Shown here: in pieces, positions 1 through 64,000 of the stretch | Layout of the letters: the number at the start of each line of letters is the position of its first letter | Position numbering within the stretch: the first letter of the stretch is position 1 | Notes under the pieces: generated by a model | Seen by the model: the letters and a program-made list of their open reading frames with translations, nothing else | What the model was told of the DNA's origin: nothing | Databases searched by the model: none | Made by a program: the position numbers and the translations under genes | DNA from: Solidesulfovibrio carbinolicus | GTDB lineage: Bacteria; Desulfobacterota; Desulfovibrionia; Desulfovibrionales; Desulfovibrionaceae | Assembly (NCBI RefSeq): GCF_004135975.1 | Contig: NZ_CP026538.1 | Coordinates: 248,001 to 312,000, forward strand | Direction of reading: 5' to 3' | Length of the DNA stretch: 64,000 bases

Positions 1-960
1 GGTCAAGCAGGCAAACCGTCCCGGGGCGAAGCCCTCGGCCATGGCCCGGCACACGGCCGCCGTGTCATCGGTTCCGCCGTTGTCCAGCACCGTGACCCGG
101 GCCGGCCCGAGCCGGCTTGCCGCCAGCCGTTCCAGGGTCGGGCGCAGCAGGGCGGCCCGGTTCCAGGTGTAGACGAAGACGTGGAGGGTCCCGGGCAGGG
201 TGTTGAGATCGGCGGCCGGCGGCGGGGCCAGGAGCGCGGCCAGCCGGGCCGTGAGATCGGGATGCCAGTTGTCCTCGCGCCACAGCGTCGCCAGGGCCTC
301 GGCCGCCGCCTCGCGCTGGCCGGTCTCGGCCAGCAGATGGGCCTGGGCCAGGGCGGCGTAGCGCGGGAAGCAATCCCGGTCCAGGCGGGAAAGGGTCGCC
401 TGCCAGGCGGCCGGGCCGTCCCAGGCCAGGGCGGCTTCCAGGGCCAGACGCGCGCCAAGGGGCGTCAAGGCGGGATCGGCCAGAAGCGGGGCCACGGCCT
501 GCCGGGCCAGCTCCGGCAGCCCACGGACCAGGGCCAGGGCAAAGGCTTTGCCGCGCCAGTAGAGGCCATGCCGGGGATCGTCCATGGCGGGAGCCAGAAA
601 GGCCAGGGCCGGGCCGGGGTCCGGGGCCTGGGCCAGGGGGGTCAGGGCCTGGGCGTTGGCCGGACGGACCAGCCGCCGGGCCAGTTCCCGGGTGAGCGCC
701 CGGCGGGCCGGGGCGTCGTCCAGGGGCCGGCCGGCCTCGCGGGCGGCGGCGGCCAGGGCCGGGTCCAGGGGGGCGCGTTCAAAGCCCCAGGCGGCAAGCT
801 TGGCGGACAGGATCGAGAATTTGGGCGCGCCGGCGGCCAGGACGGCCAACCCGGCGGCCTGATGGCGCAGGAGCCAGTCGCCTTCCAGGCCGTAAGCCCA
901 CAGCGGCAGATGGGGCCGCAGGCTGGCGGCGGGCGGATGGGGCGCGAGGCGGTGTATCAT
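1..960 (-). CDS. Family 2-type glycosyltransferase, C-terminus beyond left edge
   Basis: The frame is open from an ATG at 960 down to base 1 (320 codons, no stop), so the C-terminal end is missing. The first ~255 residues are Ala/Leu-rich, probably helical and repeat-like, and I do not recognise a domain in them. From about residue 260 a GT-A start is visible (HVFVYTWNRA) followed by VTVLDNGGTDDT near residue 290, the typical nucleotide-sugar-binding opening of family 2 transferases. It probably transfers a sugar to an envelope glycan or protein. The strand is opposite to the neighbouring LysM lipoprotein gene, so the two are divergent. Acceptor and sugar cannot be told. Confidence 0.8.
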   Translation of the reverse strand, partial: MIHRLAPHPPAASLRPHLPLWAYGLEGDWLLRHQAAGLAVLAAGAPKFSILSAKLAAWGFERAPLDPALAAAAREAGRPLDDAPARRALTRELARRLVRPANAQALTPLAQAPDPGPALAFLAPAMDDPRHGLYWRGKAFALALVRGLPELARQAVAPLLADPALTPLGARLALEAALAWDGPAAWQATLSRLDRDCFPRYAALAQAHLLAETGQREAAAEALATLWREDNWHPDLTARLAALLAPPPAADLNTLPGTLHVFVYTWNRAALLRPTLERLAASRLGPARVTVLDNGGTDDTAAVCRAMAEGFAPGRFACLT

Positions 961-1084
961 GGCGTCCGGTGCTGGCAAGGTTTGGCGGTTTGACGAAAGG
1001 CGCGTTACAGGGCATGTAACGCTCGCTTCCCGACATGAAAAGGCCTGGCCCGGAAACGGACCCGCCAGGGCATGAGGACCCGAG

Positions 1085-1813
1085 ATGCTTCGAGGAACAT
1101 CCACTGTTTTCCTGCTGCTCGTCGTTATGGGCGCGGCCCTTGGCCTGACGGCCGGGTGCGGCAAATACGACGGGCTTGAACGCAATATGCAGTACGTGTC
1201 CGACGACCTGGTGCGCAAGGACGCGGCGCTTGCCTGGCAGCAGGTCACGGCCGCCCACGCCGCCTGGCAAAAGGCCGGCCAGAGCCACGAGCCGGCCGAC
1301 GCCGCCTTTGTCGCCTACCAGGACGCCTACGGCCGCTATGCGGTGGTCTACAACGAACTGCTGGACCGCACCAACGCGCCCGGCGGGTTTTCCAGCCGGT
1401 TGCGCACCCCGACCGACACCCTGCCGCCGCCGCCGCCGGGCGTGTCCGTGCCGCCGGCCCAGGCTTCGCCGGCCCCGACCCCGGAGATGGAGCCGGCCGG
1501 CCGCGAACTGACCGACACGACGCCTGCCCGTCCCCTGGCCGGTGGCGCGGCCAAACCCGCCCCGACGCCGGCTTCGGCCGCCGTGGTCCCTGCGGCTCCG
1601 GCTCCGGCCGCGACGCCGACCGCCGCGCCGGCCTCGGGCAAGGCCAAGGTCGTGCCGGCCGGACCGGGTTCCTACATTATCCAGCCCGGGGACACCTTGT
1701 ATTCCATCGCCAAGCGCCATGGCCTGAGCGAAAAGCGGCTGGCCGAGGCCAACGGCATCGCCGATCCGACCAAGATCGCCGTGGGCAAGGCCCTGACCAT
1801 CCCGGCGCCCTGA
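1085..1813 (+). CDS. LysM-domain lipoprotein
   Basis: 242 residues. The N-terminus is a lipoprotein signal with lipobox LTAGC, so Cys at about residue 25 is predicted to be lipidated. A helical region of ~90 residues follows, then a Pro/Ala-rich linker (about residues 110-190), then one C-terminal LysM domain (YIIQPGDTLYSIAKRHGLSE and onward) that binds peptidoglycan glycan chains. The role is probably an envelope-anchored, wall-binding protein; no catalytic domain is present. The gene stands alone and is followed by an intrinsic terminator. Confidence 0.88.
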   Translation: MLRGTSTVFLLLVVMGAALGLTAGCGKYDGLERNMQYVSDDLVRKDAALAWQQVTAAHAAWQKAGQSHEPADAAFVAYQDAYGRYAVVYNELLDRTNAPGGFSSRLRTPTDTLPPPPPGVSVPPAQASPAPTPEMEPAGRELTDTTPARPLAGGAAKPAPTPASAAVVPAAPAPAATPTAAPASGKAKVVPAGPGSYIIQPGDTLYSIAKRHGLSEKRLAEANGIADPTKIAVGKALTIPAP

Positions 1814-1839
1814 GTTCTTTCGACTTATCTCGTGAAATC

Positions 1840-1871
1840 AAGGCCTTCGGCTAGCCGCCGAAGGCCTTTTT
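1840..1871 (+). terminator. Intrinsic terminator after the LysM lipoprotein gene
   Basis: Perfect 11-bp stem AAGGCCTTCGG / CCGAAGGCCTT with a 7-nt loop and a T5 run on the plus strand. The left arm ends next to the stop codon of the convergent gene, so the element overlaps the 3' end of that gene. Confidence 0.8.
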
Positions 1872-3557
1872 CATGGCCAAGGCCAGCGCCTTCAGACGGT
1901 GCTCGTAGGTGTGCTCGGCCGCGATGCGTTCCCGGGCCGCCCGGCTTAGGCGCTCACGCTCGGCCGGATGGACCAAGTAATGCCGGGCCAGGGCTTCGAT
2001 CTCGCCGGGTTCGGCGTAGACGGCCGCCTCCTGGCCGGGCGTGAACAGCGCCGCCAGCTGCTCACGGGCGTCGGTGAGGACAAAGCCGCCGGCCGCCGGC
2101 ACGTCGAACACCCGCTGGTTGACCGCGCCCTTCATCTGCAGGCTGGTGGCGTTGAGGCTGACGTCGCTTTGGGAGTAAAAAAGCGGCAGGTCGTCGTAAT
2201 AATCCAGGGGGGCCAAGCGCTTCCAGGCCGTGCCGCAGCCCGGATAGACCGTTTCCCAGCCGTGGTCCCCGGCAATGAGCGGCCTAAGCGGCAGCAGGCG
2301 CGACACGCAGTCCTGACGGTAGCGCCGGGTGGCCTCCCAGGTCAGGGCCAGTTCGGCCTCCAGGCGTTTCTCGCTGCCGTCCAGGGCGGCATAAAGGTCG
2401 GCCGTGGCCGGATGCCCGGCCAGGAAACGGCCGGCGTCGCGCTCGGGCGAGGCGGCGAAGGCGTCGGCCGCCGCCCTAACGCCTCGGGCCAGGGCCGGGG
2501 ACAGCCGGGCCAGGGTTTCGGCTGCTTGACCGTTCATGGACGCCCCGACAAAAGACGCCGCCGCCCGCCAGGGATGGCCGGCCACCGGGGCGCGCGGGGC
2601 AAACCGGGCCGGGTCCGTGGCCAGGGGCAGCCAGGCGGTGTGGGCAAATCCCTGGCCGGCCATGGCCTGGGCCATGTCGGCGTCGTAGGAAAAGAGCATG
2701 ACTCCGGGGCCGGCCAGCCCGGCGAAATCGTGGAGCACCAGGCGCGGGCTGTCCACGAACCAGGAGGCCAGGGGCAGCCCGATCTCGGCCAGCAGGGCGG
2801 TGAGCCGGCCTTCCCGGTCCAGGCCCAGATGGTTGACGGTGAGCGCGAAGTCCGGCCGAAACCGGGCCACGGCGGCGAGCAGCCCCTCGACCACGGCGGT
2901 CTCGCCGCGCTCGCCCCGGCCCATGTCCAGGCGCTCGTGGGGCATGTCCAGGCGGTCGAACGCCGTTTCGATCTCGCGGTAGAGGAAATAGGGCCGCCAC
3001 AAGAGCAGCACGCGCGGCTTGGGCGAGGCAAGCTTTTGGTAGCCGATCTCCCGGCGCAGGGCTTCGTAGCGGGCGCAGCCGGCCGCCACGCCGGCCTGCC
3101 AGTCCGGGTCCAGGCGGGGATAGGCCGGGTGGACGACGAGGCACAGCCGGGCGAACCCGGCCGCTCGGGCGGCGTCGGCGGCCGCCCCGGCGGCGGCCAG
3201 GGGATCGGCGTCGTCCCGGAAAACGACCTTCGTCTCGGCGGCGAACCGCTCCCTCACGCCGGCGGCTTCCTGGATGGCGGCCTGCCGGTCGAGGACAAAG
3301 ACGGCCGGGCAACCGGCCTCCAGGGCGGCCGCGATGCCGTGTCCCAGGCCCGCGCCCAAAAGGACGGCCACCGGCGGCCGGTCGTCGGGCGCGGTCAGGG
3401 CGGCCCGCGCCCGGGCGGCCTCGGCCGCGCCGCCGCCCCGGCCGGCCAGATGGCGGACCTTGCCGTCGGCCTCCAGGCGCACGTCGACCACCGTGCCGTC
3501 CGGGGCGGAAAGGGCGGTGGCCACGTAGGCCGGGGACTTTGGCGGCGCGGGCGGCAT
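1851..3557 (-). CDS. CgeB-family glycosyltransferase
   Basis: 568 residues from ATG at 3557; an upstream extension in the same frame would run into the preceding gene. The N-terminal ~180 residues form a SAM-methyltransferase-like or adaptor segment (LLGAGLGHGIAAALEAGC). The region after KPRVLLLWRPYFLYREIETAF resembles the CgeB/DUF3880 glycosyltransferase half. The C-terminal part (GAVNQRVFDVPAAGGFVLTD ... HTYEHRLKAL) matches the Glyco_trans_1_2 C-terminal domain. It probably glycosylates protein or polysaccharide, with unknown acceptor. It starts 4 bp after the stop of the AsmA-like gene, so the two are cotranscribed. Confidence 0.78.
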   Translation of the reverse strand: MPPAPPKSPAYVATALSAPDGTVVDVRLEADGKVRHLAGRGGGAAEAARARAALTAPDDRPPVAVLLGAGLGHGIAAALEAGCPAVFVLDRQAAIQEAAGVRERFAAETKVVFRDDADPLAAAGAAADAARAAGFARLCLVVHPAYPRLDPDWQAGVAAGCARYEALRREIGYQKLASPKPRVLLLWRPYFLYREIETAFDRLDMPHERLDMGRGERGETAVVEGLLAAVARFRPDFALTVNHLGLDREGRLTALLAEIGLPLASWFVDSPRLVLHDFAGLAGPGVMLFSYDADMAQAMAGQGFAHTAWLPLATDPARFAPRAPVAGHPWRAAASFVGASMNGQAAETLARLSPALARGVRAAADAFAASPERDAGRFLAGHPATADLYAALDGSEKRLEAELALTWEATRRYRQDCVSRLLPLRPLIAGDHGWETVYPGCGTAWKRLAPLDYYDDLPLFYSQSDVSLNATSLQMKGAVNQRVFDVPAAGGFVLTDAREQLAALFTPGQEAAVYAEPGEIEALARHYLVHPAERERLSRAARERIAAEHTYEHRLKALALAMKKAFGG

Positions 3558-3561
3558 GGGG

Positions 3562-6500
3562 TCAGCGTCCGGGCAGGTTGAGGATGCGGGTGACGGCTCG
3601 GCCGGGGATGCTGAAAAAGCCCTGGAGCACCCGGTAGACCACGTCGCCGATGATGCGGCTGCGGTCGATGGTGACTTTGGGACCGTCCAGGGGGCCGATG
3701 ATGGTGGCCGGCACATGGCTGCCGCTGGGCAGGGTGGCGATCAGGTTGAGGTCGATGGTCTCGTGGCGCAGATCGCACTCGCCCCGGCCGGCCACCACCA
3801 TGCGCGGGCTTTCGATGCGGAAATCGTCGCTGTGGGCCACGCCGCCCTTGGCGTTCCAGCTGGAGGAGAACATCTCGAAGGGCAGGCGTTCTTCCTGGGG
3901 CTTGCCGTCCACGAGCTTGTCCGGGTCGCGGACCTTGATCTCGCCGCGCGTGATCTGCAAATGGCCGGTGCCGGTCAGATTGCCGCGCAGCTCTTCTTCG
4001 GTGGCCCCGCTGGTGCGGGCGGCCACCACAAAGGTGCAGGCCCCGGAGGCCAGGGTGTCGCCCTCGGCCCAGTCGCGCAGGAACCGGGCGATCTCGATGC
4101 CTTCGAGTTTGAGTTCGATGGCGGTCTTAAGGGCCGTGTCCCGGGCGTCGCCGCGCACCTCCACGAACAGCCGGCCGGCATAGAAGCGCGGCGATTCCTG
4201 GCGAAAGGTGAAAAGTCCGTTTTTGGCGTTAAACGAGGCCGTGCCGGCGTCGAAGGTCACGTTGCCCTTTTTGAGCCAGCCGAAATGCAGCTTGAGGTCC
4301 AAGGCGGCTTCGCGCAGGCCCTTGAAGTCGATCTTCTGGCGTCGTTCGGCCAGGGGCGGCGGCCCGGCGGCCGGCTTGTGCGGGGAGTAGGCGTCAAGAT
4401 CGAGGCGGTCCACCGTGAGCTCCCACTTGCCCCGGGCCGGATCGAACCGCTCGAAGTTGCCGTGGCCGGTCAGATGGGTTTCGTCGAGGCTGGCGGCCAG
4501 TTTCGAGACGACCACGCCCTTGTCGTCCACGGCTGCGGCCACGGCCAAGGAAGCCTTGGTCAAAAGCGTGGCCGGCGCTTCGGCCGGCAGGGAAAAGCCC
4601 AGGGCCGGCAGCACCTGGCGCGGTGAAAACGTGCCCGTCTCCAGGCTGCACTGCACCGGCGCGGCCTCGCCGCCCTTGCGCCAGACCCTGGCCGTGGCCG
4701 AGGCCCCGGCAAAGCCCAGGGACAGTTCGCCCAGGGAAAAGCCGCCGCCGGACTCGGCCGCCACCGGTCCGGAAAGGGTGAGCCGCAACTCGCCGCCGCC
4801 GGACAGCCGGGCCAGGGCCGAGGCCTCGAACTTGCCCTGGAACACCTCGCGCAGCCGGCCCTCGCGGTCCAGGGCCAGGGGGCCGGCCAGGGCCGCCCGC
4901 GGGTCGCGCAGATTCGGGCCGTCCGGTCCACCGTCAAAGGACGCGGCGGCCAGGGTGGCGTTGGCCTCGCCTTCGATGCCCTCGGCCCCATCCACGCCTT
5001 TGAAGGTCAGGCTGATTTTGGGCGCGGCCAGGGTCTGGCGGGAGCCGGCCCGGCCCAGGGCCAGCCGGGGCGCTTCGGCCTCGACAGCGGCGCTGACCGC
5101 GCCAAGCCGGCCCTTGGGGCCGCCGGCTGCCTCCAGGCCGAGCTTGGCGGCGATGGGTCCGGTCAGGCCCGATTTGGGGAACAGCTTGCCGGCTTCTGCT
5201 CCGGCCAGCTGCAAGGCCCCGGTCAGGCGGCCGGTGGTCTGGCGCTCAAGGGAGCCGGAGAGCCGCCCGCCCCAGGCCTCGGCGGTTTCCACGGCGGCGG
5301 TGATCCCTTTTTCGCCCAGGGAAAGGTCGAGGACGGCGTTTTTGAGGTCCAGGCCCCGCCCGCTAACCTGCTCCAGGCGCAGTTTGCCCTTGGCCCGGGG
5401 CAGGGTGGCGGCTGGTCCCGACTGGCCCGACTGGTTCGGCTGCCCGGCTGGGCCGACCAGGCCGGCCAGACGGTCGAGGTCCAGGTGGTCCACGGCGAGA
5501 TCAAAGCCCAGGCCCGGTCCGCCGCCCGGAGCCGGGCCGATCTGGCCGCGAAGAACCAGTCCCCCGGCCTTGGCCTCCAGGCCCGAAAGCTGCCATTTGC
5601 CCGAAGGCTCGGCCAAAAGCGTGAGCTGGCCCCGGGCCGCAACCGGCCCGGCCGGCAGGCTGCCCAGGCCCAGGGCCTTGGCTGCTGCGGCCGCGTCGGG
5701 GCTGGAAAGGGTCCAGGAACCGGCCGCGCCCGTGGCGTCCAGGCGGCCGGAAAAGCGACTGACAAGGCCCAGGGGTTCCAGGGCGGCCTGGATGTCGTAA
5801 CCCGGGCCGCCGTCCGGGCCGCCGGTGGGCGAAAGCCGGGCGTCGAGGCTGGCCACCTGCCCCCCGGGCAGCACGGCCGTGGCCGGCCCCAGGCGCACGA
5901 GCCCGGGCGCGCCGCGCAGGGTGGCTGCGGCTTCGGCCAAGGACAGACCGCCGACGACGCAGCGGGAGCAGGCGACTTGCGCGTCGAGATCAAGGCCGAA
6001 GATCCACGGCCCGGGCACGGGCCAGCCGCCCCCGCCGCCAAGGCCCAGGGCGTCGAAATCGACGTCCTCGGCTTTGATCTGCCCGGACAGGGCCGGCCGG
6101 TCGCCGGGAATGAGCCGGGCCGAGCCGTGCGCCGTGCCCCGGGGCAGGCGGGCCGTGAGATCGGTCAGGTGCAGGCCGTCCTTGTCCCCGGCCAGGGCCA
6201 GGTCGGCCGTGAGGCGATTGGGCAGGGGGGCGGTCAGCGCGGCATCGGCCGGAGCGGATGGGGCGGCCGGAGACGTGGCCGGGGCTTGGGGCTCTTGCGG
6301 AGCGGCCACCAGGCTTTCCGGGCTTCCGGGCTTGGCCAACCCTAAAATGGCCCGCCAGCCGCCGAGCAGGTCGGCGTCCAGCTTCAGCTTGCCGGCCAGA
6401 CGCGGCGCACCGGGCAGGTCGGAGACCCCGGCCATGCCGGTGAGCCGTGCCCCGTCGGCCCGGGCGTCGATGTCGGACAGGGTGAGCGCGGCGGCGGCCG

Positions 6501-7296
6501 CGTCGTAGTCGAGCGTCAGTCGCGAGACCACCCGGGTCGGCACGGCCCCCCCCGGGACCAGGGGGGCGTCGATGACAAGCCCGGTCTCCACCCGCACGCC
6601 GTGCAGCCCCAGCCGGCCGGAGCCGGGATCGAAGGAAGCCCGGCCCTGGAGGTGGCACTGGAGCTCGCCGCCCGGCACAAGGCCCATGGCCTCGAAGCTG
6701 GCCGCGAAATCGAAGGGTTGGCCCAGGCCCGTGCGCAGCCGCGCGCCGGTGACGGACAGGACCTTGCCCGTGGCCGCGTCGTCGTAGCGCACGGCGACGT
6801 TGTTCAGGTGCACGGCCCGGGGCTGGGGCACGACGGTCCAGCCCGAGCCGGCCTGGGCGTCCTGGGGCGCGGCCAGGTCGTCCCAGTTGGTCCGGCCGTC
6901 GGCGGCCCGGGCCAGATGCACGGTCACGTCCCTGGCCCGCACCGAGCCCGGCGAGATGACCTTGGCCAACAGCGGGGCCATGCGGATGGTCATCTCCACC
7001 TGGCGGGCGGCGAACATGGGGCCGTCGCCAAAGCCTGGGGCCTGGGCCACGGCCACCGGCCCCATGGACAGGCCGAGCCAGGGAGTCATGGTGATGGAGA
7101 CGTCGCCGGACAGCACGGTGTCCCGGCCCAGGGCGTCGGTGAGGGCCTTTTGGGCCATTTCCCGTAGCCGCTCGGGGCCGATGATGTGCTTGGCCAGGGG
7201 CGGCAGGGCCAGGGCCAGGATGAGCAAGGCTCCGGCCAGGGCGGCGGCCAGTTTGAGCAGGCGGCGCTTGGCCGGCGGGGCGACGGGGTTGTCCAT
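3562..7296 (-). CDS. AsmA-like envelope protein (large)
   Basis: 1244 residues. One N-terminal membrane anchor (LLKLAAALAGALLILALALP), then the AsmA N-terminal region (PERLREMAQKALTDALGRD, GDVSITMTPWLGLSMGPVAV). A long beta-rich middle with low-complexity Ala/Gly stretches follows, and then a C-terminal AsmA signature (NLIATLPSGSHVPATIIGPL ending in the VTIDRSR region). Large AsmA/TamB-like proteins form hydrophobic bridges across the periplasm that help carry phospholipid to the outer membrane. That role is known for relatives and inferred here. It lies 19 bp downstream of the small secreted protein and directly upstream of the CgeB-type transferase. Confidence 0.85.
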   Translation of the reverse strand: MDNPVAPPAKRRLLKLAAALAGALLILALALPPLAKHIIGPERLREMAQKALTDALGRDTVLSGDVSITMTPWLGLSMGPVAVAQAPGFGDGPMFAARQVEMTIRMAPLLAKVISPGSVRARDVTVHLARAADGRTNWDDLAAPQDAQAGSGWTVVPQPRAVHLNNVAVRYDDAATGKVLSVTGARLRTGLGQPFDFAASFEAMGLVPGGELQCHLQGRASFDPGSGRLGLHGVRVETGLVIDAPLVPGGAVPTRVVSRLTLDYDAAAAALTLSDIDARADGARLTGMAGVSDLPGAPRLAGKLKLDADLLGGWRAILGLAKPGSPESLVAAPQEPQAPATSPAAPSAPADAALTAPLPNRLTADLALAGDKDGLHLTDLTARLPRGTAHGSARLIPGDRPALSGQIKAEDVDFDALGLGGGGGWPVPGPWIFGLDLDAQVACSRCVVGGLSLAEAAATLRGAPGLVRLGPATAVLPGGQVASLDARLSPTGGPDGGPGYDIQAALEPLGLVSRFSGRLDATGAAGSWTLSSPDAAAAAKALGLGSLPAGPVAARGQLTLLAEPSGKWQLSGLEAKAGGLVLRGQIGPAPGGGPGLGFDLAVDHLDLDRLAGLVGPAGQPNQSGQSGPAATLPRAKGKLRLEQVSGRGLDLKNAVLDLSLGEKGITAAVETAEAWGGRLSGSLERQTTGRLTGALQLAGAEAGKLFPKSGLTGPIAAKLGLEAAGGPKGRLGAVSAAVEAEAPRLALGRAGSRQTLAAPKISLTFKGVDGAEGIEGEANATLAAASFDGGPDGPNLRDPRAALAGPLALDREGRLREVFQGKFEASALARLSGGGELRLTLSGPVAAESGGGFSLGELSLGFAGASATARVWRKGGEAAPVQCSLETGTFSPRQVLPALGFSLPAEAPATLLTKASLAVAAAVDDKGVVVSKLAASLDETHLTGHGNFERFDPARGKWELTVDRLDLDAYSPHKPAAGPPPLAERRQKIDFKGLREAALDLKLHFGWLKKGNVTFDAGTASFNAKNGLFTFRQESPRFYAGRLFVEVRGDARDTALKTAIELKLEGIEIARFLRDWAEGDTLASGACTFVVAARTSGATEEELRGNLTGTGHLQITRGEIKVRDPDKLVDGKPQEERLPFEMFSSSWNAKGGVAHSDDFRIESPRMVVAGRGECDLRHETIDLNLIATLPSGSHVPATIIGPLDGPKVTIDRSRIIGDVVYRVLQGFFSIPGRAVTRILNLPGR

Positions 7297-7315
7297 AGGG
7301 CGGGAAGCGGGAGTC

Positions 7316-7684
7316 CTACAGCGTGACGTTTAAGCCCGTGCGGCCGGGCAGGCCGCGCTGGGCTTCCACGGTCAGGCGGCGGCCGTTTTTCACGGCCAGC
7401 AGAAACGACGCGCCGTCGGTGACGTCGTTGACTTCGACCTTCCAGCCGCGCGAGGCCACATCCTTGGCGTAAAAGGCGCTGACCTCGGCCGGGCTGGCCC
7501 CGGTTTCGAAGATGACCGTGGCTGCCTTGGGAAAGCGGATCACGCGCTTGAATTCCGCCCCCGGGAATATCCCGGCTTCGTTGCCGAGCACGGCCCGAAA
7601 GTCTTCCTGGGCGGCCGCCGACGTGGCTAATAAAGCGAAACAGCAGGCAAAAACAAACAGGCGCGCCCAAACGGTCCTCGCCAC
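7316..7684 (-). CDS. Small secreted protein of unknown function
   Basis: 122 residues from GTG at 7684. That start is chosen because AAAGGAGG ends 6 nt before it; the TTG at 7690 would directly abut the Shine-Dalgarno. A cleavable signal peptide (VFACCFALLATSAAAQ) precedes a ~95-residue periplasmic domain with the pattern KAATVIFETGASPAEVSAFY. That pattern resembles small domains that follow a difference between two states, but no named family is certain. It is the first gene of the AsmA/CgeB operon. Confidence 0.7.
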   Translation of the reverse strand: MARTVWARLFVFACCFALLATSAAAQEDFRAVLGNEAGIFPGAEFKRVIRFPKAATVIFETGASPAEVSAFYAKDVASRGWKVEVNDVTDGASFLLAVKNGRRLTVEAQRGLPGRTGLNVTL

Positions 7685-7812
7685 GGCCAACCTCCTTTGG
7701 AATCGGGCTTCCTTGTGCTACGAGACCGGCCCGAAGTCAAAGGCGGCCGGGGTTGCCGTTTTGGCCGATCCGTGAAAAAAAGCGCCGAGAACTTTTCAGC
7801 AAGGAAACGCAC

Positions 7813-8169
7813 ATGCCAAGGACACTCCGGGCCGCTCTGGCCCTGGCGGCGCTGGCCGTCGCCCTGGTCGGCTGCAACCGCGATACCGGCGGCGGCGAAG
7901 CCAAATATCTGCACCTGTTCAATACCGCCTGGGCCAAGACCAGCAATTTGGGGCTGTACGAGGTCAAGGTGGCCTCGGTTGCGCCCCTGCCCGACGGCAT
8001 GAAGGTCGTGACCGTCAATTACCTGTTCAACAACGGCATGGTGCCGGACCAGGGCCGGGCCGCCATGCTCGTGTCGCCGGAAAACCGGCTGGCCGATCCC
8101 TGCGTGGTCGATCTGGAGATCGACCAGTGCCTGGGCGGCGGTGCGCCGATCTGGCACGCCAAACCGTAG
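7813..8169 (+). CDS. Small lipoprotein, function unknown
   Basis: 118 residues. Signal peptide ending in a lipobox (ALVGC, Cys near residue 22), then a compact domain with LFNTAWAKTSNLGLYEVKVA and two further Cys residues (DPCVVDLEIDQC) that could form a disulfide. The start at 7813 follows AAGGAAAC. It is divergent from the small secreted protein gene and followed closely by an AT-rich dyad. No function can be assigned. Confidence 0.72.
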   Translation: MPRTLRAALALAALAVALVGCNRDTGGGEAKYLHLFNTAWAKTSNLGLYEVKVASVAPLPDGMKVVTVNYLFNNGMVPDQGRAAMLVSPENRLADPCVVDLEIDQCLGGGAPIWHAKP

Positions 8170-8180
8170 TCGCGCGACCT

Positions 8181-8206
8181 TTAAAAAATACGAGAGTATT
8201 TTTTAA
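8181..8206. promoter_or_regulatory. AT-rich dyad, terminator or operator
   Basis: Perfect 11-bp arms TTAAAAAATAC / GTATTTTTTAA around GAGA, in otherwise GC-rich DNA. It lies 11 bp after the lipoprotein stop and 242 bp before cobA-hemD. The stem is almost pure A/T, weak for a terminator. Two similar dyads occur near 26.56 and 31.77 kb. Confidence 0.5.
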
Positions 8207-8447
8207 AAAATAGAATGGTTTTCGCTTGTTGCCAGCGAAACGGCGTGGTGCCTTGCCAAGGCGGCACATGCCCGATCCGTTTCATGGGAGACAAGCGGCC
8301 TGGAGCGCGCCGTCCGCCTGATGGGCGGACGCGGTTCGTCAAAATGCAAGGCCAGGGAGTCCGGGGCGCGGCGTCGCTTGTAAGGCCGGCCGCTTCCCGG
8401 CAGGCCCCAGGGCTGAAATGATACTGCCAACCACCAAAGGCGGGTGC

Positions 8448-9962
8448 ATGTCCAAAGTCTATCTCATCGGAGCCGGTCCGGGCGATCCGGGCCTTTTGAC
8501 CCTTCGCGCCAAGGAACTCCTCGAAACGGCCGATGTCGTGGTCTACGACTATCTGGCCAACAAGGCCTTCCTGGATTTCTGCCGCAAGGACGCGGAAATC
8601 TATTACGTCGGCAAGAAGGGCGGCGACCACACCCTGCCCCAGGACAAGATCAACGACCTGCTGGTGGACATGGCCAAGTCCGGCAAGGTGGTGGCCCGCC
8701 TCAAAGGCGGCGATCCCTTTGTCTTTGGCCGGGGCGGCGAGGAAGCCGAGGAGCTCATCGCCGCCGGTTGCGACTTCGAGGTCGTGCCCGGCGTCACCTC
8801 GGCCGTGGCCGCGCCGGCTTATGCCGGCATCCCCATCACCCACCGCTCGTTTACCTCGTCGGTGTCGTTTATTACCGGCCACGAGGACCCGACCAAGACC
8901 GAAAGCTCGCTCAATTGGGAAGCTTTCGCCAAGTCCGGCTCCACCCTGGTCTTTTTCATGGGCGTGAAAAACCTGCCCCATATCACCGAAAATCTCATGA
9001 AGGCCGGGATGCCCGGCGACACCCCGGCCGCCCTGGTGCGCTGGGGCACCACCTGCCGTCATCGCAGCCTGGTGGCCACCGTGGCCACCATGCCCGAGGA
9101 AGCCCAGAAACACGGCTTCGCCCCGCCGTCGCTGTTTGTCGTCGGCGGCGTGGCCACGCTCCACGACAAGCTGGCCTGGTACGAAAAGCGCGCCCTTCTC
9201 GGCAAGGGCGTGGTCGTCACCCGCAGCCGCGAGCAGGCCAGTGATTTGACCCGCCTGCTGGGGGCCGAAGGGGCTTGCTGCTACGAGTTCCCGGCCATCG
9301 AGATCGCGCCGCTGACCGACGTCGCTCCGGTCGACGCGGCCATCGACAGCCTCTACGACAACGACTGGGTCGTCTTCACCTCGGCCAACGGCGTGGACTG
9401 CTTTTTCGAGCGCATTGACGCCAAGGGCCTGGACGCCCGGGCCTTCGCCGGCATCCGCATCGCCGCCATCGGGCCGGCCACGGCCAAAAAGCTCGCCGAA
9501 CGGGGGCTTCGGGCCGATTTCATCCCCGAGCGCTTCGTGGCCGAATCCGTGGTCGAGGGACTGCTCGCCCAGGACGTGGCCGGCAAGAAGGTGCTCATCC
9601 CCCGCGCCCGCGAAGCCCGGGACGTGCTGCCCGAAAAGCTGGCCGAAGCCGGCTGCACGGTCACCGTGCTGCCGGTCTACGACACCCGGCCCGTGGACCA
9701 GGACCCGGCCGAGATCATCCAGGCCGTGAAAAACGGCGAGATCCACTACGTCACCTTCACCTCGTCCTCGACGGTGAAGAACTTCTTCGCCCAGATTCCG
9801 CCCGAGGTGCTCAAGGCCTCGGCCGTCAAGACCGCCTGCATCGGCCCCATCACGGCCGCCACCTTGGCCGAATACGGGTTCACGCCGGACGTCAACGCCG
9901 CCGCCTACACCGTGCCGGCCCTGGCCCAGGCTGTCATCGACGACGCGAGGCGCGGCGCGTGA
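8448..9962 (+). CDS. cobA-hemD: Fused uroporphyrinogen-III C-methyltransferase / uroporphyrinogen-III synthase
   Basis: 504 residues. Residues ~1-240 are SUMT (CobA): VYLIGAGPGDPGLLTLRA, the glycine-rich LKGGDPFVFGRGGEE and the VVPGVTSAVAAPAYAGIPIT motif. Residues ~250-500 are HemD (VVVTRSREQASDLTRLLGA ... VFTSANGVDCFF ... FTSSSTVKNFF). The HemD half closes hydroxymethylbilane to uroporphyrinogen III and the SUMT half makes precorrin-2, feeding siroheme, cobalamin and the siroheme-dependent heme route of sulfate reducers. The start at 8448 is preceded by AAAGGCGGG. It overlaps purN by 3 bp. Confidence 0.95.
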   Translation: MSKVYLIGAGPGDPGLLTLRAKELLETADVVVYDYLANKAFLDFCRKDAEIYYVGKKGGDHTLPQDKINDLLVDMAKSGKVVARLKGGDPFVFGRGGEEAEELIAAGCDFEVVPGVTSAVAAPAYAGIPITHRSFTSSVSFITGHEDPTKTESSLNWEAFAKSGSTLVFFMGVKNLPHITENLMKAGMPGDTPAALVRWGTTCRHRSLVATVATMPEEAQKHGFAPPSLFVVGGVATLHDKLAWYEKRALLGKGVVVTRSREQASDLTRLLGAEGACCYEFPAIEIAPLTDVAPVDAAIDSLYDNDWVVFTSANGVDCFFERIDAKGLDARAFAGIRIAAIGPATAKKLAERGLRADFIPERFVAESVVEGLLAQDVAGKKVLIPRAREARDVLPEKLAEAGCTVTVLPVYDTRPVDQDPAEIIQAVKNGEIHYVTFTSSSTVKNFFAQIPPEVLKASAVKTACIGPITAATLAEYGFTPDVNAAAYTVPALAQAVIDDARRGA

Positions 9963-10639
9963 CGCTCCCCCTTGCCGTCCTCGCGTCCGGCGGCGGGTCC
10001 AACCTGCAAGCCATCATCGACCGTATCGAGGAAGGCAAGATCGCGGCACGCATCGTCGCCGTCGTGTCCAACAAACCCCAGGCGCGGGCGCTTTCGCGCG
10101 CCCGCGCCCACGGCATCCCGGCCATCGCCCTGCCCCAGGACGACTACCCGGACCGGGCCGCCTACGACGCGGCGCTGCTGGCCGCCGTCCAGGACTCCGG
10201 GGCCCAGGCCGTGATCCTGGCCGGCTACCTGCGCCTGCTCGCCGCGCCCTTTATCGCTGCTTTCCGAAACCGCATCCTCAACATCCACCCGGCGCTGCTG
10301 CCAAGCTTCCCCGGCCTGCGCGTCCAGGCCGCCGCCGCCTCCTACGGCGTCACCATCGCCGGAGCCACCGTGCATTTCGTGGACGAGGAAATGGACAGCG
10401 GCCCCATCGTCATCCAGGCCGCCGTGCCGGCCGGCCCAGACGATGACGGCGAAAGCCTCGCCGCGCGCATCCTGACCCTTGAACACCGCATCTACCCCCA
10501 GGCCGTGGCCTGGCTGGCCGCCGGCCGACTGGCCATCGCCGGCCGCAAGACGCGCCTGGCCCCATCCTCCCTGCCGCCCGCCGATCTGGCTACGGTGTCG
10601 CCCTGCCTGGTGAACCCGATGCTGGAGGAAGGATTTTAG
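9959..10639 (+). CDS. purN: Phosphoribosylglycinamide formyltransferase
   Basis: 226 residues from a GTG whose bases overlap the cobA-hemD stop (GTGA), so the two are translationally coupled. The GAR transformylase fold is clear: LPLAVLASGGGSNLQAIIDR at the N-terminus, the catalytic NIHPALLPSFPG (Asn-His), and GATVHFVDEEMDSGPII with the catalytic Asp. The enzyme transfers formyl from 10-formyl-tetrahydrofolate to GAR in purine synthesis. The C-terminal tail is slightly longer than usual. Confidence 0.93.
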   Translation: MTLPLAVLASGGGSNLQAIIDRIEEGKIAARIVAVVSNKPQARALSRARAHGIPAIALPQDDYPDRAAYDAALLAAVQDSGAQAVILAGYLRLLAAPFIAAFRNRILNIHPALLPSFPGLRVQAAAASYGVTIAGATVHFVDEEMDSGPIVIQAAVPAGPDDDGESLAARILTLEHRIYPQAVAWLAAGRLAIAGRKTRLAPSSLPPADLATVSPCLVNPMLEEGF

Positions 10640-10688
10640 GGGCGCGTGAGGGAGTGAGGGGAAGATGGGAAGAGAGAAGAGGGAAGAT

Positions 10689-10733
10689 GCCTCCGGCGGC
10701 TGGGGGCCTGAGGCCCCCAGACCCCCCATATGG
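10689..10733 (-). repeat. Class A hairpin repeat
   Basis: Reads on the minus strand as CCATATGGGGGGTCT, then GGGGGCCTCAGGCCCCC, then AGCCGCCGGAGGC. The core is a 7-bp GC stem. Other copies are at 30134, 33667 and 34994. Here the pair flanking the stem is T-A instead of the C-G of the 30134 and 34994 copies, a compensatory change. Confidence 0.75.
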
Positions 10734-10797
10734 GGAAAAGTTTAAGGGGGGCGGCGGCAGGGTGGAGAAAAAGATTTCGATCTGAACAACGATTCGC

Positions 10798-13700
10798 ATG
10801 ACAAAATGTAATACGAACCAGCCCCTCCCCCCATCCAGGGGGTCCGGGGGGGATGATCCCCCCCGGCGGGTCCAGGGCAGAGCCCTGGTCTTCCTCTATC
10901 TCATCCCCCTCGCCATCGTCGCGGCCTTCGCGCTGCTCTCCTGGCGCGGCATCCTTTGGACGCCGGGGCATGTCTACCAGAACTGGGACCGGGTGCCGAC
11001 GCCCTACGCCGAGGAGATGCGCCAAGTCGCCGACATCTCCAAGCACGCCTGGGCCTCCAAGTACGACATGGGCGCGCCGGGCGCGTTTTCCGGCATCACC
11101 CGCTGGTTCGACCTCGTCACCCGCGACGCCGGGTCATACCTGGGCGGCCCCTTTATCGTGCGCTGGGAAGGCCCGGTCTATGCCGTGGCCGGGGCCGGCG
11201 GCGTGGCCGTGCTGTGTCGCCTCTTGGGCCTGGGGCTGTGGCCCACGGTCTTGGCCGCCATGGTCTTTGCCTTCAATCCGCGCCAGTTTTCCATGGCCGT
11301 GGCCGGCCATGTGGAAGAGAGCGGTTTTGCCCTGGCCATCGTCCCTTGGGTGCTGGCCTTGCTCTTTCGGGCGGCGGCCGATCCGTCCGCGCGCCGGTTT
11401 CTCGCCTGTACGCTGACAGCCGGTCTGCTTGGGGCCTTGGCCTGCTCGGCCTCACCCTTTGGCATCGTGTTTTATGGCTCGTTCACCGCACTTTTCACCC
11501 TCGGCCAGACCGTCGCCCGGCGAAGCTGGCGTCCGGCCCTGGCCTTTGCCCTGGCCGGCGGCGTGGCGCTCTTTCTCCATCTGCACTGGCTGGTTCCGGC
11601 GGCCAGCTCCATCATCCACGCCGCCGATTTCAAGCATCACCAGACCAAGGAAGAGATCAACGACCATTACCAGGGCATTTATCGCCGCTATTCCGCGCCG
11701 CTTCGCCAAGCCATGCTCGGCCACACCGACAATTATGGCATGGGCACGGAATACGCCTATCCGGTAACGCTCAAAGACAACCCCGAGTGGGTGGCCGCGG
11801 CCCTGGCCTTGCTCGGGCTGGCGATTCTCGGCGGCTTTGGCCGCGTGCCGAACAGAGGCATCAAATATTTCGCCGCCTTGTGCCTGCTCATGGGCTTTAT
11901 CTGTCTGGCCGGCAACAAGACGCTCGCCGGCGCGGTGTTTTACGAGAAGTTTTTAAACCGCGTGCCGATCCTGTTTTTCCAGATGGCCCGGCCGGCCCGC
12001 TGGCTGCCGGTCTATTATTTCGGCTTGGCCCTGCTGGCCGGCCTGGGGTTGGCCCGGCTTTTGGAATGGAGCAAGGGCAGCCGCCTCAACCGGGCCACGA
12101 CCCTGGCCTTTGGGGCCGCCGTCCTGGTCGTCTACCTGCACCCCTACTGGACCGGCCAGTTGACCCGGCCTCAGAACGCCACCTCCCAGACCATGGCCAT
12201 GATGCCCCAGCCGCTGTCCCCGGCCGAGGGCACCCTCTCGAAATATTTCACCAATGACCCCGACGACTACCGGGTGACGGTCTGGCCCACCATCGCCGGT
12301 CCCACCGGCGACGTGCCCGAACCGCCGAACAACGGGCTGACCCGCAATTTCGCCCTGCTCGGCAAGGACGGCATCATCGGCCCCACCTACATCGGTGAAC
12401 CCTACAGCATGTACCTGCTTGGGCTTTTGCACCGGCCCTGGCCGGTCACCGACGCCTTTGGCCGGCTGCTGGGGCTGGCCGCCGTCAAACGGGTCGTCTA
12501 CAACCAGACCAACCCCTATCTGTCCTATGGCTCGTTTGGCTGGATGCCGACCACCAAGCGCGGGCCGGAAACGCTGTTCGATCCCGGCGATTTGATTGGC
12601 CCCTTCATCGCCGCCCAGCGCGATCTGGTGGTCGATCCCGACCTGGCCGCGCCGCCTGAAGCCGTGCTTCGCAACACCGACTTCCTGCCGCGCCTGCGCC
12701 TGACCCAGGGGGCGCGTCTGGCCGCCGGCGGTTTTCCGCTGCTGTTGTCCCTGGCCAACGCCAGCCGGCCCCAGTGGGCCGACGAGGCGCTGTTCTTCGG
12801 GGCCGACGTCACCGAGGCCGAACTCAAAACGCTGGGACCGGGTTTTGGCGGCCTGACCGTGGCCGGCGGGGCCACGCCCGAACTGCTGCTGCCGTTCCTG
12901 CCGGCCGACGCCTACCAGGGAGCGGCGTCAGCCACCCTGGAAGGCGCGTTCGGGCCGTTGGCCCCCCGCCAGCTTGACGATCCTCGTCATGGCGGCTCGG
13001 TGCTGGAAAAGGCCGCCCGCATAAGCGAAGGTCCGGGCGTGGCCCGGTTTGCGCTGATCGGCCACGGGACCCTACACCTGTTCCTGCGGGCCGGGGCCGA
13101 GAGCTTTGCCGGCACGGCCAAGGTGAGCCTCGACGGCGCGCCCGTGGCCGAGCTGGCCGCCGGCCCCCTGGGGCGCGGCATCGACTGGATCGACTGCGGC
13201 ACGGCCACTTTCGAGCCGGGACCGCCCCATGAGCTGGCCGTGGAAATTCCCGGCCGGGGCGTCATCGTCTCGGGGCTCCTTGCCGTGCCCGAGGAAGCTT
13301 ACGCTGACGCCCGGGGCCAACTGGCCGCCCTGGCCGGCGGCAAGGTCCGGGTGGTGGCCGAGGCCGAGGAAGCAACCGAAGCGCCGGTCTCGCCCATGGC
13401 CCCCAAGCTTTTCGTGCCGCTTTTGGCCCAGGGCGCGGACGTGACCGTGACCAGCGAAAACGCCCGTCTCGATCTCGCCGACCCGCGCGGGGCCGGGGTG
13501 GTGGCCGTGGAAGGCGACGCTCCGGGCGAGGTGGTCTATACCGTGCGCTTCCCCGAGCCGGTTGCGGGGCTGACGCTGGAAAGCTATCCGCGCCTTTTCG
13601 GCGACAAGGTCCAGACGTCCTACGTGGCGGCCTCGGCCTCCGTGGACGGCGGCCCGTCCAAGCTCCTGTACCGGGTGGAGGGGAGCCGTGACGACCGCTG

Positions 13701-14490
13701 GGAGGACGTCTACAAGCGCCGCATGGTTTCCGAGATCAAGGGGCCGGCCACCACCGTCACCATCCGCTTCGCCATGCGCCAGGCCCAGCTGTCTTCCCAG
13801 GTCAATTCCCCCAACCAGCCCATGCGGCTGGTGGCCGACACCCCCGTTCCCGGCCGGGCCGTGCTGTCCTTTGGCGCGGCGGCCCGGCTGCCGGCCACCC
13901 TGGCCGTGGCCGTGCCCGTGGCCGGGGACTACGCCGCCACCTTGCGGCTGGTGGGCAAGGCCGGGGACACGGTCAAACTGCCGGACGGCCGTTCGGTGGT
14001 CCTGACCAAGGACGGCCGCAATGACGTCCCGACCGGGACGGCGCGGCCCGGAGCCGACGGCTTGGTCCGTTTGGCCCTTGACGGGCCGGCCACCGTGGCC
14101 TGCGACGCCGTGGAGCTGACCCTGGGCGAGACAGGCGGCCCGGTTGCCGGCGCGGACATTGCCTACAAGCGCCAAAACGCTGGCCGCTACGACCTGACCT
14201 TGCCGGCTGGCGGCGGCTTTCTGGTTTTCTCCGAAGCTTTTCACCCCGGCTGGGGGCTGGCGATCGGAGGCAAGTCGTTGACCCCGCTTAAAGGTCTGGG
14301 ATTTATCAATGTCTACAATCTGCCGTCCGGCGCGTCCGGCCCGGCCGAGCTGCTTTATCGTGACGAGGCCATCATGGCCAGGCTCGTGCCCGTCATGAAC
14401 GCCGGCTGGATCGTGCTGACGCTAATGACCCTGGCTCTTTTCGTGCCGGACCTGCTGCCCGGCCGGCGAAAGCACCCCCGGGCCGATTGA
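10798..14490 (+). CDS. GT-C-type membrane glycosyltransferase, AftD-like
   Basis: 1230 residues. The N-terminal ~460 residues carry about 10 membrane segments with GT-C features, including an early loop with acidic residues (HVYQNWDRVPTPYAEEM) and a later KFLNRVPILFFQMARPARW. The remaining ~750 residues are beta-rich carbohydrate-binding-like modules. A last domain holds FSEAFHPGWGLAI near residue 1145 and one terminal membrane helix. The build (polytopic GT-C then large soluble region) resembles mycobacterial AftD arabinofuranosyltransferase and YfhO-type proteins; that comparison is from memory. The start is uncertain: no good Shine-Dalgarno precedes ATG 10798, and codons ~14-31 come from a class B repeat. 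Confidence 0.7.
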   Translation: MTKCNTNQPLPPSRGSGGDDPPRRVQGRALVFLYLIPLAIVAAFALLSWRGILWTPGHVYQNWDRVPTPYAEEMRQVADISKHAWASKYDMGAPGAFSGITRWFDLVTRDAGSYLGGPFIVRWEGPVYAVAGAGGVAVLCRLLGLGLWPTVLAAMVFAFNPRQFSMAVAGHVEESGFALAIVPWVLALLFRAAADPSARRFLACTLTAGLLGALACSASPFGIVFYGSFTALFTLGQTVARRSWRPALAFALAGGVALFLHLHWLVPAASSIIHAADFKHHQTKEEINDHYQGIYRRYSAPLRQAMLGHTDNYGMGTEYAYPVTLKDNPEWVAAALALLGLAILGGFGRVPNRGIKYFAALCLLMGFICLAGNKTLAGAVFYEKFLNRVPILFFQMARPARWLPVYYFGLALLAGLGLARLLEWSKGSRLNRATTLAFGAAVLVVYLHPYWTGQLTRPQNATSQTMAMMPQPLSPAEGTLSKYFTNDPDDYRVTVWPTIAGPTGDVPEPPNNGLTRNFALLGKDGIIGPTYIGEPYSMYLLGLLHRPWPVTDAFGRLLGLAAVKRVVYNQTNPYLSYGSFGWMPTTKRGPETLFDPGDLIGPFIAAQRDLVVDPDLAAPPEAVLRNTDFLPRLRLTQGARLAAGGFPLLLSLANASRPQWADEALFFGADVTEAELKTLGPGFGGLTVAGGATPELLLPFLPADAYQGAASATLEGAFGPLAPRQLDDPRHGGSVLEKAARISEGPGVARFALIGHGTLHLFLRAGAESFAGTAKVSLDGAPVAELAAGPLGRGIDWIDCGTATFEPGPPHELAVEIPGRGVIVSGLLAVPEEAYADARGQLAALAGGKVRVVAEAEEATEAPVSPMAPKLFVPLLAQGADVTVTSENARLDLADPRGAGVVAVEGDAPGEVVYTVRFPEPVAGLTLESYPRLFGDKVQTSYVAASASVDGGPSKLLYRVEGSRDDRWEDVYKRRMVSEIKGPATTVTIRFAMRQAQLSSQVNSPNQPMRLVADTPVPGRAVLSFGAAARLPATLAVAVPVAGDYAATLRLVGKAGDTVKLPDGRSVVLTKDGRNDVPTGTARPGADGLVRLALDGPATVACDAVELTLGETGGPVAGADIAYKRQNAGRYDLTLPAGGGFLVFSEAFHPGWGLAIGGKSLTPLKGLGFINVYNLPSGASGPAELLYRDEAIMARLVPVMNAGWIVLTLMTLALFVPDLLPGRRKHPRAD
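10838..10888 (-). repeat. Class B two-hairpin repeat inside the 5' end of a CDS
   Basis: Contains GGGGTCC, a GGGGGG/CCCCCC hairpin around GATGAT, the GGCGGGT linker, then CCAGGGC-AGA-GCCCTGG. The same layout is seen at 29793, 30869 and 48653. Here it encodes residues ~14-31 of the AftD-like protein. Confidence 0.7.
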
Positions 14491-14546
14491 AGCCCGGGGC
14501 GATCCCGGCTATGGTCCGGCCTCCCGGCGAGGCCGGTTGGAGCGCT

Positions 14547-15455
14547 ATGCCGAAAACCACGTCGCGGACCGCCGCCTACCTGAAGCTGGCCCGGCCGCAC
14601 CAGTACGTCAAAAACGCCTTTGTCTTCCTGCCGCTGTTTTTTGGCTGGAAGCTCACCGACCCGGCGGCGCTGTGGAGCGCCTGCCTGGCCTTTGCCGCGT
14701 TCTGTCTGGCCGCCAGCGCCGTCTATGTCGTCAATGACTTAAAAGACGTCGAGGAAGACCGGGCCCATCCCACCAAGCGCAACCGCCCCCTGGCCTCGGG
14801 CGCGCTGACCCCGGGGCAGGGCCTGCGGTTCGCCGGCGTGCTTCTGGCCGGCGCGGCCGGTCTGACCCTCGTTCTGGGGTCGGGCGGCTTTGCCGCCATC
14901 CTGGCCGGCTATCTCGTCATTAACGCCCTCTACAGCTTTGCCCTCAAGCACAAGGCGCTCATTGATCTGGCCTGCATTGCCGTGGGCTTTGTGCTGCGGG
15001 TGTTCGCCGGCGGCGTGGTCACGGCCGTGACCCCCAGCCATTGGATCGTGCTCATGACGTTCCTGCTGGCGCTGTTTCTCGGCTTTGCCAAGCGCCGCGA
15101 CGACCTGCTGCTGTCGGCCGCCGGCTGCGAGAAAACGCGGCGGTCGCTCGACGGCTACAACCTGGAGTTCGTCTCGGCCTCCATGATCATCATGGCGGCG
15201 GTTGTCATCGTGAGCTACATCCTCTACACGCTTTCCCCCGAGGTCATCGCCAAGCATGGCTCGGACAAGCTGTACCTGACCGCCATTTTCGTCATCCTCG
15301 GCGTCCTGCGCTACTTGCAGATTACCCTGGTCGAGTGCAAAAGCGGTTCACCGACCCTGGTGCTGTTGCGCGACGGCTTCATCCAGGCCTCCCTGGGGCT
15401 GTGGATCGTCAGCTTTTACCTTATCCTCTATGTGGAGCGTGTCCGGAATCCATGA
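14547..15455 (+). CDS. UbiA-family polyprenyl-phosphate phosphoribosyltransferase (DPPR synthase-like)
   Basis: 302 residues from ATG 14547, preceded by GGAG; earlier in-frame TTG (14487) and ATG (14511) have no ribosome site. It is a polytopic UbiA-fold protein. The Mg/pyrophosphate motif is N63-D64-x2-D67-x3-D71 (VVNDLKDVEED), followed by RAHPTKRNRPLASG, the pattern of decaprenyl-phosphate 5-phosphoribosyltransferases. Such enzymes move phosphoribose from PRPP to a polyprenyl phosphate, the first step to lipid-linked ribose or arabinose donors. It follows the AftD-like gene and overlaps the radical SAM-SDR gene by 4 bp. Confidence 0.85.
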   Translation: MPKTTSRTAAYLKLARPHQYVKNAFVFLPLFFGWKLTDPAALWSACLAFAAFCLAASAVYVVNDLKDVEEDRAHPTKRNRPLASGALTPGQGLRFAGVLLAGAAGLTLVLGSGGFAAILAGYLVINALYSFALKHKALIDLACIAVGFVLRVFAGGVVTAVTPSHWIVLMTFLLALFLGFAKRRDDLLLSAAGCEKTRRSLDGYNLEFVSASMIIMAAVVIVSYILYTLSPEVIAKHGSDKLYLTAIFVILGVLRYLQITLVECKSGSPTLVLLRDGFIQASLGLWIVSFYLILYVERVRNP

Positions 15456-17665
15456 AGAAAATCATGCTGTTCTATCCGCCGGGGCGGTTTTACCAGCGCG
15501 GCGAGGACCGTTCCCAGGGCAACGTGGAGCAGTCCACGGCCACGTCCATGCGCGCGCCCAACGACCTGGGCTACGCCGCCGCCACCCTCAAGCAGGAAGG
15601 GTTTGCCGTTTTCCTGCGCGACTACCAGACCGAGCGCTGCGCCCCGGCCGATCTGCTGGCCGATTTCGACCGCGAGGCCCCGGACGGCATCTTCGTCAGC
15701 ATCACCAACTCTACCATTTTCAACGATCTGACCCTGGTGCGGCAGCTGAAGGCCAAAAAGCCCGACCTTCTGGTCATGCTCAAGGGTGCGATCTTCTTTG
15801 ACCCCGACGAGGCGCTCCTGGCCCAGCTCGATCTGGCCGACGTCACCTACCTGATCGGCCTGGAATCCGACTTCATCGTCGGCAAGCTCGCCAAGGCCCA
15901 TTTCGACGCTCCGGCCGGCGTGCCGGCCATTCGCGGCATCCTCTTTAAAAAGGACGGCGTCTGGACCAAGACCGACTTCGCCTCCTGGGAGACCGACCTC
16001 GACAGCCTGCCGTTTCCCGACCGTAGCCTGATCAAAAACGCCCTCTACGTGCGCCCCGACACCGGCGAACCCCAGGCCACCATCGCCACCTCGCGCGGCT
16101 GCCCCTCAGCCTGCATCTTCTGCATGACCCCGAAGATTTCCGGCAAAAAGCTGCGCCTGCGCTCGCCGGAAAACATTCTGGCCGAACTCACCGACTGCTA
16201 CGCCAACCACGGCATCCGCGACTTCTTCTTCAAGTCCGACACCTTCACCTTTGACCCGACCTGGACCCAGGCCGTGTGCCAGGCCATCCTTGCTTCCCCC
16301 CTGGCCGGCAAGATCCGCTGGGTGGCCAACTCCAAGGTCAAGCCCCTGGACAAGGACACGCTGGTCCTCATGAAAAAGGCCGGTTGCTGGCTGGTGGCCT
16401 TTGGCTACGAGTCGGGCAGCCCGGAAACGCTGTCGCGCATCCACAAGAACACAACAACCAACGACAACCTTCAGGCCACCAAATGGGCCAAGGAAGCGGG
16501 GCTGCTCACCTTCGGCTTCTTCCTCATCGGCCTGCCCTGGGAAACCAGGGAACACCTCGAAGCCACGCGTCAGCACATCTTCGAGCTGGACAACGATTTC
16601 CTGGAACTCCACATCGCCATTCCCTATTACGGCACCCGGCTCAATGAAATCGCCCGCGAAGAGGGGCTTTTGCCCGGCTCGGTCCTGGGCAAGGACTATT
16701 TCAACGCCCCAACCGTCGGCACGAGCACGCTCTCCATGGAAGAAATCGAGGCCTTCCGCAAAAAAACGCTCCTCGATTTCCACCTGCGCCCGTCCTACAT
16801 CACCCGCAAGCTCGTCCAGGCCGGCGGCAACCCCAAAATCATCGCCAACTACGCCCGCTTCGGCCTGCGGCTGCTCAAAAACACCCTCATGCCGCCCAAG
16901 CGCCCGCGCGCTTTGACCCCGGACGGCACGCCGCCCCACGTTGCCATTCTCGGCGCCAATTCCGACATCGCCCTGGCCCTGGCCCGCCAGCTGGCCGCGC
17001 AGGACCACGCCTCCCTGGTGCTGGCCTCCCGCGACCAGGATCGGCTCAATGTCGCCGCCGTGGATCTGGCCAAGGATTGCGACACGGACGTCAGCGTGCG
17101 CCATTTCGACGCCCTGGATTTCGCCGGCCACGCCGCCTTTTTCGATTCCCTGGACCCCATGCCCGACGTCCTGGTCCTGGCCTTCGGGCTGCTCGGCGAC
17201 CAGCAGTCCGGCCAGCGCGATTTCGCCGCCGCCCGCGCGGTCATCGACACCAACTTCACCGCCGCCGCCTCCGTCCTCGAAATCGCCGCCGACCGCTTCG
17301 CCAAGCGCGGCCACGGCACCATCGTCGGCCTGACCTCCCCGGCCGGCGAGCGCGGCCGCAAGAGCAACTACCTCTACGGCGCGGCCAAGGCCGGGCTGAC
17401 CACGCTGCTTTCCGGCCTGCGCCACCGCCTGGCCGGCACAGGCGTGCGCGTCGTCACCGTCATCCCCGGCTGGACCAAGACCCGCATGACCGCCGCCGCG
17501 CCCACCCCCGCGCGCCTTACCGCCTCGCCCGAACGCGTGGCCGGCGACATCCGCAAAGCCCTTCACGGCAAGGGCGACGTCCTCTATACCCCGTGGTTCT
17601 GGCGGCCCATCATGGCCCTGGTGCGCGCGCTCCCCGAAAAACTCTTCGTCAAAACGAATCTCTAA
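15452..17665 (+). CDS. Fusion: B12-binding-type radical SAM enzyme + SDR oxidoreductase
   Basis: 737 residues from ATG 15452 (ATGA overlap with the UbiA gene). Residues ~1-160 look like a cobalamin-binding-type domain (KKIMLFYPPGRFYQRGEDRS; ADLLADFDREAPDGIFVSIT). The radical SAM domain carries C217-x3-C221-x2-C224 (GCPSACIFC) and runs to about residue 440. After a linker, residues ~496-737 are a short-chain dehydrogenase with VAILGANSDIALALARQL and the catalytic pair Y642-x3-K646 (YLYGAAK). The SDR half looks like DprE2-type 2-keto-pentose reductases, which suits the UbiA neighbour. The fusion is unusual. Substrate is inferred only. Confidence 0.8.
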   Translation: MKKIMLFYPPGRFYQRGEDRSQGNVEQSTATSMRAPNDLGYAAATLKQEGFAVFLRDYQTERCAPADLLADFDREAPDGIFVSITNSTIFNDLTLVRQLKAKKPDLLVMLKGAIFFDPDEALLAQLDLADVTYLIGLESDFIVGKLAKAHFDAPAGVPAIRGILFKKDGVWTKTDFASWETDLDSLPFPDRSLIKNALYVRPDTGEPQATIATSRGCPSACIFCMTPKISGKKLRLRSPENILAELTDCYANHGIRDFFFKSDTFTFDPTWTQAVCQAILASPLAGKIRWVANSKVKPLDKDTLVLMKKAGCWLVAFGYESGSPETLSRIHKNTTTNDNLQATKWAKEAGLLTFGFFLIGLPWETREHLEATRQHIFELDNDFLELHIAIPYYGTRLNEIAREEGLLPGSVLGKDYFNAPTVGTSTLSMEEIEAFRKKTLLDFHLRPSYITRKLVQAGGNPKIIANYARFGLRLLKNTLMPPKRPRALTPDGTPPHVAILGANSDIALALARQLAAQDHASLVLASRDQDRLNVAAVDLAKDCDTDVSVRHFDALDFAGHAAFFDSLDPMPDVLVLAFGLLGDQQSGQRDFAAARAVIDTNFTAAASVLEIAADRFAKRGHGTIVGLTSPAGERGRKSNYLYGAAKAGLTTLLSGLRHRLAGTGVRVVTVIPGWTKTRMTAAAPTPARLTASPERVAGDIRKALHGKGDVLYTPWFWRPIMALVRALPEKLFVKTNL

Positions 17666-18837
17666 TGAACATACTCTTCCTCAATCACAATCCCGAGCGC
17701 TACGGCACCTACTTCCGCTGCTACCACCTGGGGCGGCATCTGGCTGATCGCGGCCACAACGTGACCTTGGTGTGCGCCTCCCGCGAGGCCACCCTGCGCA
17801 CCACCGAACGCAAGGAAGGCGGCTTGCGCATCCGCTTCCTGCCGCGCGTCAACCTGGCCACCTACCACACCGGCCATACCCTGCGGATGTTGCTCAACAC
17901 CCACGAATGTCTGCGCACGCCCATGGACATTCTGCACAGCTTCGCCTTTCCGCTGCATCCCATCAGCTTCCCCACGCTGGTGACCAGCATCCTCAAGCCC
18001 CAGGTCAAGATCGTGCTGGACCACGACGACATGTGGAAAGGCGGCTTTATTGACCAGCACCCCGGCCCGGTGCGGCTGCTCTACAACTTCACCGAGGACC
18101 AGTTGCCGCGCATCGCCGACCAGGCCACCGCCGCCAGCGACATCCTCATCGGCAAATTCCGCGACGCCGGCCTGCCAGCCGACAAGATCCACTATATCCC
18201 CAACTGCCCAACCATCCGCCTGGACATGCCGCCCAAGCACGAGGCTCGGGCCGCCCTGGGGCTGGCCCCGGACGACAAAGTGCTGCTCTCCATGGGCCAC
18301 ACCTACACCGAATCGCTTTTTGCGCTGCTCGACGCCTACACCGCCGCCCGCGAGACCCTGCCGGGCCTCAAGCTTCTGTTCCTCGGCAAGATGCACATCT
18401 CCGACGACTTCAAGGCCCGCATGAAGCCCTATGAGGAGCGCTTCGCCCCGGACATCGTCAAGATCGGCGAAAAGCCGCCCACCGACGTGCCGCGCTATCT
18501 GGCCGCCGCCGACGCGCTGCTTCTGCCCATGGACGACGACCCCATCGAAAAGGCCCGCTTCCCCATCCGCTTCGGCGACTATCTCGCCTCGGGCGTGCCC
18601 GTGGTCTCCAACGCCGTGGGCGAAATCAAACGCATCATGGAGTCCCGCGACTGCGGTTACACCGCGCCCGTGGGCAACGCCGCCGCCTTCGGCCGGGCCA
18701 TCGTCACCGCCCTCACCGACGAGGCCGGCCGGCAGCGCAAACGTGAAAACGCCAGACGCCTCATCGCCGAAGAACTCAACTGGCCCGCCGTGGCCGCGCG
18801 CCTCGAAGCCGTCTACGAAAAGACGCTCGGCGAATAA
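17665..18837 (+). CDS. GT4-like glycosyltransferase
   Basis: 390 residues. ATG 17665 shares one base with the preceding TAA. The N-terminal Rossmann domain begins MNILFLNHNPERYGTYFRCY; the C-terminal donor domain has VLLSMGHTYTESLFALLDAY, LLFLGKMHISDDFKARMK and DYLASGVPVVSNAVGEIKRI with the conserved acidic site. It probably uses a nucleotide sugar in the cytoplasm for the polysaccharide made by this operon. Last gene before the repeat nest. Confidence 0.85.
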   Translation: MNILFLNHNPERYGTYFRCYHLGRHLADRGHNVTLVCASREATLRTTERKEGGLRIRFLPRVNLATYHTGHTLRMLLNTHECLRTPMDILHSFAFPLHPISFPTLVTSILKPQVKIVLDHDDMWKGGFIDQHPGPVRLLYNFTEDQLPRIADQATAASDILIGKFRDAGLPADKIHYIPNCPTIRLDMPPKHEARAALGLAPDDKVLLSMGHTYTESLFALLDAYTAARETLPGLKLLFLGKMHISDDFKARMKPYEERFAPDIVKIGEKPPTDVPRYLAAADALLLPMDDDPIEKARFPIRFGDYLASGVPVVSNAVGEIKRIMESRDCGYTAPVGNAAAFGRAIVTALTDEAGRQRKRENARRLIAEELNWPAVAARLEAVYEKTLGE

Positions 18838-18839
18838 CC

Positions 18840-18980
18840 GGGTCCAGGGCGCTGCCCTGGACCCGGCAGGGCGCTGTCCTGCACCCGCTGGGACGCTGTC
18901 CCAGACCCTGCCAGGGCGCTGCCCTGGACCCGGCAGGACGCTGTCCTGCACCTGCCAGGGCGCTGCCCTGGACCCGCCGG
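18840..18980 (+). repeat. Six-unit tandem hairpin array, 22-23 bp period
   Basis: Six units, each a 6-bp stem around GCT, with GCT at 18851, 18873, 18895, 18918, 18940 and 18962. Arms change together: CAGGGC/GCCCTG, TGGGAC/GTCCCA, CAGGAC/GTCCTG. One unit has a G-T pair. Units are separated by ACCC plus a few bases, and the array ends in a GGGGGG/CCCCCC hairpin (18978-19000). Confidence 0.85.
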
Positions 18981-19068
18981 GGGGATAATCCCCCCGGACC
19001 CCCTGATTGTCTGCGGCGGGCGGGCGAGCCGACAGGGGGGCCGGGAGGTGTCGGCGGACGCCGAAGAA

Positions 19069-19136
19069 GGGGCCGGAATCGCGCCCGGCGATGCCGCCGC
19101 TGGCGCGGCAGGCTCGCCGGACCCGATTCCGGCCCC
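19069..19136. repeat. Long hairpin with 12-bp outer arms
   Basis: GGGGCCGGAATC pairs with GATTCCGGCCCC; inside are CCGGCGA/TCGCCGG and GCCGC/GCGGC. It is followed by ACGGCCCC-caaagc-GGGGCCGT and then GGATAG, the same order as the long hairpin at 29911. Confidence 0.75.
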
Positions 19137-19251
19137 TACCACGCCACGGCCCCCAAAGCGGGGCCGTAGGGATAGCATTTTTGCTGACAGGATAGGGATG
19201 CCCGGAACCTGGGCATCCCCCATAGAGAAGTTTTTGGGGAAGGAGGGGGCT

Positions 19252-19295
19252 CGGGGGAGGAAACCCCTTTTTTCAAAAAGGGGTTTCCTCCCCCG
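19252..19295. repeat. Perfect 21-bp inverted repeat upstream of a glycosyltransferase
   Basis: Arms CGGGGGAGGAAACCCC+T5 and A5+GGGGTTTCCTCCCCCG with a 2-nt spacer. It ends 35 bp before ATG 19331 and could be a terminator or a structure in the 5' leader. Confidence 0.75.
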
Positions 19296-19330
19296 ATTCC
19301 TCTTCATTCTTTCCTCATAAGGACAAGCAT

Positions 19331-20515
19331 ATGCGTATATTCGTGCCGGCGATGGGGCGGGTGAACACGAAGAATCGGGACGGCAGCGAGGTCAGGTTCG
19401 CCGAGATCGCCAAGCGGTGGCTGGCGGCCGGCGTGAAGCTGGAGCTGTTGTTGCCGCGCCGGGAGATCGGCGTGCTGGAGTCCCAGGGCGTGCGCGCTTC
19501 CTGGCGCGTGCATTGGGAGCCTTTTACCAGCGAATCCGACCGGCTGTGGAACGTGCTGGCCGTGTATTTGTGGCGGATGCTGACCTGTCCGCTGGCGCGG
19601 TATCCCAAAGGCGTGGACGCGGTTTACGCGCCGTCGGACTTCTTGTTCGACTTGCTGCCGGCGCTCTTGTGCCGTTGGCGCAATCCGGCGGCCAGGCTCG
19701 TCGTGTGCGTGTTTCTCATCGCCCCCAACCCCTTTAAGGGCTACGAGAACGTCTTTGGCGGCAAGTGGAAGCTGCCGTCGGTGCGCGGGGTGCTCTATTA
19801 CTGCGCCCAGTGGTTGAGCGTCTGGTTGGCACGAAAAAATGGCGCGACCATGCTCGTGCTCAATTCCCTGGACAAGGATTCGCTGATCGCCATGGGCGCG
19901 GACCCGGCCACGGTGCATGTGGTGACCATGGGCGTGGACGCCGGCTTTTTCGACGGCGTGGACGCGGCGGCCGACACGCCGCGCTATGACGGCATTTTCC
20001 TGGGCCGGCTGCATCCCCAAAAGGGGCTTTTCGATCTGGTGCGCATCTGGAAGCGGGTGTGCGAGAAGCGTCCCGGCAGCCGCCTTGGGGTCATCGGCGG
20101 CGGCAGCGATTGGTGGTTTGGCAAGCTCAAGCAGGAGATCGCGGCGGCCGGGCTGACCGGCCAGGTCGATTTGCTCGGGTTTCGTCAGGGTGAGGACAAG
20201 GTGCGGCTGTTAAAGGCCGCCGGCGTGTTCCTCATGCCCAGCCACTACGAGAGCTTCGGCCAGGTGGCCGTGGAGGCCATGGCCAGCGGTCTGCCGGTGG
20301 TGGCCTACGATCTGCCGATTTATCGAGAGATTTTCCCCACCGGCATGATCAAGACGGCCCTGGAGGACGAGGCGTCGTTTGCCGCCGAGGTGTTGTCCCT
20401 GCTGGCTGACCCGGCCCGCCGCGAGGCCGCCGTGGCGCAGGCCCGGGCCCGCGCCGCCGTCTTCGACTGGGCGGCCATCGCCGAGCGCGAAATGGGGTTT
20501 GTGACGCAGCGGTAG
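19331..20515 (+). CDS. GT4 glycosyltransferase
   Basis: 394 residues; ATG 19331 follows AAGGA. GT-B fold: RIFVPAMGRVNTKNRDGSE at the N-terminus, a donor domain with YDGIFLGRLHPQKGLFDLV, and the diagnostic MPSHYESFGQVAVEAMASGL then PVVAYDLP, in which E-x7-E binds the nucleotide sugar. It is a cytoplasmic retaining transferase, probably for the same polysaccharide as the upstream operon, but separated from it by the 493-bp repeat nest. It converges on the Fic gene. Confidence 0.88.
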   Translation: MRIFVPAMGRVNTKNRDGSEVRFAEIAKRWLAAGVKLELLLPRREIGVLESQGVRASWRVHWEPFTSESDRLWNVLAVYLWRMLTCPLARYPKGVDAVYAPSDFLFDLLPALLCRWRNPAARLVVCVFLIAPNPFKGYENVFGGKWKLPSVRGVLYYCAQWLSVWLARKNGATMLVLNSLDKDSLIAMGADPATVHVVTMGVDAGFFDGVDAAADTPRYDGIFLGRLHPQKGLFDLVRIWKRVCEKRPGSRLGVIGGGSDWWFGKLKQEIAAAGLTGQVDLLGFRQGEDKVRLLKAAGVFLMPSHYESFGQVAVEAMASGLPVVAYDLPIYREIFPTGMIKTALEDEASFAAEVLSLLADPARREAAVAQARARAAVFDWAAIAEREMGFVTQR

Positions 20516-20630
20516 GGCGATTGGCGACCGGTCACGACTCGCGTTTCAGGGATGCGTGATTTTTTAAGAAAATTGGTGTGTTAAATTCTTTGCCTGGGAA
20601 AAGCCCTAAGCGCTTTTCGCGGATGCGACA

Positions 20631-21785
20631 CTAACGGGCGTCGTCGATGAGCCGGTAGCGGGTGCCCGTTTTACAGATCAGCCCGAGGCGTTCCAGATTC
20701 TTGATGTCGCGCCGGATCGTTTTGTCGCTGACCTGTCGATAGAGCAGCGTAAACGGACTTGTCTGCCTGAGATCGTGGCTGTCAAACGCCGTGTCGCCGG
20801 CGGCCAGGAGCAGTTCGATGAGCTGATGCTGGCGCGGGGAAATCTCTCGGGTCTGGTTCTTGAGATACGCGACATAGTCGCGATAGAGCAGCGGTTTGAC
20901 CCCCGCCACGAGGCGCTCCCGGAGTTCTTCCAGGCCGGCGCGCAGGGAACGGCAATAGAAATCCAGGAACGGCTGCACGCTGTCGTCCGTGCTGTGTTCC
21001 GATTTCGAGAACGCGATGTAATAGTCGTGGATGTCGCGGTAATAGGCGTTCCAAAGTATGCTCGGTATATGCCGATAGCCGGCCGCCGCCAGGATCATGG
21101 CCTCGATCATGCGGGCCGTGCGCCCATTGCCGTCCCGGAAGGGATGGATTTTCGCCAGATGGTAATGCGCCAGGGCCGCCCGAATGACCGGATCGGTCAG
21201 CAAGAGCGCCTCGCCGTTTATCCAATCCACGAACGCCGCCATGAGCGTCTTGATGTCTTCCAGAATTTTCGGGGGCACATAGGTGCCGCCATGTTCCGGG
21301 TTGCCGACTTGCACGGGCGTGTTGCGATACAGTCCCGGTGAGATGGACGCGTCGTTGACGCCGATAGTGATGGCGGCGTGGACTGCCTTGATAATACCCT
21401 CGCTGAGCAGAAAGGGTTTGGCATTCTTGGCTTTATTGGTAGCGAGGATGAACTTGTCGTGGGTAGCCTTGAGATTGAGGATTTCCCGCTCGAAATCGTT
21501 GGCGGCCGTTGTCGAACCTTCTTTTTCCAGCAAAGCGCCCACAGCCTTTTCGTCCAGGGGATTGCCTTCCAGCGCCGCCGTGCTGAAGATGGACTTGCGG
21601 ATCAGGTCGGCGTCGAGAAACGCCGCCAGATGCGGCGGTGTCGGCAATGAGGCGATGATGTCGTAGCAGGCGTGGAAGACCTTGAGTTCGGTAGCGATGT
21701 TGTCTTGATCGAAGCGGCGGGAGAAGACGAAATTGCCGGACTTGAACGTCAGGACCTTGTGGATTTCCTGGGCTGTCGTGGGCAT
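20631..21785 (-). CDS. Fic family protein with autoinhibitory helix and winged-helix tail
   Basis: 384 residues. The complete catalytic Fic motif HPFRDGNGRTAR is at residues 214-225, so AMP-transferase activity is plausible. An N-terminal inhibitory motif T69-AAL-E73-G74 (within STAALEGN) marks a class II Fic protein whose Glu blocks ATP until released. The C-terminal ~80 residues (TLLYRQVSDKTIRRDIKNLE) look like a winged helix, suggesting DNA binding or autoregulation. Codon use is visibly less GC-rich than in neighbours, hinting at transfer. It stands alone. Confidence 0.88.
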   Translation of the reverse strand: MPTTAQEIHKVLTFKSGNFVFSRRFDQDNIATELKVFHACYDIIASLPTPPHLAAFLDADLIRKSIFSTAALEGNPLDEKAVGALLEKEGSTTAANDFEREILNLKATHDKFILATNKAKNAKPFLLSEGIIKAVHAAITIGVNDASISPGLYRNTPVQVGNPEHGGTYVPPKILEDIKTLMAAFVDWINGEALLLTDPVIRAALAHYHLAKIHPFRDGNGRTARMIEAMILAAAGYRHIPSILWNAYYRDIHDYYIAFSKSEHSTDDSVQPFLDFYCRSLRAGLEELRERLVAGVKPLLYRDYVAYLKNQTREISPRQHQLIELLLAAGDTAFDSHDLRQTSPFTLLYRQVSDKTIRRDIKNLERLGLICKTGTRYRLIDDAR

Positions 21786-21874
21786 GATTTTGTCCAGCTT
21801 AAAAGTAATGAAATCGTACTTATAAAATTATTCATGTCCTTTGTTTTGTCCAGAAGATTTGTCCCTCCCAGCCA

Positions 21875-23098
21875 TCATTCGTCCCGCAGCACCGCCAGCA
21901 CCTCGACGTTGGAGGCCTGCCAGGCCGGATAGGCCCCGGCCAGGATGCCCAGGGCCGCCGAGCCGATAAGCGTGCCGCCGATCAGCGCCGGATGGTAGAC
22001 GCTCGGGAAATCCCCCACCCGGTAGACCACGGCCAGCACGCCAAGGGCCACCACCGTCCCTGCCGCGCCGCCGGCCGAGGCCATCATGCCGGATTCGATG
22101 AGAAACTGGCGCACGATGTCTTTTTTACGCGCTCCCACCGCCCGCCGGATGCCGATCTCCAGACGCCTGGCCCGCACGAGCAGGATCATGATGGAGAGGA
22201 TGCCCAGGCCGCCGATGCCAAAGGACAGCGACGAGCTGATGAACCCCAGGGTCTGCACCAAGTCGAGCGCCTGCTGCTTGACCTCCATGGTGTCCTTGGC
22301 GGTCAACACCTTGAAATCGTCGGGCTGCCCCTTGTCGGTCTTGATGTCGTGGCGCTTGCGCAGGATGTGCACGGCGGCTTCCCGGGCAGCGTCGAAATCC
22401 GCCCCGTCGGCCAGGCGCACGTACACCCCGTGGATGTAGGTCTTGTTGGACATGCGCCGCATGAAGGTGGAAAGCGGCACGAAAATCTGTTCGTCCTGGT
22501 TGGCCCCGGACACGTCCGAGCCTTTTTCCTCCATGACACCGACAACGGTGAGCCGGGCCCGGAAGATGAAGACCGACTGGCCCACGGCCGCCTCGGCCGT
22601 GCCGAAAAGCCGCCGGGCGATGGCCGGCCCCAGGGCGCAGACCAGCTCCTTGTCGTCTTCCTCGGCTTGGTCGAAAAAGCGGCCGTACTGGGGCGTGGCG
22701 CCGCGTATGGACGGATAGGCCGGCCAGGTGGCCACGAGCTGGCACATGACCTTTTTGTCGCCGGCCCGGATGGGCATGGGGAAGCTGAGAAACGGCACGC
22801 CGTCCACGGCCGAGGGCAGCCCGCGCAGCAGGGCCACGGCGTCGGGGAGCTTCAAGTTGGTGTTGCCGGCGTCGGGCCGGATGTCGCCCCGGCGGAAACG
22901 GATGTTGCCGGTCATGGCCATCAGCAGGTTGGGCCCGAGCTTTTCCGTCTCGATGACGGCCTTACGCTCCATGGCCAGGGTCACGTGCAGCACGCCCGTG
23001 AGCGCGAACGCACCGAGAAAGACCCCGAGCATGGCCAGGACCGTGCGCATCTTGTGGGTCGCCAGGGACTTCAGCGCGATACGCAGGCTAAAAAGCAC
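21875..23098 (-). CDS. MacB/FtsX-type ABC transporter permease
   Basis: 407 residues from GTG 23098. One N-terminal membrane segment (MRTVLAMLGVFLGAFALTGV), a large periplasmic MacB-like domain (residues ~45-280), then three C-terminal segments with the FtsX hallmark RRAVGARKKDIVRQFLIESG. Members couple to a separate or fused ATPase and push substrates or lipoproteins across the envelope. No ATPase gene lies beside it here. It follows the ModE-like regulator by 9 bp, so probably one operon. Confidence 0.85.
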   Translation of the reverse strand: MLFSLRIALKSLATHKMRTVLAMLGVFLGAFALTGVLHVTLAMERKAVIETEKLGPNLLMAMTGNIRFRRGDIRPDAGNTNLKLPDAVALLRGLPSAVDGVPFLSFPMPIRAGDKKVMCQLVATWPAYPSIRGATPQYGRFFDQAEEDDKELVCALGPAIARRLFGTAEAAVGQSVFIFRARLTVVGVMEEKGSDVSGANQDEQIFVPLSTFMRRMSNKTYIHGVYVRLADGADFDAAREAAVHILRKRHDIKTDKGQPDDFKVLTAKDTMEVKQQALDLVQTLGFISSSLSFGIGGLGILSIMILLVRARRLEIGIRRAVGARKKDIVRQFLIESGMMASAGGAAGTVVALGVLAVVYRVGDFPSVYHPALIGGTLIGSAALGILAGAYPAWQASNVEVLAVLRDE

Positions 23099-23107
23099 CG
23101 GCAGGCC

Positions 23108-23494
23108 TCAGGAAGAAGAGGGGGCTTTGGGGTGTTCTTCGTTGTACGGTTCGGTTGGCCAGGGGAAAAGCTCCTTGGCCCGGGCCACGGCAAAGGCTTC
23201 CACATCCTTGTGCCAGACGCGAAAAAGCTGCACCAAGTCATGGCCAAGGGGGGTCAAGCGAAAGCCTTTTTTGGGGCCCGAACGCTCCACCAGCGGTTCG
23301 CCGATGACGGTTTCCGTCTGCTTCATGCGGCCCCAGGCGGCGCGGTAGGACATGCCCATGGCCGAGGCCGCCTTGTTGAGCGACCCCAGTTCCTCCACAA
23401 GTTCGAGAAGTTGAATCCGGCCCAGCCCAAGCAGCATGCCGTCTCCGGTTTCGAGCCATAAATGCAGCCGCTGCACGGCCTTGATCGTGTGCAT
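23108..23494 (-). CDS. ModE N-terminal-like winged-helix regulator
   Basis: 128 residues; ATG 23494 follows GAGGAAA. The winged helix reads IQLLELVEELGSLNKAASAM then GMSYRAAWGRMKQTETVIGEPLVERSGPKKGF, which is the ModE/LysR-type DNA-binding unit. The molybdate-binding MOP domains of full ModE are absent, so molybdate sensing cannot be assumed. First gene of a two-gene unit with the ABC permease, divergent from the MATE exporter. Confidence 0.8.
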   Translation of the reverse strand: MHTIKAVQRLHLWLETGDGMLLGLGRIQLLELVEELGSLNKAASAMGMSYRAAWGRMKQTETVIGEPLVERSGPKKGFRLTPLGHDLVQLFRVWHKDVEAFAVARAKELFPWPTEPYNEEHPKAPSSS

Positions 23495-23632
23495 CCGCTT
23501 TCCTCACGAGTCCGCTCTGGCGTTATGTCAAAGCTGTCTTATCCTTAGCCGGCCGCTGTTGCCAAGGGGGAGTTGACCGCGAAGGCCGGCTCCCGTATCG
23601 CCAGACGCCTTGTGCGCGACGGCGGAGGTTGC

Positions 23633-25015
23633 ATGGAGAAAAAAAGCGGACTGCTGGCCGCCGGTGTCGGCTTTGGGACCATCTGGTCCCTGGCCTGGCC
23701 GCAGATCCTCATGATGTTTTTGACGTTTTGCATCGGTTTCGTCGACGTCTACGTGGGCGGGCGCATCGACCGGGAAACCCAGGCGGCGGTGGGCGTTTTG
23801 GCCCAGGCCATGTTTTTTTTCCAGGTTGTTGCCGCCGCCGTGGCCAACGGAGCCGTGGCCGCCGTCAGCCAGTCCGAGGGCGCGGGGCGTCTGGCCAGGG
23901 CCGGGCGCTATGTCTGGCTGTGCCTGCTGGCCGGGGTGGCCGCCTCGGTGGCCGTCATGGCCCTGGGGCTGGTCTTTCGTGACGCCTTTCTCGGCTTGCT
24001 CCAGATGCCGGCCCCCATCTGGGACACGGCCCGCTATTTCCTGACCGTGTTGTTGCTGCTGCTGCCCATCCAGTCGTTTTTCATCATCGCCAACGCCCTG
24101 TTCCGGGCGCGTCGGCTGGTCATGACGCCGCTTTTTGCCTGGGGCCTGGCCGCCGTGCTCAATACCCTGGGTGATTTCGGCTTTGGCCTGGGACGCTTCG
24201 GCCTGCCGGACTTCGGCTATGCCGGCGTGGCCTGGAGCACGTTTATTTCGGTCACGGCCGGCATGGCCTTCAACCTGGCCGCGCTCATCCACGTCGGCAT
24301 GCTGCGGCGCGACCAGTTCCCCTGCTGGCGCTGGGCGCGCTGCGCCAGCCGCTATCTGCTGCGGGTCGCCTGGCCGTCGGGGCTCATGCAGATCGTGTGG
24401 CACACCGGCTATTTGCTCCTTTTTTCCGTGGTCGGCTCGCTGCCCACGGGCAGCGTGGCCGCCCTGGCCGGCATGTCGGCCGGGATGCGGCTGGAATCGA
24501 TACTCTTTTTGCCGCCCATGGCCTTTAATTTCACGGCCTCCATCCTGGTCGGCAATTTGATCGGAGCCGGCCGGCCCGACGAGGCCCGGCGGGTGGGCTA
24601 CCGCATCGCCTGGGCGGGCGTGGCCGCCATCAGCCTCATGGGGCTTTGCCTGTGGCCGTTTCTGCCGGCGGCGGCCGCGTTTGTCTCCCCGGACCCCGAG
24701 GCGGCGGCCCAGGCGGTTTCGTATTTGCGATACAACGTCGCGGCCATTCCCTTTACCGTGGCCGGTCTTATTCTCATCGGGGCCATGACCGGGGCCGGGG
24801 CGACGCTTTTAACCATGTTCGTCACCGGCGGTTCCGTCTGGCTTGTGCGGTTGCCCTTGGCGTTTTTATTGGGGCATAGCCTCCTTGGCCGGGCCGAGGG
24901 GGTGTGGATTTCCATGTTCGTGTCCCAGGCCGTGCAGTCGCTGGCCTGCCTGGGGGTGTACCGCTACGCGGATTGGACGCGTTTCGGCATGGGCGGCGGC
25001 AAGACGAGGAAGTAA
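23633..25015 (+). CDS. MATE-family exporter
   Basis: 460 residues from ATG 23633 with GGAGG 5 nt upstream. About 12 membrane helices arranged as two similar halves; the first begins IWSLAWPQILMMFLTFCIGF VDVYVGG, typical of MATE proteins that export drugs or metabolites in exchange for Na+ or H+. Stop and next start are 2 bp apart, so it is coupled to the DUF2156 gene. Confidence 0.88.
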   Translation: MEKKSGLLAAGVGFGTIWSLAWPQILMMFLTFCIGFVDVYVGGRIDRETQAAVGVLAQAMFFFQVVAAAVANGAVAAVSQSEGAGRLARAGRYVWLCLLAGVAASVAVMALGLVFRDAFLGLLQMPAPIWDTARYFLTVLLLLLPIQSFFIIANALFRARRLVMTPLFAWGLAAVLNTLGDFGFGLGRFGLPDFGYAGVAWSTFISVTAGMAFNLAALIHVGMLRRDQFPCWRWARCASRYLLRVAWPSGLMQIVWHTGYLLLFSVVGSLPTGSVAALAGMSAGMRLESILFLPPMAFNFTASILVGNLIGAGRPDEARRVGYRIAWAGVAAISLMGLCLWPFLPAAAAFVSPDPEAAAQAVSYLRYNVAAIPFTVAGLILIGAMTGAGATLLTMFVTGGSVWLVRLPLAFLLGHSLLGRAEGVWISMFVSQAVQSLACLGVYRYADWTRFGMGGGKTRK

Positions 25016-25017
25016 CG

Positions 25018-25902
25018 ATGCGAGAAGGTTTTGAGGCCATTTCCCTGGAGCGGCGCGACGAATACCTGGAGCGCCTGGCAAAGTGCCCCGAGAAGGTTTC
25101 GGACTACAGCTTCGGCAACCTCTGGGGCTGGGCCGAGGAATACGGCCTGTCCTGGCGGTTTGGCGAAAGCCATGTCTGGATCTTGCAGACTAAGCCCTAT
25201 GAAGTCTTTTGGGCGCCGGTGGGGCCGTGGACCAACGTCGATTGGAGCGCCTGCCCGTGTCTGGCCCAGGGGCTGGACTTCATCCGGGTGCCCGAGATGT
25301 TGTGCGGCATCCTCTCCGACGCCATGCCCGACCGGGTGACCACCCAGGAGGCCCGGGACCACGACGACTACGTCTACAGCGTGCCCGAACTGGTGGAGCT
25401 TCGCGGCAACAAGTTCCACAAGAAGAAAAATCTGCTCAGCCAGTTTCAGCGGACCTACGACTACGAATACAAGCCGCTGACCCCGGATTGCGTGGAAGAG
25501 ACCCTGGAACTGCAGCGTCAGTGGTTCGCCTGGCGTGATCCCGAGGATTCCGGGGCGCTTTTGGCTGAAAATCAAGCAATCGTGCGGGTGCTCCAGAGCT
25601 GGGACCGTTTCCCGGGCCTTATGGGCGGGGCCATCCGGGTGGACGGCGAGATGATCGCTTATACCGTGGCCGAAGCGCTGACCCCGGAAATGCTGGTGAT
25701 CCACTTCGAAAAAGGCCGGCCGGGCTTCAAGGGCGTGTATCAGGCCATCAATCAAATGTTTCTGGCCGATGCCGGAACGCCCTACGCCCTGGTCAACCGG
25801 GAGCAGGATCTGGGCGACGAGGGATTGCGCAAGGCCAAACTCTCCTACAACCCCTGCATGTATCTCAAAAAATGCAAGGTTTCCGTGGCGGCGGCCGGAT
25901 AA
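25018..25902 (+). CDS. DUF2156 (LPG-synthase C-terminal-like) protein
   Basis: 294 residues. It matches the GNAT-like fold found at the C-terminus of phosphatidylglycerol lysyltransferases: KVSDYSFGNLWGWAEEYGLS, LRGNKFHKKKNLLSQF, and GFKGVYQAINQMFL. It lacks the membrane half of MprF-type enzymes and is soluble. Free-standing members have no settled substrate. It is the second gene of the MATE operon. Confidence 0.8.
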   Translation: MREGFEAISLERRDEYLERLAKCPEKVSDYSFGNLWGWAEEYGLSWRFGESHVWILQTKPYEVFWAPVGPWTNVDWSACPCLAQGLDFIRVPEMLCGILSDAMPDRVTTQEARDHDDYVYSVPELVELRGNKFHKKKNLLSQFQRTYDYEYKPLTPDCVEETLELQRQWFAWRDPEDSGALLAENQAIVRVLQSWDRFPGLMGGAIRVDGEMIAYTVAEALTPEMLVIHFEKGRPGFKGVYQAINQMFLADAGTPYALVNREQDLGDEGLRKAKLSYNPCMYLKKCKVSVAAAG

Positions 25903-26069
25903 GGCTGCCCCGGCCCGCGTCCGGCACGGATAGGATCGGTCGCGCGCATCGACGCGACAGGGCGGTTTTTTGCTGTTGCAGTGTGGGTTTGGCTTGCCTT
26001 TTCGGGCAAAACAACCAACATTGGTCGGTGCTGTTTTGTTGCTGATCCTGTACCGGTTGGGGCGAAAGC

Positions 26070-26456
26070 ATGAATAAGACGCTTCGTATTCTCGTCGTTG
26101 ACGACTCCAAGGTCATGCGCGGGGTGCTGCGCAAGATGCTCGGTTGTGACGGAACCGAAGTGCTGGAAGCCCACGACGGCAAGCACGCCCTGGAAGTGCT
26201 GGCCGTCGAGCCGGTGGACTGCGTCATCTCCGACTGGAACATGCCGCGCATGAAGGGCATCGATCTGTTGCGCCAGGTCCGGCAGGACGCCGCCCTGGCC
26301 CACCTGCCCTTTGTCATGGTCACGGCCGAGGCCATGGCCCAGAACGTGGCCGAGGCCGACGCCGCCAGTGTCAGCGCCTACCTCACCAAGCCCTTCACCG
26401 CCGAGGACCTCTGGACCACCCTGCGCGGCATCCTGCCGGGGGCCGCGTCGGCTTGA
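26070..26456 (+). CDS. Single-domain CheY-like response regulator
   Basis: 128 residues, only a receiver domain. The acidic pair D11-D12, phospho-acceptor D55 (CVISDWNMP), T85 and K107 (YLTKPF) are all present, so it should be phosphorylated and switch. There is no output domain. Chemotaxis-type or phosphorelay use is likely, but no kinase or che gene is adjacent. Confidence 0.9.
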   Translation: MNKTLRILVVDDSKVMRGVLRKMLGCDGTEVLEAHDGKHALEVLAVEPVDCVISDWNMPRMKGIDLLRQVRQDAALAHLPFVMVTAEAMAQNVAEADAASVSAYLTKPFTAEDLWTTLRGILPGAASA

Positions 26457-26551
26457 CGCCCCGCCCGAGCTTGCCCCGGCGCAGGCTCGTGTCGCCCCTG
26501 GCGAGAAATCCATGCCGTTTCCTGCCAACAGGTGAAAGCCGGGAGCTCTTC

Positions 26552-26576
26552 TCAAAAATACCGTCGTATTTTTTGA
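26552..26576. promoter_or_regulatory. AT-rich dyad upstream of NapH-like gene
   Basis: TCAAAAATAC - CGTC - GTATTTTTTGA, near-perfect arms (one extra T), 69 bp before the NapH-like start. Related to the dyads at 8181 and 31762. Confidence 0.5.
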
Positions 26577-26645
26577 AAACCCAGGACCGCCCGCCGCCAA
26601 ACCTATTCTTTCCTGCCGCACCGTCAGCCAACCAAGGTCTCACCC

Positions 26646-27623
26646 ATGTCGTACCGTATTTCGCCCAAGGCGCTGCTGCGCCTGCCGCAGTGGTTTTTCT
26701 TCTTGGCAACGGTCTATATCGGGGTGGAGTTCGCCCGCTTCTGTCTGTCCGTGACCGCCGGCCAGGCCGGCACGGTGGCCCGCCCGGCCGGCGTGGAAGG
26801 CTTTTTGCCCATAAGCGCCCTGCTTGGGCTGCGCCGGCTGCTGGCCACCGGCTCTTTTGATCCGGTGCATCCGGCCGGGTTGTGGATTCTTCTGGCCGCC
26901 CTGGCCATGGGGCTGGTCTTTCGCAAAGGCTTTTGCGGCCATGTCTGCCCCGTCGGCTTCCTGGCCGCGCGCCTGGGCCGTCTGGGCCAGCGCCTGGGCC
27001 TGGCCCGAAGCCTGTCCCCGCGCCTGGACGCCGTCCTGGGCCTGCCCAAATACCTGCTGCTGGCCTTTTTCCTCTTCACCACGTTCTTCGGCATGGACTT
27101 GGCCGGCATCGAAGCCTTCCTGCGCTCGCCCTACAACATCACGGCCGATGCCCGGATGCTGCTGTTTTTCGCCCACCCCAGCCTCACCGCCGTCGTGGTC
27201 CTGACCGTCCTGGCCCTGCTCGGGCTCGTCTATCGCGGCTCGTTTTGCCGTTGGCTGTGCCCCTACGGCGCGCTGCTCGGGCTGCTCGCCCGTCTTGGCC
27301 CCACGACGCTCACTCGCGACGCCGATGGCTGCACCGGCTGCGGCCGCTGCCGCGCCGCCTGTCCGGTGGATCTGCCCATAACGGCCGGTCCGCGCCCCAT
27401 GACCTGCTCGGGCTGCGGCTCCTGCGTGGTTGCCTGCCCGCGCCGGACCTCGGCCGTGCGCTTTGCCTTCGCCGGCCTGCCCGCGCCCTGGTGGCTGACG
27501 GCCGCCGGCTCGGCCGGCGTCTTCGCCCTGGTCTATATCGCGGCCAACGCCTTGGGCCTGTGGCAAAACGCTCTGCCGCCGAACATGCTGGCCCGGCTCT
27601 ACGCCATGGCCCTGGGCGGCTGA
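26646..27623 (+). CDS. NapH/CcoG-like membrane 4Fe-4S protein
   Basis: 325 residues. Membrane helices alternate with paired CxxxCP motifs typical of NapH/RdxA: GFCGHVCPVGF (about residue 100) and SFCRWLCPYGA (about 200). The C-terminal half has two ferredoxin motifs, CTGCGRCRAACP and CSGCGSCVVACP. It is probably a quinol- or ferredoxin-linked electron carrier at the membrane, passing electrons across or into a periplasmic reductase. No partner reductase is adjacent. A final membrane helix follows (WLTAAGSAGVFALVYIAANA). Confidence 0.87.
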   Translation: MSYRISPKALLRLPQWFFFLATVYIGVEFARFCLSVTAGQAGTVARPAGVEGFLPISALLGLRRLLATGSFDPVHPAGLWILLAALAMGLVFRKGFCGHVCPVGFLAARLGRLGQRLGLARSLSPRLDAVLGLPKYLLLAFFLFTTFFGMDLAGIEAFLRSPYNITADARMLLFFAHPSLTAVVVLTVLALLGLVYRGSFCRWLCPYGALLGLLARLGPTTLTRDADGCTGCGRCRAACPVDLPITAGPRPMTCSGCGSCVVACPRRTSAVRFAFAGLPAPWWLTAAGSAGVFALVYIAANALGLWQNALPPNMLARLYAMALGG

Positions 27624-27749
27624 CGCTTCAGGCACACCGTGGGGGCCGTCGCATCCACAAGGCGGATTTGTTGGTCCTCCGCTGGCCTCCTGTCTATTCC
27701 GCTCGGGCATGGCCTGAAATCCCGGCCGTTTGCCCGGGTGAAATGCCGG

Positions 27750-28697
27750 TTAGCGCAGAAAGTCGACCGTGTACTTGATGCCCGTGTACAAGAGCACGGC
27801 CACGAGAAAGAGCTTGATGTATTTCGAGGGAACGAACTTTTGGCAGCGAGCGCCCAGATACATCCCGCCCATGCCGCCAAGGCCGAAAAGCAAGCCCAGC
27901 ATCCAGTCCGGGGCAACCGACATTGTCGGATAAGAGAACGCCAGTATTTGATAGAAAGCGACGCCGGCGACAGAGGTGACAAACGTGCCCATAAGGGCTG
28001 CTCCGGCTACGGTATAAACGGGCAACTTCCAGAAGGAGATGAAGAAAGGGGCCACGATGGAGCCGCCGCCAATGCCGTAAATTCCTCCCACGATGCCCAC
28101 GATGAAGCAGAGGCTGAAGACGCCCATGGTCGAGACTGTATAAGTTTCTTCGTAAAACGAGTAAGATAGCTGCTTTGCGGTGAAAGACAACACGCGGACA
28201 GAGGAGGCGGGGCCGTCGGCGTCCTGGCGTCCTTGGCGTCGGGCCACGGCCTGGGCCTGGAACTTCTTTTCGTTGGCCGCCGCCGCGCCCTTGTCGGCGC
28301 TGGAGAAAAACAAGCTTTTGACCATCCGCGTGCCGATATAGAGCATGACCAGACCCACAAACAGCTTGAAGTCGCGCGGGTCGGGCAACCAGGTCACGCG
28401 CACCACCGCGCCGATAAGCACCCCAGGCAGCGTGCCGACGATAACCATCCAGGTTAGCGGCCAGACCATGCGCCCCTCTTTCACATAGCGGTAAACGCCG
28501 CTGGGGATGGCCACGATATTGAAAAGTTGGTTGGTGGCGCTGACGGACGGGTGGGTATAACCCAAAAACGACATTTGAAAGGGCAGCAGGAGAAAGGCCC
28601 CGGATACGCCTCCCATGGAGGTGAAAAAGGAGATGGCAAAGGCGACGACGGGAGGAAGCCAGAGCGCGGTCTCGATTCCGGCGGTCGGGAAGTACAC
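27750..28697 (-). CDS. TauE/SafE-family anion exporter
   Basis: 315 residues from GTG 28697 with CAGGAGG upstream. About 8 membrane helices; repeated signatures SFFTSMGGVSGAFLLLPFQM and GIVGGIYGIGGGSIVAPF are diagnostic for the TSUP family, which export sulfite, sulfonate or other organosulfur anions. A charged cytoplasmic loop (residues ~130-170) divides the two halves. Lower GC than neighbours. Divergent from the molybdenum-storage-like gene. Confidence 0.88.
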   Translation of the reverse strand: MYFPTAGIETALWLPPVVAFAISFFTSMGGVSGAFLLLPFQMSFLGYTHPSVSATNQLFNIVAIPSGVYRYVKEGRMVWPLTWMVIVGTLPGVLIGAVVRVTWLPDPRDFKLFVGLVMLYIGTRMVKSLFFSSADKGAAAANEKKFQAQAVARRQGRQDADGPASSVRVLSFTAKQLSYSFYEETYTVSTMGVFSLCFIVGIVGGIYGIGGGSIVAPFFISFWKLPVYTVAGAALMGTFVTSVAGVAFYQILAFSYPTMSVAPDWMLGLLFGLGGMGGMYLGARCQKFVPSKYIKLFLVAVLLYTGIKYTVDFLR

Positions 28698-28920
28698 GGG
28701 AGCCTCCTGAATTTAACTCACACCGGTTTTATAATATACGTGTCAGTGACGTTTGCCAAGCCGGTGGGCAAAGTTAAATGCCAAGGCGTCTTCCCCCTTA
28801 TCGAGCGCGGCGGCGGGTGTCACGGTTTGCTCCTGCCGACGTTGCCTCTTGCGCGCTATGCTCTCCAAGGATATACCGACAATTGTCCTATATTCAAACA
28901 AATCGAAGAGAGAGGGCGCA
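28698..28920. promoter_or_regulatory. Divergent promoter region, TauE/SafE exporter and storage-like gene
   Basis: 223 bp with AT-rich segments, TTTTATAATATACG on the exporter side and a 10-bp palindrome GACAATTGTC (28878-28887) flanked by TATA on the storage-gene side. Both genes must start from here, and the palindrome lies about 33 bp before ATG 28921. Confidence 0.6.
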
Positions 28921-29775
28921 ATGAGCAAACTCATCCGTGAACAGGCCGAAGGCGGCCGCCTGCATATCGACTCGCCGCTCATGGGCGAATCCCTGGTCAG
29001 CCGGGCGCTTTTGGCCACCCAGGGCCAGCGCGAAGTCTTCCGTATGCACCCCGACGTGAACGTGCTCAAAATCGGCGGCCAGTCCATCATGGACCGGGGA
29101 GCCAAGGCCCTGCTGCCAATCCTCGACGAACTGCTCAAGGCCAAGGAACAGCACAAGATCATCCTCATGACCGGCGGCGGCACCCGGGCGCGCCACATCT
29201 ACAACATCGGCCTGGAACTCGGCATGCCCACGGGCGTGCTGTCCAAGCTCGGCGACAAGGTGGCCTCCCAGAACGCCGAAATCCTCTCCGTGCTCCTGGC
29301 CAAGCACGGCGGCGTGCGCATCGGCCACGGCGACCACCTCGAACAGCTCACCATGTTCTGCCAGCTCGGCTACCTGCCCATCACCCCGGGCATCCCGCCC
29401 TACGGCTTCTTCGAACACCCGGCCGAGGAAGGCATGATCCCGCCGCACCGCACCGACTCCGGCGCGTTCCTTCTGGCCGAAAATATCGGCGCGAAATCGC
29501 TCATTTACCTCAAAGACGAAAAGGGCCTCTACAGCGACGATCCCAAAAAGGCCAAAGACCGCGAAAAACTCGAATTCTACGGCCGCATCTCCGTCAGCGA
29601 ACTGACCGCGCTCAACCTCGACGACCTCATCGTGGAACGGCCCGTGCTGCGCTTCCTCAAACACAGCAAGGTCATCAAACAATTCCAGGTCATCGACGCC
29701 CTGCGCCATCCTGAGCACATCCTCGCGGCCCTCAACGGCGAACACGTCGGTACCATCGTTTATAAAGACGAGTAG
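28921..29775 (+). CDS. Molybdenum-storage-protein-like amino-acid-kinase-fold protein
   Basis: 284 residues; ATG 28921 preceded by GAGAGAGGG. The AAK fold is clear: VLKIGGQSIMDRGAKALLP at the start, ILMTGGGTRARHIYNIGLEL GMPTG, and DSGAFLLAENIGAKSLIYLK with DEKGLYSDDP. The long N-terminal part before the kinase fold and the TGGGTRARH loop resemble MosA/MosB, the molybdate/tungstate polyoxometalate storage cage, rather than UMP kinase; this is by recall, not search. If so, it stores Mo or W for sulfate-reducer enzymes (formate dehydrogenases and others). Confidence 0.75.
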   Translation: MSKLIREQAEGGRLHIDSPLMGESLVSRALLATQGQREVFRMHPDVNVLKIGGQSIMDRGAKALLPILDELLKAKEQHKIILMTGGGTRARHIYNIGLELGMPTGVLSKLGDKVASQNAEILSVLLAKHGGVRIGHGDHLEQLTMFCQLGYLPITPGIPPYGFFEHPAEEGMIPPHRTDSGAFLLAENIGAKSLIYLKDEKGLYSDDPKKAKDREKLEFYGRISVSELTALNLDDLIVERPVLRFLKHSKVIKQFQVIDALRHPEHILAALNGEHVGTIVYKDE

Positions 29776-29792
29776 AGAAGAGAAGACGAAGA

Positions 29793-29838
29793 GCGGGCTC
29801 TGCCCGCACCCGCCGGGGGGCTCAGCCCCCCGGACCCC
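29793..29838 (+). repeat. Class B two-hairpin repeat
   Basis: Hairpin A is GCGGGC-TCT-GCCCGC, linker ACCCG, hairpin B CCGGGGGG-CTCAG-CCCCCCGG, then ACCCC. Confidence 0.8.
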
Positions 29839-29910
29839 TGGCCTGGGCGGCAGGCGGGTGGAAGGGCGGACGGCGGCGGGCAGGCTGCGCCGTGGCGCTG
29901 CGCGCGAAGA

Positions 29911-29980
29911 TGGGGTCGGGATTTTGGCTGGGAATCTCGGCGCAAAAGCGCCGTTATTCCCAGCCAAAATCCCGACCCCA
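29911..29980. repeat. Long hairpin with 25-bp arms
   Basis: Left arm 29911-29935 begins TGGGGTCGGGATTTTGG; the right arm 29956-29980 is its exact complement. The 20-nt loop contains CGGCGC-aaaa-GCGCCG. Followed by TCGGCCCC-gaagac-GGGGCCGA (29990-30011) and GGATAG, like the copy at 19069. Confidence 0.85.
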
Positions 29981-30075
29981 CCCGGGCTCTCGGCCCCGAA
30001 GACGGGGCCGAATGGATAGAGAAAGAGCGACAGGATGGCTTGCCGATGAAAGGCTCTCTCCTGGCTCCCATTGGC

Positions 30076-30128
30076 TTGGGGGGCGTTTTGGCGGCGAGGG
30101 CTTCCCTCGCCGCCAAAACGCCCCCCAA
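30076..30128. repeat. Long hairpin with 25-bp arms and 3-nt loop
   Basis: Left arm 30076-30100 runs TTGGGGGGCGTTTTGGCGGC then GAGGG, loop CTT, right arm 30104-30128 exact complement. Directly followed by a class A repeat. Confidence 0.85.
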
Positions 30129-30133
30129 ATCAA

Positions 30134-30172
30134 GGGGGTCCGGGGGGGATTATCCCCCCGGCCGCCGGAGGC
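30134..30172 (+). repeat. Class A hairpin repeat
   Basis: GGGGGTCC - GGGGGGGATTATCCCCCC - GGCCGCCGGAGGC. The C-G flank pair is opposite to the T-A of copies at 10689 and 33667. Confidence 0.75.
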
Positions 30173-30209
30173 ATCTTCCTCTTCTCTTCTCTTGTCTTCT
30201 ATTCTTTCT

Positions 30210-30422
30210 CTACTCTTCCACCTTCTCGCCGCCGACGCCGGCGGGGTCGGTGGGCAGGTAGACCACTTCTGCGCCGATTTCCTTGGCAATGGCTTCGAGT
30301 TCACGCTTGCGGATATGTTCGGCGAAAAACTTGATGTCGCCCTGGGCGGCGACTACGCGGAAGCGGGGCTTTTTCTCGCCTTTTTCGATTTTGCGGCGTT
30401 CGCGGGCAAAGATCTTGGCCAT
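30210..30422 (-). CDS. Small basic protein, function unknown
   Basis: 70 residues from ATG 30422, CAGGAGG 5 nt upstream. Strongly charged (MAKIFARERRKIEKGEKKPR) with a compact C-terminal part (AEHIRKRELEAIAKEIGAEV). It is not a family I can name. It is divergent from the PadR gene, separated by 85 bp that carry two palindromes, so it is probably the PadR target. Confidence 0.65.
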   Translation of the reverse strand: MAKIFARERRKIEKGEKKPRFRVVAAQGDIKFFAEHIRKRELEAIAKEIGAEVVYLPTDPAGVGGEKVEE

Positions 30423-30456
30423 GGCGTCCTCCTGGGGGCACGCGCCCTCGGTTGAT

Positions 30457-30495
30457 GTTAAGATTAACCTATGTGCTTGACGTATATATGTCAAG
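30457..30495. promoter_or_regulatory. Candidate PadR operator region
   Basis: Between the divergent small gene and padR-like gene. Two palindromes: GTTAA-GA-TTAAC (30457-30468) and CTTGAC-GTATATAT-GTCAAG (30476-30495). The second lies 12 bp before the PadR start and could block its own promoter. Confidence 0.55.
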
Positions 30496-30507
30496 GGGTG
30501 TGAAGCC

Positions 30508-30852
30508 ATGTCGGAAAAAGCGGGGCCGGGTAAACAGGACCGCTACATGCAGCCGTCGATCCTGATGGCGTTGCTGGACGGCCGGTCGCACGGCTATGAG
30601 CTGTTGCAACAGATTGGCGAGTATGGATTTTTGAAGGGCGACGCGCCGCCGGGGATGATTTACCGGCACTTGCGCCAGATGGAGGACGAGGGGTTGGTGG
30701 CGTCCCAGTGGGACGCGTCCGGGTCTGGTCCGGCCAAGCGGGTGTACGCGATCACGGACGAGGGGCGGGAGGTTTTGGACGCCTGGGTGGGCTACATGGA
30801 GCGCCACGCCGCCAGCCTGCTGGCTTTCGTGGAGCGCTACAAAAAACGGTAA
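30508..30852 (+). CDS. PadR-family transcriptional regulator
   Basis: 114 residues. Winged helix of the PadR type: MQPSILMALLDGRSHGYELL, then GMIYRHLRQMEDEGLVAS, and the beta-wing RVYAITDEGREVLDAW. The C-terminal dimerisation helix is short, as in the PadR-s2 subfamily. It probably represses itself and the small divergent gene through the palindromes between them. Confidence 0.88.
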   Translation: MSEKAGPGKQDRYMQPSILMALLDGRSHGYELLQQIGEYGFLKGDAPPGMIYRHLRQMEDEGLVASQWDASGSGPAKRVYAITDEGREVLDAWVGYMERHAASLLAFVERYKKR

Positions 30853-30868
30853 GGCCTCTTCCCGCCGA

Positions 30869-30913
30869 GGGGTCCGGGGGCTCAGCCCCCCGGCGGGCGC
30901 GGGCAGAGCCCGC
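30869..30913 (-). repeat. Class B two-hairpin repeat
   Basis: Read in reverse: GCGGGC-TCT-GCCCGC (30899-30913), GCCCG linker, CCGGGGG-CTGAG-CCCCC, GGACCCC. It sits 16 bp after the PadR gene stop. Confidence 0.78.
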
Positions 30914-30937
30914 TCTGGTCGTGCTGTTTTCCTTCCC

Positions 30938-31681
30938 TTAAGCCGCCTTGTCCCGGCGTTTGGCCAGGGCGGCGACCCAGCGGCCGTCGCCGTCGGCGCG
31001 CACTTGCAGCACGGCCTGGCCGGCCATGAGCGAGGGCCGCAGCCAGCCGCCGGTGGCCACGGTATGGCCGGGCAGCGGCGTGAGGGGGTCGCGGTCCACG
31101 CTGGCCACCTGGATGCCGCGCGCCAGCAGGTCGCCCACGGTCACGGTGTTTGGCAGGGAGCGCATGTCGCCCAGTTCGATGAACCGGCCGCACCAGCCGT
31201 GGCGAGTGAGGCCGATGGCGGCGGCCGCGCCGATGATGCCGTCATTGGTGCCGCCAAGGCCGGCCAGGAACACCCCCGAGGCGGCGGCCATGGCCTGGTC
31301 CTGGCGCATGACGCCGCCGTTGCAGGCCAGGGCGAAGCCGACCAGGGCGTCGGATACGGCCCGGCGTTCGGCCAGGCACACACCCGGATCGCTGCCCTCC
31401 GGGGCGCATTCGGTCAGATAGGCGGCGGCGCGGTCGAAAAGAATCCGGCCCAGGGACGCATCGTCGGTTTCGATGACGGCGCAGGCCGAGCTGTTGTTGC
31501 TGGTGAAGGGGATTTCCGGCCGTTTGGGCAGTTGGTGGCGCAGCACGGCGCGCAGCCGGTAGGTTTCGGGCAGGGTGTCGCAGAAATCGCGGATGGTGCG
31601 GCCGGTGCCCTTGGGCGACGTCTTGGTGTCGGTGTCGTCAAAGCCCAGGTAGAAAGTGAACACGTCCTCGCGGGTGGTCAT
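30938..31681 (-). CDS. TiaS-like DxTD-motif protein
   Basis: 247 residues from ATG 31681 (AAGGAG 5 nt upstream). The N-terminus FYLGFDDTDTKTSPKGTGRT matches the GIDDTDS-type opening of archaeal TiaS, which attaches agmatine to tRNA-Ile2. Later parts are Gly/Ala-rich and include VRADGDGRW near the C-terminus, but the tRNA-binding OB fold and zinc ribbon of TiaS are absent. A related nucleotide-binding enzyme of other purpose is more likely in bacteria. It reads into no neighbour. Confidence 0.6.
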   Translation of the reverse strand: MTTREDVFTFYLGFDDTDTKTSPKGTGRTIRDFCDTLPETYRLRAVLRHQLPKRPEIPFTSNNSSACAVIETDDASLGRILFDRAAAYLTECAPEGSDPGVCLAERRAVSDALVGFALACNGGVMRQDQAMAAASGVFLAGLGGTNDGIIGAAAAIGLTRHGWCGRFIELGDMRSLPNTVTVGDLLARGIQVASVDRDPLTPLPGHTVATGGWLRPSLMAGQAVLQVRADGDGRWVAALAKRRDKAA

Positions 31682-31761
31682 GGCTGCTCCTTGGGGCGAG
31701 CCGCCGCGCTCGCCGATTGGAGGGCCTTTTACCATGGGCCGTTGGGTCGGGCAATGCTAAC

Positions 31762-31791
31762 TGCTAAAAATAACTTGTATTATTTTTAGCA
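31762..31791. promoter_or_regulatory. AT-rich dyad
   Basis: TGCTAAAAATAA - cttgta - TTATTTTTAGCA, perfect 12-bp arms. It starts 8 bp beyond the stop of the 80-residue membrane gene (minus strand) and 81 bp before the TiaS-like start. Could be terminator or operator; similar dyads at 8181 and 26552. Confidence 0.5.
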
Positions 31792-31798
31792 CAAATGG

Positions 31799-32041
31799 CT
31801 AGCGCCCCTTGCCCCCGCCCGGCGGCAGGGTTTCCTTGCCCGTGACGTGGTTCATGGAAAAGCCGTTTTGGTAGATCACGCCCGTGGCCGTATCCATGAC
31901 GTATTCCTGCTCACCGTTGGCGATATATTGGAAACGCCCGACGTTTCGCCCCTCGCCGTAGAAGAACAGGAAGCAGGCCAAGGCGGCCAGCACGGCCAGT
32001 TTGAAGGCGATGTCGATAAAGTCTCTGAGTCCCTGGGGCAT
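31799..32041 (-). CDS. Small single-helix membrane protein
   Basis: 80 residues, one N-terminal membrane segment (AFKLAVLAALACFLFFYG), then a short cytoplasmic or periplasmic part with YVMDTATGVIYQNGFSMNHV. It lies 13 bp after the sigma54-type regulator gene, same strand, so cotranscribed. No family is recognised. Confidence 0.7.
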   Translation of the reverse strand: MPQGLRDFIDIAFKLAVLAALACFLFFYGEGRNVGRFQYIANGEQEYVMDTATGVIYQNGFSMNHVTGKETLPPGGGKGR

Positions 32042-32054
32042 GGCCGGTCTCCGA

Positions 32055-33533
32055 TCAGACGTCTTCCTCGCCCTCGCGGGCCAGGCCGTATTTGCGGATG
32101 CGATAGCCGATCTGGCGCAGGGTCAGCCCCAGCTCCCGGGCGGCCCGCGACTGCACCCAGCCGTGGCGCTCCAGGGCGTTTAAGACCTGCTGGCGCTCCA
32201 TGTCGCGCAGTTCGGCCGCGTCTTCGGGCAGAACCGGCGGGCGTTCGCCCTCGGCCAGCACCTCGGGCGGGATGTCGGCGATGTCGATGCGCTCTTCCGG
32301 GGCGGTCACGGCCAGCCGCGAGGCCATCAGCTCCATCTCGCGGATGTTGCCCGGCCAGTCGTAGGTCTCCAGTGCCCGCAGCGCCTTGGACGTGAGCGTC
32401 ATGCGCCGGCCGCCGCGCGCGGCTTCCACCGAAAAGAGATGGTCCAGCAGCGCGGGAATGTCCTCGGGCCGCTCCCGCAGGCTCGGCACGCGGATGGCGG
32501 CCAGGGTGGCCACGGCAGTCAGTGCCGGGGACAGCGCCTGTTCGCTTGGGGCCTGGAAGGCCAGCCGCGCCGTGCCTCGGCGCTCCCGGCCGCCGCCCAG
32601 GCGGGTGTATGTCCCGGCGGCCAGGTAGGCCGCCAGACGCTGGGCCAGCTCGGGAGGCAGACGGTGGGCGTCCTCGATGAGCACCATGCCGCCCTCGGCC
32701 TCTTCCAGAAGCCCCGGGCCGCTGCCCCCGGCATAGCCCCGCGCGCCGCCGAAAAGCCGGCGGCCGGCTTTGGCCGGGTCGGATTCCTCCCCGGCCGCGA
32801 ACACCGTAAACGGGTGCACCGCCCGGGGCGAAAGCTCATGGATGAGCCGGGCCAGCACCGCCCGGCCCGAGCCGTCCTCGCCGACCAGGGCCAGCGGCGC
32901 GTCGGACAGGGCCGCCCGGTCGGCCTCGGCGCGCAACTGCCGCATCACCGGGCTTTGGCCGTCGGAAAACACATGGCGGTAGCGCAGCGACACCTTGGAG
33001 CGCAAAAACGTCAGTTCCCGGGTGAGGGCCGTTCCGCGCGACACGGCCACTCCGGCCATGTCCGCCAGCCGGCTGATAAGCCCGGCGATAAGCTCCGCCG
33101 CGCGCAGTTCGTCGGCCAGGGAGGCCTGGCCGCCAAGGAGCGCGTCGGCAAAAAAAACGCCCGCGCCCACGCCGCCCACCACCACCGGCGCGGCCAGCAT
33201 GGCCGCCTCGTCACGGGCCACCGCCACCTCGCCGCTCTTGTCAGCCGCAACCGCCGCCGCGCCGCGCCGCAGCACCCGCGCCCGGGCCGCGTCCTGGCCG
33301 CGCTCCAGCGTCGCCGACAGGATAAGTCCCATGTCCGGCGACCCCAGGCTGGCCCGTATGGCCGGCCGTTCGTCGGCGTCGAGCAGCACCACGGCGGCAT
33401 GGGTCAAGGCCGGCGTCTCGGCCAAAACAGCCAACAACCCGGCCAGCACGGCGTCCAGGCTGCGGCCTGTGTCCTCGGCAAGGGCCAGACAATCCACGGC
33501 CCGGCGCAGGACGGCGAAACTCACGGCATCCAT
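32055..33533 (-). CDS. NifA-like sigma54 activator with degenerate AAA+ core
   Basis: 492 residues. N-terminal GAF-like domain (1-170), AAA+ region (193-410), C-terminal Fis-type HTH (residues ~445-482: VLNALERHGWVQSRAARELG). The core is altered. Walker A is G218-EDGSG-R224-A225 instead of GxxxxGK(S/T), and the GAFTGA loop that contacts sigma54 is replaced by GYAGGS (266-271). Walker B is GGMVLIED (281-288). Sensor-II WPGNIRE (393-399) and LRERPEDIP (352-360) are kept. It may bind DNA without remodelling sigma54 holoenzyme, for example as a repressor or a modulator of other activators. Confidence 0.82.
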   Translation of the reverse strand: MDAVSFAVLRRAVDCLALAEDTGRSLDAVLAGLLAVLAETPALTHAAVVLLDADERPAIRASLGSPDMGLILSATLERGQDAARARVLRRGAAAVAADKSGEVAVARDEAAMLAAPVVVGGVGAGVFFADALLGGQASLADELRAAELIAGLISRLADMAGVAVSRGTALTRELTFLRSKVSLRYRHVFSDGQSPVMRQLRAEADRAALSDAPLALVGEDGSGRAVLARLIHELSPRAVHPFTVFAAGEESDPAKAGRRLFGGARGYAGGSGPGLLEEAEGGMVLIEDAHRLPPELAQRLAAYLAAGTYTRLGGGRERRGTARLAFQAPSEQALSPALTAVATLAAIRVPSLRERPEDIPALLDHLFSVEAARGGRRMTLTSKALRALETYDWPGNIREMELMASRLAVTAPEERIDIADIPPEVLAEGERPPVLPEDAAELRDMERQQVLNALERHGWVQSRAARELGLTLRQIGYRIRKYGLAREGEEDV

Positions 33534-33666
33534 AAAAAATCGATCTCCCTGGCAACATCTACACGGCGCGGCAAAACGCTCGCGTCCGTGCCCTTGTTCC
33601 CGTTTTGCCGCCGGGAAGTCAATGCCGCGTGAGGGGGGCAGGTGGGGAAGGAATGGGGGAGGGGGA

Positions 33667-33706
33667 GGCCTCCGGCGGCTGGGGGCCTGAGGCCCCCAGA
33701 CCTCCC
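33667..33706 (-). repeat. Class A hairpin repeat
   Basis: Minus-strand reading: GGGAGGTCT - GGGGGCCTCAGGCCCCC - AGCCGCCGGAGGC. The same T-A flank pair as at 10689. Confidence 0.75.
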
Positions 33707-33748
33707 GAATGAAGAAAAGTCAAAGGGTTTTCGACGTGGAGGCGTTCG

Positions 33749-34738
33749 CTAGAACGACCAGCCCAGGCGCAGGGACGCGCCGGGCGCGCCGCCCGTGTCG
33801 TAGCGCTTGAGCTGGGAACCGCTCTCCCGGTAAAACGTCATGGTCCCGGGCAGGGCGTAATGCGCGCCCAGGCTGGCCTTCAGGCCCGCCATGGGCGTGA
33901 GGTCCACGAAAAGCCCGGCCCGGGGAGCGAAAAACGCCGCCGTGCCCTGGGGCGCGGCCGGATTGTCGTCGGCCAGGTGGTAGTGGGCGCCGTCGAGTTC
34001 CCCGGTCAGGCGCAGGGTCCACCAGGAGCCGCCCCGCCAGCTCGCCTCGGTGCGCGGCAGGCCCAGGTTCACGATGATGCCGGTGTCGGCAGGGGCTTCG
34101 TAGCGCAGGGCAACTATGGGCACGGGCTGGACATCCACCGGCGTGAGCGACGCGCCGCCGCCCAGGGTCAGCAGCCAGCTTCGCCCCATGGGCACGACCA
34201 GACCGGCCATGGCCGTGCCGCCAAGCCCTCGTAGGTCGGGGGAGTCTTCGTAGCCGAGATCGCCCCGCAACCCCAGAAATCCCGACACGTCGGACCACAG
34301 GCCGCCCTGGACGGCCAGCCCGCCCTCGAAGCGGGAGAGGTTTTTAAACGGGGCGCGCCCGCCAAAGGGCAACCGCCCGGTCCGGGTGAAGTCGTACTGG
34401 CCGGTCTCGAAACCCATATCCAGGGCCAGAAGGTCGGTTTCGTAATAGGCTCGCGCCTCTTCCCGGGCCATGGAAAACCGCGCCTTGGACACGGTTTGCG
34501 GCGCGGTCCAGCCGCCGCCGGCCTCGATGCGAATCTTCCCTTGCTCGTTTTTGGCCGCGTTCATGTCTTCCAGATCGCGCGCAAGCCCCGTGCCGGCTTC
34601 GTCGGCGGCCCTGGCCTCGCCCAGAACGGCCAGCAGCAAGGCGGCCAAGAGCAGCCCCAGCCCCAACAACCACGGCCCAAATACCTGCCCGCGCTGCCCG
34701 GTCGGCGTCACGTTTTCCCGCGTCAGTTCGTCCGTCAT
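33749..34738 (-). CDS. Predicted outer-membrane beta-barrel protein
   Basis: 329 residues; ATG 34738 has AAGGAG upstream. A membrane-like N-terminus (LLGLGLLLAALLLAVLGEARA) is followed by a mature part with alternating aromatic/Gly strands, such as GFETGQYDFTRTGRLPFGGR, and ends in RLGWSF. A C-terminal Phe is typical of barrels recognised by BamA. No transport class is named. An operator matching that of the TetR gene lies 53 bp upstream, so this TetR protein is the probable repressor. Confidence 0.7.
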   Translation of the reverse strand: MTDELTRENVTPTGQRGQVFGPWLLGLGLLLAALLLAVLGEARAADEAGTGLARDLEDMNAAKNEQGKIRIEAGGGWTAPQTVSKARFSMAREEARAYYETDLLALDMGFETGQYDFTRTGRLPFGGRAPFKNLSRFEGGLAVQGGLWSDVSGFLGLRGDLGYEDSPDLRGLGGTAMAGLVVPMGRSWLLTLGGGASLTPVDVQPVPIVALRYEAPADTGIIVNLGLPRTEASWRGGSWWTLRLTGELDGAHYHLADDNPAAPQGTAAFFAPRAGLFVDLTPMAGLKASLGAHYALPGTMTFYRESGSQLKRYDTGGAPGASLRLGWSF

Positions 34739-34790
34739 GGCCCTTCTCCTTGCCGGCCGGATCCGGGCTGGCCGGGTCTGGCGCGGATTT

Positions 34791-34808
34791 TGTCACCTTG
34801 CGGTGACA
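34791..34808. promoter_or_regulatory. TetR-type operator upstream of the barrel gene
   Basis: Perfect palindrome TGTCACC-TTGC-GGTGACA. The nearly identical AGTCACC-GACA-AGTGACA lies before the TetR gene (35692-35709). Confidence 0.7.
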
Positions 34809-34993
34809 TTAATTCCCCCAAAAAGGGCGCAGGCTGCGCCCGCTGGCCGCTGCGGCGGCTTTGGCCGGCTGCGCCGGCCGCATTGCCGTAGGTGGCCTAA
34901 ACAACCGTCGTTTCCGTCAAGAACAGCGGCGCGCTATCTTCCCAACCGACCGACCAAAAGACTCACTCGCGTCGTCCCCTTGAACACATTTCC

Positions 34994-35040
34994 CATATGG
35001 GGGGTCCGGGGGCCTCAGGCCCCCGGCCGCCGGAGGCCTC
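34994..35040 (+). repeat. Class A hairpin repeat
   Basis: CATATGGGGGGTCC - GGGGGCCTCAGGCCCCC - GGCCGCCGGAGGC, identical in plan to the copy at 10689 including the CATATGG start, with C-G flank pair. Confidence 0.75.
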
Positions 35041-35044
35041 CCCT

Positions 35045-35680
35045 TCATCCCAGCACGGCGAGCACCATGCGGTCGAGCATGGCTTCAACGCGTTCCCAGG
35101 TGGCGGGGTCGTCCAGGGGCAGACCGGCGAAGATCGGTTCGCGGTCTTGGCGCACGGCCAAGTGGTTGATGGCCGCGCCGATCAGCACGTGCAAGGCTGG
35201 CAGATCGATGTCCGGCCGCTGCACGCCCTCGCCGGCCAGGGCCAGGATGGCCGCGCCGGCTTCGGCCCGGGCCGTGTCCAGGGCGTCGGTGAGCTCGTTT
35301 CTCTCCAGAAACCGCCAGGCCAGGATTTCCCGGGTCAGCGGCCGGGAGCGCACGGCCCGCAGGTAGTTGCGCACGGCCAGGGACATTCGCTGGGCAAAGG
35401 GCAGGGCCAAAAAGGCCTGGCGGTCGCCGCCGCACAGCTCGTCGAGGTCGGGCCAGAAGCCGCCCTCCCGGGCAAAGGCCGCCACCAACCCGGGCAACCC
35501 GTCGAAGTAGCGGTAGATGAGCACCTTATCCACCCCGGCCTCCCGGGCCACGGTGTTGACGCCCACGGCCTGGAAGCCCTGCCGGGCCAGCACCCGGCCC
35601 ACGGCTTCGATGAGCCGGCGCTTGGTGGCTTCCCGGTCCTTGGCCGTGGCGGCGGAGGTTTTGCGGGCTGGAGCGTTCAT
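35045..35680 (-). CDS. TetR-family transcriptional regulator
   Basis: 211 residues from ATG 35680 (the fuller frame to 35716 would cover the operator). N-terminal HTH: LIEAVGRVLARQGFQAVGVN TVAREAGVDKVLIYRYFDGL. The ligand-binding region is typical in length. A palindrome 12 bp upstream matches the one before the barrel gene, so it probably represses itself and the barrel gene. Ligand unknown. Confidence 0.88.
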   Translation of the reverse strand: MNAPARKTSAATAKDREATKRRLIEAVGRVLARQGFQAVGVNTVAREAGVDKVLIYRYFDGLPGLVAAFAREGGFWPDLDELCGGDRQAFLALPFAQRMSLAVRNYLRAVRSRPLTREILAWRFLERNELTDALDTARAEAGAAILALAGEGVQRPDIDLPALHVLIGAAINHLAVRQDREPIFAGLPLDDPATWERVEAMLDRMVLAVLG

Positions 35681-35691
35681 GGCTGCTTGAT

Positions 35692-35709
35692 AGTCACCGA
35701 CAAGTGACA
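35692..35709. promoter_or_regulatory. TetR-type operator, autoregulatory site
   Basis: AGTCACC-GACA-AGTGACA, 12 bp upstream of the TetR start. One arm position differs from a perfect palindrome; it pairs with the site at 34791. Confidence 0.7.
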
Positions 35710-35840
35710 TTGTCAACGGGTTTCTGCCTCACGGGCAAGACGGTTTCGGGACGACCGCGAGCCGTCGGTGGTCGGAGCATGGGGAAGGGCACTGTTTGCG
35801 CGGTTTCCAGGCGGCAAGGCATCTTCCAGCCTCCAGTAGC

Positions 35841-36626
35841 CTACTTTACCAGCCGCCGCCGCATGCCGGCCAGGGACAGGGGAATGAAGATGGCGGCGCA
35901 GGCGGCCAGGGCCAGCAGGTGCCAGAGGGAAGAGGCGTCGAGCAGCCCCAGGCAGGCCGAACGGGTGAGTTCGGCCAGATAGTAGAGCGGCAGGCCCTGG
36001 GCCAGGCCCGAAGCCCAGGCCGGCAGGCCGGTCAAGGGGAAAAACGTGCCGGAAAACAGGAACATGGGCGTGATGACCAGGAAGATCGGCAGGTTGAACA
36101 TGTCGATGGACGAGGTGACGCTGGTGGTGGCCATGCCCATGGCTCCGAAGGCCAGCCCGCCGAGGAAGGCGATGGGCAGGATGGCCAGGGCGTGCAGGCT
36201 TGGGACGTAGCCGAGAAGCGCGATGACCACGAGCATGAGCACGGCGGCGATGACTGCCCGGGTCGCGCCCCAGACGATCTCGGCGATGATGATTTCTTCG
36301 ACGGTCAGCGGCGTGGCCAGCAGGGCGTCGTAGGTTTTCTGGTAGAACATGCGCACGAACGAGGCGTAGGAGGTCTCCAGAAAGGCCTGCCACATGACGG
36401 TGGCCGCCAGCATGGAGGGGGCGAAGAACTCGGTGTAGGACAGGGTCTGTCCGTTCCAGTGGACCTCTCGCACCAGCCCGGAAAACCCCAGGCCGAAGGC
36501 CAGCAGGTAAAAGACCGGCTCCAGCATGGGCGGCAGGAAGTTGACCGTCCAGATGCGGCGGTAGACCAGCAGGTTGCGCCGCCACACGGTCCAAAAAAGC
36601 CAGGTAAAGCGGGGATCGGCGTTCAT
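35841..36626 (-). CDS. ABC-2-type permease, NodJ-like
   Basis: 261 residues from ATG 36626, whose ATG overlaps the ATPase gene stop (ATGA). Six membrane segments and the ABC-2 pattern (LEPVFYLLAFGLGFSGLVRE; FSGTFFPLTGLPAWASGLAQ) of polysaccharide or lipo-oligosaccharide exporters. With the ATPase it forms a NodIJ-like exporter. The cargo is not evident. Confidence 0.87.
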   Translation of the reverse strand: MNADPRFTWLFWTVWRRNLLVYRRIWTVNFLPPMLEPVFYLLAFGLGFSGLVREVHWNGQTLSYTEFFAPSMLAATVMWQAFLETSYASFVRMFYQKTYDALLATPLTVEEIIIAEIVWGATRAVIAAVLMLVVIALLGYVPSLHALAILPIAFLGGLAFGAMGMATTSVTSSIDMFNLPIFLVITPMFLFSGTFFPLTGLPAWASGLAQGLPLYYLAELTRSACLGLLDASSLWHLLALAACAAIFIPLSLAGMRRRLVK

Positions 36627-37546
36627 TCGCGAAGCTCCCGGCCGGTTGCGCGCAGGAAAACGTCTTCCAGGGTGGCCGGCCGCAGAAAGCCCGACTCGGC
36701 GCAAAAGCGCTCGCGAAGGGCCAAAAGCGCCGCCTTGTCGTCGCCGTAGACAATGAGCCGGCGGCCCGAGCGGTCAAAGCGCGCCCCGGCGGCGGCGAGA
36801 TGGTCGGCCATGGCCGGTTCCGGGGATTCCACTTCCAGGGCGTGGCGTCCGGCATGGGCGGCCACCAGCCCGGTCGGGTCGCCTTCGGTGACCACCCGGC
36901 CGTGATCGATGATGCACAGCCGGTCGCAAAACCGCTCGGCCTCTTCCATGGCGTGGGTGGTGAGCAGGATCGTCATGCCCTGGCGCTTGAGGTCCAGCAG
37001 CCGGTCCCAGAGGGTGTTGCGCGACTGTGGATCAAGGCCGGTGGTGGGTTCGTCGAGGATGAGCAGTTCCGGCCGGTTGACGATGGCCCGGGCGAGCATG
37101 AGCCGGCGGGCCATGCCGCCGGAGAGTTCCTCGTACTGGAAGCGTTTTTTGCCTTCCAGGGCGAAAAAGGCCAGCAGTTCCTCGGCCCGGGCCTTGGCCT
37201 CGGCCCGGGGGATGCCGAAATAGCCGGCAAAGACGAGGAGGTTTTCGAGCACGCTCAAATCCGGGTCCAGGGTGTTGCCCTGCTGGCAGACGCCCAGGCG
37301 GGATTTGATGCGGCGAAAGGCCGTGGCGATGTCCTGGCCGAACAGCCGGATCTCGCCGGAGGACCGGGGCGAGAAACCGTAGATCATGCGGATGGTGGTG
37401 GTCTTGCCTGCGCCGTTGGGGCCTAAAAGTCCGAAGCATTCGCCCCGGGACACGGCAAAGCTCACCCCGCGCACGGCCTCGAAGTCGCCGTAGGCTTTGC
37501 GCACGTCGGTCAGTTCCAGAACCGGTTCAGCGGATGGCGTCTGCAT
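36623..37546 (-). CDS. ABC transporter ATP-binding protein, NodI/CcmA-like
   Basis: 307 residues. Walker A GPNGAGKTT, signature LSGGMARRLMLARAIV, Walker B LLILDEPTTGLDP and H-loop TTHAMEE are all intact, so it should hydrolyse ATP. The ~90-residue C-terminal extension is of the type seen in ABC-2 ATPases. First gene of the two-gene exporter unit. Confidence 0.92.
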   Translation of the reverse strand: MQTPSAEPVLELTDVRKAYGDFEAVRGVSFAVSRGECFGLLGPNGAGKTTTIRMIYGFSPRSSGEIRLFGQDIATAFRRIKSRLGVCQQGNTLDPDLSVLENLLVFAGYFGIPRAEAKARAEELLAFFALEGKKRFQYEELSGGMARRLMLARAIVNRPELLILDEPTTGLDPQSRNTLWDRLLDLKRQGMTILLTTHAMEEAERFCDRLCIIDHGRVVTEGDPTGLVAAHAGRHALEVESPEPAMADHLAAAGARFDRSGRRLIVYGDDKAALLALRERFCAESGFLRPATLEDVFLRATGRELRE

Positions 37547-37638
37547 GGCGGCATGGTACCCCAGGTCGGAGGTTCACGCCAGTGCTCCATGACGCTTTGC
37601 CATGTCCCGGCAGGGCGTTGGGGGCGTTTGCACCCTGG

Positions 37639-38328
37639 TCAGTCCTTGGCCGTTACGTCCTTGTCCAGGCGCAGGGAGCGGCGGAAGCGCTTGTCCAGGG
37701 TCTCCTCGAAGAAGTCCTGGAGCACCCGGCGGTATTTTTTCAGGTAATACTGGCGGTCCAGGAACTTGTGCTTGTCGCGCCATTTGATGAGGGTGGAAGG
37801 GTTGAAGTAGGCCACGGCGTTTTTGGGGGTAAGGACAAAGGGCGGCAGGCCCTCTTGCACGAGGATGTAGCTGGCAACCAAGGCGCCGGTGCGGTGGTTG
37901 CCTTCCAAAAACAGCTGGGGCTGGCTGACCGAGAGCACGTAAACCCCGGCTGCCCGGCGCGGGGCGGCCTTGTGGCGCTTGGCCTCGCAATAATCGGCGA
38001 TGGCCCCGATGCCGTTGGCGAAGCGACGGCGCGTTTCCAGCAGATGGGAGCCGTATTCCAGGCGCAGGCTGTCGTTTACGCCGCACAGCACGATGTGGTT
38101 GAGCTCCAGGATATGGTCGAGGCCCGAGGGCGAGAAGACTTCCACCCCGTCTTCCAACAGCTGGTCCACGTAGGCGTAGCCTTCGAGCAGATTGGCGATG
38201 ATCTGGTCGGTAAGCGGCTCGCGGCGCATGAGGAGCTTTTCGCTGATGCGGTCGAAATTGGCCTGCACCTCGCGCAGCGAGGCTTCGATGCGGTCGAGAT
38301 TGAGGCGGTATTGCTTGTGGCTGCTCAT
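37639..38328 (-). CDS. Fic-domain-like protein lacking the catalytic histidine
   Basis: 229 residues; ATG 38328 follows AAGGA. The Fic motif region reads QLFLEGNHRTGA (residues 138-149). Compared with HPFxxGNGRxxR it has Gln for the catalytic His, His for the second Gly, and Ala for the last Arg; the E-G-N and R are kept. No inhibitory [ST]xxxE motif is obvious. It is likely catalytically altered (another transfer chemistry) or inactive. Lone gene, unlike the intact Fic protein at 20.6 kb. Confidence 0.75.
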   Translation of the reverse strand: MSSHKQYRLNLDRIEASLREVQANFDRISEKLLMRREPLTDQIIANLLEGYAYVDQLLEDGVEVFSPSGLDHILELNHIVLCGVNDSLRLEYGSHLLETRRRFANGIGAIADYCEAKRHKAAPRRAAGVYVLSVSQPQLFLEGNHRTGALVASYILVQEGLPPFVLTPKNAVAYFNPSTLIKWRDKHKFLDRQYYLKKYRRVLQDFFEETLDKRFRRSLRLDKDVTAKD

Positions 38329-38405
38329 GGCGGTCCTTGTGGGGCGGGAGGCGCACGCCCGGGGTTTTCGGGTGTGCCGTATGACCGCGTCCTTTGTCTA
38401 CCACC

Positions 38406-38440
38406 AACAAAAAAGCCGCCCCGGCGAACCGGAGCGGCTT
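38406..38440 (-). terminator. Intrinsic terminator after the DEAD-box helicase
   Basis: On the minus strand AAGCCGCTCCGG - TTCG - CCGGGGCGGCTT (one mismatch) followed by T6. It begins 22 bp after the helicase stop. Confidence 0.8.
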
Positions 38441-38462
38441 GTCAATGCGTGTTTATGCGGCC

Positions 38463-39953
38463 CTAGGCGGCGGAAGCGCCGTCGTTGTAGGCGCGGCGGG
38501 GGCGCTGGTTGCCCGAGCGGTTGTCGGCGCCGCCAAGGCCGAAGGTGGAGCGGCGCTCGTCGGAGGGCTGGCGCTCGGTGCGCGGGCGGTCGGACCGGGG
38601 ACGGTCGGCCGCCGGGCGGTCGCTGCGCGGCCGGTCGGAGCGGGGACGGTCGTCGCGGGCGCTGTCGGCGCGCGCGCCTTCGGGCCGGGGGCCGCGGGGA
38701 CGGTCGCCGTAGGGGCGGTCGCCCTGGCGCTGACGGTCACCGTAGCCGCCCTGGCGGGGCGCGCCGTAGCCCTGGCGGGGCCGGGCAGCATTGCGCGGGG
38801 CCGGAGCGGAGCGGCGGAATTCGCCGGGCTCGGGCTCGAAGCCTTCGACGTTGCGGCGGGGCAGGGGCTTTTTCATGTGGGACTCGATGGCCCGGACCAT
38901 GCCCATGTCTTCGCCGGTGACGAAGGTGTGGGCCTGGCCGTCGCGTTCGGCCCGGCCGGTGCGGCCGATGCGGTGGGTGTAGGCCTCGGCGGTGTCCGGG
39001 ATGTCGAAGTTGACCACGTGGGCGACCTGGGAGACGTCGATGCCCCGGGCGGCGATGTCCGTGGCCACCAGCACCTGGAAGGAGCCGCGGCGGAAGCCGT
39101 CCATGGCGATCTGGCGCTGGCGCTGGGACAGGTTGCCCTGCAGGCAGGTGGCCTTGTGGCCGGAGCGGCACAGCTGCAGGGCCAGATTCTTGGCCCGGTG
39201 CTTGGTGCGGGTGAAAACGATCACCGATTCCTTGCCGGCTTCGCCGAGCAGGTGCAGCAGCAGGGGGGCCTTCTGGTTATGGGAGACCGGGTAGATGGCG
39301 TGCTCCACGGTGGACAGCGGGGCCAGATGGCCGATGCGCACGGTGACCGGGTCGGTGAGCGTCTCGCCGGCCAGACCGGAGATGGCCGGGGGCATGGTGG
39401 CCGAGAACAGCAGCGTCTGGCGCTTGGCCGGCAGGGCGGCCAGGATGCGCTTGATGTCCGGCAAAAAGCCCATGTCGAACATGTGGTCGGCTTCGTCGAG
39501 GACCAGCGTCTCCAGGCCGTCGAAACGGACGTTACCCTGGTTCAAATGATCCAGCAGCCGGCCCGGGCAGGCCACGATGACGTCCACGCCCTGGCGCAGG
39601 GCGCGCACTTGGGGGAACATGCCCACGCCGCCGTAGATGACCGTGGCGCGCAGGCGGGTGCCGCGCATGAAGTCCAGGGTGGAGCGGAAAATCTGTTCGG
39701 CCAGCTCGCGGGTGGGGGCCAGGATGAGCGTACGGGGCGACCGGGTGCGGGCCGGGTTGGTGATGAGGCGATGCAGGATCGGCAACAGGAAGGCGGCGGT
39801 CTTGCCGGTGCCGGTCTGGGCCAGGCCCATGAGGTCGCGGCCTTCCATGACATGGGGCACGGCCTCGGCCTGGATGGGCGTGGGGGTTTCGTATCCGGCG
39901 CGCTTGATGTTGGCGATCAGGGAATCATGCAGGCAAAAAGAGTCGAAGCTCAA
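38463..39953 (-). CDS. DEAD-box RNA helicase
   Basis: 496 residues from TTG 39953. That start has AAAGGA 7 nt upstream, and the protein then begins (L)SFDSFCLHDSL, typical for this family. Motifs: Q (TPTPIQAEAVP), I (AQTGTGKTAA), II (VLDEADHM), III (SATMPP), VI (HRIGRTGR). The C-terminal ~125 residues are Arg/Gly/Asp-rich and disordered, typical of RhlE/CsdA-like RNA-binding tails. It probably unwinds rRNA or mRNA structure in cold or ribosome assembly. Confidence 0.93.
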   Translation of the reverse strand: MSFDSFCLHDSLIANIKRAGYETPTPIQAEAVPHVMEGRDLMGLAQTGTGKTAAFLLPILHRLITNPARTRSPRTLILAPTRELAEQIFRSTLDFMRGTRLRATVIYGGVGMFPQVRALRQGVDVIVACPGRLLDHLNQGNVRFDGLETLVLDEADHMFDMGFLPDIKRILAALPAKRQTLLFSATMPPAISGLAGETLTDPVTVRIGHLAPLSTVEHAIYPVSHNQKAPLLLHLLGEAGKESVIVFTRTKHRAKNLALQLCRSGHKATCLQGNLSQRQRQIAMDGFRRGSFQVLVATDIAARGIDVSQVAHVVNFDIPDTAEAYTHRIGRTGRAERDGQAHTFVTGEDMGMVRAIESHMKKPLPRRNVEGFEPEPGEFRRSAPAPRNAARPRQGYGAPRQGGYGDRQRQGDRPYGDRPRGPRPEGARADSARDDRPRSDRPRSDRPAADRPRSDRPRTERQPSDERRSTFGLGGADNRSGNQRPRRAYNDGASAA

Positions 39954-40274
39954 AAGGATATCCTTTGGCAGAAGTGAGTCCGCGCAACAAACGGTTTCGC
40001 GCGCGGGGGCGATCGGGCGATGCGAGAAACGGAAGCTGCGGGCCGCGTCAGGATCGGAAGATCGGGGCCTTTGGCCATCGGGGGGCGTTAAGCGTTCCGG
40101 GTGGGGGCGACGGGTTTGCAGCGAGACCGCGTCGCGGGAACGGAGCCCAGGGGCCGATGTCATGCCAAGACGTCAGAATACGGATTTGCGCGGGATTGTC
40201 AACTAGCCGAATCGGAAACCGCCTTGGTTTTTTTGCGGGAAGCAGGTAGGCCATCGGAAACCCGGGGGTTTTGG
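39954..40274. other. Gene-free 321-bp region upstream of helicase and EamA
   Basis: Divergent space between the helicase (minus) and the EamA exporter (plus). High GC with a short AT-rich part near 40180-40200. DeaD-type helicase mRNAs often have long leaders, but I cannot place a promoter or riboswitch here. No gene seen. Confidence 0.7.
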
Positions 40275-41150
40275 ATGCAGGATCAAAAAAGGGCCACCCG
40301 CTACGGCTTGGCCACCGTGGCCATGTGGTCCACCGTGGCCTCGGCCTTCAAGCTGTCGCTGGCACATCTCGCGCCGCTGCAGCTGCTTTTCCTGGCCAGC
40401 CTGGCCTCGTGCCTGACCCTGGCCGTGGCGCTGGCCGCCACCGGCGGCTGGTCGCGGCTGGCCGCCTTCACCCCGGCCCAGTGGCGGCGCTCGGCCTTTC
40501 TCGGCGCGCTCAATCCCTTTTGCTACTATGCGATTCTCTTCGCCGCCTACGACCTCTTGCCGGCCCAGGAGGCCCAGCCGCTCAACTACACCTGGGCCGT
40601 GACGCTCTCGCTTCTGGCCGTGCCCATGCTCGGCCAGAAGCTGCGCCGCCGCGATCTGCTCGCTATTTTGGTGAGCTATTCCGGCGTGGTGGTCATCTCC
40701 ACCCACGGCGACATCCTCGGGATGCGCTTCGCCAGCCCCCTGGGCGTGGGGCTGGCCCTGGCCTCGACGATCATCTGGGCGCTGTATTGGATCTGGGGAG
40801 CCAAGGACGACCGCGACCCCGTGGCCGGGCTTTTGGCCAATTTCCTGTGCGCCCTGCCGCTTTGCGGGCTGGCCATGGTCCTGGGGCCGGGCCTGCCGCC
40901 GGCCGACTGGCAAGGCTACGCCGGCGCGGCCTATGTGGGCGTGTTCGAGATGGGGCTGGCCTTCGTGACCTGGCTCACGGCGCTTAAATGCGCCGAGAAC
41001 GCCGCCAAGGTGGCGAACCTGATATTTCTGTCGCCGTTTCTGTCGCTGCTCTTGATCCACTTCTTCGTGGGCGAGGCGATTTTGCCGTCCACGGTGGTCG
41101 GGCTGGGGCTTATTTTGGCGGGGCTGGGGGTGCAGCGGGGGCGGGGGTGA
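40275..41150 (+). CDS. EamA/DMT-family exporter
   Basis: 291 residues from ATG 40275 with GGGGG upstream. About 10 membrane helices in two EamA halves (RYGLATVAMWSTVASAFKLS; VGLALASTIIWALYWIWGAK). Drug/metabolite transporters export amino acids or other metabolites. Lone gene. Confidence 0.85.
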   Translation: MQDQKRATRYGLATVAMWSTVASAFKLSLAHLAPLQLLFLASLASCLTLAVALAATGGWSRLAAFTPAQWRRSAFLGALNPFCYYAILFAAYDLLPAQEAQPLNYTWAVTLSLLAVPMLGQKLRRRDLLAILVSYSGVVVISTHGDILGMRFASPLGVGLALASTIIWALYWIWGAKDDRDPVAGLLANFLCALPLCGLAMVLGPGLPPADWQGYAGAAYVGVFEMGLAFVTWLTALKCAENAAKVANLIFLSPFLSLLLIHFFVGEAILPSTVVGLGLILAGLGVQRGRG

Positions 41151-41182
41151 GCCAGGATTGGAGCAACGGCCGAGGAACAAGA

Positions 41183-41206
41183 CCCCGGCGAGGGACCGGG
41201 GCCTTT
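41183..41206 (+). terminator. Probable terminator after EamA gene
   Basis: CCCCGG-cgaggga-CCGGGG followed by CCTTTG; the T tract is short, so moderate. Confidence 0.5.
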
Positions 41207-41211
41207 GTGAT

Positions 41212-41631
41212 TTACTTTGAGCAAGCAGCCTTGGTTATGCGGCTTTTACGGGCATGCACGGCTTGGGCCTTGGTCGGCGAGGTCTTCTTGGCCTTGGGTG
41301 GGTTCCCTACCTGGCTTTGCATGTATGCCGTGAGCAATTCGCCTATGAGCGTCTGGTAGCCTTTGCCGTGACTTCTGTACCAATTCAAGACTTCGGCATC
41401 GAGGCGAATGCTGATGGCCTGTTTGGGCTGTTTCTGCTTCATGAGCGCCGCAATATCATCGATGTTGGCAAACTTTGCTTTTGCAAAATCGAATTCCTCA
41501 GTGCCATCTTCCCGAGCCATGGCCTCAATTTCTGCATCGGTAAAACGGCTTGCCCGTTCCAAGTCGGACTTGACCGGCTCGCTGGCTAACGAGTCAAGGT
41601 CCTTGCTAACGATTTGCGCTTTCTTTTTCAT
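41212..41631 (-). CDS. brnA: BrnA-type antitoxin
   Basis: 139 residues. C-terminal ribbon-helix-helix ISIRLDAEVLNWYRSHGKGY QTLIGELL is the BrnA (DUF4415) signature. The N-terminal region with acidic residues binds the toxin. It overlaps brnT by 26 bp, toxin first, the usual brnTA order. Lys-rich C-terminal tail. It should bind the palindrome upstream of brnT as repressor. Confidence 0.9.
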   Translation of the reverse strand: MKKKAQIVSKDLDSLASEPVKSDLERASRFTDAEIEAMAREDGTEEFDFAKAKFANIDDIAALMKQKQPKQAISIRLDAEVLNWYRSHGKGYQTLIGELLTAYMQSQVGNPPKAKKTSPTKAQAVHARKSRITKAACSK

Positions 41632-41887
41632 AAGAGATCCTCTCCTTGCGATTGGCTGGGCGCATGGATATTATGCGTATAGCCTCGCCGCGCAGGCAGA
41701 AGGTGAAATGTACTAATTGTTTTTGCAGCATCCCCAGAGCGTTAAAGCGCGCTTCGGGGTAGGGACAGCGCGTATCCTGTTGCACAAGTAGCGTCTCGCC
41801 GTCCAATATGTGCCGTATGTCCTCGAAGTCCAACCCCCGCGTTTTCAACGTCGCGTCGCGCTTGTTGGGGTCGTACTCGATTTTCAT
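41606..41887 (-). CDS. brnT: BrnT-type toxin
   Basis: 93 residues. EYDPNKRDATLKTRGLDFED and the C-terminal IRIISMRPANRKERISYEK match BrnT, a RelE-like ribonuclease toxin with catalytic Arg/His-type residues near the C-terminus. Codon use is less GC-rich than neighbours, in line with a mobile TA module. Confidence 0.9.
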   Translation of the reverse strand: MKIEYDPNKRDATLKTRGLDFEDIRHILDGETLLVQQDTRCPYPEARFNALGMLQKQLVHFTFCLRGEAIRIISMRPANRKERISYEKESANR

Positions 41888-41892
41888 GTCTT

Positions 41893-41908
41893 ATTTGTAT
41901 ATACAAAT
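41893..41908. promoter_or_regulatory. Candidate BrnA operator
   Basis: Perfect 16-bp palindrome ATTTGTATATACAAAT, 6 bp upstream of brnT start, at promoter position for autoregulation. Confidence 0.7.
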
Positions 41909-42069
41909 TGGATATGCGTCAAGGGTGTTGAAAGACAAATCCTCGGAATCGTCCCGTTGAGCGTCGTTAATGTTGTCTTGGCTCCCGGGGCTGAGGCTGT
42001 TCTCAGGTAGGCCGCTTCGGCCATAGCCTCCTCGGGTCAAGGACCGGCCCATGGCTACGCCGGCTGCCC

Positions 42070-42390
42070 TTACTGCAAGACCACCCACCGATCGTCGATC
42101 TTTTTGAGGCGCAGGGTCGTCTGTCGTGCCCCGCCCACGGACAGCGGCCCCAGGGCGGCCGAGGACACGATGGTGACCGTGGCTTCGTAGACGCCATCGG
42201 CCTTGCGCTCTTTCTTGTCGACCACGAAACGCTCGATGGTCATGGTGTTGCTGAGCAGGCCGAGGATGTCGTTGCGCTGGATGGCGGAGCGGAAAGCCAG
42301 CTCCACCTCGGCGTCCGAAGGCCCGCCAAGGGAGCAGGCGGCCAAAAGCGCGAGACAGGACAGGGCGACGGCGGCGGCGAGGTGTTTCAT
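42070..42390 (-). CDS. Small lipoprotein
   Basis: 106 residues. Signal peptide with lipobox LLAAC (Cys ~19), mature part VELAFRSAIQRNDILGLLSN and TMTIERFVVD, which is short and unassigned. It lies between the two toxin-antitoxin modules and may be an older resident of the locus. Confidence 0.65.
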   Translation of the reverse strand: MKHLAAAVALSCLALLAACSLGGPSDAEVELAFRSAIQRNDILGLLSNTMTIERFVVDKKERKADGVYEATVTIVSSAALGPLSVGGARQTTLRLKKIDDRWVVLQ

Positions 42391-42435
42391 AAGTGCAGAA
42401 TTGCGCCGTGGTCCCCGCGAAAGTCAATGAGGGAG

Positions 42436-42464
42436 AAGCCGGGAGGGAAGTCCGCCCCCGGCTT
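42436..42464. terminator. Possible terminator hairpin after the GNAT toxin gene
   Basis: AAGCCGGG / CCCGGCTT, 23 bp after the GNAT stop on the minus strand; no clear T run on that strand. Confidence 0.35.
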
Positions 42465-42486
42465 GTTTCCGATGACAGCCCAAAAG

Positions 42487-42972
42487 CTAAGGAAGTTTTC
42501 GGATCGTCCCCAAGGGCAGGAGCAGGCAAAGGGGGCGGCTGGGCAGCTCCAGGAATCCGTGGTGCCTATAGAATGCCGCCGCCTGGGCGTCCTTGGCGTC
42601 CACCACGATGGAGAAGCCTGGCGCTTCGGCGCGAAGCGCCCGCTGTATGGCGTCGGCGAGCAGGACGCCGCCGAGGCCTTGGCCTTGATGGCGGATGTCC
42701 ACCGCCAGACGGCCGATTCGTATGGCCGGCAAGGCCGGATAACGCGGCAGGCGTCGGCTCAGGGATGGGGGCACGTCACTGAAGGGAACGCTGGCGCTGG
42801 AGAGTGTGTAGTAGCCGAGGAGCCTGTCCTCACGCAGGGCGACGAAGCATCGGGCTATAAGCCGTTTGGCGTCCTGGGTCGCCTGGATGTGGAAATACTG
42901 GTCCAGGGCCGGGACGCCGCAGGTGAACGCTGCGCGGTCAAGGGCTGAATCAAGGGGGAGAACGCGGATCAT
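42487..42972 (-). CDS. GNAT-type toxin (TacT/AtaT-like)
   Basis: 161 residues. GNAT fold with the acetyl-CoA motif (IGRLAVDIRHQGQGLGGVLL ADAI) and FYRHHGFLEL. Small GNAT toxins of this kind acetylate aminoacyl-tRNA and pair with DUF1778 antitoxins, as here: the antitoxin stop overlaps this start (ATGA). Confidence 0.85.
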   Translation of the reverse strand: MIRVLPLDSALDRAAFTCGVPALDQYFHIQATQDAKRLIARCFVALREDRLLGYYTLSSASVPFSDVPPSLSRRLPRYPALPAIRIGRLAVDIRHQGQGLGGVLLADAIQRALRAEAPGFSIVVDAKDAQAAAFYRHHGFLELPSRPLCLLLPLGTIRKLP

Positions 42973-43253
42973 TCTTCCGGCGCGACCATGCGACGGTGGC
43001 GTTCAAAGGCCCGGACAAGGGCGGGGGCCGGCTCGGGCGGGTTGAGTATCGCTTCGGCCACCCGGATTTGGTCTTCAACGGAAAGTCGTATGATCTCCAT
43101 GTCTTCAATGGTCTTTCTTGCGGCTTCGCTGGCGGCCGCCACAACAAAATCCGTCAAGGTCCGCCCTTGCAGTTCGGCGGCTCGCTTGAGCATGGCATGC
43201 ACTTCGTGCGGGAGCCGGGCTTCCAACCGGGCGGTAGGCGTTGCGGGTTTCAT
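42969..43253 (-). CDS. DUF1778-family antitoxin
   Basis: 94 residues from ATG 43253; an upstream ATG (43271) lies inside the operator and is less likely. RHH-type N-terminus (TARLEARLPHEVHAMLKRAA) of DUF1778 proteins. It should neutralise the GNAT toxin and repress the pair via the palindrome just upstream. Confidence 0.85.
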   Translation of the reverse strand: MKPATPTARLEARLPHEVHAMLKRAAELQGRTLTDFVVAAASEAARKTIEDMEIIRLSVEDQIRVAEAILNPPEPAPALVRAFERHRRMVAPEE

Positions 43254-43263
43254 GAAACACAGA

Positions 43264-43280
43264 TACGGCATTTTGCCGTA
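43264..43280. promoter_or_regulatory. Candidate DUF1778/GNAT operator
   Basis: TACGGCA-ttt-TGCCGTA, perfect 7-bp arms, immediately upstream of the antitoxin start. Confidence 0.7.
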
Positions 43281-43309
43281 CCGTCAAGAGTTCTGTCCGC
43301 TGCATAGGC

Positions 43310-43341
43310 AAAAAGCCGGGAGCGGTCCCCCGCCCCCGGCT
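43310..43341 (-). terminator. Intrinsic terminator after putA
   Basis: On the minus strand AGCCGGG pairs with CCCGGCT, followed by a T run (TTTTTG). It lies ~57 bp after the putA stop. Confidence 0.7.
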
Positions 43342-43397
43342 CTCATCGCTTCGCTTGTCTCTTCTCTTGCTTCTCTCTTCTCTACACTATCTACAGC

Positions 43398-46300
43398 CTA
43401 ATCAACCCACTCGTCGTCCTCGTCGATGGGCGTGAAGCCGCGACGGATGGTGTTTTCCGTCACCACGCGGGGGTCGACGAACTGGAGCAGGTAGTCCGGG
43501 CCGCCGGCCTTGGAACCTACGCCCGACATCTTGGAGCCGCCAAAGGGCTGGCGCGCCACCATGGCCCCGACGCTGTTGCGGTTGAGATAGAGGTTGCCCA
43601 CGCGGAATTCCTTGCGCGCCTTTTCCAGGTGGCGGGGGCTGCGGCTGTAGACCGCGCCGGTGAGCGCGTAGCGGGTGGACATGGCCCAGGCGATGGCTTC
43701 GTCGAAGCTCGATGCCCGCATGACCGACAGCACCGGCCCGAAGATCTCTTCCTGGGCCAGACGGTGCTCGGGGCGGATGCCTTCGACCACCACCATGGGC
43801 GCGAAATAGCCCTTGGCGTCCAGGCCACGCTCGACCAGTATCTTGCCTTCCTGGCGGGCGAGTGCGGCGTATTCGCGCACCTTGGCCTGCTGGGAGGCGT
43901 CGACCACCGGTCCCATGGCGTTGGTCGGGTCTTCGGCCGGCCCGATCTTCATGCTCTCGCAGGCTTCCTTGAGCCGCGCCGTGAAGCGCTCGTAGATGGA
44001 ATCGACCACGATGACCCGCGAGCAGGCCGAGCACTTCTGGCCCTGGAACCCGAAGGCCGAGTAGGCCACGCCCAGCACCGCTTCGTCGAGGTCGGCGTCG
44101 TCGTCCACGATGATGGCGTTCTTGCCGCCCATCTCGGCGATGACCCGCTTGCAGTAGTCCTGGCCGGGATGCACCTTGGCCGCCTTTTCGATGATGCGCA
44201 GGCCCACGTCCATGGAGCCGGTGAAGGCGATGGTGGAAATGGCCGGATGCTCGACCAGATAATCGCCCATGACCGAGCCGCGGCCGGGGCAGAAGTTGAA
44301 GACGCCGTCCGGCAGGCCGGCTTCCTTGAAGATGTCGACCAGGCCGTGGCCGATAAGCGAAGCCAGGCTGGAGGGTTTGAAGACCACCGTGTTGCCGGTG
44401 ACGATAGCGGCCGAAGCCATGCCGAGCGAAATGGCCAGGGGGAAGTTCCAGGGCGCGATGACGGCGGCCACGCCCTTGCCTTCGTAGAAGAGGTGGTTCT
44501 TCTCGCCCGGCTCGCGGCCCATGCGGCGCGGCGTGCCGATGCGCACGGCCTCGCGGGCGTAGTATTCCAGGAAGTCGATGGCCTCGCCCACGTCGTTGTA
44601 GGCTTGATCCCACTGCTTGCCGACTTCCAGCACCTGCACGGCGGACAGGGCCACGATCTCGCGGCGGGCGATGGCGGCGGCTTTCAGCAGAACATCGGCC
44701 CGTTCGCGCGGGGTCTTGTCGCGCCAGGGACCGAAGGCGGCCTTGGCGGCGGCGATGGCCGCGTCCACTTCGGCAATGCCGGCCTGGCAGACATTGGCCA
44801 GCACCTCGTCGGGATTGGCCGGGTTGACGGTGGGGATGCGGTCGGCGGTCTCGATGGTCTTGCCGCCGATGGAGAGCGGAATCACCCGGCCGGCCTGGGC
44901 GTGGACGGCGGCGATGGCGGCCGGGAAGGCGGCGCGCATGTCGGCGATGGTGAAATCGGCCAGGGGTTCGCCACGAAACGCGGTCAGCCCGTCGATGGCG
45001 GCTGGCGCGGCCGCCTCCCGGGCCGGCTTCTGGGCGATCTCGCGCTCCAGGGTCTTTTCGGGATTCTCCAACAGCACGTCTTCGGCCTCGCCGTCGGCGA
45101 AGCTCAGGCGCAGGAAGGATTCGTTGGCGGTATTTTCCAGCAGCCGGCGCACCAGATAGGCCATGCCCGGCAGCAGTTCGCCGTAGGGGCAGTAGAGGCG
45201 CACCCGGCCGGCCACCTTGAGCAGGCCTTTGCGCACCGGTTCGGCCATGCCGTAGAGCGCCTGGAACTCGTAGCGGTTGTCGGCAACGCCCAGTTCGGAC
45301 GCCGTCTCCATGACGCAGGCGATGGTGCGGATGTTGTGGGAGGCGCACTGGAAATAGATGAGGTCGCTGTTTTCCAGGATGGTGCGGGAGAGCTTTTCGT
45401 AGGCGATGTCCGACTCGGGCTTTTTGGTCCAGACCGGCACCGGCCAGCCCATCTGCTTGGCCACCACGGTTTCGTAGTCCCAGTACGCGCCCTTGACCAG
45501 CCGGATGCCAAAGGGCAGGCCCTGGGCCCGGCCCCATTCGATGAGTTGGTTCAGGTCGTGTCCGGTGTCGCGCAGATAGGCCTGGAGCACGATGGAGAGG
45601 TAGGGGTAGTCCCTAAACTCCGGCTCGCTGCGCAGACGCTTGAACAGCTCAATGGTGATGTCCTTGTACTTGAGCTGTTCCATGTCGATGCACAGCGCCC
45701 CGCCCAGGGCTTTGATCTTGCGGTAGATGGGCCGCATCCGGGCCAGGATGCCTTCCACGGAGCCTTCGAAGTCCATGGGCTTGGCCTGGGAAAACAGGGC
45801 CGAGGGCTTGATGGAGGCGTTGACGCGCGGTGCGCTGCCCCAGTCCAGGCCGTCGCCGGCTCCGCCAAAGGCCTTCCAGGAACCCTGCTCGGCGGCGATG
45901 GCGTCCAGGACTTCCAGATAGCCGTTGCGGTAGGCGTCGGATTCTTCCTCGGAGACCGTGGCCTCGCCCAGCAGATCCACGGTGAAGGCAAAGCCGTCCT
46001 TGCGGATCTTGGCGATGTTTTTCACCGCTTCTTTGGTTTTCTCGCCGACGATGAACTGCCGCGCCATGCCTTCGATGTTGGAACGGATGGCCTTGCCCAT
46101 GAGCTTGGCCGCCACGCCCCCGAACATGCCCGACTTTTCCGCGCCCCACTTGAGCACCGACGGAATCTCCCCGGCGTCGCCGCCCGAGAAATATTCCTCG
46201 ATGTGGCGCGACAGGTTGTCGGAGGTGGTGAGGTAGGGCAAAACGTCCACGAACCGGAACAGCTGGACCTTGAAGGCCTCGTTCTGCATGGCCCAGTCCA

Positions 46301-46415
46301 TGACCTTGCCGGTCCAGAAGCCCTTGTTGAAAATCGAGGGCGATTCGCCGCGGATGCTGGCGAAGAAGGCTTTGCCGCGCTGGCGGATGGCGTCGTCGAG
46401 CGAGTGTTGCATCAT
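43398..46415 (-). CDS. putA: Bifunctional proline dehydrogenase / glutamate-semialdehyde dehydrogenase
   Basis: 1005 residues. PRODH half (1-~460): LGGALCIDMEQLKYKDITIE, GIRLVKGAYWDYETVVAKQM, CASHNIRTIACVM and FQALYGMAEPV are the FAD-barrel signatures. ALDH half (~500-1005) has APWNFPLAI, FTGSMDVGL, GGKNAIIV and the active-site GQKCSACSRVIVV. It oxidises proline to glutamate. The N-terminal RHH DNA-binding domain of E. coli PutA is absent, so Lrp upstream is the likely controller. Its ATG overlaps the lrp stop. Confidence 0.95.
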   Translation of the reverse strand: MMQHSLDDAIRQRGKAFFASIRGESPSIFNKGFWTGKVMDWAMQNEAFKVQLFRFVDVLPYLTTSDNLSRHIEEYFSGGDAGEIPSVLKWGAEKSGMFGGVAAKLMGKAIRSNIEGMARQFIVGEKTKEAVKNIAKIRKDGFAFTVDLLGEATVSEEESDAYRNGYLEVLDAIAAEQGSWKAFGGAGDGLDWGSAPRVNASIKPSALFSQAKPMDFEGSVEGILARMRPIYRKIKALGGALCIDMEQLKYKDITIELFKRLRSEPEFRDYPYLSIVLQAYLRDTGHDLNQLIEWGRAQGLPFGIRLVKGAYWDYETVVAKQMGWPVPVWTKKPESDIAYEKLSRTILENSDLIYFQCASHNIRTIACVMETASELGVADNRYEFQALYGMAEPVRKGLLKVAGRVRLYCPYGELLPGMAYLVRRLLENTANESFLRLSFADGEAEDVLLENPEKTLEREIAQKPAREAAAPAAIDGLTAFRGEPLADFTIADMRAAFPAAIAAVHAQAGRVIPLSIGGKTIETADRIPTVNPANPDEVLANVCQAGIAEVDAAIAAAKAAFGPWRDKTPRERADVLLKAAAIARREIVALSAVQVLEVGKQWDQAYNDVGEAIDFLEYYAREAVRIGTPRRMGREPGEKNHLFYEGKGVAAVIAPWNFPLAISLGMASAAIVTGNTVVFKPSSLASLIGHGLVDIFKEAGLPDGVFNFCPGRGSVMGDYLVEHPAISTIAFTGSMDVGLRIIEKAAKVHPGQDYCKRVIAEMGGKNAIIVDDDADLDEAVLGVAYSAFGFQGQKCSACSRVIVVDSIYERFTARLKEACESMKIGPAEDPTNAMGPVVDASQQAKVREYAALARQEGKILVERGLDAKGYFAPMVVVEGIRPEHRLAQEEIFGPVLSVMRASSFDEAIAWAMSTRYALTGAVYSRSPRHLEKARKEFRVGNLYLNRNSVGAMVARQPFGGSKMSGVGSKAGGPDYLLQFVDPRVVTENTIRRGFTPIDEDDEWVD

Positions 46416-46885
46416 TCCTCTCCGGGCTGGGGCAGCGATCCCAGGGGGAGCGCGCCGGTTTCCTTGACGGTTTGCAGCACCACCGTGGTATTGGTGTCGC
46501 GCACGGTGGAGAGCCGGCCGATGACCTTGAGCAGGTCGGCCAGCGACCTGGTGTCCGGGGCGCGTACCTTGATGAGGTAGGCGGCCGTGCCGGCCACATA
46601 GTGGACTTCCTGGACGCCCGGCACGGCGGCGAGCTGCTGGCCGGTGTCGATGGCCCCCACGGGCTCGTCGGTCTTGACGAAGGTGAAGGCGGTCAGGTCC
46701 AGGTCGACCTTGGACGGATCGATGCGGGCCTCGTAGCCGGTGATGACGCCCTTGCGCTCAAGCTTGCGCACGCGCTCCAAAACCGCCGACGGGGCCATGG
46801 ACACGGCCCGGGCAATGTCGGCGTTGGAAGTACGGGCGTTGTCCTGAAGGATCATCAGAATCCGGCGGTCGATTTCGTCGATCAT
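46412..46885 (-). CDS. Lrp/AsnC-family regulator
   Basis: 157 residues from ATG 46885. N-terminal HTH (DNARTSNADIARAVSMAPSA) and RAM ligand domain (YLIKVRAPDTRSLADLLKVI). It overlaps putA by 4 bp, so it is cotranscribed and probably activates proline catabolism in response to an amino acid. Confidence 0.9.
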   Translation of the reverse strand: MIDEIDRRILMILQDNARTSNADIARAVSMAPSAVLERVRKLERKGVITGYEARIDPSKVDLDLTAFTFVKTDEPVGAIDTGQQLAAVPGVQEVHYVAGTAAYLIKVRAPDTRSLADLLKVIGRLSTVRDTNTTVVLQTVKETGALPLGSLPQPGEE

Positions 46886-46994
46886 TCTTGATTTCTCCTG
46901 ATGTCGAGTTAAAAATTCGATTTGGCCTTGCTTGTCAAGTGGTTTCTTCGGTTTGATTCCCTCTCGTGCCGAACAACCTTCGGAGGTTCGAAAA

Positions 46995-48602
46995 ATGCCG
47001 CGATGCAAACAGGTTATCTATGCCCTTGGCCTGCTGCTCCTGTCCGCCCTGCCGGCCCTGGCCGGGAACGATTTGCAGCTCACCATCCTCCACACCAACG
47101 ACATCCACGCCCACCTGGCCGCCTTTGACGACTTCGGCGCGTTTTGCGACCAGGAAAAGGACGCGGCCGGCAAATGCCAGGGCGGCGTGGCCCGGCTGGC
47201 CACGGCCATCGGCCGGGAGCGGGCCAAGGGCGGCAACATCCTGCTCCTCGACGCCGGGGACCAGTTCCAGGGAACGCTGTTTTTCACCAAATACAAGGGC
47301 GAGGCCCTGGCCTTTTTCATGAACCGCCTGGGCTACGACGCCACCACCCTGGGCAATCATGAATTCGACGATGGGCAAGCCACTTTGGCGAATTTTATTC
47401 GGGCGCTCAAGTTCCCGATGACAGCGGCAAATTTCGAAGCCGAAGCCTCCTCGGCGCTGCATGGTCTGGTTGTGCCGTACATCGTTCGGGAAATAGACGG
47501 CAGGAAGGTGGGAATCATCGGCGTGGCCCAGGTCAAGACGCCGCAAATGTCCAGCCCAGGCCCGGGCGTCAGCTTTTCCGCGCCCGGGGAGGCCGTCAAA
47601 AAAGTCGCGGCCAAGCTGCGCGGCCAGGGCGTGGACATCCTCATTGCGCTCAGCCACGCGGGCTTAAGCGGCGACAAGAAGCTGGCCGAAAAAGTCCCGG
47701 ACCTCGACGTCATCGTCGGCGGCCACAGTCATGTGCTGCTGGCCAACGGCGTTTCCGAAGCTGTCGGCCCCAGCCCGTACGTGGTGGAACACCCCGGCGG
47801 CGGCAAGACCCTCATCGTCACCGCCGGCTACTGGGGCCGCTACCTGGGCGATCTGCGCGCCACCTTCGACGTCGCCGGCCGCGTCGCCGCCTACGGCGGC
47901 AACCCCATCCGCCTCGACGGGGCCGTGCCCGAGGACTCGGCCACCCGGGCCGAGGTCGAACGCTACGCCAAGCCCCTGGCCGCCTTCCGCGAAACCGTGG
48001 TCGGCCATACGGACAAGCCCCTGGGCGCGGCCATGTGCCGCCAGGAGGAATGCGCCGCCGGCGACCTCATGGCCGAAGCGCTCCTGGCCGCCGGCCGCCG
48101 CTACAACGCCACCCTGGCCGTCGCCAACGGCGGCGGCATCCGAGCCGGCCTGGCCCCGGGCAACATCACCCTGGGCGACGTGCTGACCGCCTTCCCCTTC
48201 CCCAACACCCTCACCGTCGTCACGCTCACCGGAGCCGACATCAAGGCCGCCCTGGAGCATGGCGTGGGCAACGTCGGCCTCACCGACGGCACCGGCCGGT
48301 TCCTGCAAGTCGCCGGGCTGCGCTACGCCTACGATCCGGCCAAGCCCGCCGGCTCACGCGTCAGCCGCGTCGAGGCCGCCGACGCCGCCGGTCGGTTCAC
48401 GCCGCTAAAACCCGAAGCCGACTACCGCGTCGCCATGGCCGATTTCCTCTACCGGGGCGGCGACGGCTACACGCTTTTTGCCAAGGCCGGCCGCGACGTG
48501 GAACAGGACGGCACGCCCGTGGCCGACATCGTGGCTGACTGGCTGCGCCGCCACGACCCGGTGAAGCTGGAACTGGACGGGCGCATCACGACGACGCCGT
48601 AA
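46995..48602 (+). CDS. Secreted bifunctional 5'-nucleotidase / UshA-like protein
   Basis: 535 residues; ATG 46995 with GGAGG 8 nt upstream. Signal peptide (LGLLLLSALPALAGN), then the metallophosphatase N-terminal domain (LTILHTNDIHAHL; GNHEFDDGQ; GGHSHV with metal-binding Asp/His) and the C-terminal 5_nucleotid_C domain (VANGGGIRAGLAPGNITLGD). It cleaves nucleotides in the periplasm for phosphate or nucleoside salvage. Divergent from Lrp. Confidence 0.92.
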   Translation: MPRCKQVIYALGLLLLSALPALAGNDLQLTILHTNDIHAHLAAFDDFGAFCDQEKDAAGKCQGGVARLATAIGRERAKGGNILLLDAGDQFQGTLFFTKYKGEALAFFMNRLGYDATTLGNHEFDDGQATLANFIRALKFPMTAANFEAEASSALHGLVVPYIVREIDGRKVGIIGVAQVKTPQMSSPGPGVSFSAPGEAVKKVAAKLRGQGVDILIALSHAGLSGDKKLAEKVPDLDVIVGGHSHVLLANGVSEAVGPSPYVVEHPGGGKTLIVTAGYWGRYLGDLRATFDVAGRVAAYGGNPIRLDGAVPEDSATRAEVERYAKPLAAFRETVVGHTDKPLGAAMCRQEECAAGDLMAEALLAAGRRYNATLAVANGGGIRAGLAPGNITLGDVLTAFPFPNTLTVVTLTGADIKAALEHGVGNVGLTDGTGRFLQVAGLRYAYDPAKPAGSRVSRVEAADAAGRFTPLKPEADYRVAMADFLYRGGDGYTLFAKAGRDVEQDGTPVADIVADWLRRHDPVKLELDGRITTTP

Positions 48603-48652
48603 GGGGGAGCATGGAGCAGGGAGAGGGAGATAAGGAAGGAGAGAAAGACGAA

Positions 48653-48697
48653 TCGGGCGCTGCCCGAACCCGCCGGGGGCCTTAGGCCCCCGGACCC
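48653..48697 (+). repeat. Class B two-hairpin repeat
   Basis: TCGGGC-GCT-GCCCGA, linker ACCCG, CCGGGGGCC-TTA-GGCCCCCGG, then ACCCCC. The outer pair T-A here versus G-C at 29793 and C-G in the array is compensatory. Confidence 0.8.
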
Positions 48698-48765
48698 CCG
48701 GTCTGGTTTTGGGTCGGGTGGGCGGGGCGGTGGGCGGCGTAAGGTGGTACGGCATGAGAAAAGAC

Positions 48766-48836
48766 GGGAGCTGGAATTTTCGGGTTGCCGCCCAGGCGGA
48801 AGCCGCCCGGACGGCAACCCGGAAATTCCAGCTCCC
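48766..48836. repeat. Long hairpin with 25-bp arms
   Basis: Left arm begins GGGAGCTGGAATTTTCGGGT and the right arm ends AAATTCCAGCTCCC, one G-T pair in 25. The loop contains GGCGG-aag-CCGCC. Confidence 0.8.
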
Positions 48837-48851
48837 ACCTCGCCAGCGAAA

Positions 48852-48897
48852 GGGGCGGATTTTGGCGCGATCAAAGCCTCGCGCCAAAATCCGCCCC
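48852..48897. repeat. Hairpin with 19-bp arms
   Basis: GGGGCGGATTTTGGCGCGA pairs perfectly with TCGCGCCAAAATCCGCCCC around tcaaagcc. It shares the GGATTTTGGC core with the hairpin at 29911. Confidence 0.85.
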
Positions 48898-48927
48898 GTT
48901 CGCGTTGTTGGAGAAGAATGGCGTGGG

Positions 48928-50787
48928 TTAGGCGCAGCGCTCCAGCGTGGCCGCTTCGGCCTGGGCGGCCTGTTCGTGGTGAGCCACGAAAGCGGCAAGC
49001 CCCTCCTTGCCCATGTAGCGTTCGAGCTGACGGCGCTCGGCCTGGAGCAGATCCACCACGATAAGGCCGTCGAGGCAGTCGCCAAAGGCCTTGTCCACGT
49101 TGAAGGCCAACAGCTTGCCGCCAAGCTTGAGGTATTGGCGCAGCAGCACTGGAATGCCCTTGCGGTCGGCTTCGATGTCGTCAATGAGCGTCAGCAGGTC
49201 GTCGAGGTCGGCCACCAGGGTCTTGGCCGCCCGTGCCAGCCAGGTCTGGCCGCGAAGCGGCGTCTTGGGTTTGACGTGGCGGGCCAGGACCGGGTGGGAG
49301 ACGTGGCCTTCCAGATAACCGGCCATGAGCCGGCGCGAGGCGTGCTTGTATTCGCTGGTGATGCTGACCGGGCCGAAAAGGATGCGGTAGCGCGGCTCGC
49401 GCACGACCATCTGGGCCAGACCCTTCCAGAGCAGCAGCAGCGGGGCGTAGCTTTTCTGGTATTCCGGCCGCACAAACGACCGCCCCATCTCCAGGGCCGG
49501 GTCGATGTTGGCGAAGAACTTGGTTTTGAGCACAAACAGCGTGCTGGTGTACAGGCCATGCTTGCCCTTGGCGGCCAGCAGTTCGTCGGTGCGGCCGATG
49601 CGGTAGGCTCCGGCGATTTCCTTTTTCTCGATGTTCCAGAGGAACAGGTGGCGGTAGTGGGGATCGAACTCGTCGAGGTCGCAGGCCTTGCCCGTGCCCT
49701 CGCCCACCCGGCGGAAGGTGTATTCCCGCAGCCGCCCGATCTCTCGCAGGGCCAGGGGAATGGCCTCGGCCCTGGCTTCGATGACGGCGAATTCGCCGCT
49801 GCGGTGCAGGACGGCGCTCTCGGGCAGCCGGCCGATCTCGTCAGCCAAAAGTTCCGGGTTCACGGCCGGGATGAGGGCGTCCTGCCGGCCGCCGGTCCGG
49901 GGCGGAAACAGCGGCGGCAGCAGGCGGGGCTTGTGCGGCCGGTCGCGCAGCAAGGCCACGCGCAGGCGCAGATGGCGGGTGATGCAGGCGTCGGGGTCGG
50001 CGTTGCGGCTGGCCAGGCGCTCCAGACGGTCGGCCGGCACGGGCGAACCGATGCGGGCTTCGACGGTGGCCCCCTGCTTGTTGGCCAGCTCGCGGGGGAG
50101 CATGAGCGTGCGAAGCATCGGGTGGACGAGGCCTAAGGTCTGGAACAGGAGGCTGTTTTTGCCGGAGAAGCGGATGGGCACCACCGTGGCCCCGGTCTTG
50201 CGCACCAGCCGCGCCACCGAGGGATTCCACTGCGGGTCGGCCACGTCCAGACGGCCGTTTATCAGGCGGGGATGGGCCACGGCCCCGGCCGGGAACATGC
50301 CGAGCAGCCCGCCGCCGCGCAGCACGGACAGGCATTCCTTGAGCGGACGCACGTTGCGGGTGGTGGCGTCGGCTCCGCCGAAGGGATCGACGAACACGAA
50401 CAGCTCGCGCACCTGGGGCAGGCGCGAGAGCAGGAAATTGGCCATGATCTTGGCGTCGGGCCGCACGGCCAGGAGCATCTTGGCCAGCACCAGCCCTTCC
50501 AGGCAGCCGAAGGGGTGGTTGGCGACCACGACCACCGGCCCGGTTTTGGGGATGCGCTCCAGTTCCTCGGGGCTTACCCGGATGGACACGCCCAACTCGG
50601 TGAGCAAGGAGTCGATGTAGCCGGCGGCGTCGGCCTGGACGGGCAGCCGGCCATGGATGGCTTCGAGCTTGTCCAGGCCAAGAAGCTTGAAAAACGCCGG
50701 CCGCAGGAAGTTGGCGGCCCGGCGGGCAAACGCGCCCCTGACGTGTGGCGTGAGGTCGAAGATGTCGCGGTGGCTGGTGGTGGTCAT
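48928..50787 (-). CDS. OlsF-like bifunctional ornithine-lipid acyltransferase
   Basis: 619 residues from ATG 50787 (AGGAGAGG upstream). N-terminal half is a PlsC-type acyltransferase with N90-H91 (VVVVANHPFGCLEG) and the later FPAGAVAHPR; the C-terminal half is OlsB-like (LYTSTLFVLKTKFFANIDPA, LEMGRSFVRPEYQKSYAPLL). Such fusions make ornithine (aminoacyl) lipids, the OlsB half adding the N-acyl and the PlsC half the O-acyl chain. These phosphate-free lipids are common under phosphate limitation, which fits the neighbouring nucleotidase. Confidence 0.8.
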   Translation of the reverse strand: MTTTSHRDIFDLTPHVRGAFARRAANFLRPAFFKLLGLDKLEAIHGRLPVQADAAGYIDSLLTELGVSIRVSPEELERIPKTGPVVVVANHPFGCLEGLVLAKMLLAVRPDAKIMANFLLSRLPQVRELFVFVDPFGGADATTRNVRPLKECLSVLRGGGLLGMFPAGAVAHPRLINGRLDVADPQWNPSVARLVRKTGATVVPIRFSGKNSLLFQTLGLVHPMLRTLMLPRELANKQGATVEARIGSPVPADRLERLASRNADPDACITRHLRLRVALLRDRPHKPRLLPPLFPPRTGGRQDALIPAVNPELLADEIGRLPESAVLHRSGEFAVIEARAEAIPLALREIGRLREYTFRRVGEGTGKACDLDEFDPHYRHLFLWNIEKKEIAGAYRIGRTDELLAAKGKHGLYTSTLFVLKTKFFANIDPALEMGRSFVRPEYQKSYAPLLLLWKGLAQMVVREPRYRILFGPVSITSEYKHASRRLMAGYLEGHVSHPVLARHVKPKTPLRGQTWLARAAKTLVADLDDLLTLIDDIEADRKGIPVLLRQYLKLGGKLLAFNVDKAFGDCLDGLIVVDLLQAERRQLERYMGKEGLAAFVAHHEQAAQAEAATLERCA

Positions 50788-50998
50788 GGCGTCACCTCTC
50801 CTGTCGGCCGGTTTTCGGCCCACGGTGCATGTTGGGGCATCCTGGCCGGCCGATGTGGCGGCGATGTGGCGTTTCCGGGCGCTTGCTTGACGATTGCGCG
50901 GCGCTTTGCGGCGGTTTTCCGGCCGGGCGGGAAGCGACTTGACAGGGCGGGGGGCGGCGGTTCAAGGCTTGGGCACGACGTTTTTCCGGGAGGCCGAC

Positions 50999-51604
50999 GT
51001 GGCCGACAACCGCCTGTATTCCATCGCCACCATGGCCAAGATTCTGGATATGCCGGAATCGACCCTGCACTATTGGAAAAATCGTTTCGACGACGTGCTG
51101 CCAAGCTTCGGGACCGGGCGCGGCAAGCGCTACCGGGCCGAGGCGGTGGCAATTTTTCGCGACATCGGGGCCCTGCTGGCCCAGGGGCTGTCGGCCGGCG
51201 ACGTGCGGAGCGAGCTTGCCCGGCGCTACCCGGTCAACGTAGGCAGCGGCGAGGCGAAAGGCCCGGCCGCGCCCCAGACGATGACGGTCGGCGGCGGGAC
51301 GGGCGGGGGCGTGGACGCCCAGACCATGCTGGCCATGGCCTCGGCCATTGGCGCGGAGATCGCCCGGACCCTGGCCGAACAGCTTGGGCGGGGGCTGTCC
51401 GGCGGGCCGGCCGCCCTGCCCGAAACCACGGCGGCGGCCATCCAGGGCGAGCTGGCCGAGGCCCGGGCCGAAAACGCCGCCCTGGCCGACAAGATGCGGG
51501 TGCTGGAGTCCGAACTGGTGCGGCTGCGAAAAGACCGACGCGAACTGGAAAACCACCTGCTGGGCAAGATCAAGGCTTTGGGCGAGGAACGCGGCAACGG
51601 CTGA
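50999..51604 (+). CDS. MerR-family regulator with C-terminal coiled coil
   Basis: 201 residues from GTG 50999 (GGGAGG 5 nt upstream; the frame is open back to 50894 but without ribosome site). MerR HTH: RLYSIATMAKILDMPESTLH YWKNRFDDVLPSF. The C-terminus is a long coiled coil (AEARAENAALADKMRVLESE LVRLRKDRRE) rather than a metal or drug site, so the signal is unclear. Confidence 0.82.
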   Translation: MADNRLYSIATMAKILDMPESTLHYWKNRFDDVLPSFGTGRGKRYRAEAVAIFRDIGALLAQGLSAGDVRSELARRYPVNVGSGEAKGPAAPQTMTVGGGTGGGVDAQTMLAMASAIGAEIARTLAEQLGRGLSGGPAALPETTAAAIQGELAEARAENAALADKMRVLESELVRLRKDRRELENHLLGKIKALGEERGNG

Positions 51605-51626
51605 GGCCGGTTTTTTTTGCTTGACC

Positions 51627-51648
51627 GACTAGACCGACCGGTCTAGTC
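51627..51648. promoter_or_regulatory. NemR-type operator before the TetR gene
   Basis: GACTAGACC-GACC-GGTCTAGTC, 9-bp arms, ending 8 bp before ATG 51657. The inner TAGACC/GGTCTA matches the known NemR box of enterobacteria. Confidence 0.75.
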
Positions 51649-51656
51649 GTCTCTTC

Positions 51657-52265
51657 ATGAACGAGACCGCGCGGGAGCGCATCATCCGGGTCGGGGCGGC
51701 CATCATGCATGGTCAGGGGTATGCCGCAACGGGCCTCAAGGAGATCCTGGACGCGGCCGGCGCGCCCAAGGGGTCATTCTACCACTATTTCCCGAGCAAG
51801 GAAGCCTTTGCCCTGGCGGTCATCGAGCACTACGAGGCCATGCTCCGGGAGATCGGCCGGCCGGCCCTGGCCGCCGAGGGCTTGACCTGCCGGGAGCGGC
51901 TGGCGCTTTTTGTGGCCCGCTACCGGGAATCCCAGGCCGAAGGCGGTTTTCGGCGCGGCTGTCCCATCGGCAACCTGGTGCTGGAGCTGGCCGGCCAGTC
52001 GGAAGTGTTGGGCCAGCGGCTGGCCGTGTCCCTGGAGGGGCTGACGCGGTTTTTGACGCGGTTAATCGAGGCCGGGCAGGCGTCTGGGGAGATCGAGGCG
52101 AGCCTTGACGCGGCCGAGGCGGCCGGCTTTTTGGCCGGAGCCTGGCAAGGGGCGCTCATGCGCATGAAGGCGGCCCGCGACGACGGCCCGCTGGCGACCT
52201 TTGAGACGTTTGCCGCACGCCTGCTTTTCGGGGCCTCGTCTGGCGTTGGGCAAACCGCCCCTTAA
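51657..52265 (+). CDS. NemR/AcuR-like TetR regulator
   Basis: 202 residues. HTH: LKEILDAAGAPKGSFYHYFP SKEAFALAVIEHY; the C-terminal region with LAGQSEVLGQRLAVSLEGLT is of the AcuR/NemR type, including Cys near residue 103 (RGCPIGNLVLELA) typical for electrophile sensing. The palindrome directly upstream supports autoregulation and a matching site precedes the CGGC-protein gene. Confidence 0.85.
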   Translation: MNETARERIIRVGAAIMHGQGYAATGLKEILDAAGAPKGSFYHYFPSKEAFALAVIEHYEAMLREIGRPALAAEGLTCRERLALFVARYRESQAEGGFRRGCPIGNLVLELAGQSEVLGQRLAVSLEGLTRFLTRLIEAGQASGEIEASLDAAEAAGFLAGAWQGALMRMKAARDDGPLATFETFAARLLFGASSGVGQTAP

Positions 52266-52485
52266 AGGGGAGAAGTCTGGCGGCGGCGCGTCGCTGGGAA
52301 GGTCGAAGGACACGCAGGCCGGTTGGGGCCAGTCTTCGACTCGGTCACGACGCGAGGCCCGTCGGCGGGGATACGCGGACCGTGACGCCAGGAGAGCCCC
52401 TGGCCGTCCTGGTCTGGCTGGCGACCAAAGCCCCCAACACCGCCCAGGGGGGGCTGAGCTGTCGGGTGCAACACACGACGAAGCG

Positions 52486-52508
52486 AAAACGCGCGAGCGT
52501 TTTTTTTC
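52486..52508 (+). terminator. Short hairpin with T run
   Basis: AAAACGC-gcga-GCGTTTT then T4. Terminator for the TetR transcript or attenuator before the CGGC gene. Confidence 0.5.
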
Positions 52509-52518
52509 GAACCGCAAA

Positions 52519-52534
52519 CTAGACGACCGGTCTA
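52519..52534. promoter_or_regulatory. NemR-type operator before the CGGC-protein gene
   Basis: CTAGAC-GACC-GGTCTA, 28 bp before the start codon. Matches the inner site at 51627 except for one missing C. Confidence 0.7.
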
Positions 52535-52561
52535 CTTTGACCGGCAAACCAGGAGAAAACC

Positions 52562-52999
52562 ATGACCGACATCGGCATTTTGACCTGTTCCAACACGACC
52601 CAGGACGTGGGCTGCAGCATGTTCGGCTGCTTGCAGGCAGCTGGCGAAGGCCATGCGCCGTTTTCGTCCGTCGAGTACCCGGACGGGGTTCGGGTGGCGG
52701 GGGTCATCAGTTGCGCCGGCTGCGCCGGCAAGCGCAGCCATGAAAAGATCCTGCGCCGGGTGGGCGCCTTGGCCGCGTCCGGGGCCAAGGCCATCCACTT
52801 CGCCACCTGCATGGTGGACGGCTGTCCGTTTCTGGCGCGCTATGAAAGCGTGATCCGGGAAGCCTATCCCGAGCTGTCGGTGGTGCGGGGCAGCCATGCC
52901 CGGCCGTCCGAGGCGTTCTTGGCGCGCCTGGACGCCGCCATGGCCGCGCCGCGCCAAAGCGTGCCGGAGATCGCGGCGGCCCTGCGGGCCGGGGGCTGA
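52562..52999 (+). CDS. CGGC-domain-like Cys-rich protein
   Basis: 145 residues; ATG 52562 after AGGAG. Cys-rich pattern at the N-terminus (ILTCSNTTQDVGCSMFGCLQ), then VISCAGCAGKR and FATCMVDGCPF. CGGC-domain proteins are thought to bind a metal or Fe-S cluster; function unknown. Shares a NemR-type site with the adjacent TetR gene, so it may respond to electrophiles or oxidants. Confidence 0.8.
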   Translation: MTDIGILTCSNTTQDVGCSMFGCLQAAGEGHAPFSSVEYPDGVRVAGVISCAGCAGKRSHEKILRRVGALAASGAKAIHFATCMVDGCPFLARYESVIREAYPELSVVRGSHARPSEAFLARLDAAMAAPRQSVPEIAAALRAGG

Positions 53000-53367
53000 T
53001 CCCGGACGCGTTGAGCCCAAGCGGGGAAGGCCGCCTCCGCCAACGGCCGGCATCCGCCAAGAACAGCGGCCGTGGGCAGTGGAGAACGCGTCAACACGGC
53101 GAGGCGCTACTGCCAAAGGCCGCAGCGCCTTTCGAGGACGCCCCGCCGGCAAAAACGGGTGCGGCGATTTCAGCGCGCGTGGGAACAAAAAACGGGGAGG
53201 CCGGCCTTCCGGTCGTGCAACCGGGAAACCGACCTCCCCTTCTTCGAGGACTGTCGCTGGGTCCAGGGCGCGGCCCCGACGTCGCGGTTACGCCGGTCCG
53301 CCCTTCCGGCGGGCGGCCGGCCGGCCCTGGTGCAAGAAGCTTGCTGCGTCCCCTGCGCCTTCCCCCC
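53000..53367. other. Gene-free 368-bp region ending in a terminator
   Basis: GC-rich, several small palindromes. The clearest element is the minus-strand terminator at 53185-53239. Open frames on the plus strand here have no start context and are not credible. Confidence 0.75.
53185..53239 (-). terminator. Strong intrinsic terminator for the 53.4-54.6 kb operon
   Basis: On the minus strand GGGGAGG...CCTCCCC with nested CCGGT/ACCGG, followed by GTTTTTTG. It lies about 130 bp after the operon's last stop. Confidence 0.75.
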
Positions 53368-54369
53368 CTAAACGTCCATGATTTCGAGATACACCAGGGT
53401 CTGGTTCAGCAGCTGGTAGGCGATTTCGCCAAAGGTGACCGGTCCGACGAAGGGATCGGTCTTTTTGCCTTCCAGCTCGGAATACAGGTAGTTGAGGATG
53501 CAGTTGCAGGAGAAGGCCACGCGCGAGGAGTCGATGGCCCCTTCACGGCCCAGGCGGTCGTTGAAGACCTTGACGTAGTCCGCAACCGGCCGGGCGTGCT
53601 TGTAGCGGATGCCGGTGAAGACCGGGGCGTAGAATTTGACCTGGCCTTCCACTTCGTCAACGTCCTGGAAGCTGATGTTGACCATGGCCCCGTAGTAGTC
53701 GGCCACCAGCGGCAGCTTGGTGTCCAGCTTGTTTTTCATGATATAGGCGGCGAAATTGCGTTTCTCGCCGTTGACCAGGACGTCCTTGGCGGAAAAGCCG
53801 TCGGAGCCGAAGCTCAGGATGTCGCCGTCGCCCTGCTCGAACAGGTTGATGATGCCGATTTCGGCGACCTTGCCCGGGGGCAGCTGGGCCTGGAGCACCA
53901 GGGCGGCGTCTTCAAGGACTTCGCCGGTCTGGCCGTTGACCACCTTGGGGGTTTTCTTGCCAAGGTCGCTCAAGTGGACGCCGGCCACCCAGCCGATCAG
54001 CGGGCGGACGCCGAAGTCTTTGTAGTTGGGGGCGTTTAAGGCAAAGGACAGGTGCGTCTTGCTGGCCGCCGGCAGGATGATGAAGCTGAACCCGTGCTTG
54101 GGGCCTTCGGTGTAGATGCGGGCCAGGCCGTTGGCGTCATACACGGCGATTTCGATGCCGGCGGTGTAGTCGGTGATGTCCGTGGCGCAGATCATCTCCC
54201 GGCTGACCATGCCGCCTTTGTCGGCGGCGATGAAGTAGGGGATGGTTCCGGCGATCCAATCTCCTTTGGGCAAGGCACGGAGGGCTTCTTCGTCGCCGGC
54301 GAGGAGGAGTTTGCGGCCGGCCTCGATCTTCTGCTTGATGTCCGCGACGGTGGAAATGGTCTGTTGCAT
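53368..54369 (-). CDS. Conserved-looking protein of unknown function
   Basis: 333 residues; ATG 54369 follows AGGAGG. No signal peptide or membrane segment. It starts with a helical ADIKQKIEAGRKLLLAGDEE part, followed by a mixed alpha/beta body (WIAGTIPYFIAADKGGMVSR). Late in the chain are two Cys (SCNCILNYLYSELEGKK). I do not recognise the family with confidence. It follows the small gene at 54379 by 9 bp. Confidence 0.6.
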   Translation of the reverse strand: MQQTISTVADIKQKIEAGRKLLLAGDEEALRALPKGDWIAGTIPYFIAADKGGMVSREMICATDITDYTAGIEIAVYDANGLARIYTEGPKHGFSFIILPAASKTHLSFALNAPNYKDFGVRPLIGWVAGVHLSDLGKKTPKVVNGQTGEVLEDAALVLQAQLPPGKVAEIGIINLFEQGDGDILSFGSDGFSAKDVLVNGEKRNFAAYIMKNKLDTKLPLVADYYGAMVNISFQDVDEVEGQVKFYAPVFTGIRYKHARPVADYVKVFNDRLGREGAIDSSRVAFSCNCILNYLYSELEGKKTDPFVGPVTFGEIAYQLLNQTLVYLEIMDV

Positions 54370-54378
54370 AACGCCCTC

Positions 54379-54612
54379 CTAGCCGAAGATGGTTTTCAGG
54401 TCGTCCTGAACGCTGGGCATATTTACGTTATTGGCGAAAATGGCATAGATCTGATCAATGCTGGAGCTGACGTTCTCCGGCGAAGGATCTTCCTTGACGG
54501 ACCGCGTCAATCGACCAAGCAGGATTTTGGCAGCCAGGAACTTCAGTTGAAAAGTTTTCTTCCCGGTCACAATGTCGACCCACGCTTTGTTGCTCTTGCT
54601 GGGTACATCCAT
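54379..54612 (-). CDS. Small protein, partner of the 333-residue protein
   Basis: 77 residues from ATG 54612 with AAGGAGG five nt upstream. Lys-rich start, helices LKFLAAKILLGRLTRSVKED and SSSIDQIYAIFANNVNMPSV. Unrecognised. First gene of a two-gene unit with the neighbour. Confidence 0.65.
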   Translation of the reverse strand: MDVPSKSNKAWVDIVTGKKTFQLKFLAAKILLGRLTRSVKEDPSPENVSSSIDQIYAIFANNVNMPSVQDDLKTIFG

Positions 54613-55190
54613 ATTCGCCTCCTTACGTTGTGCGGCAGCGCGATGTTGCATCTCCGGCGGCAAGCCCGGTTGTCCCATGCCGCCTCCGTGTGCGCGCGTC
54701 ATCGGAGGCGGCCCGGAATCGGGCCGTTGGGGCATGGTGCGTCCGAAACGGTGAGAGCAGGAAAGCAAGGATCGAACCACGCCAAAAAAATACGCAATGC
54801 CGTATGGTTAAAATCATAATACGAGAAAAGGGGAGACGATTCAAGACAAATTCCGCGCAAACGCGATTGGTCGAATGGTCCGGGAGAGGGATATAAAAGA
54901 TTTTTGTGCTGATAATTCGTGTGGTTAGCTTGAAAGGTAAAATTGGGGCAAGAAGTCATCCATTTGAGTCAAAAAGCAACAAGGCTGGGCGGACACGCCT
55001 CCCAAGGCCCGATGGGGCAGGGAAAACCGTATAGAAAGACAGTGTGTTGCGTGAACCTTGGCCCGCGACGGTCAGATCACCCTCCCGACTCTCGCTCCGC
55101 AATCCATGAATACGTCAATAATTATAACGAAGTGAATGTTTTTGACCGACTGTCCGCGAAATGCCGCGCGCCCTTGGCGTGGATGCGGCC
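54613..55190. promoter_or_regulatory. AT-rich 578-bp gene-free region upstream of the two-gene operon
   Basis: The part from ~54780 to 55150 is far more AT-rich than the rest of the window. A dyad ATACG-caatgc-CGTAT lies at 54790-54805, about 180 bp before the 54612 start. The short frames here are not credible genes. The promoter of the minus operon must lie within it, and the AT content suggests transferred DNA or a regulatory hub. Confidence 0.6.
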
Positions 55191-56264
55191 CTAGACCCAG
55201 GGCGCGCCCACGGGCCGCACGGCCTGCTGGGCCAGCAGGAAATCGGCCACAACCAGCAGGACCATGGCCCGGATGACCGGGACCACGCGCGGGATGGCAC
55301 TGCGGTCGTGGCGGCCGCCCACCACGATTTCGGCCGGGTTCCCGGCGATGTCCGTGGTGCGCTGGGGCACGGCGATGGACGGGATGGGCTTGATGGCCGC
55401 CCGGACCGTGACGGGCTGGCCGTTGGAGATGCCGCCCAGGATGCCGCCGGCGTTGTTGCTCTCGGGCGGGTTGACGATAGGATCGTTGTTGGTGGACCCG
55501 GTCAGGCGCGCGGCGGCGAAACCCACCCCGATCTCCACGCCCTTGACCGCGCCGATGCCCATGAGGGCATAGGCCAGCCTGGCGTCGAGCTTGTCGAAGA
55601 CCGGTTCGCCCAGGCCGGCCGGCACGCCGGTGGCCGTCACCTCGACGATGCCGCCCAGGCTGTCGCCGCTGCCCATGGCCTGCTTGGCCCTGGCCTCCCA
55701 GGCCGGGATGACGGCCGGGTCCGGGGCGCAAAAGGGCCGGTCGGCCGCGCCGGCCGCATCGATGACCGTGGCCGGCAGGCCACCGAATTCCACGGTGTAG
55801 GCGAAAACGTCGATGCCGCGGCCGGACAACAGCGAGGCGGCCACGGCCCCGCCGGCCACCCGGGCGGCCGTCTCCCGGGCCGAGGCCCGGCCGCCGCCGC
55901 GATAGTCGCGCCGGCCGTACTTGGCCAGATACGTGCCGTCGGCGTGGCCCGGGCGCAGCAGATTCTTGGCCGCTTCGTAATCCCGGGAACGCTGGTCGGT
56001 GTTCTCGATGGCAAAGGCGATGGGCGTGCCGGTCGATTCCCCTTCAAAGATCCCGGAGAGCAGGCGCACGGCGTCGGGCTCCTTGCGGGCCGTGCCGGTC
56101 AGCCCCCCCGCGCCGGGGCGGCGGCGGTCCAGGTCGCGCTGGATGAGCGCTTCCGTGACCGGCACCCCCGGCGGGCAGCCGTCGATGACGCCGCCAAGGG
56201 CCGGTCCGTGGGATTCGCCAAAAGTGGTCAGCCGAAAGATGGTGCCAAAGGTATTGCCGGCCAT
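55191..56264 (-). CDS. aroC: Chorismate synthase
   Basis: 357 residues from ATG 56264 (GGGAGG upstream). FGTIFRLTTFGESHGPALGG, GRRDYRGGGRASARETAARV AGG, and SNNAGGILGGISNGQPVTVR are chorismate synthase signatures, with the FMN-binding and phosphate sites intact. Converts EPSP to chorismate for aromatic amino acids. It follows the flippase gene by 55 bp on the same strand. Confidence 0.95.
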   Translation of the reverse strand: MAGNTFGTIFRLTTFGESHGPALGGVIDGCPPGVPVTEALIQRDLDRRRPGAGGLTGTARKEPDAVRLLSGIFEGESTGTPIAFAIENTDQRSRDYEAAKNLLRPGHADGTYLAKYGRRDYRGGGRASARETAARVAGGAVAASLLSGRGIDVFAYTVEFGGLPATVIDAAGAADRPFCAPDPAVIPAWEARAKQAMGSGDSLGGIVEVTATGVPAGLGEPVFDKLDARLAYALMGIGAVKGVEIGVGFAAARLTGSTNNDPIVNPPESNNAGGILGGISNGQPVTVRAAIKPIPSIAVPQRTTDIAGNPAEIVVGGRHDRSAIPRVVPVIRAMVLLVVADFLLAQQAVRPVGAPWV

Positions 56265-56319
56265 GACGCCTCCCTGCTGCGCGTGCGGCGCGTGCACGCG
56301 GTCTTGTCGCAAAAAATCG

Positions 56320-57573
56320 TTAGGCCCCGGAGGTCTCGGCCCGCCGGGCCCGCACCCGCCCGAGCAGCCAGCACAGCGAGCCGGCCAGCATGACCGCGAT
56401 GCCGGCGAACAGCAGCCAGGCCACGGTCATGGGCGTGTCGTGGAAAAAGAGCGTAAGCCCCAGAAAAAGCGCCACTCCGGCGGCCTGGAACCAGACGAAG
56501 CCGAATTCCGAGCGGGCCTGGAAATAGACGAAAAGGATGTTGGCCACGGCCAGAAGAGCCATGGCCCCGCTGATGACGGCCAGAAGCGGGCCGGCCGCCG
56601 CGTACTGCGCGCCAAAGAGCATCTTGACCACAAACGACGAGCCAATGAGACAACACAGGGCGAAGCCGCCGCCAAGAGCGGCGGTCAGGCCCATGGAAAT
56701 CCACAGCGACGACAGGTCGTTGCGCCCCGACTCCTTGGCTGTGGCCGCCTCGGTGAACAGCACGCTCATGAGCACCGAAGGGAGATAAAAGGCGATGCGC
56801 CCGAGGATGGCCGCCGTGGCGTAAAGCCCGGCTCCTTCGGCGTCGCAGTAGTGGCGCACCAGCACCACGTCGAGGTTGCCCAGCACCATGACGATGATCG
56901 ACGACAGGAGCATCCCCACCGAATAGCTGCCCACTTCCTTGAAAAGCCCGTCGGGCAGCCGGGAAGGCGTGACTGGGAACACGTCGCGAAGAAACAGGAA
57001 ATTGACGCACAGCGCGGCGGCGATGCCGGTGAGGCTGGCCACCAGCGCGCCGTTTATACCGTAGGACAGGCCCCAGACAAAGGCGATGGCCCCCAGGAAC
57101 CGGAAACAGGCGTTGGAGGCCCCGGCGATGCCGTAGCCGGTGAAGCGCTGCAGTCCCTGGAGCATGCCCCAGGGCACGGGCAGGACGAAGGAGCCGGCCA
57201 TGACCCCGAGCATGAGGAGGATGGGGGTGGGGGATTCGATGTGCAGGAAAGCCTGCAAGGCCGGCAGGGCCAGGGCGCCCAGGCCGTAGGCCACCACGGC
57301 CAGACCGGCGGCCAGGCCCAGGGCGCGGGTGAGCAGGGCGCGCACCAACCCCATGTCGGTGAGGACAAATCGGGCCGTAAACCGGGCCATGACCAGGGGC
57401 ACGATGGCCAGGGGCGCGGAAAAGATCACCATGGTGGAATTGAGCGCGTTGAAGCCGCCGAAGTCCGCCGGACTCATGGAGCGCCCGACCACCAGTTGGA
57501 AGAGGTAGTTGAAGAGGTTGCCGGAGTTGAGCAGGACGAGGATGACGATGTTCTGCTTGAGGAAGCGTTTCAC
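56320..57573 (-). CDS. Wzx-like polysaccharide flippase
   Basis: 417 residues from GTG 57573, whose bases overlap the upstream stop (GTGA). About 12-14 membrane helices with the MOP/Wzx opening (KRFLKQNIVILVLLNSGNLF NYLFQLVVGRSMSPADFGGF). It flips undecaprenyl-linked oligosaccharide across the membrane. Part of the downstream polysaccharide operon. Confidence 0.85.
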   Translation of the reverse strand: MKRFLKQNIVILVLLNSGNLFNYLFQLVVGRSMSPADFGGFNALNSTMVIFSAPLAIVPLVMARFTARFVLTDMGLVRALLTRALGLAAGLAVVAYGLGALALPALQAFLHIESPTPILLMLGVMAGSFVLPVPWGMLQGLQRFTGYGIAGASNACFRFLGAIAFVWGLSYGINGALVASLTGIAAALCVNFLFLRDVFPVTPSRLPDGLFKEVGSYSVGMLLSSIIVMVLGNLDVVLVRHYCDAEGAGLYATAAILGRIAFYLPSVLMSVLFTEAATAKESGRNDLSSLWISMGLTAALGGGFALCCLIGSSFVVKMLFGAQYAAAGPLLAVISGAMALLAVANILFVYFQARSEFGFVWFQAAGVALFLGLTLFFHDTPMTVAWLLFAGIAVMLAGSLCWLLGRVRARRAETSGA

Positions 57574-60536
57574 GAAGCGGCGTCCTGGGGCGTGTCGGCC
57601 CGGTTGGGAGCTTTGGTGGGCAGCAGCCGGCACAATCCGGCCAGAAAAGCGTAGAGCCCGGCCTGGGCGAAAAATTCCGCCACGGGCGGCAGGCCAAGGC
57701 CGCCAAAACAGGCGGCAAAGGCCAGGGCCAGGGCGAAGCCGCAAAAGTAGGTCCGTCCCGGGCCGGCGGCAATCCAGACCCCGAAGCCCGGCCAGCGCCG
57801 CGACAAGGCGGCCGTGGCTCTTGGCGCGCCCGCCCGCCATACCGGAACCAGGGCCAGCCCGGCAAGGGCCAGGGCCAGCCGGCCGGGCGCGCCGCCTACG
57901 GTGAGGGCGCACAGCACCCCGGCCAGGGCCAGGCCGCCGAAGGTCCGCGTATCGCGCCGAACCTCGGCCGGGGACGGGGTCGCCCCCAGCCAGGCCAGGG
58001 GGCGGTCCGTCAGCCGGGCAAGGGCCAGGCCGACGCGCTCCCGCCCGATCAACCGCCAGGCGGCATAGCCCCCGCCCACAAGGGCCAGGGCGGCGACCAG
58101 CCGGCCCAGGGTTCCCATACCCCCGCCGGAAGCCTCGCGCGGGGGCTTGGCAAAGCGCGACAGGTGCAGGGGCGCGTCGGTTTCGAAACACAACGCCGCG
58201 ACGCCATACCAGGGATGGGCAAAAAACCGGGCCATGGCGGCCTTGGCCGGGAGGTCGGCCGACCCCAGGGGCAGCCAGTCGTCGGCGCTGCCCAGGCGCG
58301 CCGCCGCGGCCTCGGAAACCGGCCCCGGCGCGTGATCGGCTCCGCCCAGGGAGACGAGCGGGGCGGCGGCAAACACGTCGCGCCAGGACACGGCGGCGTC
58401 GCCGGAAAACACGGGCTTGACCAGTTCGAGCTGGCCGGCGGGCTGGCCGCCAAGGCCGGTTACGGTCAGTTCGGCCGGGCCGGATTTCCCCGGCAGCCGG
58501 GCCATGAGGCGTCCCGCGCGGGCGTCGGGCACGGCCGGCGCGCCTCCGGCCACGGACACCGCCGCCCCATCGCCCACCAGCTCGAACCCGGCGGCCAGCC
58601 AGGCCATGGGGCCAAGGCTGCGGCCCGGGGCGTAGCTGACGCGTCCGGCCTCGGCGCGGGTCACGGCCGAGGAGGCGACAGGCCAGGGCAGGGCGGCGTC
58701 GTAGAGGCCGGTTGCGGCCGGTCCGGCCGGCACGGCGGCCAGCATGGCCCGGGTCACGGGCAGGGCGAACTCCCGGCCGGTAAAGGTGAAGCGCGCCACC
58801 GCCCGGGCCACCCGGTCCGGCAGCCCGGGCAGGGGCGTGGGCTGTCCCGGCAACAGGGCGTAGGTCCGGGCCGGTTCGGCCTGGCCCGGGGCGTAGACGA
58901 GCAGTTCCACGCCGGAAAGGTTCGGATCGCGGCCGATGTCCAGGCGGAAGAAATGGTTCATGCCGGCGGCCGGGGCAAAGGCTGCCTCCACGGCCATGTC
59001 CAGGCGCGGTCCGGTCCCTTCCACCACCAGCCCCGAGGCGGCGCGGAAATAGCGGATATCCCCGGAACCGGTAAAAAGCCCGGGCGCGCCGGCCAGATAG
59101 ACCGGCTCGGGGGCAAGGCCGCCAAAGCCGTCGGCGGCCCGGCGCGGGGTCCGGTCAAAGGGCGGGGCCAGGCTCCACAGCGGGGTCACGGGCACGCCGC
59201 CGTCCGGCCGGTCGATGTCCGGGGCCGCGCCCAGACTGGTGGCCAACTCGTCGGCGGCGGCCAGGAAGGCCGGGGTCTCGCGCCGGGGCGAGGACAGGGC
59301 CAGATAGGCGCGCTCGGCTACGCCGCCGCCGGGCTGGGAGGCGGTCATGGGGGTCAAGCGCAGTTCGGCCCGGGCCGCGCCGCCCTGGCCCACGGCGCTG
59401 GCGGCGGCGGTCGTGTTGACGAAAACCCGGCGCGCGCCGGCAAAGGGTTCGCGCACCCGGGTGGGCAGGCGGCCGGGCAGGCCGTCCCGGGCCAGGGCGG
59501 CCGGATCAAAACCCGAGGGGACAAAGGCCAGACGCTGGGCCAGCCGGTCCCGGCCCACCTCGGCCAGGCCCTGGCGGAAGAACATGAGGCTTATTTCCTT
59601 AAGCCGCGCCCACTTGAGCCCGGGATGGCGCTCGCGCAGATAGCGGCCCACGTAGACGCGCAGCACGGTGCGGCCGTCGGGCAGCTCGAAGGTGCGTTTG
59701 GCCAGGGCGTACCAGTCCAGGACCGTGCGCGCCTTGGGATCGGCCGGGTCCAGGGACAACACGAGGTTGACCTGGACCGGGGCCGGCCGGCGCAGGATGA
59801 CGTCCACGGCCCCGAGGTCCAGGGCGTCGCGGTCGAAGCGGCGCTGGAGAAACGTCGAGGGGCCGTCCTGGGTGGTGCGCCAGAGATCGTCAAAGGGCAG
59901 ATCCAGGACGCGCCGGGCCAGGTAGAGGGCGTTCTTGTCGGCCCACTGGGCCGTGGCGACTTCGGCCGTGTTGTCCGGGGTCAGACCGTCGAGATAGGTC
60001 TGGCCGAGGTTTTCCACGCACTCCAATGGATCGCTGCCAAAGGTGCGGCCGTCCGGGGCGCGCAGGGTCAGGGCGGCCAGGGTGGGGTTGGCCGGATCGG
60101 CGTCGCGCAGGTCCAGGCCGATCTCATTGAAGCGCCCGAGAGGGATGTCGCCGCCGCCGGAGGCGTCGGTCAGGGCCTGGACGGTTGCCGGCCCATCGGG
60201 GAAGGGCGCGGCAAGGGCCAGGGGAGCGGTTTCGACCACGCGGGAGTATTTGACTTTCTTGGGGCCGATTTTGACGAAAAGCCGGCCTTCCACGGCCTGG
60301 TCCCGGCCGAAAAGCTCACCCGGCAGCCGAAGCGGCGCGCCTTCGGGCCTGGGGTCGAGGTCCAGGGCCAAGGCGGGTTCGGGCACGGCCAGGCCGAGAG
60401 CGCAGCACACAACGGCCAGGGACGCAATCCAGGGCAAAAAAAAGGCACGCGGCGGCCGCGCGGGCTTGGCCGTTGGCCTGGCGGCCCGGTCGCCAGGGGC
60501 GGCCAAGGCCTGGAAACAGCGGAAACAGCGTGTCAT
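57570..60536 (-). CDS. Large envelope protein of unknown function
   Basis: 988 residues. N-terminal membrane segment (PWIASLAVVCCALGLAVPEP), ~750-residue extracytoplasmic body (RTFGSDPLECVENLGQTYLD; RFFAHPWYGVAALCFETDAP near the end), then 3-5 membrane helices in the last ~200 residues. No glycosyltransferase fold is visible. By position between a flippase and a DUF2079 gene it is part of polysaccharide assembly or export. I cannot name it. Confidence 0.65.
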   Translation of the reverse strand: MTRCFRCFQALAAPGDRAARPTAKPARPPRAFFLPWIASLAVVCCALGLAVPEPALALDLDPRPEGAPLRLPGELFGRDQAVEGRLFVKIGPKKVKYSRVVETAPLALAAPFPDGPATVQALTDASGGGDIPLGRFNEIGLDLRDADPANPTLAALTLRAPDGRTFGSDPLECVENLGQTYLDGLTPDNTAEVATAQWADKNALYLARRVLDLPFDDLWRTTQDGPSTFLQRRFDRDALDLGAVDVILRRPAPVQVNLVLSLDPADPKARTVLDWYALAKRTFELPDGRTVLRVYVGRYLRERHPGLKWARLKEISLMFFRQGLAEVGRDRLAQRLAFVPSGFDPAALARDGLPGRLPTRVREPFAGARRVFVNTTAAASAVGQGGAARAELRLTPMTASQPGGGVAERAYLALSSPRRETPAFLAAADELATSLGAAPDIDRPDGGVPVTPLWSLAPPFDRTPRRAADGFGGLAPEPVYLAGAPGLFTGSGDIRYFRAASGLVVEGTGPRLDMAVEAAFAPAAGMNHFFRLDIGRDPNLSGVELLVYAPGQAEPARTYALLPGQPTPLPGLPDRVARAVARFTFTGREFALPVTRAMLAAVPAGPAATGLYDAALPWPVASSAVTRAEAGRVSYAPGRSLGPMAWLAAGFELVGDGAAVSVAGGAPAVPDARAGRLMARLPGKSGPAELTVTGLGGQPAGQLELVKPVFSGDAAVSWRDVFAAAPLVSLGGADHAPGPVSEAAAARLGSADDWLPLGSADLPAKAAMARFFAHPWYGVAALCFETDAPLHLSRFAKPPREASGGGMGTLGRLVAALALVGGGYAAWRLIGRERVGLALARLTDRPLAWLGATPSPAEVRRDTRTFGGLALAGVLCALTVGGAPGRLALALAGLALVPVWRAGAPRATAALSRRWPGFGVWIAAGPGRTYFCGFALALAFAACFGGLGLPPVAEFFAQAGLYAFLAGLCRLLPTKAPNRADTPQDAAS

Positions 60537-60545
60537 GGCGGTGGC

Positions 60546-62891
60546 CTAAGGCGTTGTGGCCGGAGCCGGCGGCTGTTCCGGTTGGCCGGCTTCGATGGTT
60601 TCGACGGTTTTGGGGCGGCGGCTCCGGGGCTTCGGGCGCGGGGCGTCCTCGCCGGCCGGGGCGGCGTCCGGGGCCAGACTTGGCGACTGGCCCGACGCCG
60701 GACCCGAGGGTTGGCCCGACGTGGCGGCGGCCGGCTGGCCCGGGGCGGCCTCGGACGACGGGGCTGCCTCCAGGGCTTCGGGCTTGGGGCGTCGCTGGCG
60801 TCGCTTGGTCGCCGCTTCGCCTTCGGCGGCGGGTGCGTCGGCCTGGGCCGGCCCCACAGACGGCGCCGGCGTCGTGGCCGGGGCCGGCTGACCGGCGCCC
60901 GGCCCGGATTGATCAGCCGGGCCGGCTTCGCTCTCACGGCCGGTCGGCTTGAGCTTTTTGGCCCGCTGGCTCGGGAACCGGTCCAGCACTTCCACTTCAA
61001 TCTCGGTGCCCAGGTCGCTCTCGGGCGTGGTCCGAGGCGGCCCGGCCGGTGCCGGGACGGAACCTGGCGCGGCCGGGGCGGCCGGCGTGGCCTGGGCCGG
61101 CCCGGTCTTGGGCGTGGCCGACGTTTGGCCGGAGGGCACGGGAACGCCTGGGCCGGCCGTGGCCGGCGACCCGACGACGGCCGGCGGCTGTCCCGGCGTC
61201 GCCGGTTGGACGGCCGGCGGGAAGCCCGGCTGGTTCACGGAGGGGCTGGCGGCTGCGCCCTCGGCCGGTTGTCCGGCCGCCTCGGCCGGCGGGCTGGCCG
61301 GCGTCGGGGGTGCGGGCTGTGGCCGGCGCAGGATGAGGAAACCGCCCTGGTCGTAGAGGGTGTCGAACTCCTGGCGGGCGCGGATGACGAAGACGTTGAA
61401 CTCCCGGGCCACGTCCTCGTCCCGGCAGGCTCCCTGGATGAACTCGCAGCCCCGGTCCAGGACGAACCAGGGTCGGGTGAGATCGAGCAGCACGTACTGG
61501 GCCTGCCAGGACCGCACCGGCAGGTTCGGGGTTTGCCGGGTGCGCACGAAGGTCCAGAAATCGGCCCAGGTCGCGCCGGAGAGGTCGCGCACGGGATGGG
61601 GCTCGAACACGCCCAGGGGAAAGCTGTTGTAATCCAGCCGTTCGGCCAGGGCCCCCCAGTTCAGCGTATTTTGGGAGACCACGGCCACGCGCGGGTCCTG
61701 GGGCACGACTTTGAGGATCTCGGCCAGGATGGCGGCGTCCCGGGCGGTGGGTTCGTAGGCGTCGCTGGAAAAGGCAAAGCTGTCGGTGGTCCAGAAAAGG
61801 CGCGACACCGGCGAGGGGGCCAGCATGACGTGGGCGATGGCCAGCCAGCCCATGACCGCGAAAACCACCCGCCCGGCCCCGGCCCCGGACTGGCGGGCCA
61901 GGACGCGCACCGGCCCGAGCACCTGGCAAAAGGCGAAAAAGAGCACCCCGGCCGCGCCGGCGGTGTAGTGGTTGGCCCAGCCGTAATAGCTGGGGTTGGT
62001 GGAGAGCAGGGACAAGGCGATGGTCGGCAGGGCCGGCAGCAGGAGCTTGGGCCGCAGTAGCGGAAAGAAGATCAGGGAGCCAAACAGGAAAAAGAGGTAT
62101 TTCCATTTGCCCGGCACGCCGAGCACCACGGCAAGCACCTTGCCGGGCTGGGTGATCAGGGTGACCAGGGCCGCGCCCGGGCTGCCGCCGAGCCAGGAGA
62201 AGGCTCCGCTTTGGATGCCAAGGCCGGCGTCGGCGGTGCAAAAGGGCACGATCAAAGACGTCGTCACATAAAAATAGAGCGCCCCGAAAGCGGCCAGGAA
62301 CAGCCCCGGACCGCGCCGGCCCTCGCACAGCCACAGATAGGCCCCGCAGCAGATCGTGGTCAGGGCGTAGGGTTCCTTGACCAGGGACGGAGCCAGCCCC
62401 AGCACCACGGCCCAGCCGACGCGGCCGGTGGTGGCGGCGGCCAGGAAGCCGTAGAGGATGGGCACGAGCAGATGGTCGAGGTGGAAGTCAAACAGCGCAT
62501 TGGTCCAGACCGGGAAAAACAGGACATAGGCCAGGGCGGCCAGGGTCCCGTGGCGGCGGCCGGCGAAAAAGGCCGGCAGGGCCAGGACAAAGGCCTGGGA
62601 CACCAAAAGCACAAGGGGCGCGGCCTGATCCGGCACCAGCCGGTAGACCTGGGCGTAGACCGGCAACAGCGGCTGGGCATGGCCGAGAAACGCCCGCCAC
62701 CACTGGCCGGCCACATGGAGCGAGTGGAGGTTGGAGAGAAAGACGCCAAGGTCGAAGACCGTGGAATGCAGGGCCAGGTATTTCAGGCACGACATCACGG
62801 CCAGCACGCCGAACAGGCCGGCGAAGACCGCGCCGCCGACCTTGCGGGCGGGCGGTTCGGGCAAAAGGGCCGGCGCGTGGTCCTTAAGCAT
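60546..62891 (-). CDS. DUF2079 membrane protein with disordered C-terminal tail
   Basis: 781 residues from ATG 62891, overlapping the next upstream stop by 8 bp. The DUF2079 region spans the first ~500 residues (DLGVFLSNLHSLHVAGQWWR; HLDHLLVPILYGFLAAATTG; NPSYYGWANHYTAGAAGVLF). The last ~200 residues are Pro/Ala-rich and disordered with Lys/Arg clusters. DUF2079 proteins are polytopic and often found with envelope glycan genes; a GT-C-like role is suspected, not proven. Confidence 0.75.
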   Translation of the reverse strand: MLKDHAPALLPEPPARKVGGAVFAGLFGVLAVMSCLKYLALHSTVFDLGVFLSNLHSLHVAGQWWRAFLGHAQPLLPVYAQVYRLVPDQAAPLVLLVSQAFVLALPAFFAGRRHGTLAALAYVLFFPVWTNALFDFHLDHLLVPILYGFLAAATTGRVGWAVVLGLAPSLVKEPYALTTICCGAYLWLCEGRRGPGLFLAAFGALYFYVTTSLIVPFCTADAGLGIQSGAFSWLGGSPGAALVTLITQPGKVLAVVLGVPGKWKYLFFLFGSLIFFPLLRPKLLLPALPTIALSLLSTNPSYYGWANHYTAGAAGVLFFAFCQVLGPVRVLARQSGAGAGRVVFAVMGWLAIAHVMLAPSPVSRLFWTTDSFAFSSDAYEPTARDAAILAEILKVVPQDPRVAVVSQNTLNWGALAERLDYNSFPLGVFEPHPVRDLSGATWADFWTFVRTRQTPNLPVRSWQAQYVLLDLTRPWFVLDRGCEFIQGACRDEDVAREFNVFVIRARQEFDTLYDQGGFLILRRPQPAPPTPASPPAEAAGQPAEGAAASPSVNQPGFPPAVQPATPGQPPAVVGSPATAGPGVPVPSGQTSATPKTGPAQATPAAPAAPGSVPAPAGPPRTTPESDLGTEIEVEVLDRFPSQRAKKLKPTGRESEAGPADQSGPGAGQPAPATTPAPSVGPAQADAPAAEGEAATKRRQRRPKPEALEAAPSSEAAPGQPAAATSGQPSGPASGQSPSLAPDAAPAGEDAPRPKPRSRRPKTVETIEAGQPEQPPAPATTP

Positions 62892-64000
62892 GGTCGTCCT
62901 CCCGGCGGCGCGGGGCGAAAAGCCCACAGGCCATGACGGCCAGGCAGAAGACGTAGGCGGTCGCACTTCCCATAAGCCCGATGAGGTACGAGGTTTGGGG
63001 CGCGAAGAAAAGCAGCAGTTCGTAGTCGATGCCGCCGTCGGCCCGGGCGGCGAAATAGCCGGGCGTATCGGAAGCGGCCTCGGGCAACAGGCGCACCAGT
63101 CCCGGCGGCAGCCACCAGGCGTTGGCGAAGCCATACGCCTCGACATGCAGGGCCTCGGGCAGGGCGACCGGGCCGCCCGGGGCCGGGGCGCTCCAGCCGG
63201 CCGGGTCCTGGGGCCTGGAGACGGCCTGGGGCGTGGCCGGGGCAAAGGCCGACGGGAAAAAGGCTTCGGTGAGGCCCAGCGCCGGCAGATTGTCGTTCTG
63301 GATGGCTCCGGCGGTCAGGGGCGAGACGTAGTCCACGGCGAACCGGGACGCGGTTTCCCCGGTCACCTTGCCGCCCGGGCCGTAGACAAAGGCCTCGCGC
63401 TCCTTATTCGCGCCGTCACCCAAGGTGGAGACCAACCCCTTTTTCAGGTAGCCGGCCAGTTCGACTTGGCCGGCCTGGTCCAGGCCCTGGACCGGGAAGG
63501 GATGGTAGGCGGCGGTGAGCGCGGCCATGTCCCGGCCTTGGCCGGTCAGTTCGCCCAGGGTGCGCGGTACGAGCATCGCCTTCCAGCCGGTGTGGAAGGT
63601 TTCCTGGAAGACCAGGGGAAAGCCGGCTGTGGCCCCGTGGACGCGCACCCGCACGGCCGTTGGCCCCAGGCGGCGAAATTCCACCGTGGGCGCGGCAAGG
63701 CGGTTTTTGGGGCGTACCACGGCGAGCTTTTTCTCGCCCGTGCGGTCGGCCAGCAGCCGGGTGGCGGCCGGGCCGCCGCCCTGCATGGCGGCCACGAATT
63801 CCAGAAAGACCGGATCGGAACCGGCCCGCAGATAGACCGTGCCCGGATCGTAGTCCGGCAGCTCGATCTCCTGGGCCAGGGCGGCGGCCACGGCGTTGCC
63901 GCGATACCCTCCGCCCACGGCCTCCACGGCGGCCACCCGGTCGCCGGGGCGCACCAGGGGCAGGAAGTCTTCGTTTTTATACAGGGCCACGTCGCGGAAA
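62884..64000 (-). CDS. YfhO-like membrane protein, C-terminal part (5' end beyond window)
   Basis: No start is required within the window: the frame stays open past 63990 (codons read FRDVALYKNEDFLPLV), so the gene continues to the right. Visible are a beta-rich extracytoplasmic domain with FQETFHTGWKAML, the same type of signature as FSEAFHPGW in the 10.8-kb protein, and one terminal membrane helix (YLIGLMGSATAYVFCLAVMA). It probably belongs to the YfhO/GT-C membrane group. It heads the polysaccharide operon. Confidence 0.7.
   Translation of the reverse strand, partial: FRDVALYKNEDFLPLVRPGDRVAAVEAVGGGYRGNAVAAALAQEIELPDYDPGTVYLRAGSDPVFLEFVAAMQGGGPAATRLLADRTGEKKLAVVRPKNRLAAPTVEFRRLGPTAVRVRVHGATAGFPLVFQETFHTGWKAMLVPRTLGELTGQGRDMAALTAAYHPFPVQGLDQAGQVELAGYLKKGLVSTLGDGANKEREAFVYGPGGKVTGETASRFAVDYVSPLTAGAIQNDNLPALGLTEAFFPSAFAPATPQAVSRPQDPAGWSAPAPGGPVALPEALHVEAYGFANAWWLPPGLVRLLPEAASDTPGYFAARADGGIDYELLLFFAPQTSYLIGLMGSATAYVFCLAVMACGLFAPRRREDDHA

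Follow-up and report, generated by a model that had tools for sequence, protein, structure and literature searches.

How might a bacterium make a lipid-linked pentose when it has two of the three known enzymes for the task and something unrelated in place of the third? The recognised bacterial route to lipid-linked D-arabinofuranose runs through DPPR synthase, DprE1 and DprE2, and DprE1 is the target of the benzothiazinone-type anti-tuberculosis agents. An operon of Solidesulfovibrio carbinolicus, found in a stretch of 64,000 nucleotides (the window), raises the question. The initial annotation had described a UbiA gene with the motif set of DPPR synthase, followed by a radical SAM domain fused to an SDR of DprE2 appearance, with no DprE1-like gene in sight. 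It had suggested that the oxidation or epimerisation leading to a lipid-pentose differs here. The four genes of the operon lie where they had been placed, and they are conserved across species (Table 1). The complete fusion gene spans 15452-17665 and encodes 737 aa, its start overlapping the ubiA stop. The first GT4 gene adjoins the fusion in loci read from both genera that carry it. The second also lies downstream in five other loci (L012, L013, L118, L119 and L121); the gap between the two contains short tandem repeats, and the second probably belongs to a separate transcript. The genome is 4.69 Mb in size, and its relatives with 96-97% identity are assemblies of S. magneticus.

Table 1. Genes and domains of the locus, in window coordinates.
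Feature	Coordinates	Strand	Characteristics and basis of assignment
Large membrane protein, probable GT-C glycosyltransferase, 1230 aa	10798..14490	+	N-terminal helices, C-terminal half beta-rich, final helix
ubiA, polyprenyl-phosphate phosphoribosyltransferase (DPPR synthase family), 302 aa	14547..15455	+	NF008977, 8j8j, NDxxDxxxD, tree
Radical SAM half of fusion, residues 1-490	15452..16921	+	B12-type Rossmann domain and radical SAM barrel, CX3CX2C at C217/C221/C224
SDR half of fusion, residues 491-737, DprE2 family	16922..17665	+	NF005489, tree, residue table
GT4-type glycosyltransferase, conserved next gene	17665..18837	+	Pfam Glycos_transf_1
Second GT4-type glycosyltransferase, conserved neighbour	19331..20515	+	Pfam Glycos_transf_1

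The UbiA protein is, by its sequence, a member of the DPPR synthase family, and PRPP-dependent transfer is predicted for it. It matches PF01040 with 76 bits and passes two curated NCBIfam models of DPPR synthase, NF008977 (decaprenyl-phosphate phosphoribosyltransferase; 251 bits, cut-off 234) and NF008978 (213.7 bits, cut-off 207). The best solved relative is the mycobacterial DPPR synthase 8j8j (E 2e-33). The NDxxDxxxD motif, which is required for activity of Citrobacter ORF15 and whose residue roles are taken from the same study (PMC11127046), begins at residue 63 in loop II (N63, D64, D67, D71). In loop IV the R is kept and the E is replaced by D. These scores, the solved relative and the motif bear out the first assignment. 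A chlorophyll, heme or quinone synthase is ruled out, as the models of those families score below 50 bits, and no grouping with chlorophyll or quinone synthases was found. In the UbiA tree a single clade (97/94) holds the proteins encoded beside the fusion; it lies inside a clade of UbiAs mostly from DprE1 operons of Desulfovibrionaceae (99/99).

The SDR domain of the fusion (residues 496-737) has a similar history. It scores 275 bits against NF005489 (cut-off 267), and all other fused SDRs pass this model as well. It falls below the cut-off of the actinobacterial DprE2 model, NF053786 (196.6 bits, cut-off 250), and so do the DprE1-adjacent DprE2s of Gram-negative bacteria (167-212 bits). All DprE1-adjacent SDRs tested, whether from Desulfovibrionales, Acidobacteria or Halomonadaceae, pass NF005489 and stay under the NF053786 cut-off; NF005489 carries no functional name, yet it includes the Gram-negative DprE2. 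In a tree of 73 SDRs, in which the nesting supports are moderate, the fused SDRs form one clade (SH-aLRT 93) nested among DprE1-adjacent DprE2s, beside those of genomes G251 and G542. The SDR thus groups inside the DprE2s that accompany DprE1, and its DprE2 look holds up by both score and tree placement. Nearly all positions that are invariant in DprE1-adjacent DprE2s are retained, including N601, S629, Y642 and K646. The clearest substitutions affect lysine 671 and serine 644; the lysine, present in 43 of 48 DprE2s, is I, L or T in the fused SDRs. The matches listed by the VIA-align structural comparison included no solved DprE2 structure. An unfused SDR of the DprE2 family was found in 41 genomes, 35 with DprE1 and six without. 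These six show that the family name alone is no proof of DprE2 function; beside the DprE2-like SDRs of the DprE1-less genomes, no other partner was found in the DprE1 position.

The absence of DprE1 holds across the whole genome. The source genome encodes no PF04030 (ALO-domain) protein, and against the DprE1 model NF053785 it yields at best a partial match of 42.5 bits. None of the 13 fusion genomes tested has a DprE1; the best match among them is a partial one of 65 bits, compared with 418-421 bits in G251 and G101, and the scores of intact copies elsewhere range over 318-479 bits. A DprE1 hidden elsewhere in the genome is ruled out, as the matches of the FAD_binding_4 genes to DprE1 are weak, partial and N-terminal.

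The fusion recurs in related genomes. A class-wide search of 348 genomes, which like the other genomes compared are partly drafts, found it at full length in 17: 12 of the 14 genomes of Solidesulfovibrio, the window's genus, and five of a second genus. Between the two genera the radical SAM half is about 74% identical and the SDR half about 52%. At E 1e-60 the 348 genomes yielded no ortholog of the radical SAM domain outside the fusion; the radical SAM matches that come next share about 33% identity. Each of the 13 fusion genomes tested has exactly one DPPR synthase-type UbiA and one DprE2-family SDR above the cut-off, the fused one. Of 297 Desulfovibrionales genomes, 37 have the UbiA: 17 with DprE1, 13 with the fusion, none with both and seven with neither. 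At least one of these seven, G240, has what looks like a ribose-only three-component system: at its locus L149 ubiA precedes genes for a HAD phosphatase, an EamA-type transporter and a protein of 532 aa. Three genomes (G094, G134 and G135) have neither fusion nor UbiA. Two archaeal loci (L019 and L022), in which a UbiA and a related radical SAM protein lie some kilobases apart with other genes between, were not counted as instances of the same system.

In the relatives the order is canonical, UbiA-DprE1-DprE2. The simplest reading of the sequences derives the fusion operon from one ancestral operon of this kind, DprE1 being lost and a radical SAM domain, fused to DprE2, gained in its position; on a single origin the UbiA and SDR trees agree. 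One genome of the window's own genus, G101, has a canonical cluster of HAD-UbiA, DprE1 and DprE2. Its surroundings differ, so that it offers no empty-site comparison, and an in-place exchange within the genus, read through G101, was set aside. Desulfovibrionales are largely anaerobic, yet many genomes of the order retain DprE1, and anaerobic life alone therefore does not explain the exchange.

The radical SAM half is borne out by its domain matches. The Radical_SAM domain covers residues 213-374, with the CX3CX2C cluster motif formed by C217, C221 and C224, and the structure of this half was modelled with a mean pLDDT of 87.8. Residues 13-41, near the N terminus, are nearly invariant among the fusions and poorly modelled. 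A BtrN/SPASM-type dehydrogenase with an auxiliary Fe-S cluster C-terminal to the barrel is ruled out, there being no cysteine beyond C312 in this half.

What then does the fusion do? Gene content, DprE1 absence, shared descent, predicted fold and intact catalytic motifs are established, and from these we infer a substrate, a reaction and a product. Our preferred reading, held tentatively and at somewhat less than an even chance, is that the radical SAM half oxidises lipid-linked ribose at C2 as DprE1 would, and the SDR half completes the epimerisation to arabinose. Three facts favour a role in forming the 2-ketone of lipid-linked ribose: where the domain lies in the operon, that the SDR descends from DprE2, and that DprE1 is lacking. 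With DprE1 lost and a radical SAM domain in its place, the sugar would have to change by different chemistry; the early suggestion of a different step is strengthened, at the level of a proposal, since relatives carry DprE1 exactly where this domain sits.

The operon would yield a polyprenyl-phosphate-linked pentofuranose destined for a surface glycan. After transfer by UbiA, the 5-phosphate would presumably be taken off by a phosphatase encoded elsewhere; neither a phosphatase nor a flippase gene was seen in the operon. A 5'-deoxyadenosyl radical generated in the radical SAM half would abstract the C2 hydrogen of the ribose, and the resulting hydroxyalkyl radical would be oxidised to the 2-ketone, much as DesII acts on TDP-quinovose. 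In DesII a sugar alcohol is oxidised to the ketone, the enzyme's own [4Fe-4S] cluster accepting the electron, and the choice between elimination and oxidation is, by its example, decided by small differences (PMC11434129). Using NAD(P)H, the fused SDR would then reduce this ketone on the opposite face, giving polyprenyl-phospho-arabinofuranose for use by a membrane glycosyltransferase. Pathways that start from polyprenyl-phosphate-ribose and employ epimerases are found in Citrobacter and other relatives (PMC11127046). Several observations speak against this reading: among solved structures the radical SAM half is closest to AprD4, a diol dehydratase and no oxidase; the lysine common in DprE2 is lost at position 671; many genomes of the order keep DprE1; the GT-C type beside ubiA is absent from the DprE1-bearing genomes tested; and the operon shows no phosphatase or flippase gene.

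The first of these leads to a serious, if on balance unlikely, alternative. The 2,3-diol available on ribose could be dehydrated to a deoxy-ketone, as in the AprD4/AprD3 system, and the SDR would reduce this to a polyprenyl-phospho-deoxypentofuranose. We know of no such donor or surface sugar. AprD4 (6fd2) is the top solved structure by sequence (E 4e-28) and, with the predicted model, also the top match by fold (Z 33.3, rmsd 2.8 over 413 residues, 23% identity). It is partnered by a separate NADPH-dependent reductase, AprD3 (PMC5461906), and here the two functions would reside on one polypeptide. The likeness to AprD4 points as much to deoxygenation as to epimerisation, the SDR step being the same for both. 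However, the score for the AprD4 family (NF033070) is 114 bits, far from the cut-off of 500, and the cluster motif of AprD4 is CX3CX3C. Moreover, three barrel residues common to AprD4 and the wider family are replaced in the fusions (D262S, R295K, D297K), and the SDR is a DprE2 by descent.

In a second alternative, the radical SAM half would remodel the sugar by an HpnJ-like ring contraction, or add a methyl group in a cobalamin-dependent C-methylation, and an unusual branched or carbocyclic donor would result. HpnJ (TIGR03471) is the best-scoring named radical SAM family, and its substrate is a lipid-bound glucosamine (PMC12583986). The second structural match is MgmA, a glutamine methylase (Z 30.0), and the B12-binding Rossmann domain is recognised at the border of significance (32.4 vs 32.1 bits). 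We nevertheless regard this as improbable: the HpnJ score of 168.8 bits lies far under the cut-off of 577.6, the radical SAM domain occupies the position of DprE1, and its partner is a DprE2.

Radical SAM epimerases in which a cysteine serves as the hydrogen donor exist, and a direct inversion of C2 or C3 by the radical SAM half, with the SDR auxiliary or acting on a second centre, has also to be weighed. C249 is invariant among the fusions and mostly leucine in relatives, and C276 and C312 are invariant too. The SDR half is nonetheless fused and keeps its catalytic residues, which argues for ketone formation and makes direct inversion quite improbable. That the fusion is unrelated to the UbiA product and its neighbourhood incidental, as the kilobases between fusion and ubiA in G137 and G183 and the slight separation in G202 might suggest, is very improbable, since UbiA occurs in every fusion genome tested, the three genomes named above are without both, and the gene trees of UbiA and SDR run in parallel.

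The membrane protein encoded by the first gene of the operon itself has no Pfam match, though its ortholog at locus L011 passes PF10131 (PTPS_related; 31.1 vs 26.4 bits), which we take to be a family of the GT-C clan, and a GT-C type is therefore probable. The protein had been likened to an AftD-type transferase. No sequence or structural evidence ties it to AftD: solved chains gave no profile match, and the model, with a pLDDT of 39.6, is too low in quality for fold comparison. Its gene adjoins ubiA in the window's genus and also in two genomes of the second genus, G137 and G183, where it stays by ubiA although the fusion lies elsewhere; this speaks for a shared pathway. A strict link is countered by G134 and G135, which encode the protein but no UbiA. 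It is absent from the DprE1-bearing genomes tested, so that the final sugar may differ from theirs.

If C2 oxidation or deoxygenation proves right, then DprE1 has been replaced by an unrelated radical SAM enzyme, a non-flavin solution to the same problem, or a route to a lipid-linked deoxypentose exists. No report of either, nor of any radical SAM enzyme together with DprE1, was found in the open-access literature. The fusion presents the question of the reaction on a single protein, where it is directly testable, and farnesyl-phosphate ribose is a workable substrate analogue of the pathway (PMC11127046).

Among known systems, the deaminase/dehydrogenase DesII serves as a mechanistic model only, its substrate and sequence being different (PMC11434129). 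HpnJ, which acts in hopanoid cyclitol ether formation, has in common with the fusion its place as best-scoring named family and its action on a lipid-bound sugar, but the score is low and there is no hopanoid gene among the neighbours scanned. With AprD4/AprD3 the fusion shares the radical SAM fold and the pairing with a partner reductase; it differs in its score, its cluster motif, its barrel residues, the DprE2 origin of its SDR and a substrate presumed to be lipid-linked. The three-component pentofuranose systems of Citrobacter youngae O1/O2 likewise combine a UbiA-type synthase, a probable GT-C and a sugar-modifying SDR, whereas in the operon described here no phosphatase domain or flippase was seen and a radical SAM-SDR fusion takes the place of an SDR epimerase alone (PMC11127046). 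The closest parallel is the DprE1/DprE2 system with DPPR synthase, as found in mycobacteria and in Gram-negative UbiA-DprE1-DprE2 operons. Here the UbiA family, the DprE2-type SDR, the gene order and the descent are in common, but the FAD oxidase DprE1 is missing, its place being taken by a radical SAM domain that is fused to the SDR.

Residues 13-41 of the radical SAM-SDR fusion protein (window 15488-15574; sequence FYQRGEDRSQGNVE.STAT.MRAPNDLGY) are nearly invariant across all of the fusions and differ from the relatives. The predicted structure has low confidence at this N-terminal stretch, which possibly functions in substrate binding.

DprE2-family SDRs that match the NCBIfam model NF005489, or come near it, were found at six loci (L124, L125, L126, L127, L136 and L137) in genomes lacking DprE1, and UbiA is mostly missing too from those of their genomes that were tested. 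Full-length orthologs of the GT-C protein are present in two genomes (G134:C27 and G135:C5) that have neither UbiA nor the fusion. G101, a member of the window's genus, lacks the fusion and carries the canonical DprE1 cluster.

Short G+C-rich tandem repeats lie between the two GT4 genes (window 18844-18982), in 22-bp and 67-bp units of the palindromic CAGGGCGCTGCCCTG type. The second GT4 gene is directly followed by a Fic/DOC gene on the minus strand.

Features in the window and in compared genomes
Feature	Location	Genome
UbiA, then HAD phosphatase, EamA-type transporter, 532-aa protein	L149:8830-12285	G240
Fic/DOC family protein with DeoR-type helix-turn-helix	window 20631-21785	
HAD-UbiA, DprE1, DprE2, PMT_2 GT-C: canonical cluster	L116	G101

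The 532-aa protein of G240, a Desulfovibrionaceae genome, has no Pfam match. Together, the L149 genes appear to form a complete three-component glycosylation system of the ribose-only kind.

Follow-up and report, generated by a model that had tools for sequence, protein, structure and literature searches.

Dispersed gene-end DNA palindromes in Solidesulfovibrio with arms that change in pairs

The window analyzed here, a stretch of 64,000 nucleotides (G000:C1:248001-312000) of the 4.69 Mb genome of Solidesulfovibrio carbinolicus, a member of a sulfate-reducing genus, contains three copies of a long-hairpin element, two of them in the intergenic regions whose features are listed below together with those of the third copy (window positions; strand in brackets where one applies).

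18838-19330: intergenic region holding copy 1, between two same-direction glycosyltransferase genes
18977-19003 (+): left palindromic unit of copy 1, CCGGGGGGATAATCCCCCCGGACCCCC
19063-19067 (+): GAAGA adjoining the copy 1 hairpin
19068-19137 (+): main long hairpin of copy 1
19145-19167 (+): follow-on short hairpin of copy 1
19170-19175: GGATAG of copy 1
19251-19296 (+): terminator-like hairpin with A and T tracts, past copy 1 and ahead of the next gene
28921-29775 (+): amino acid kinase gene
29776-30209: intergenic region holding copy 2, between a convergent gene pair
29793-29807: short GC hairpin of the copy 2 region, GCGGGCTCTGCCCGC
29813-29838 (+): left palindromic unit of the copy 2 region, CCGGGGGGCTCAGCCCCCCGGACCCC
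29906-29910 (+): GAAGA adjoining the copy 2 hairpin
29911-29980 (+): main long hairpin of copy 2
29989-30011 (+): follow-on short hairpin of copy 2
30014-30019: GGATAG of copy 2
30076-30128: second long hairpin of the copy 2 composite, with 25-nt arms that differ from the G005 ortholog by paired changes
30134-30161 (-): right palindromic unit of the copy 2 region, GGGGGTCCGGGGGGGATTATCCCCCCGG, inverted relative to the left unit
30210-30422 (-): small gene
48673-48698 (+): left palindromic unit of the third copy
48766-48836 (+): main long hairpin of the third copy (second sub-family)
48846-48903 (+): follow-on long hairpin of the third copy

In copies 1 and 2 alike, GAAGA and one further base adjoin a hairpin with a 4-nt loop and a stem of about 33 pairs, which is followed by a short GC hairpin. 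The main hairpin of copy 2 has 33-nt arms, paired at 31 of 33 positions and interrupted by one 2-nt internal bulge. An earlier note on this DNA had described two hairpins of matching layout with matched differences in their outer stems, and both the hairpins and the differences were found where it had placed them. Its inventory of the window was correct for these two copies and had overlooked the third, with its main and follow-on hairpins; likewise, its layout of copy 2 was accurate and had missed the second long hairpin alongside. The GGATAG motif that it listed is present, among the copies looked at, in copies 1 and 2 only and does not hold as a feature of the family, since other copies carry GGTGGAG, GGTTGGAG and further variants. 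In the third copy the follow-on hairpin has 25-nt arms and an 8-nt loop, TCAAAGCC, that is common to paralogs. A chance origin of the hairpins is excluded, because 11 long palindromes with a score of at least 20 were counted in 464 kb of the same genome (copy 1, with more mismatches, scores below this cut-off) vs. none in first-order Markov copies.

A BLAST search with the two window copies as query returned eight places in the S. carbinolicus genome, and a covariance model (R1) was built from seven of them, omitting c4082k, which MAFFT had shifted by one column and which R1 recovers in its own scan. That scan of the genome gave 11 clear places, with two weak matches (E 0.005 and 2.16) left out of the count; the outcomes named beforehand as refuting the earlier note, a return of two copies only or of copies without paired changes, were not observed. 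A search with window positions 47800-49700 showed that the hairpin pair at 48766-48903 belongs to a second sub-family of at least 10 places, two of which (789.7k and 4141k) are also R1 places, and the two sub-families together account for at least 19 genomic places. These places, together with the paired arm changes described below, support the original description of the element as dispersed and structured and not a product of simple slippage.

Among the 40 genomes searched, R1 matched 13 of the 14 genomes of the genus at E ≤0.001 and none of the 26 outside it, although the model is fitted to sequence as well as shape and relatives outside the genus with different arms could escape it. Matches across the genus numbered at least 428, counting each strand of a palindrome separately, and these counts are lower bounds with at most 96 candidates scored per genome. 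The sole genus genome without a match was G012, one contig of which stops inside a hairpin. Several matches in draft genomes are no more than about 350 bases away from the end of a contig, and contig ends were seen in six of the extracted loci (L126, L128, L135, L136, L139 and L141). Draft counts are probably too low, because many matches sit near contig ends, and the element itself probably fragments draft assemblies and is undercounted in them. In the drafts G006, G009, G011, G012 and G013, contigs often terminate within or near these hairpins.

The pattern of the outer arms was also located in named contigs, where 14 of 17 stretches belonged to Solidesulfovibrio or Desulfovibrio bins. The other three (Skermanella, a Burkholderiales bin and an Omnitrophota bin) were rejected as signs of a spread beyond the genus, appearing by eye to be a chance match in coding-like sequence and a different repeat. 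Long palindromes by themselves are not a mark of the genus, because they are found in other genera too: at a score of at least 18 there were 4 per 180 kb in G021, 2 per 100 kb in G032 and 0 per 100 kb in G031, and 10 per 400 kb in S. carbinolicus, 8 per 200 kb in G004 and 2 per 200 kb in G010. A literature search of limited scope returned no paper on the element in Desulfovibrio or Solidesulfovibrio.

The hairpins are part of a larger composite. In G004, 20 of the copies align across about 500 bp in the order short GC hairpins, left palindromic unit ending GGACCCCCC, GAAGATGG with the main hairpin, follow-on hairpin, more palindromes, second long hairpin and inverted right palindromic unit, and the window copies have their parts in the same order. 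Three copies with a same-direction downstream gene (L151, L160 and L163) have a different second half, which includes a hairpin flanked by A and T tracts. All 71 copies examined are intergenic. With genes called by a codon-usage caller that agrees with the frames of Pfam matches, neighbors could be assigned for 65 copies, gene orientation being unresolved at the other 6: 28 lie between convergent genes, 27 between genes running in the same direction as the element, 9 between genes running opposite to it and 1 between divergent genes. Within same-direction gaps the genes share the polarity of the element in 27 of 36 cases (binomial p 0.004, on copies that are not all independent). Most copies lie 3′ of the stop codon of a gene, within mosaics of further palindromes. 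Common short units of the form CCGGGGnnnCCCCGGACCC and GCCTCCGGCGGCC (or the complement of the latter) crowd the gene ends of the window at 18840-18990, 29790-29838 and 30134-30172.

Comparison of the copy 2 intergenic region in 13 genomes indicates that, at one and the same place, the element has been rewritten and has been gained or lost. A near-identical element is present in G000 (S. carbinolicus), G005 and G007; G008, G006 and G010 keep the layout with wholly different arms; and the site is element-free in G003 (195 bp), G004 (117 bp), G009 (46 bp) and G011 (114 bp), while in G012, G013 and G001 the region extends beyond the contig.

In the seven aligned copies of the S. carbinolicus genome, 15 of 40 stem pairs were changed on both sides (27 cells), and a one-sided change to another standard pair occurred in a single cell (G-U). 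This covariation was matched by none of 500 shuffles and by no slid register. Among the 20 similar copies of G004, both sides were changed at 6 of 37 pairs, and one stem position showed all four Watson-Crick types (A-T in 7 copies, C-G in 7, G-C in 3 and T-A in 1, with 2 unpaired).

Changes at individual loci were then read from the comparison of S. carbinolicus with G005 (about 93% identical), which covered 14 orthologous loci, 27 hairpins and 770 stem pairs. Read from these two genomes without a reconstructed ancestor, 22 pairs had changed on both sides and were still Watson-Crick, 22 had changed on one side, and no two-sided change broke pairing; random placement of an equal number of base changes gave 0.46 paired changes as expectation and a maximum of 5 in 100,000 trials. 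Three loci (L299, L301 and L296) contain length changes, so that neighboring paired sites there may represent one event. Stems were unchanged at L297 and L038, and L305, L043 and L044 had one-sided changes only. Paired changes were mostly of transversion type (17, with 5 of transition type) and one-sided changes mostly of transition type (14, with 8 transversions; Fisher p 0.014), and the paired changes cluster, often in adjacent positions. Stems differed between the two genomes at 4.3% of bases and their surroundings at 8.0%; in a separate count over seven main hairpins, 2.4% of stem bases and 8.7% of flanking bases differed, as did 6 of 28 bases in the loops. Copy 2 of S. carbinolicus and several related copies have the 2-nt bulge CT/TT; the G005 ortholog of copy 2 reads AA/TT at this point, two adjacent bases having been altered toward the other arm, and the bulge is lost. 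For two derived arm variants of G005, no exact donor was found elsewhere in G000, G005 or G007.

The element is dispersed, sits at gene ends and conserves the size of its hairpin while its sequence changes freely and its arms change together. We consider it fairly likely that it represents a genus-specific family of DNA palindromes in mosaic gene-end regions, the arms of which are kept complementary mainly by DNA template switching. The palindrome would form a hairpin during replication, the polymerase would switch template between the arms, and a change in one arm would thereby be copied into the other, so that complementarity would be maintained at the level of DNA. PMC8604942 and PMC8794818 describe template switching as a source of arm homogenization and multinucleotide changes, the former citing bacterial data in which template-switch changes favor transversions and reporting that short inverted repeats in proteobacterial noncoding orthologs are more conserved than their surroundings, and the latter stating that hairpins can be created and maintained in this way. 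From position alone, the hairpin may also be retained at gene ends as a 3′-end boundary; candidate roles would be transcript end, mRNA protection or a BIME-like topological site. The element may instead be purely selfish or passive in origin.

Selection on a transcript hairpin (a 3′ UTR fold, an RNase III site or a small RNA) through ordinary compensatory mutations is consistent with the polarity of the element behind genes, with the strong covariation and with stems that are more conserved than the flanking sequence. For an RNA fold selected on a given strand, however, G.U is expected to exceed A.C. On the gene strand, the 71 stems contained 2127 Watson-Crick pairs, 48 A.C, 19 G.U and 61 mismatches of other kinds, besides 153 columns with gaps, totals that ignore the relatedness of copies and include one copy with Ns (L115) whose stem count is unusable (5 pairs, 21 gaps). 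Eleven tRNAs from the same sequences, used as a control, had 228 Watson-Crick pairs, 8 G.U and no A.C. This mismatch pattern argues against selection on a gene-strand RNA fold. The reverse strand of the stems would read 48 G.U and 19 A.C, and a role on that strand is therefore compatible with this count. Pair changes of the transversion type, which predominate here, have no route through G-U, and no Rfam family matched at gathering score; the sub-threshold matches, many of them to microRNA families, were taken for chance matches of the kind that any long hairpin would give. Overall, we regard RNA-level selection as unlikely.

Ectopic gene conversion between copies, which would spread ready-made paired variants and make arm copying at each locus unnecessary, is likewise given a low probability. 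Copies within one genome do resemble one another, and in G005 the L039/L108 site has the state seen in other copies. Conversion nevertheless leaves the first origin of a new pair and the four pair types at one G004 position unexplained, and the two variants that were traced had no exact donor in three genomes. The mismatch counts, the loss of the bulge in G005 and this absence of donors together favor copying between the arms.

A REPIN-like miniature element moved in trans by a RAYT transposase is quite improbable. PMC3116915 describes the REPIN hairpin as one in which length and pairing capacity matter and the sides show compensatory changes, and the present element resembles it: it is dispersed and intergenic, its hairpin keeps a fixed length and shows such changes, some genomes have it and others lack it at the same orthologous site, and its similar copies form species-specific sets. 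The RAYT-type transposase suggested by the earlier note found no support, though: the Y1 transposases (PF01797) of the S. carbinolicus genome are three IS200-type genes only, with different end hairpins, and PF01797 had no match in G004 (1 contig) and G010 (3 contigs), which both bear copies, while an E. coli control was positive. Derivation of the element from the resident IS200 was also rejected, as the IS200 ends CCCCCGGCTCTGCCGGGGG and CCCCCGGCTTTGCCGGGGG are by eye unlike it. Of the three IS200-type copies (L035, L036 and L037; G000:C1:568250, C1:1697488 and C2:3920), one is an open frame, another is interrupted by an internal TAG and a further one is truncated.

Least probable is that the main hairpins are intrinsic transcription terminators, a reading that fits their location downstream of stop codons and in convergent gaps and was rejected because no T tract follows the main hairpin and a terminator scan skips the full hairpin, selecting other hairpins nearby.

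Among known systems, the element is REPIN/BIME-like, minus the transposase. With REPINs and REPs, as portrayed in PMC3116915 and PMC3733652, it shares dispersal, extragenic location, a hairpin of conserved length and compensatory changes; the latter source places REPs mainly between same-direction and convergent genes, as is the case here (1 of 65 copies divergent), and mentions CGTC REPs without a dedicated transposase. It differs in consisting of single hairpins of about 70 nt, vs. the 20-60 bp units of REPIN/REP, and in having no RAYT found in the genome and no GTAG tag at the base of the main hairpin, where the conserved columns hold none and GAAGA or a variant precedes the hairpin. Some follow-on hairpins begin with CGTC (L151, L160, L163 and L164), which is not a feature of the family. 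BIMEs are bound by gyrase, IHF or Pol I; the element resembles them in combining palindromic units with other motifs into a mosaic behind genes, and differs in sequence. ERIC/IRU and Correia/NEMIS are intergenic, of about 100-150 bp and form a long hairpin, and on these points of description the element can be likened to them. Its arm homogenization, adjacent multi-base changes, transversion excess and conserved stems are those of template-switched quasipalindromes as presented in PMC8604942 and PMC8794818; unlike those described there, it forms a whole dispersed family, compared here at orthologous bacterial sites.

Taking template switching one step further, we tentatively suggest that it rewrites both arms of these gene-end palindromes about as often as one-arm changes are seen, that length and position are selected, and that the family spreads without a dedicated transposase. 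If so, the hairpin would be conserved as a DNA shape while its sequence stays free, and the family would be a natural record of how hairpins remain perfect, most likely through one arm being copied from the other. Covariation is usually considered to prove that an RNA fold is functional. In this family it is strong and is accompanied by marks of DNA-level copying between the arms, namely pair changes that cluster and are of transversion type, a scarcity of G-U pairs and the correction of a bulge, and covariation at such loci should not be read as RNA function. The many copies and close relatives make RNA selection vs. DNA template switching testable in a natural system.

Two further observations concern the surroundings of the window copies. 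Positions 30126-30175 gave a weak match to the Clostridiales-2 RNA, under the gathering score. A separate palindrome, GGGGGAGGAAACCCCTTTTTTCAAAAAGGGGTTTCCTCCCCC with its variants, recurs at 19251-19296 of the window, at L238 and L250 and in stretches of G004 and G010; it is symmetrical, has A and T tracts and arms that likewise vary in pairs, and is probably a bidirectional terminator.
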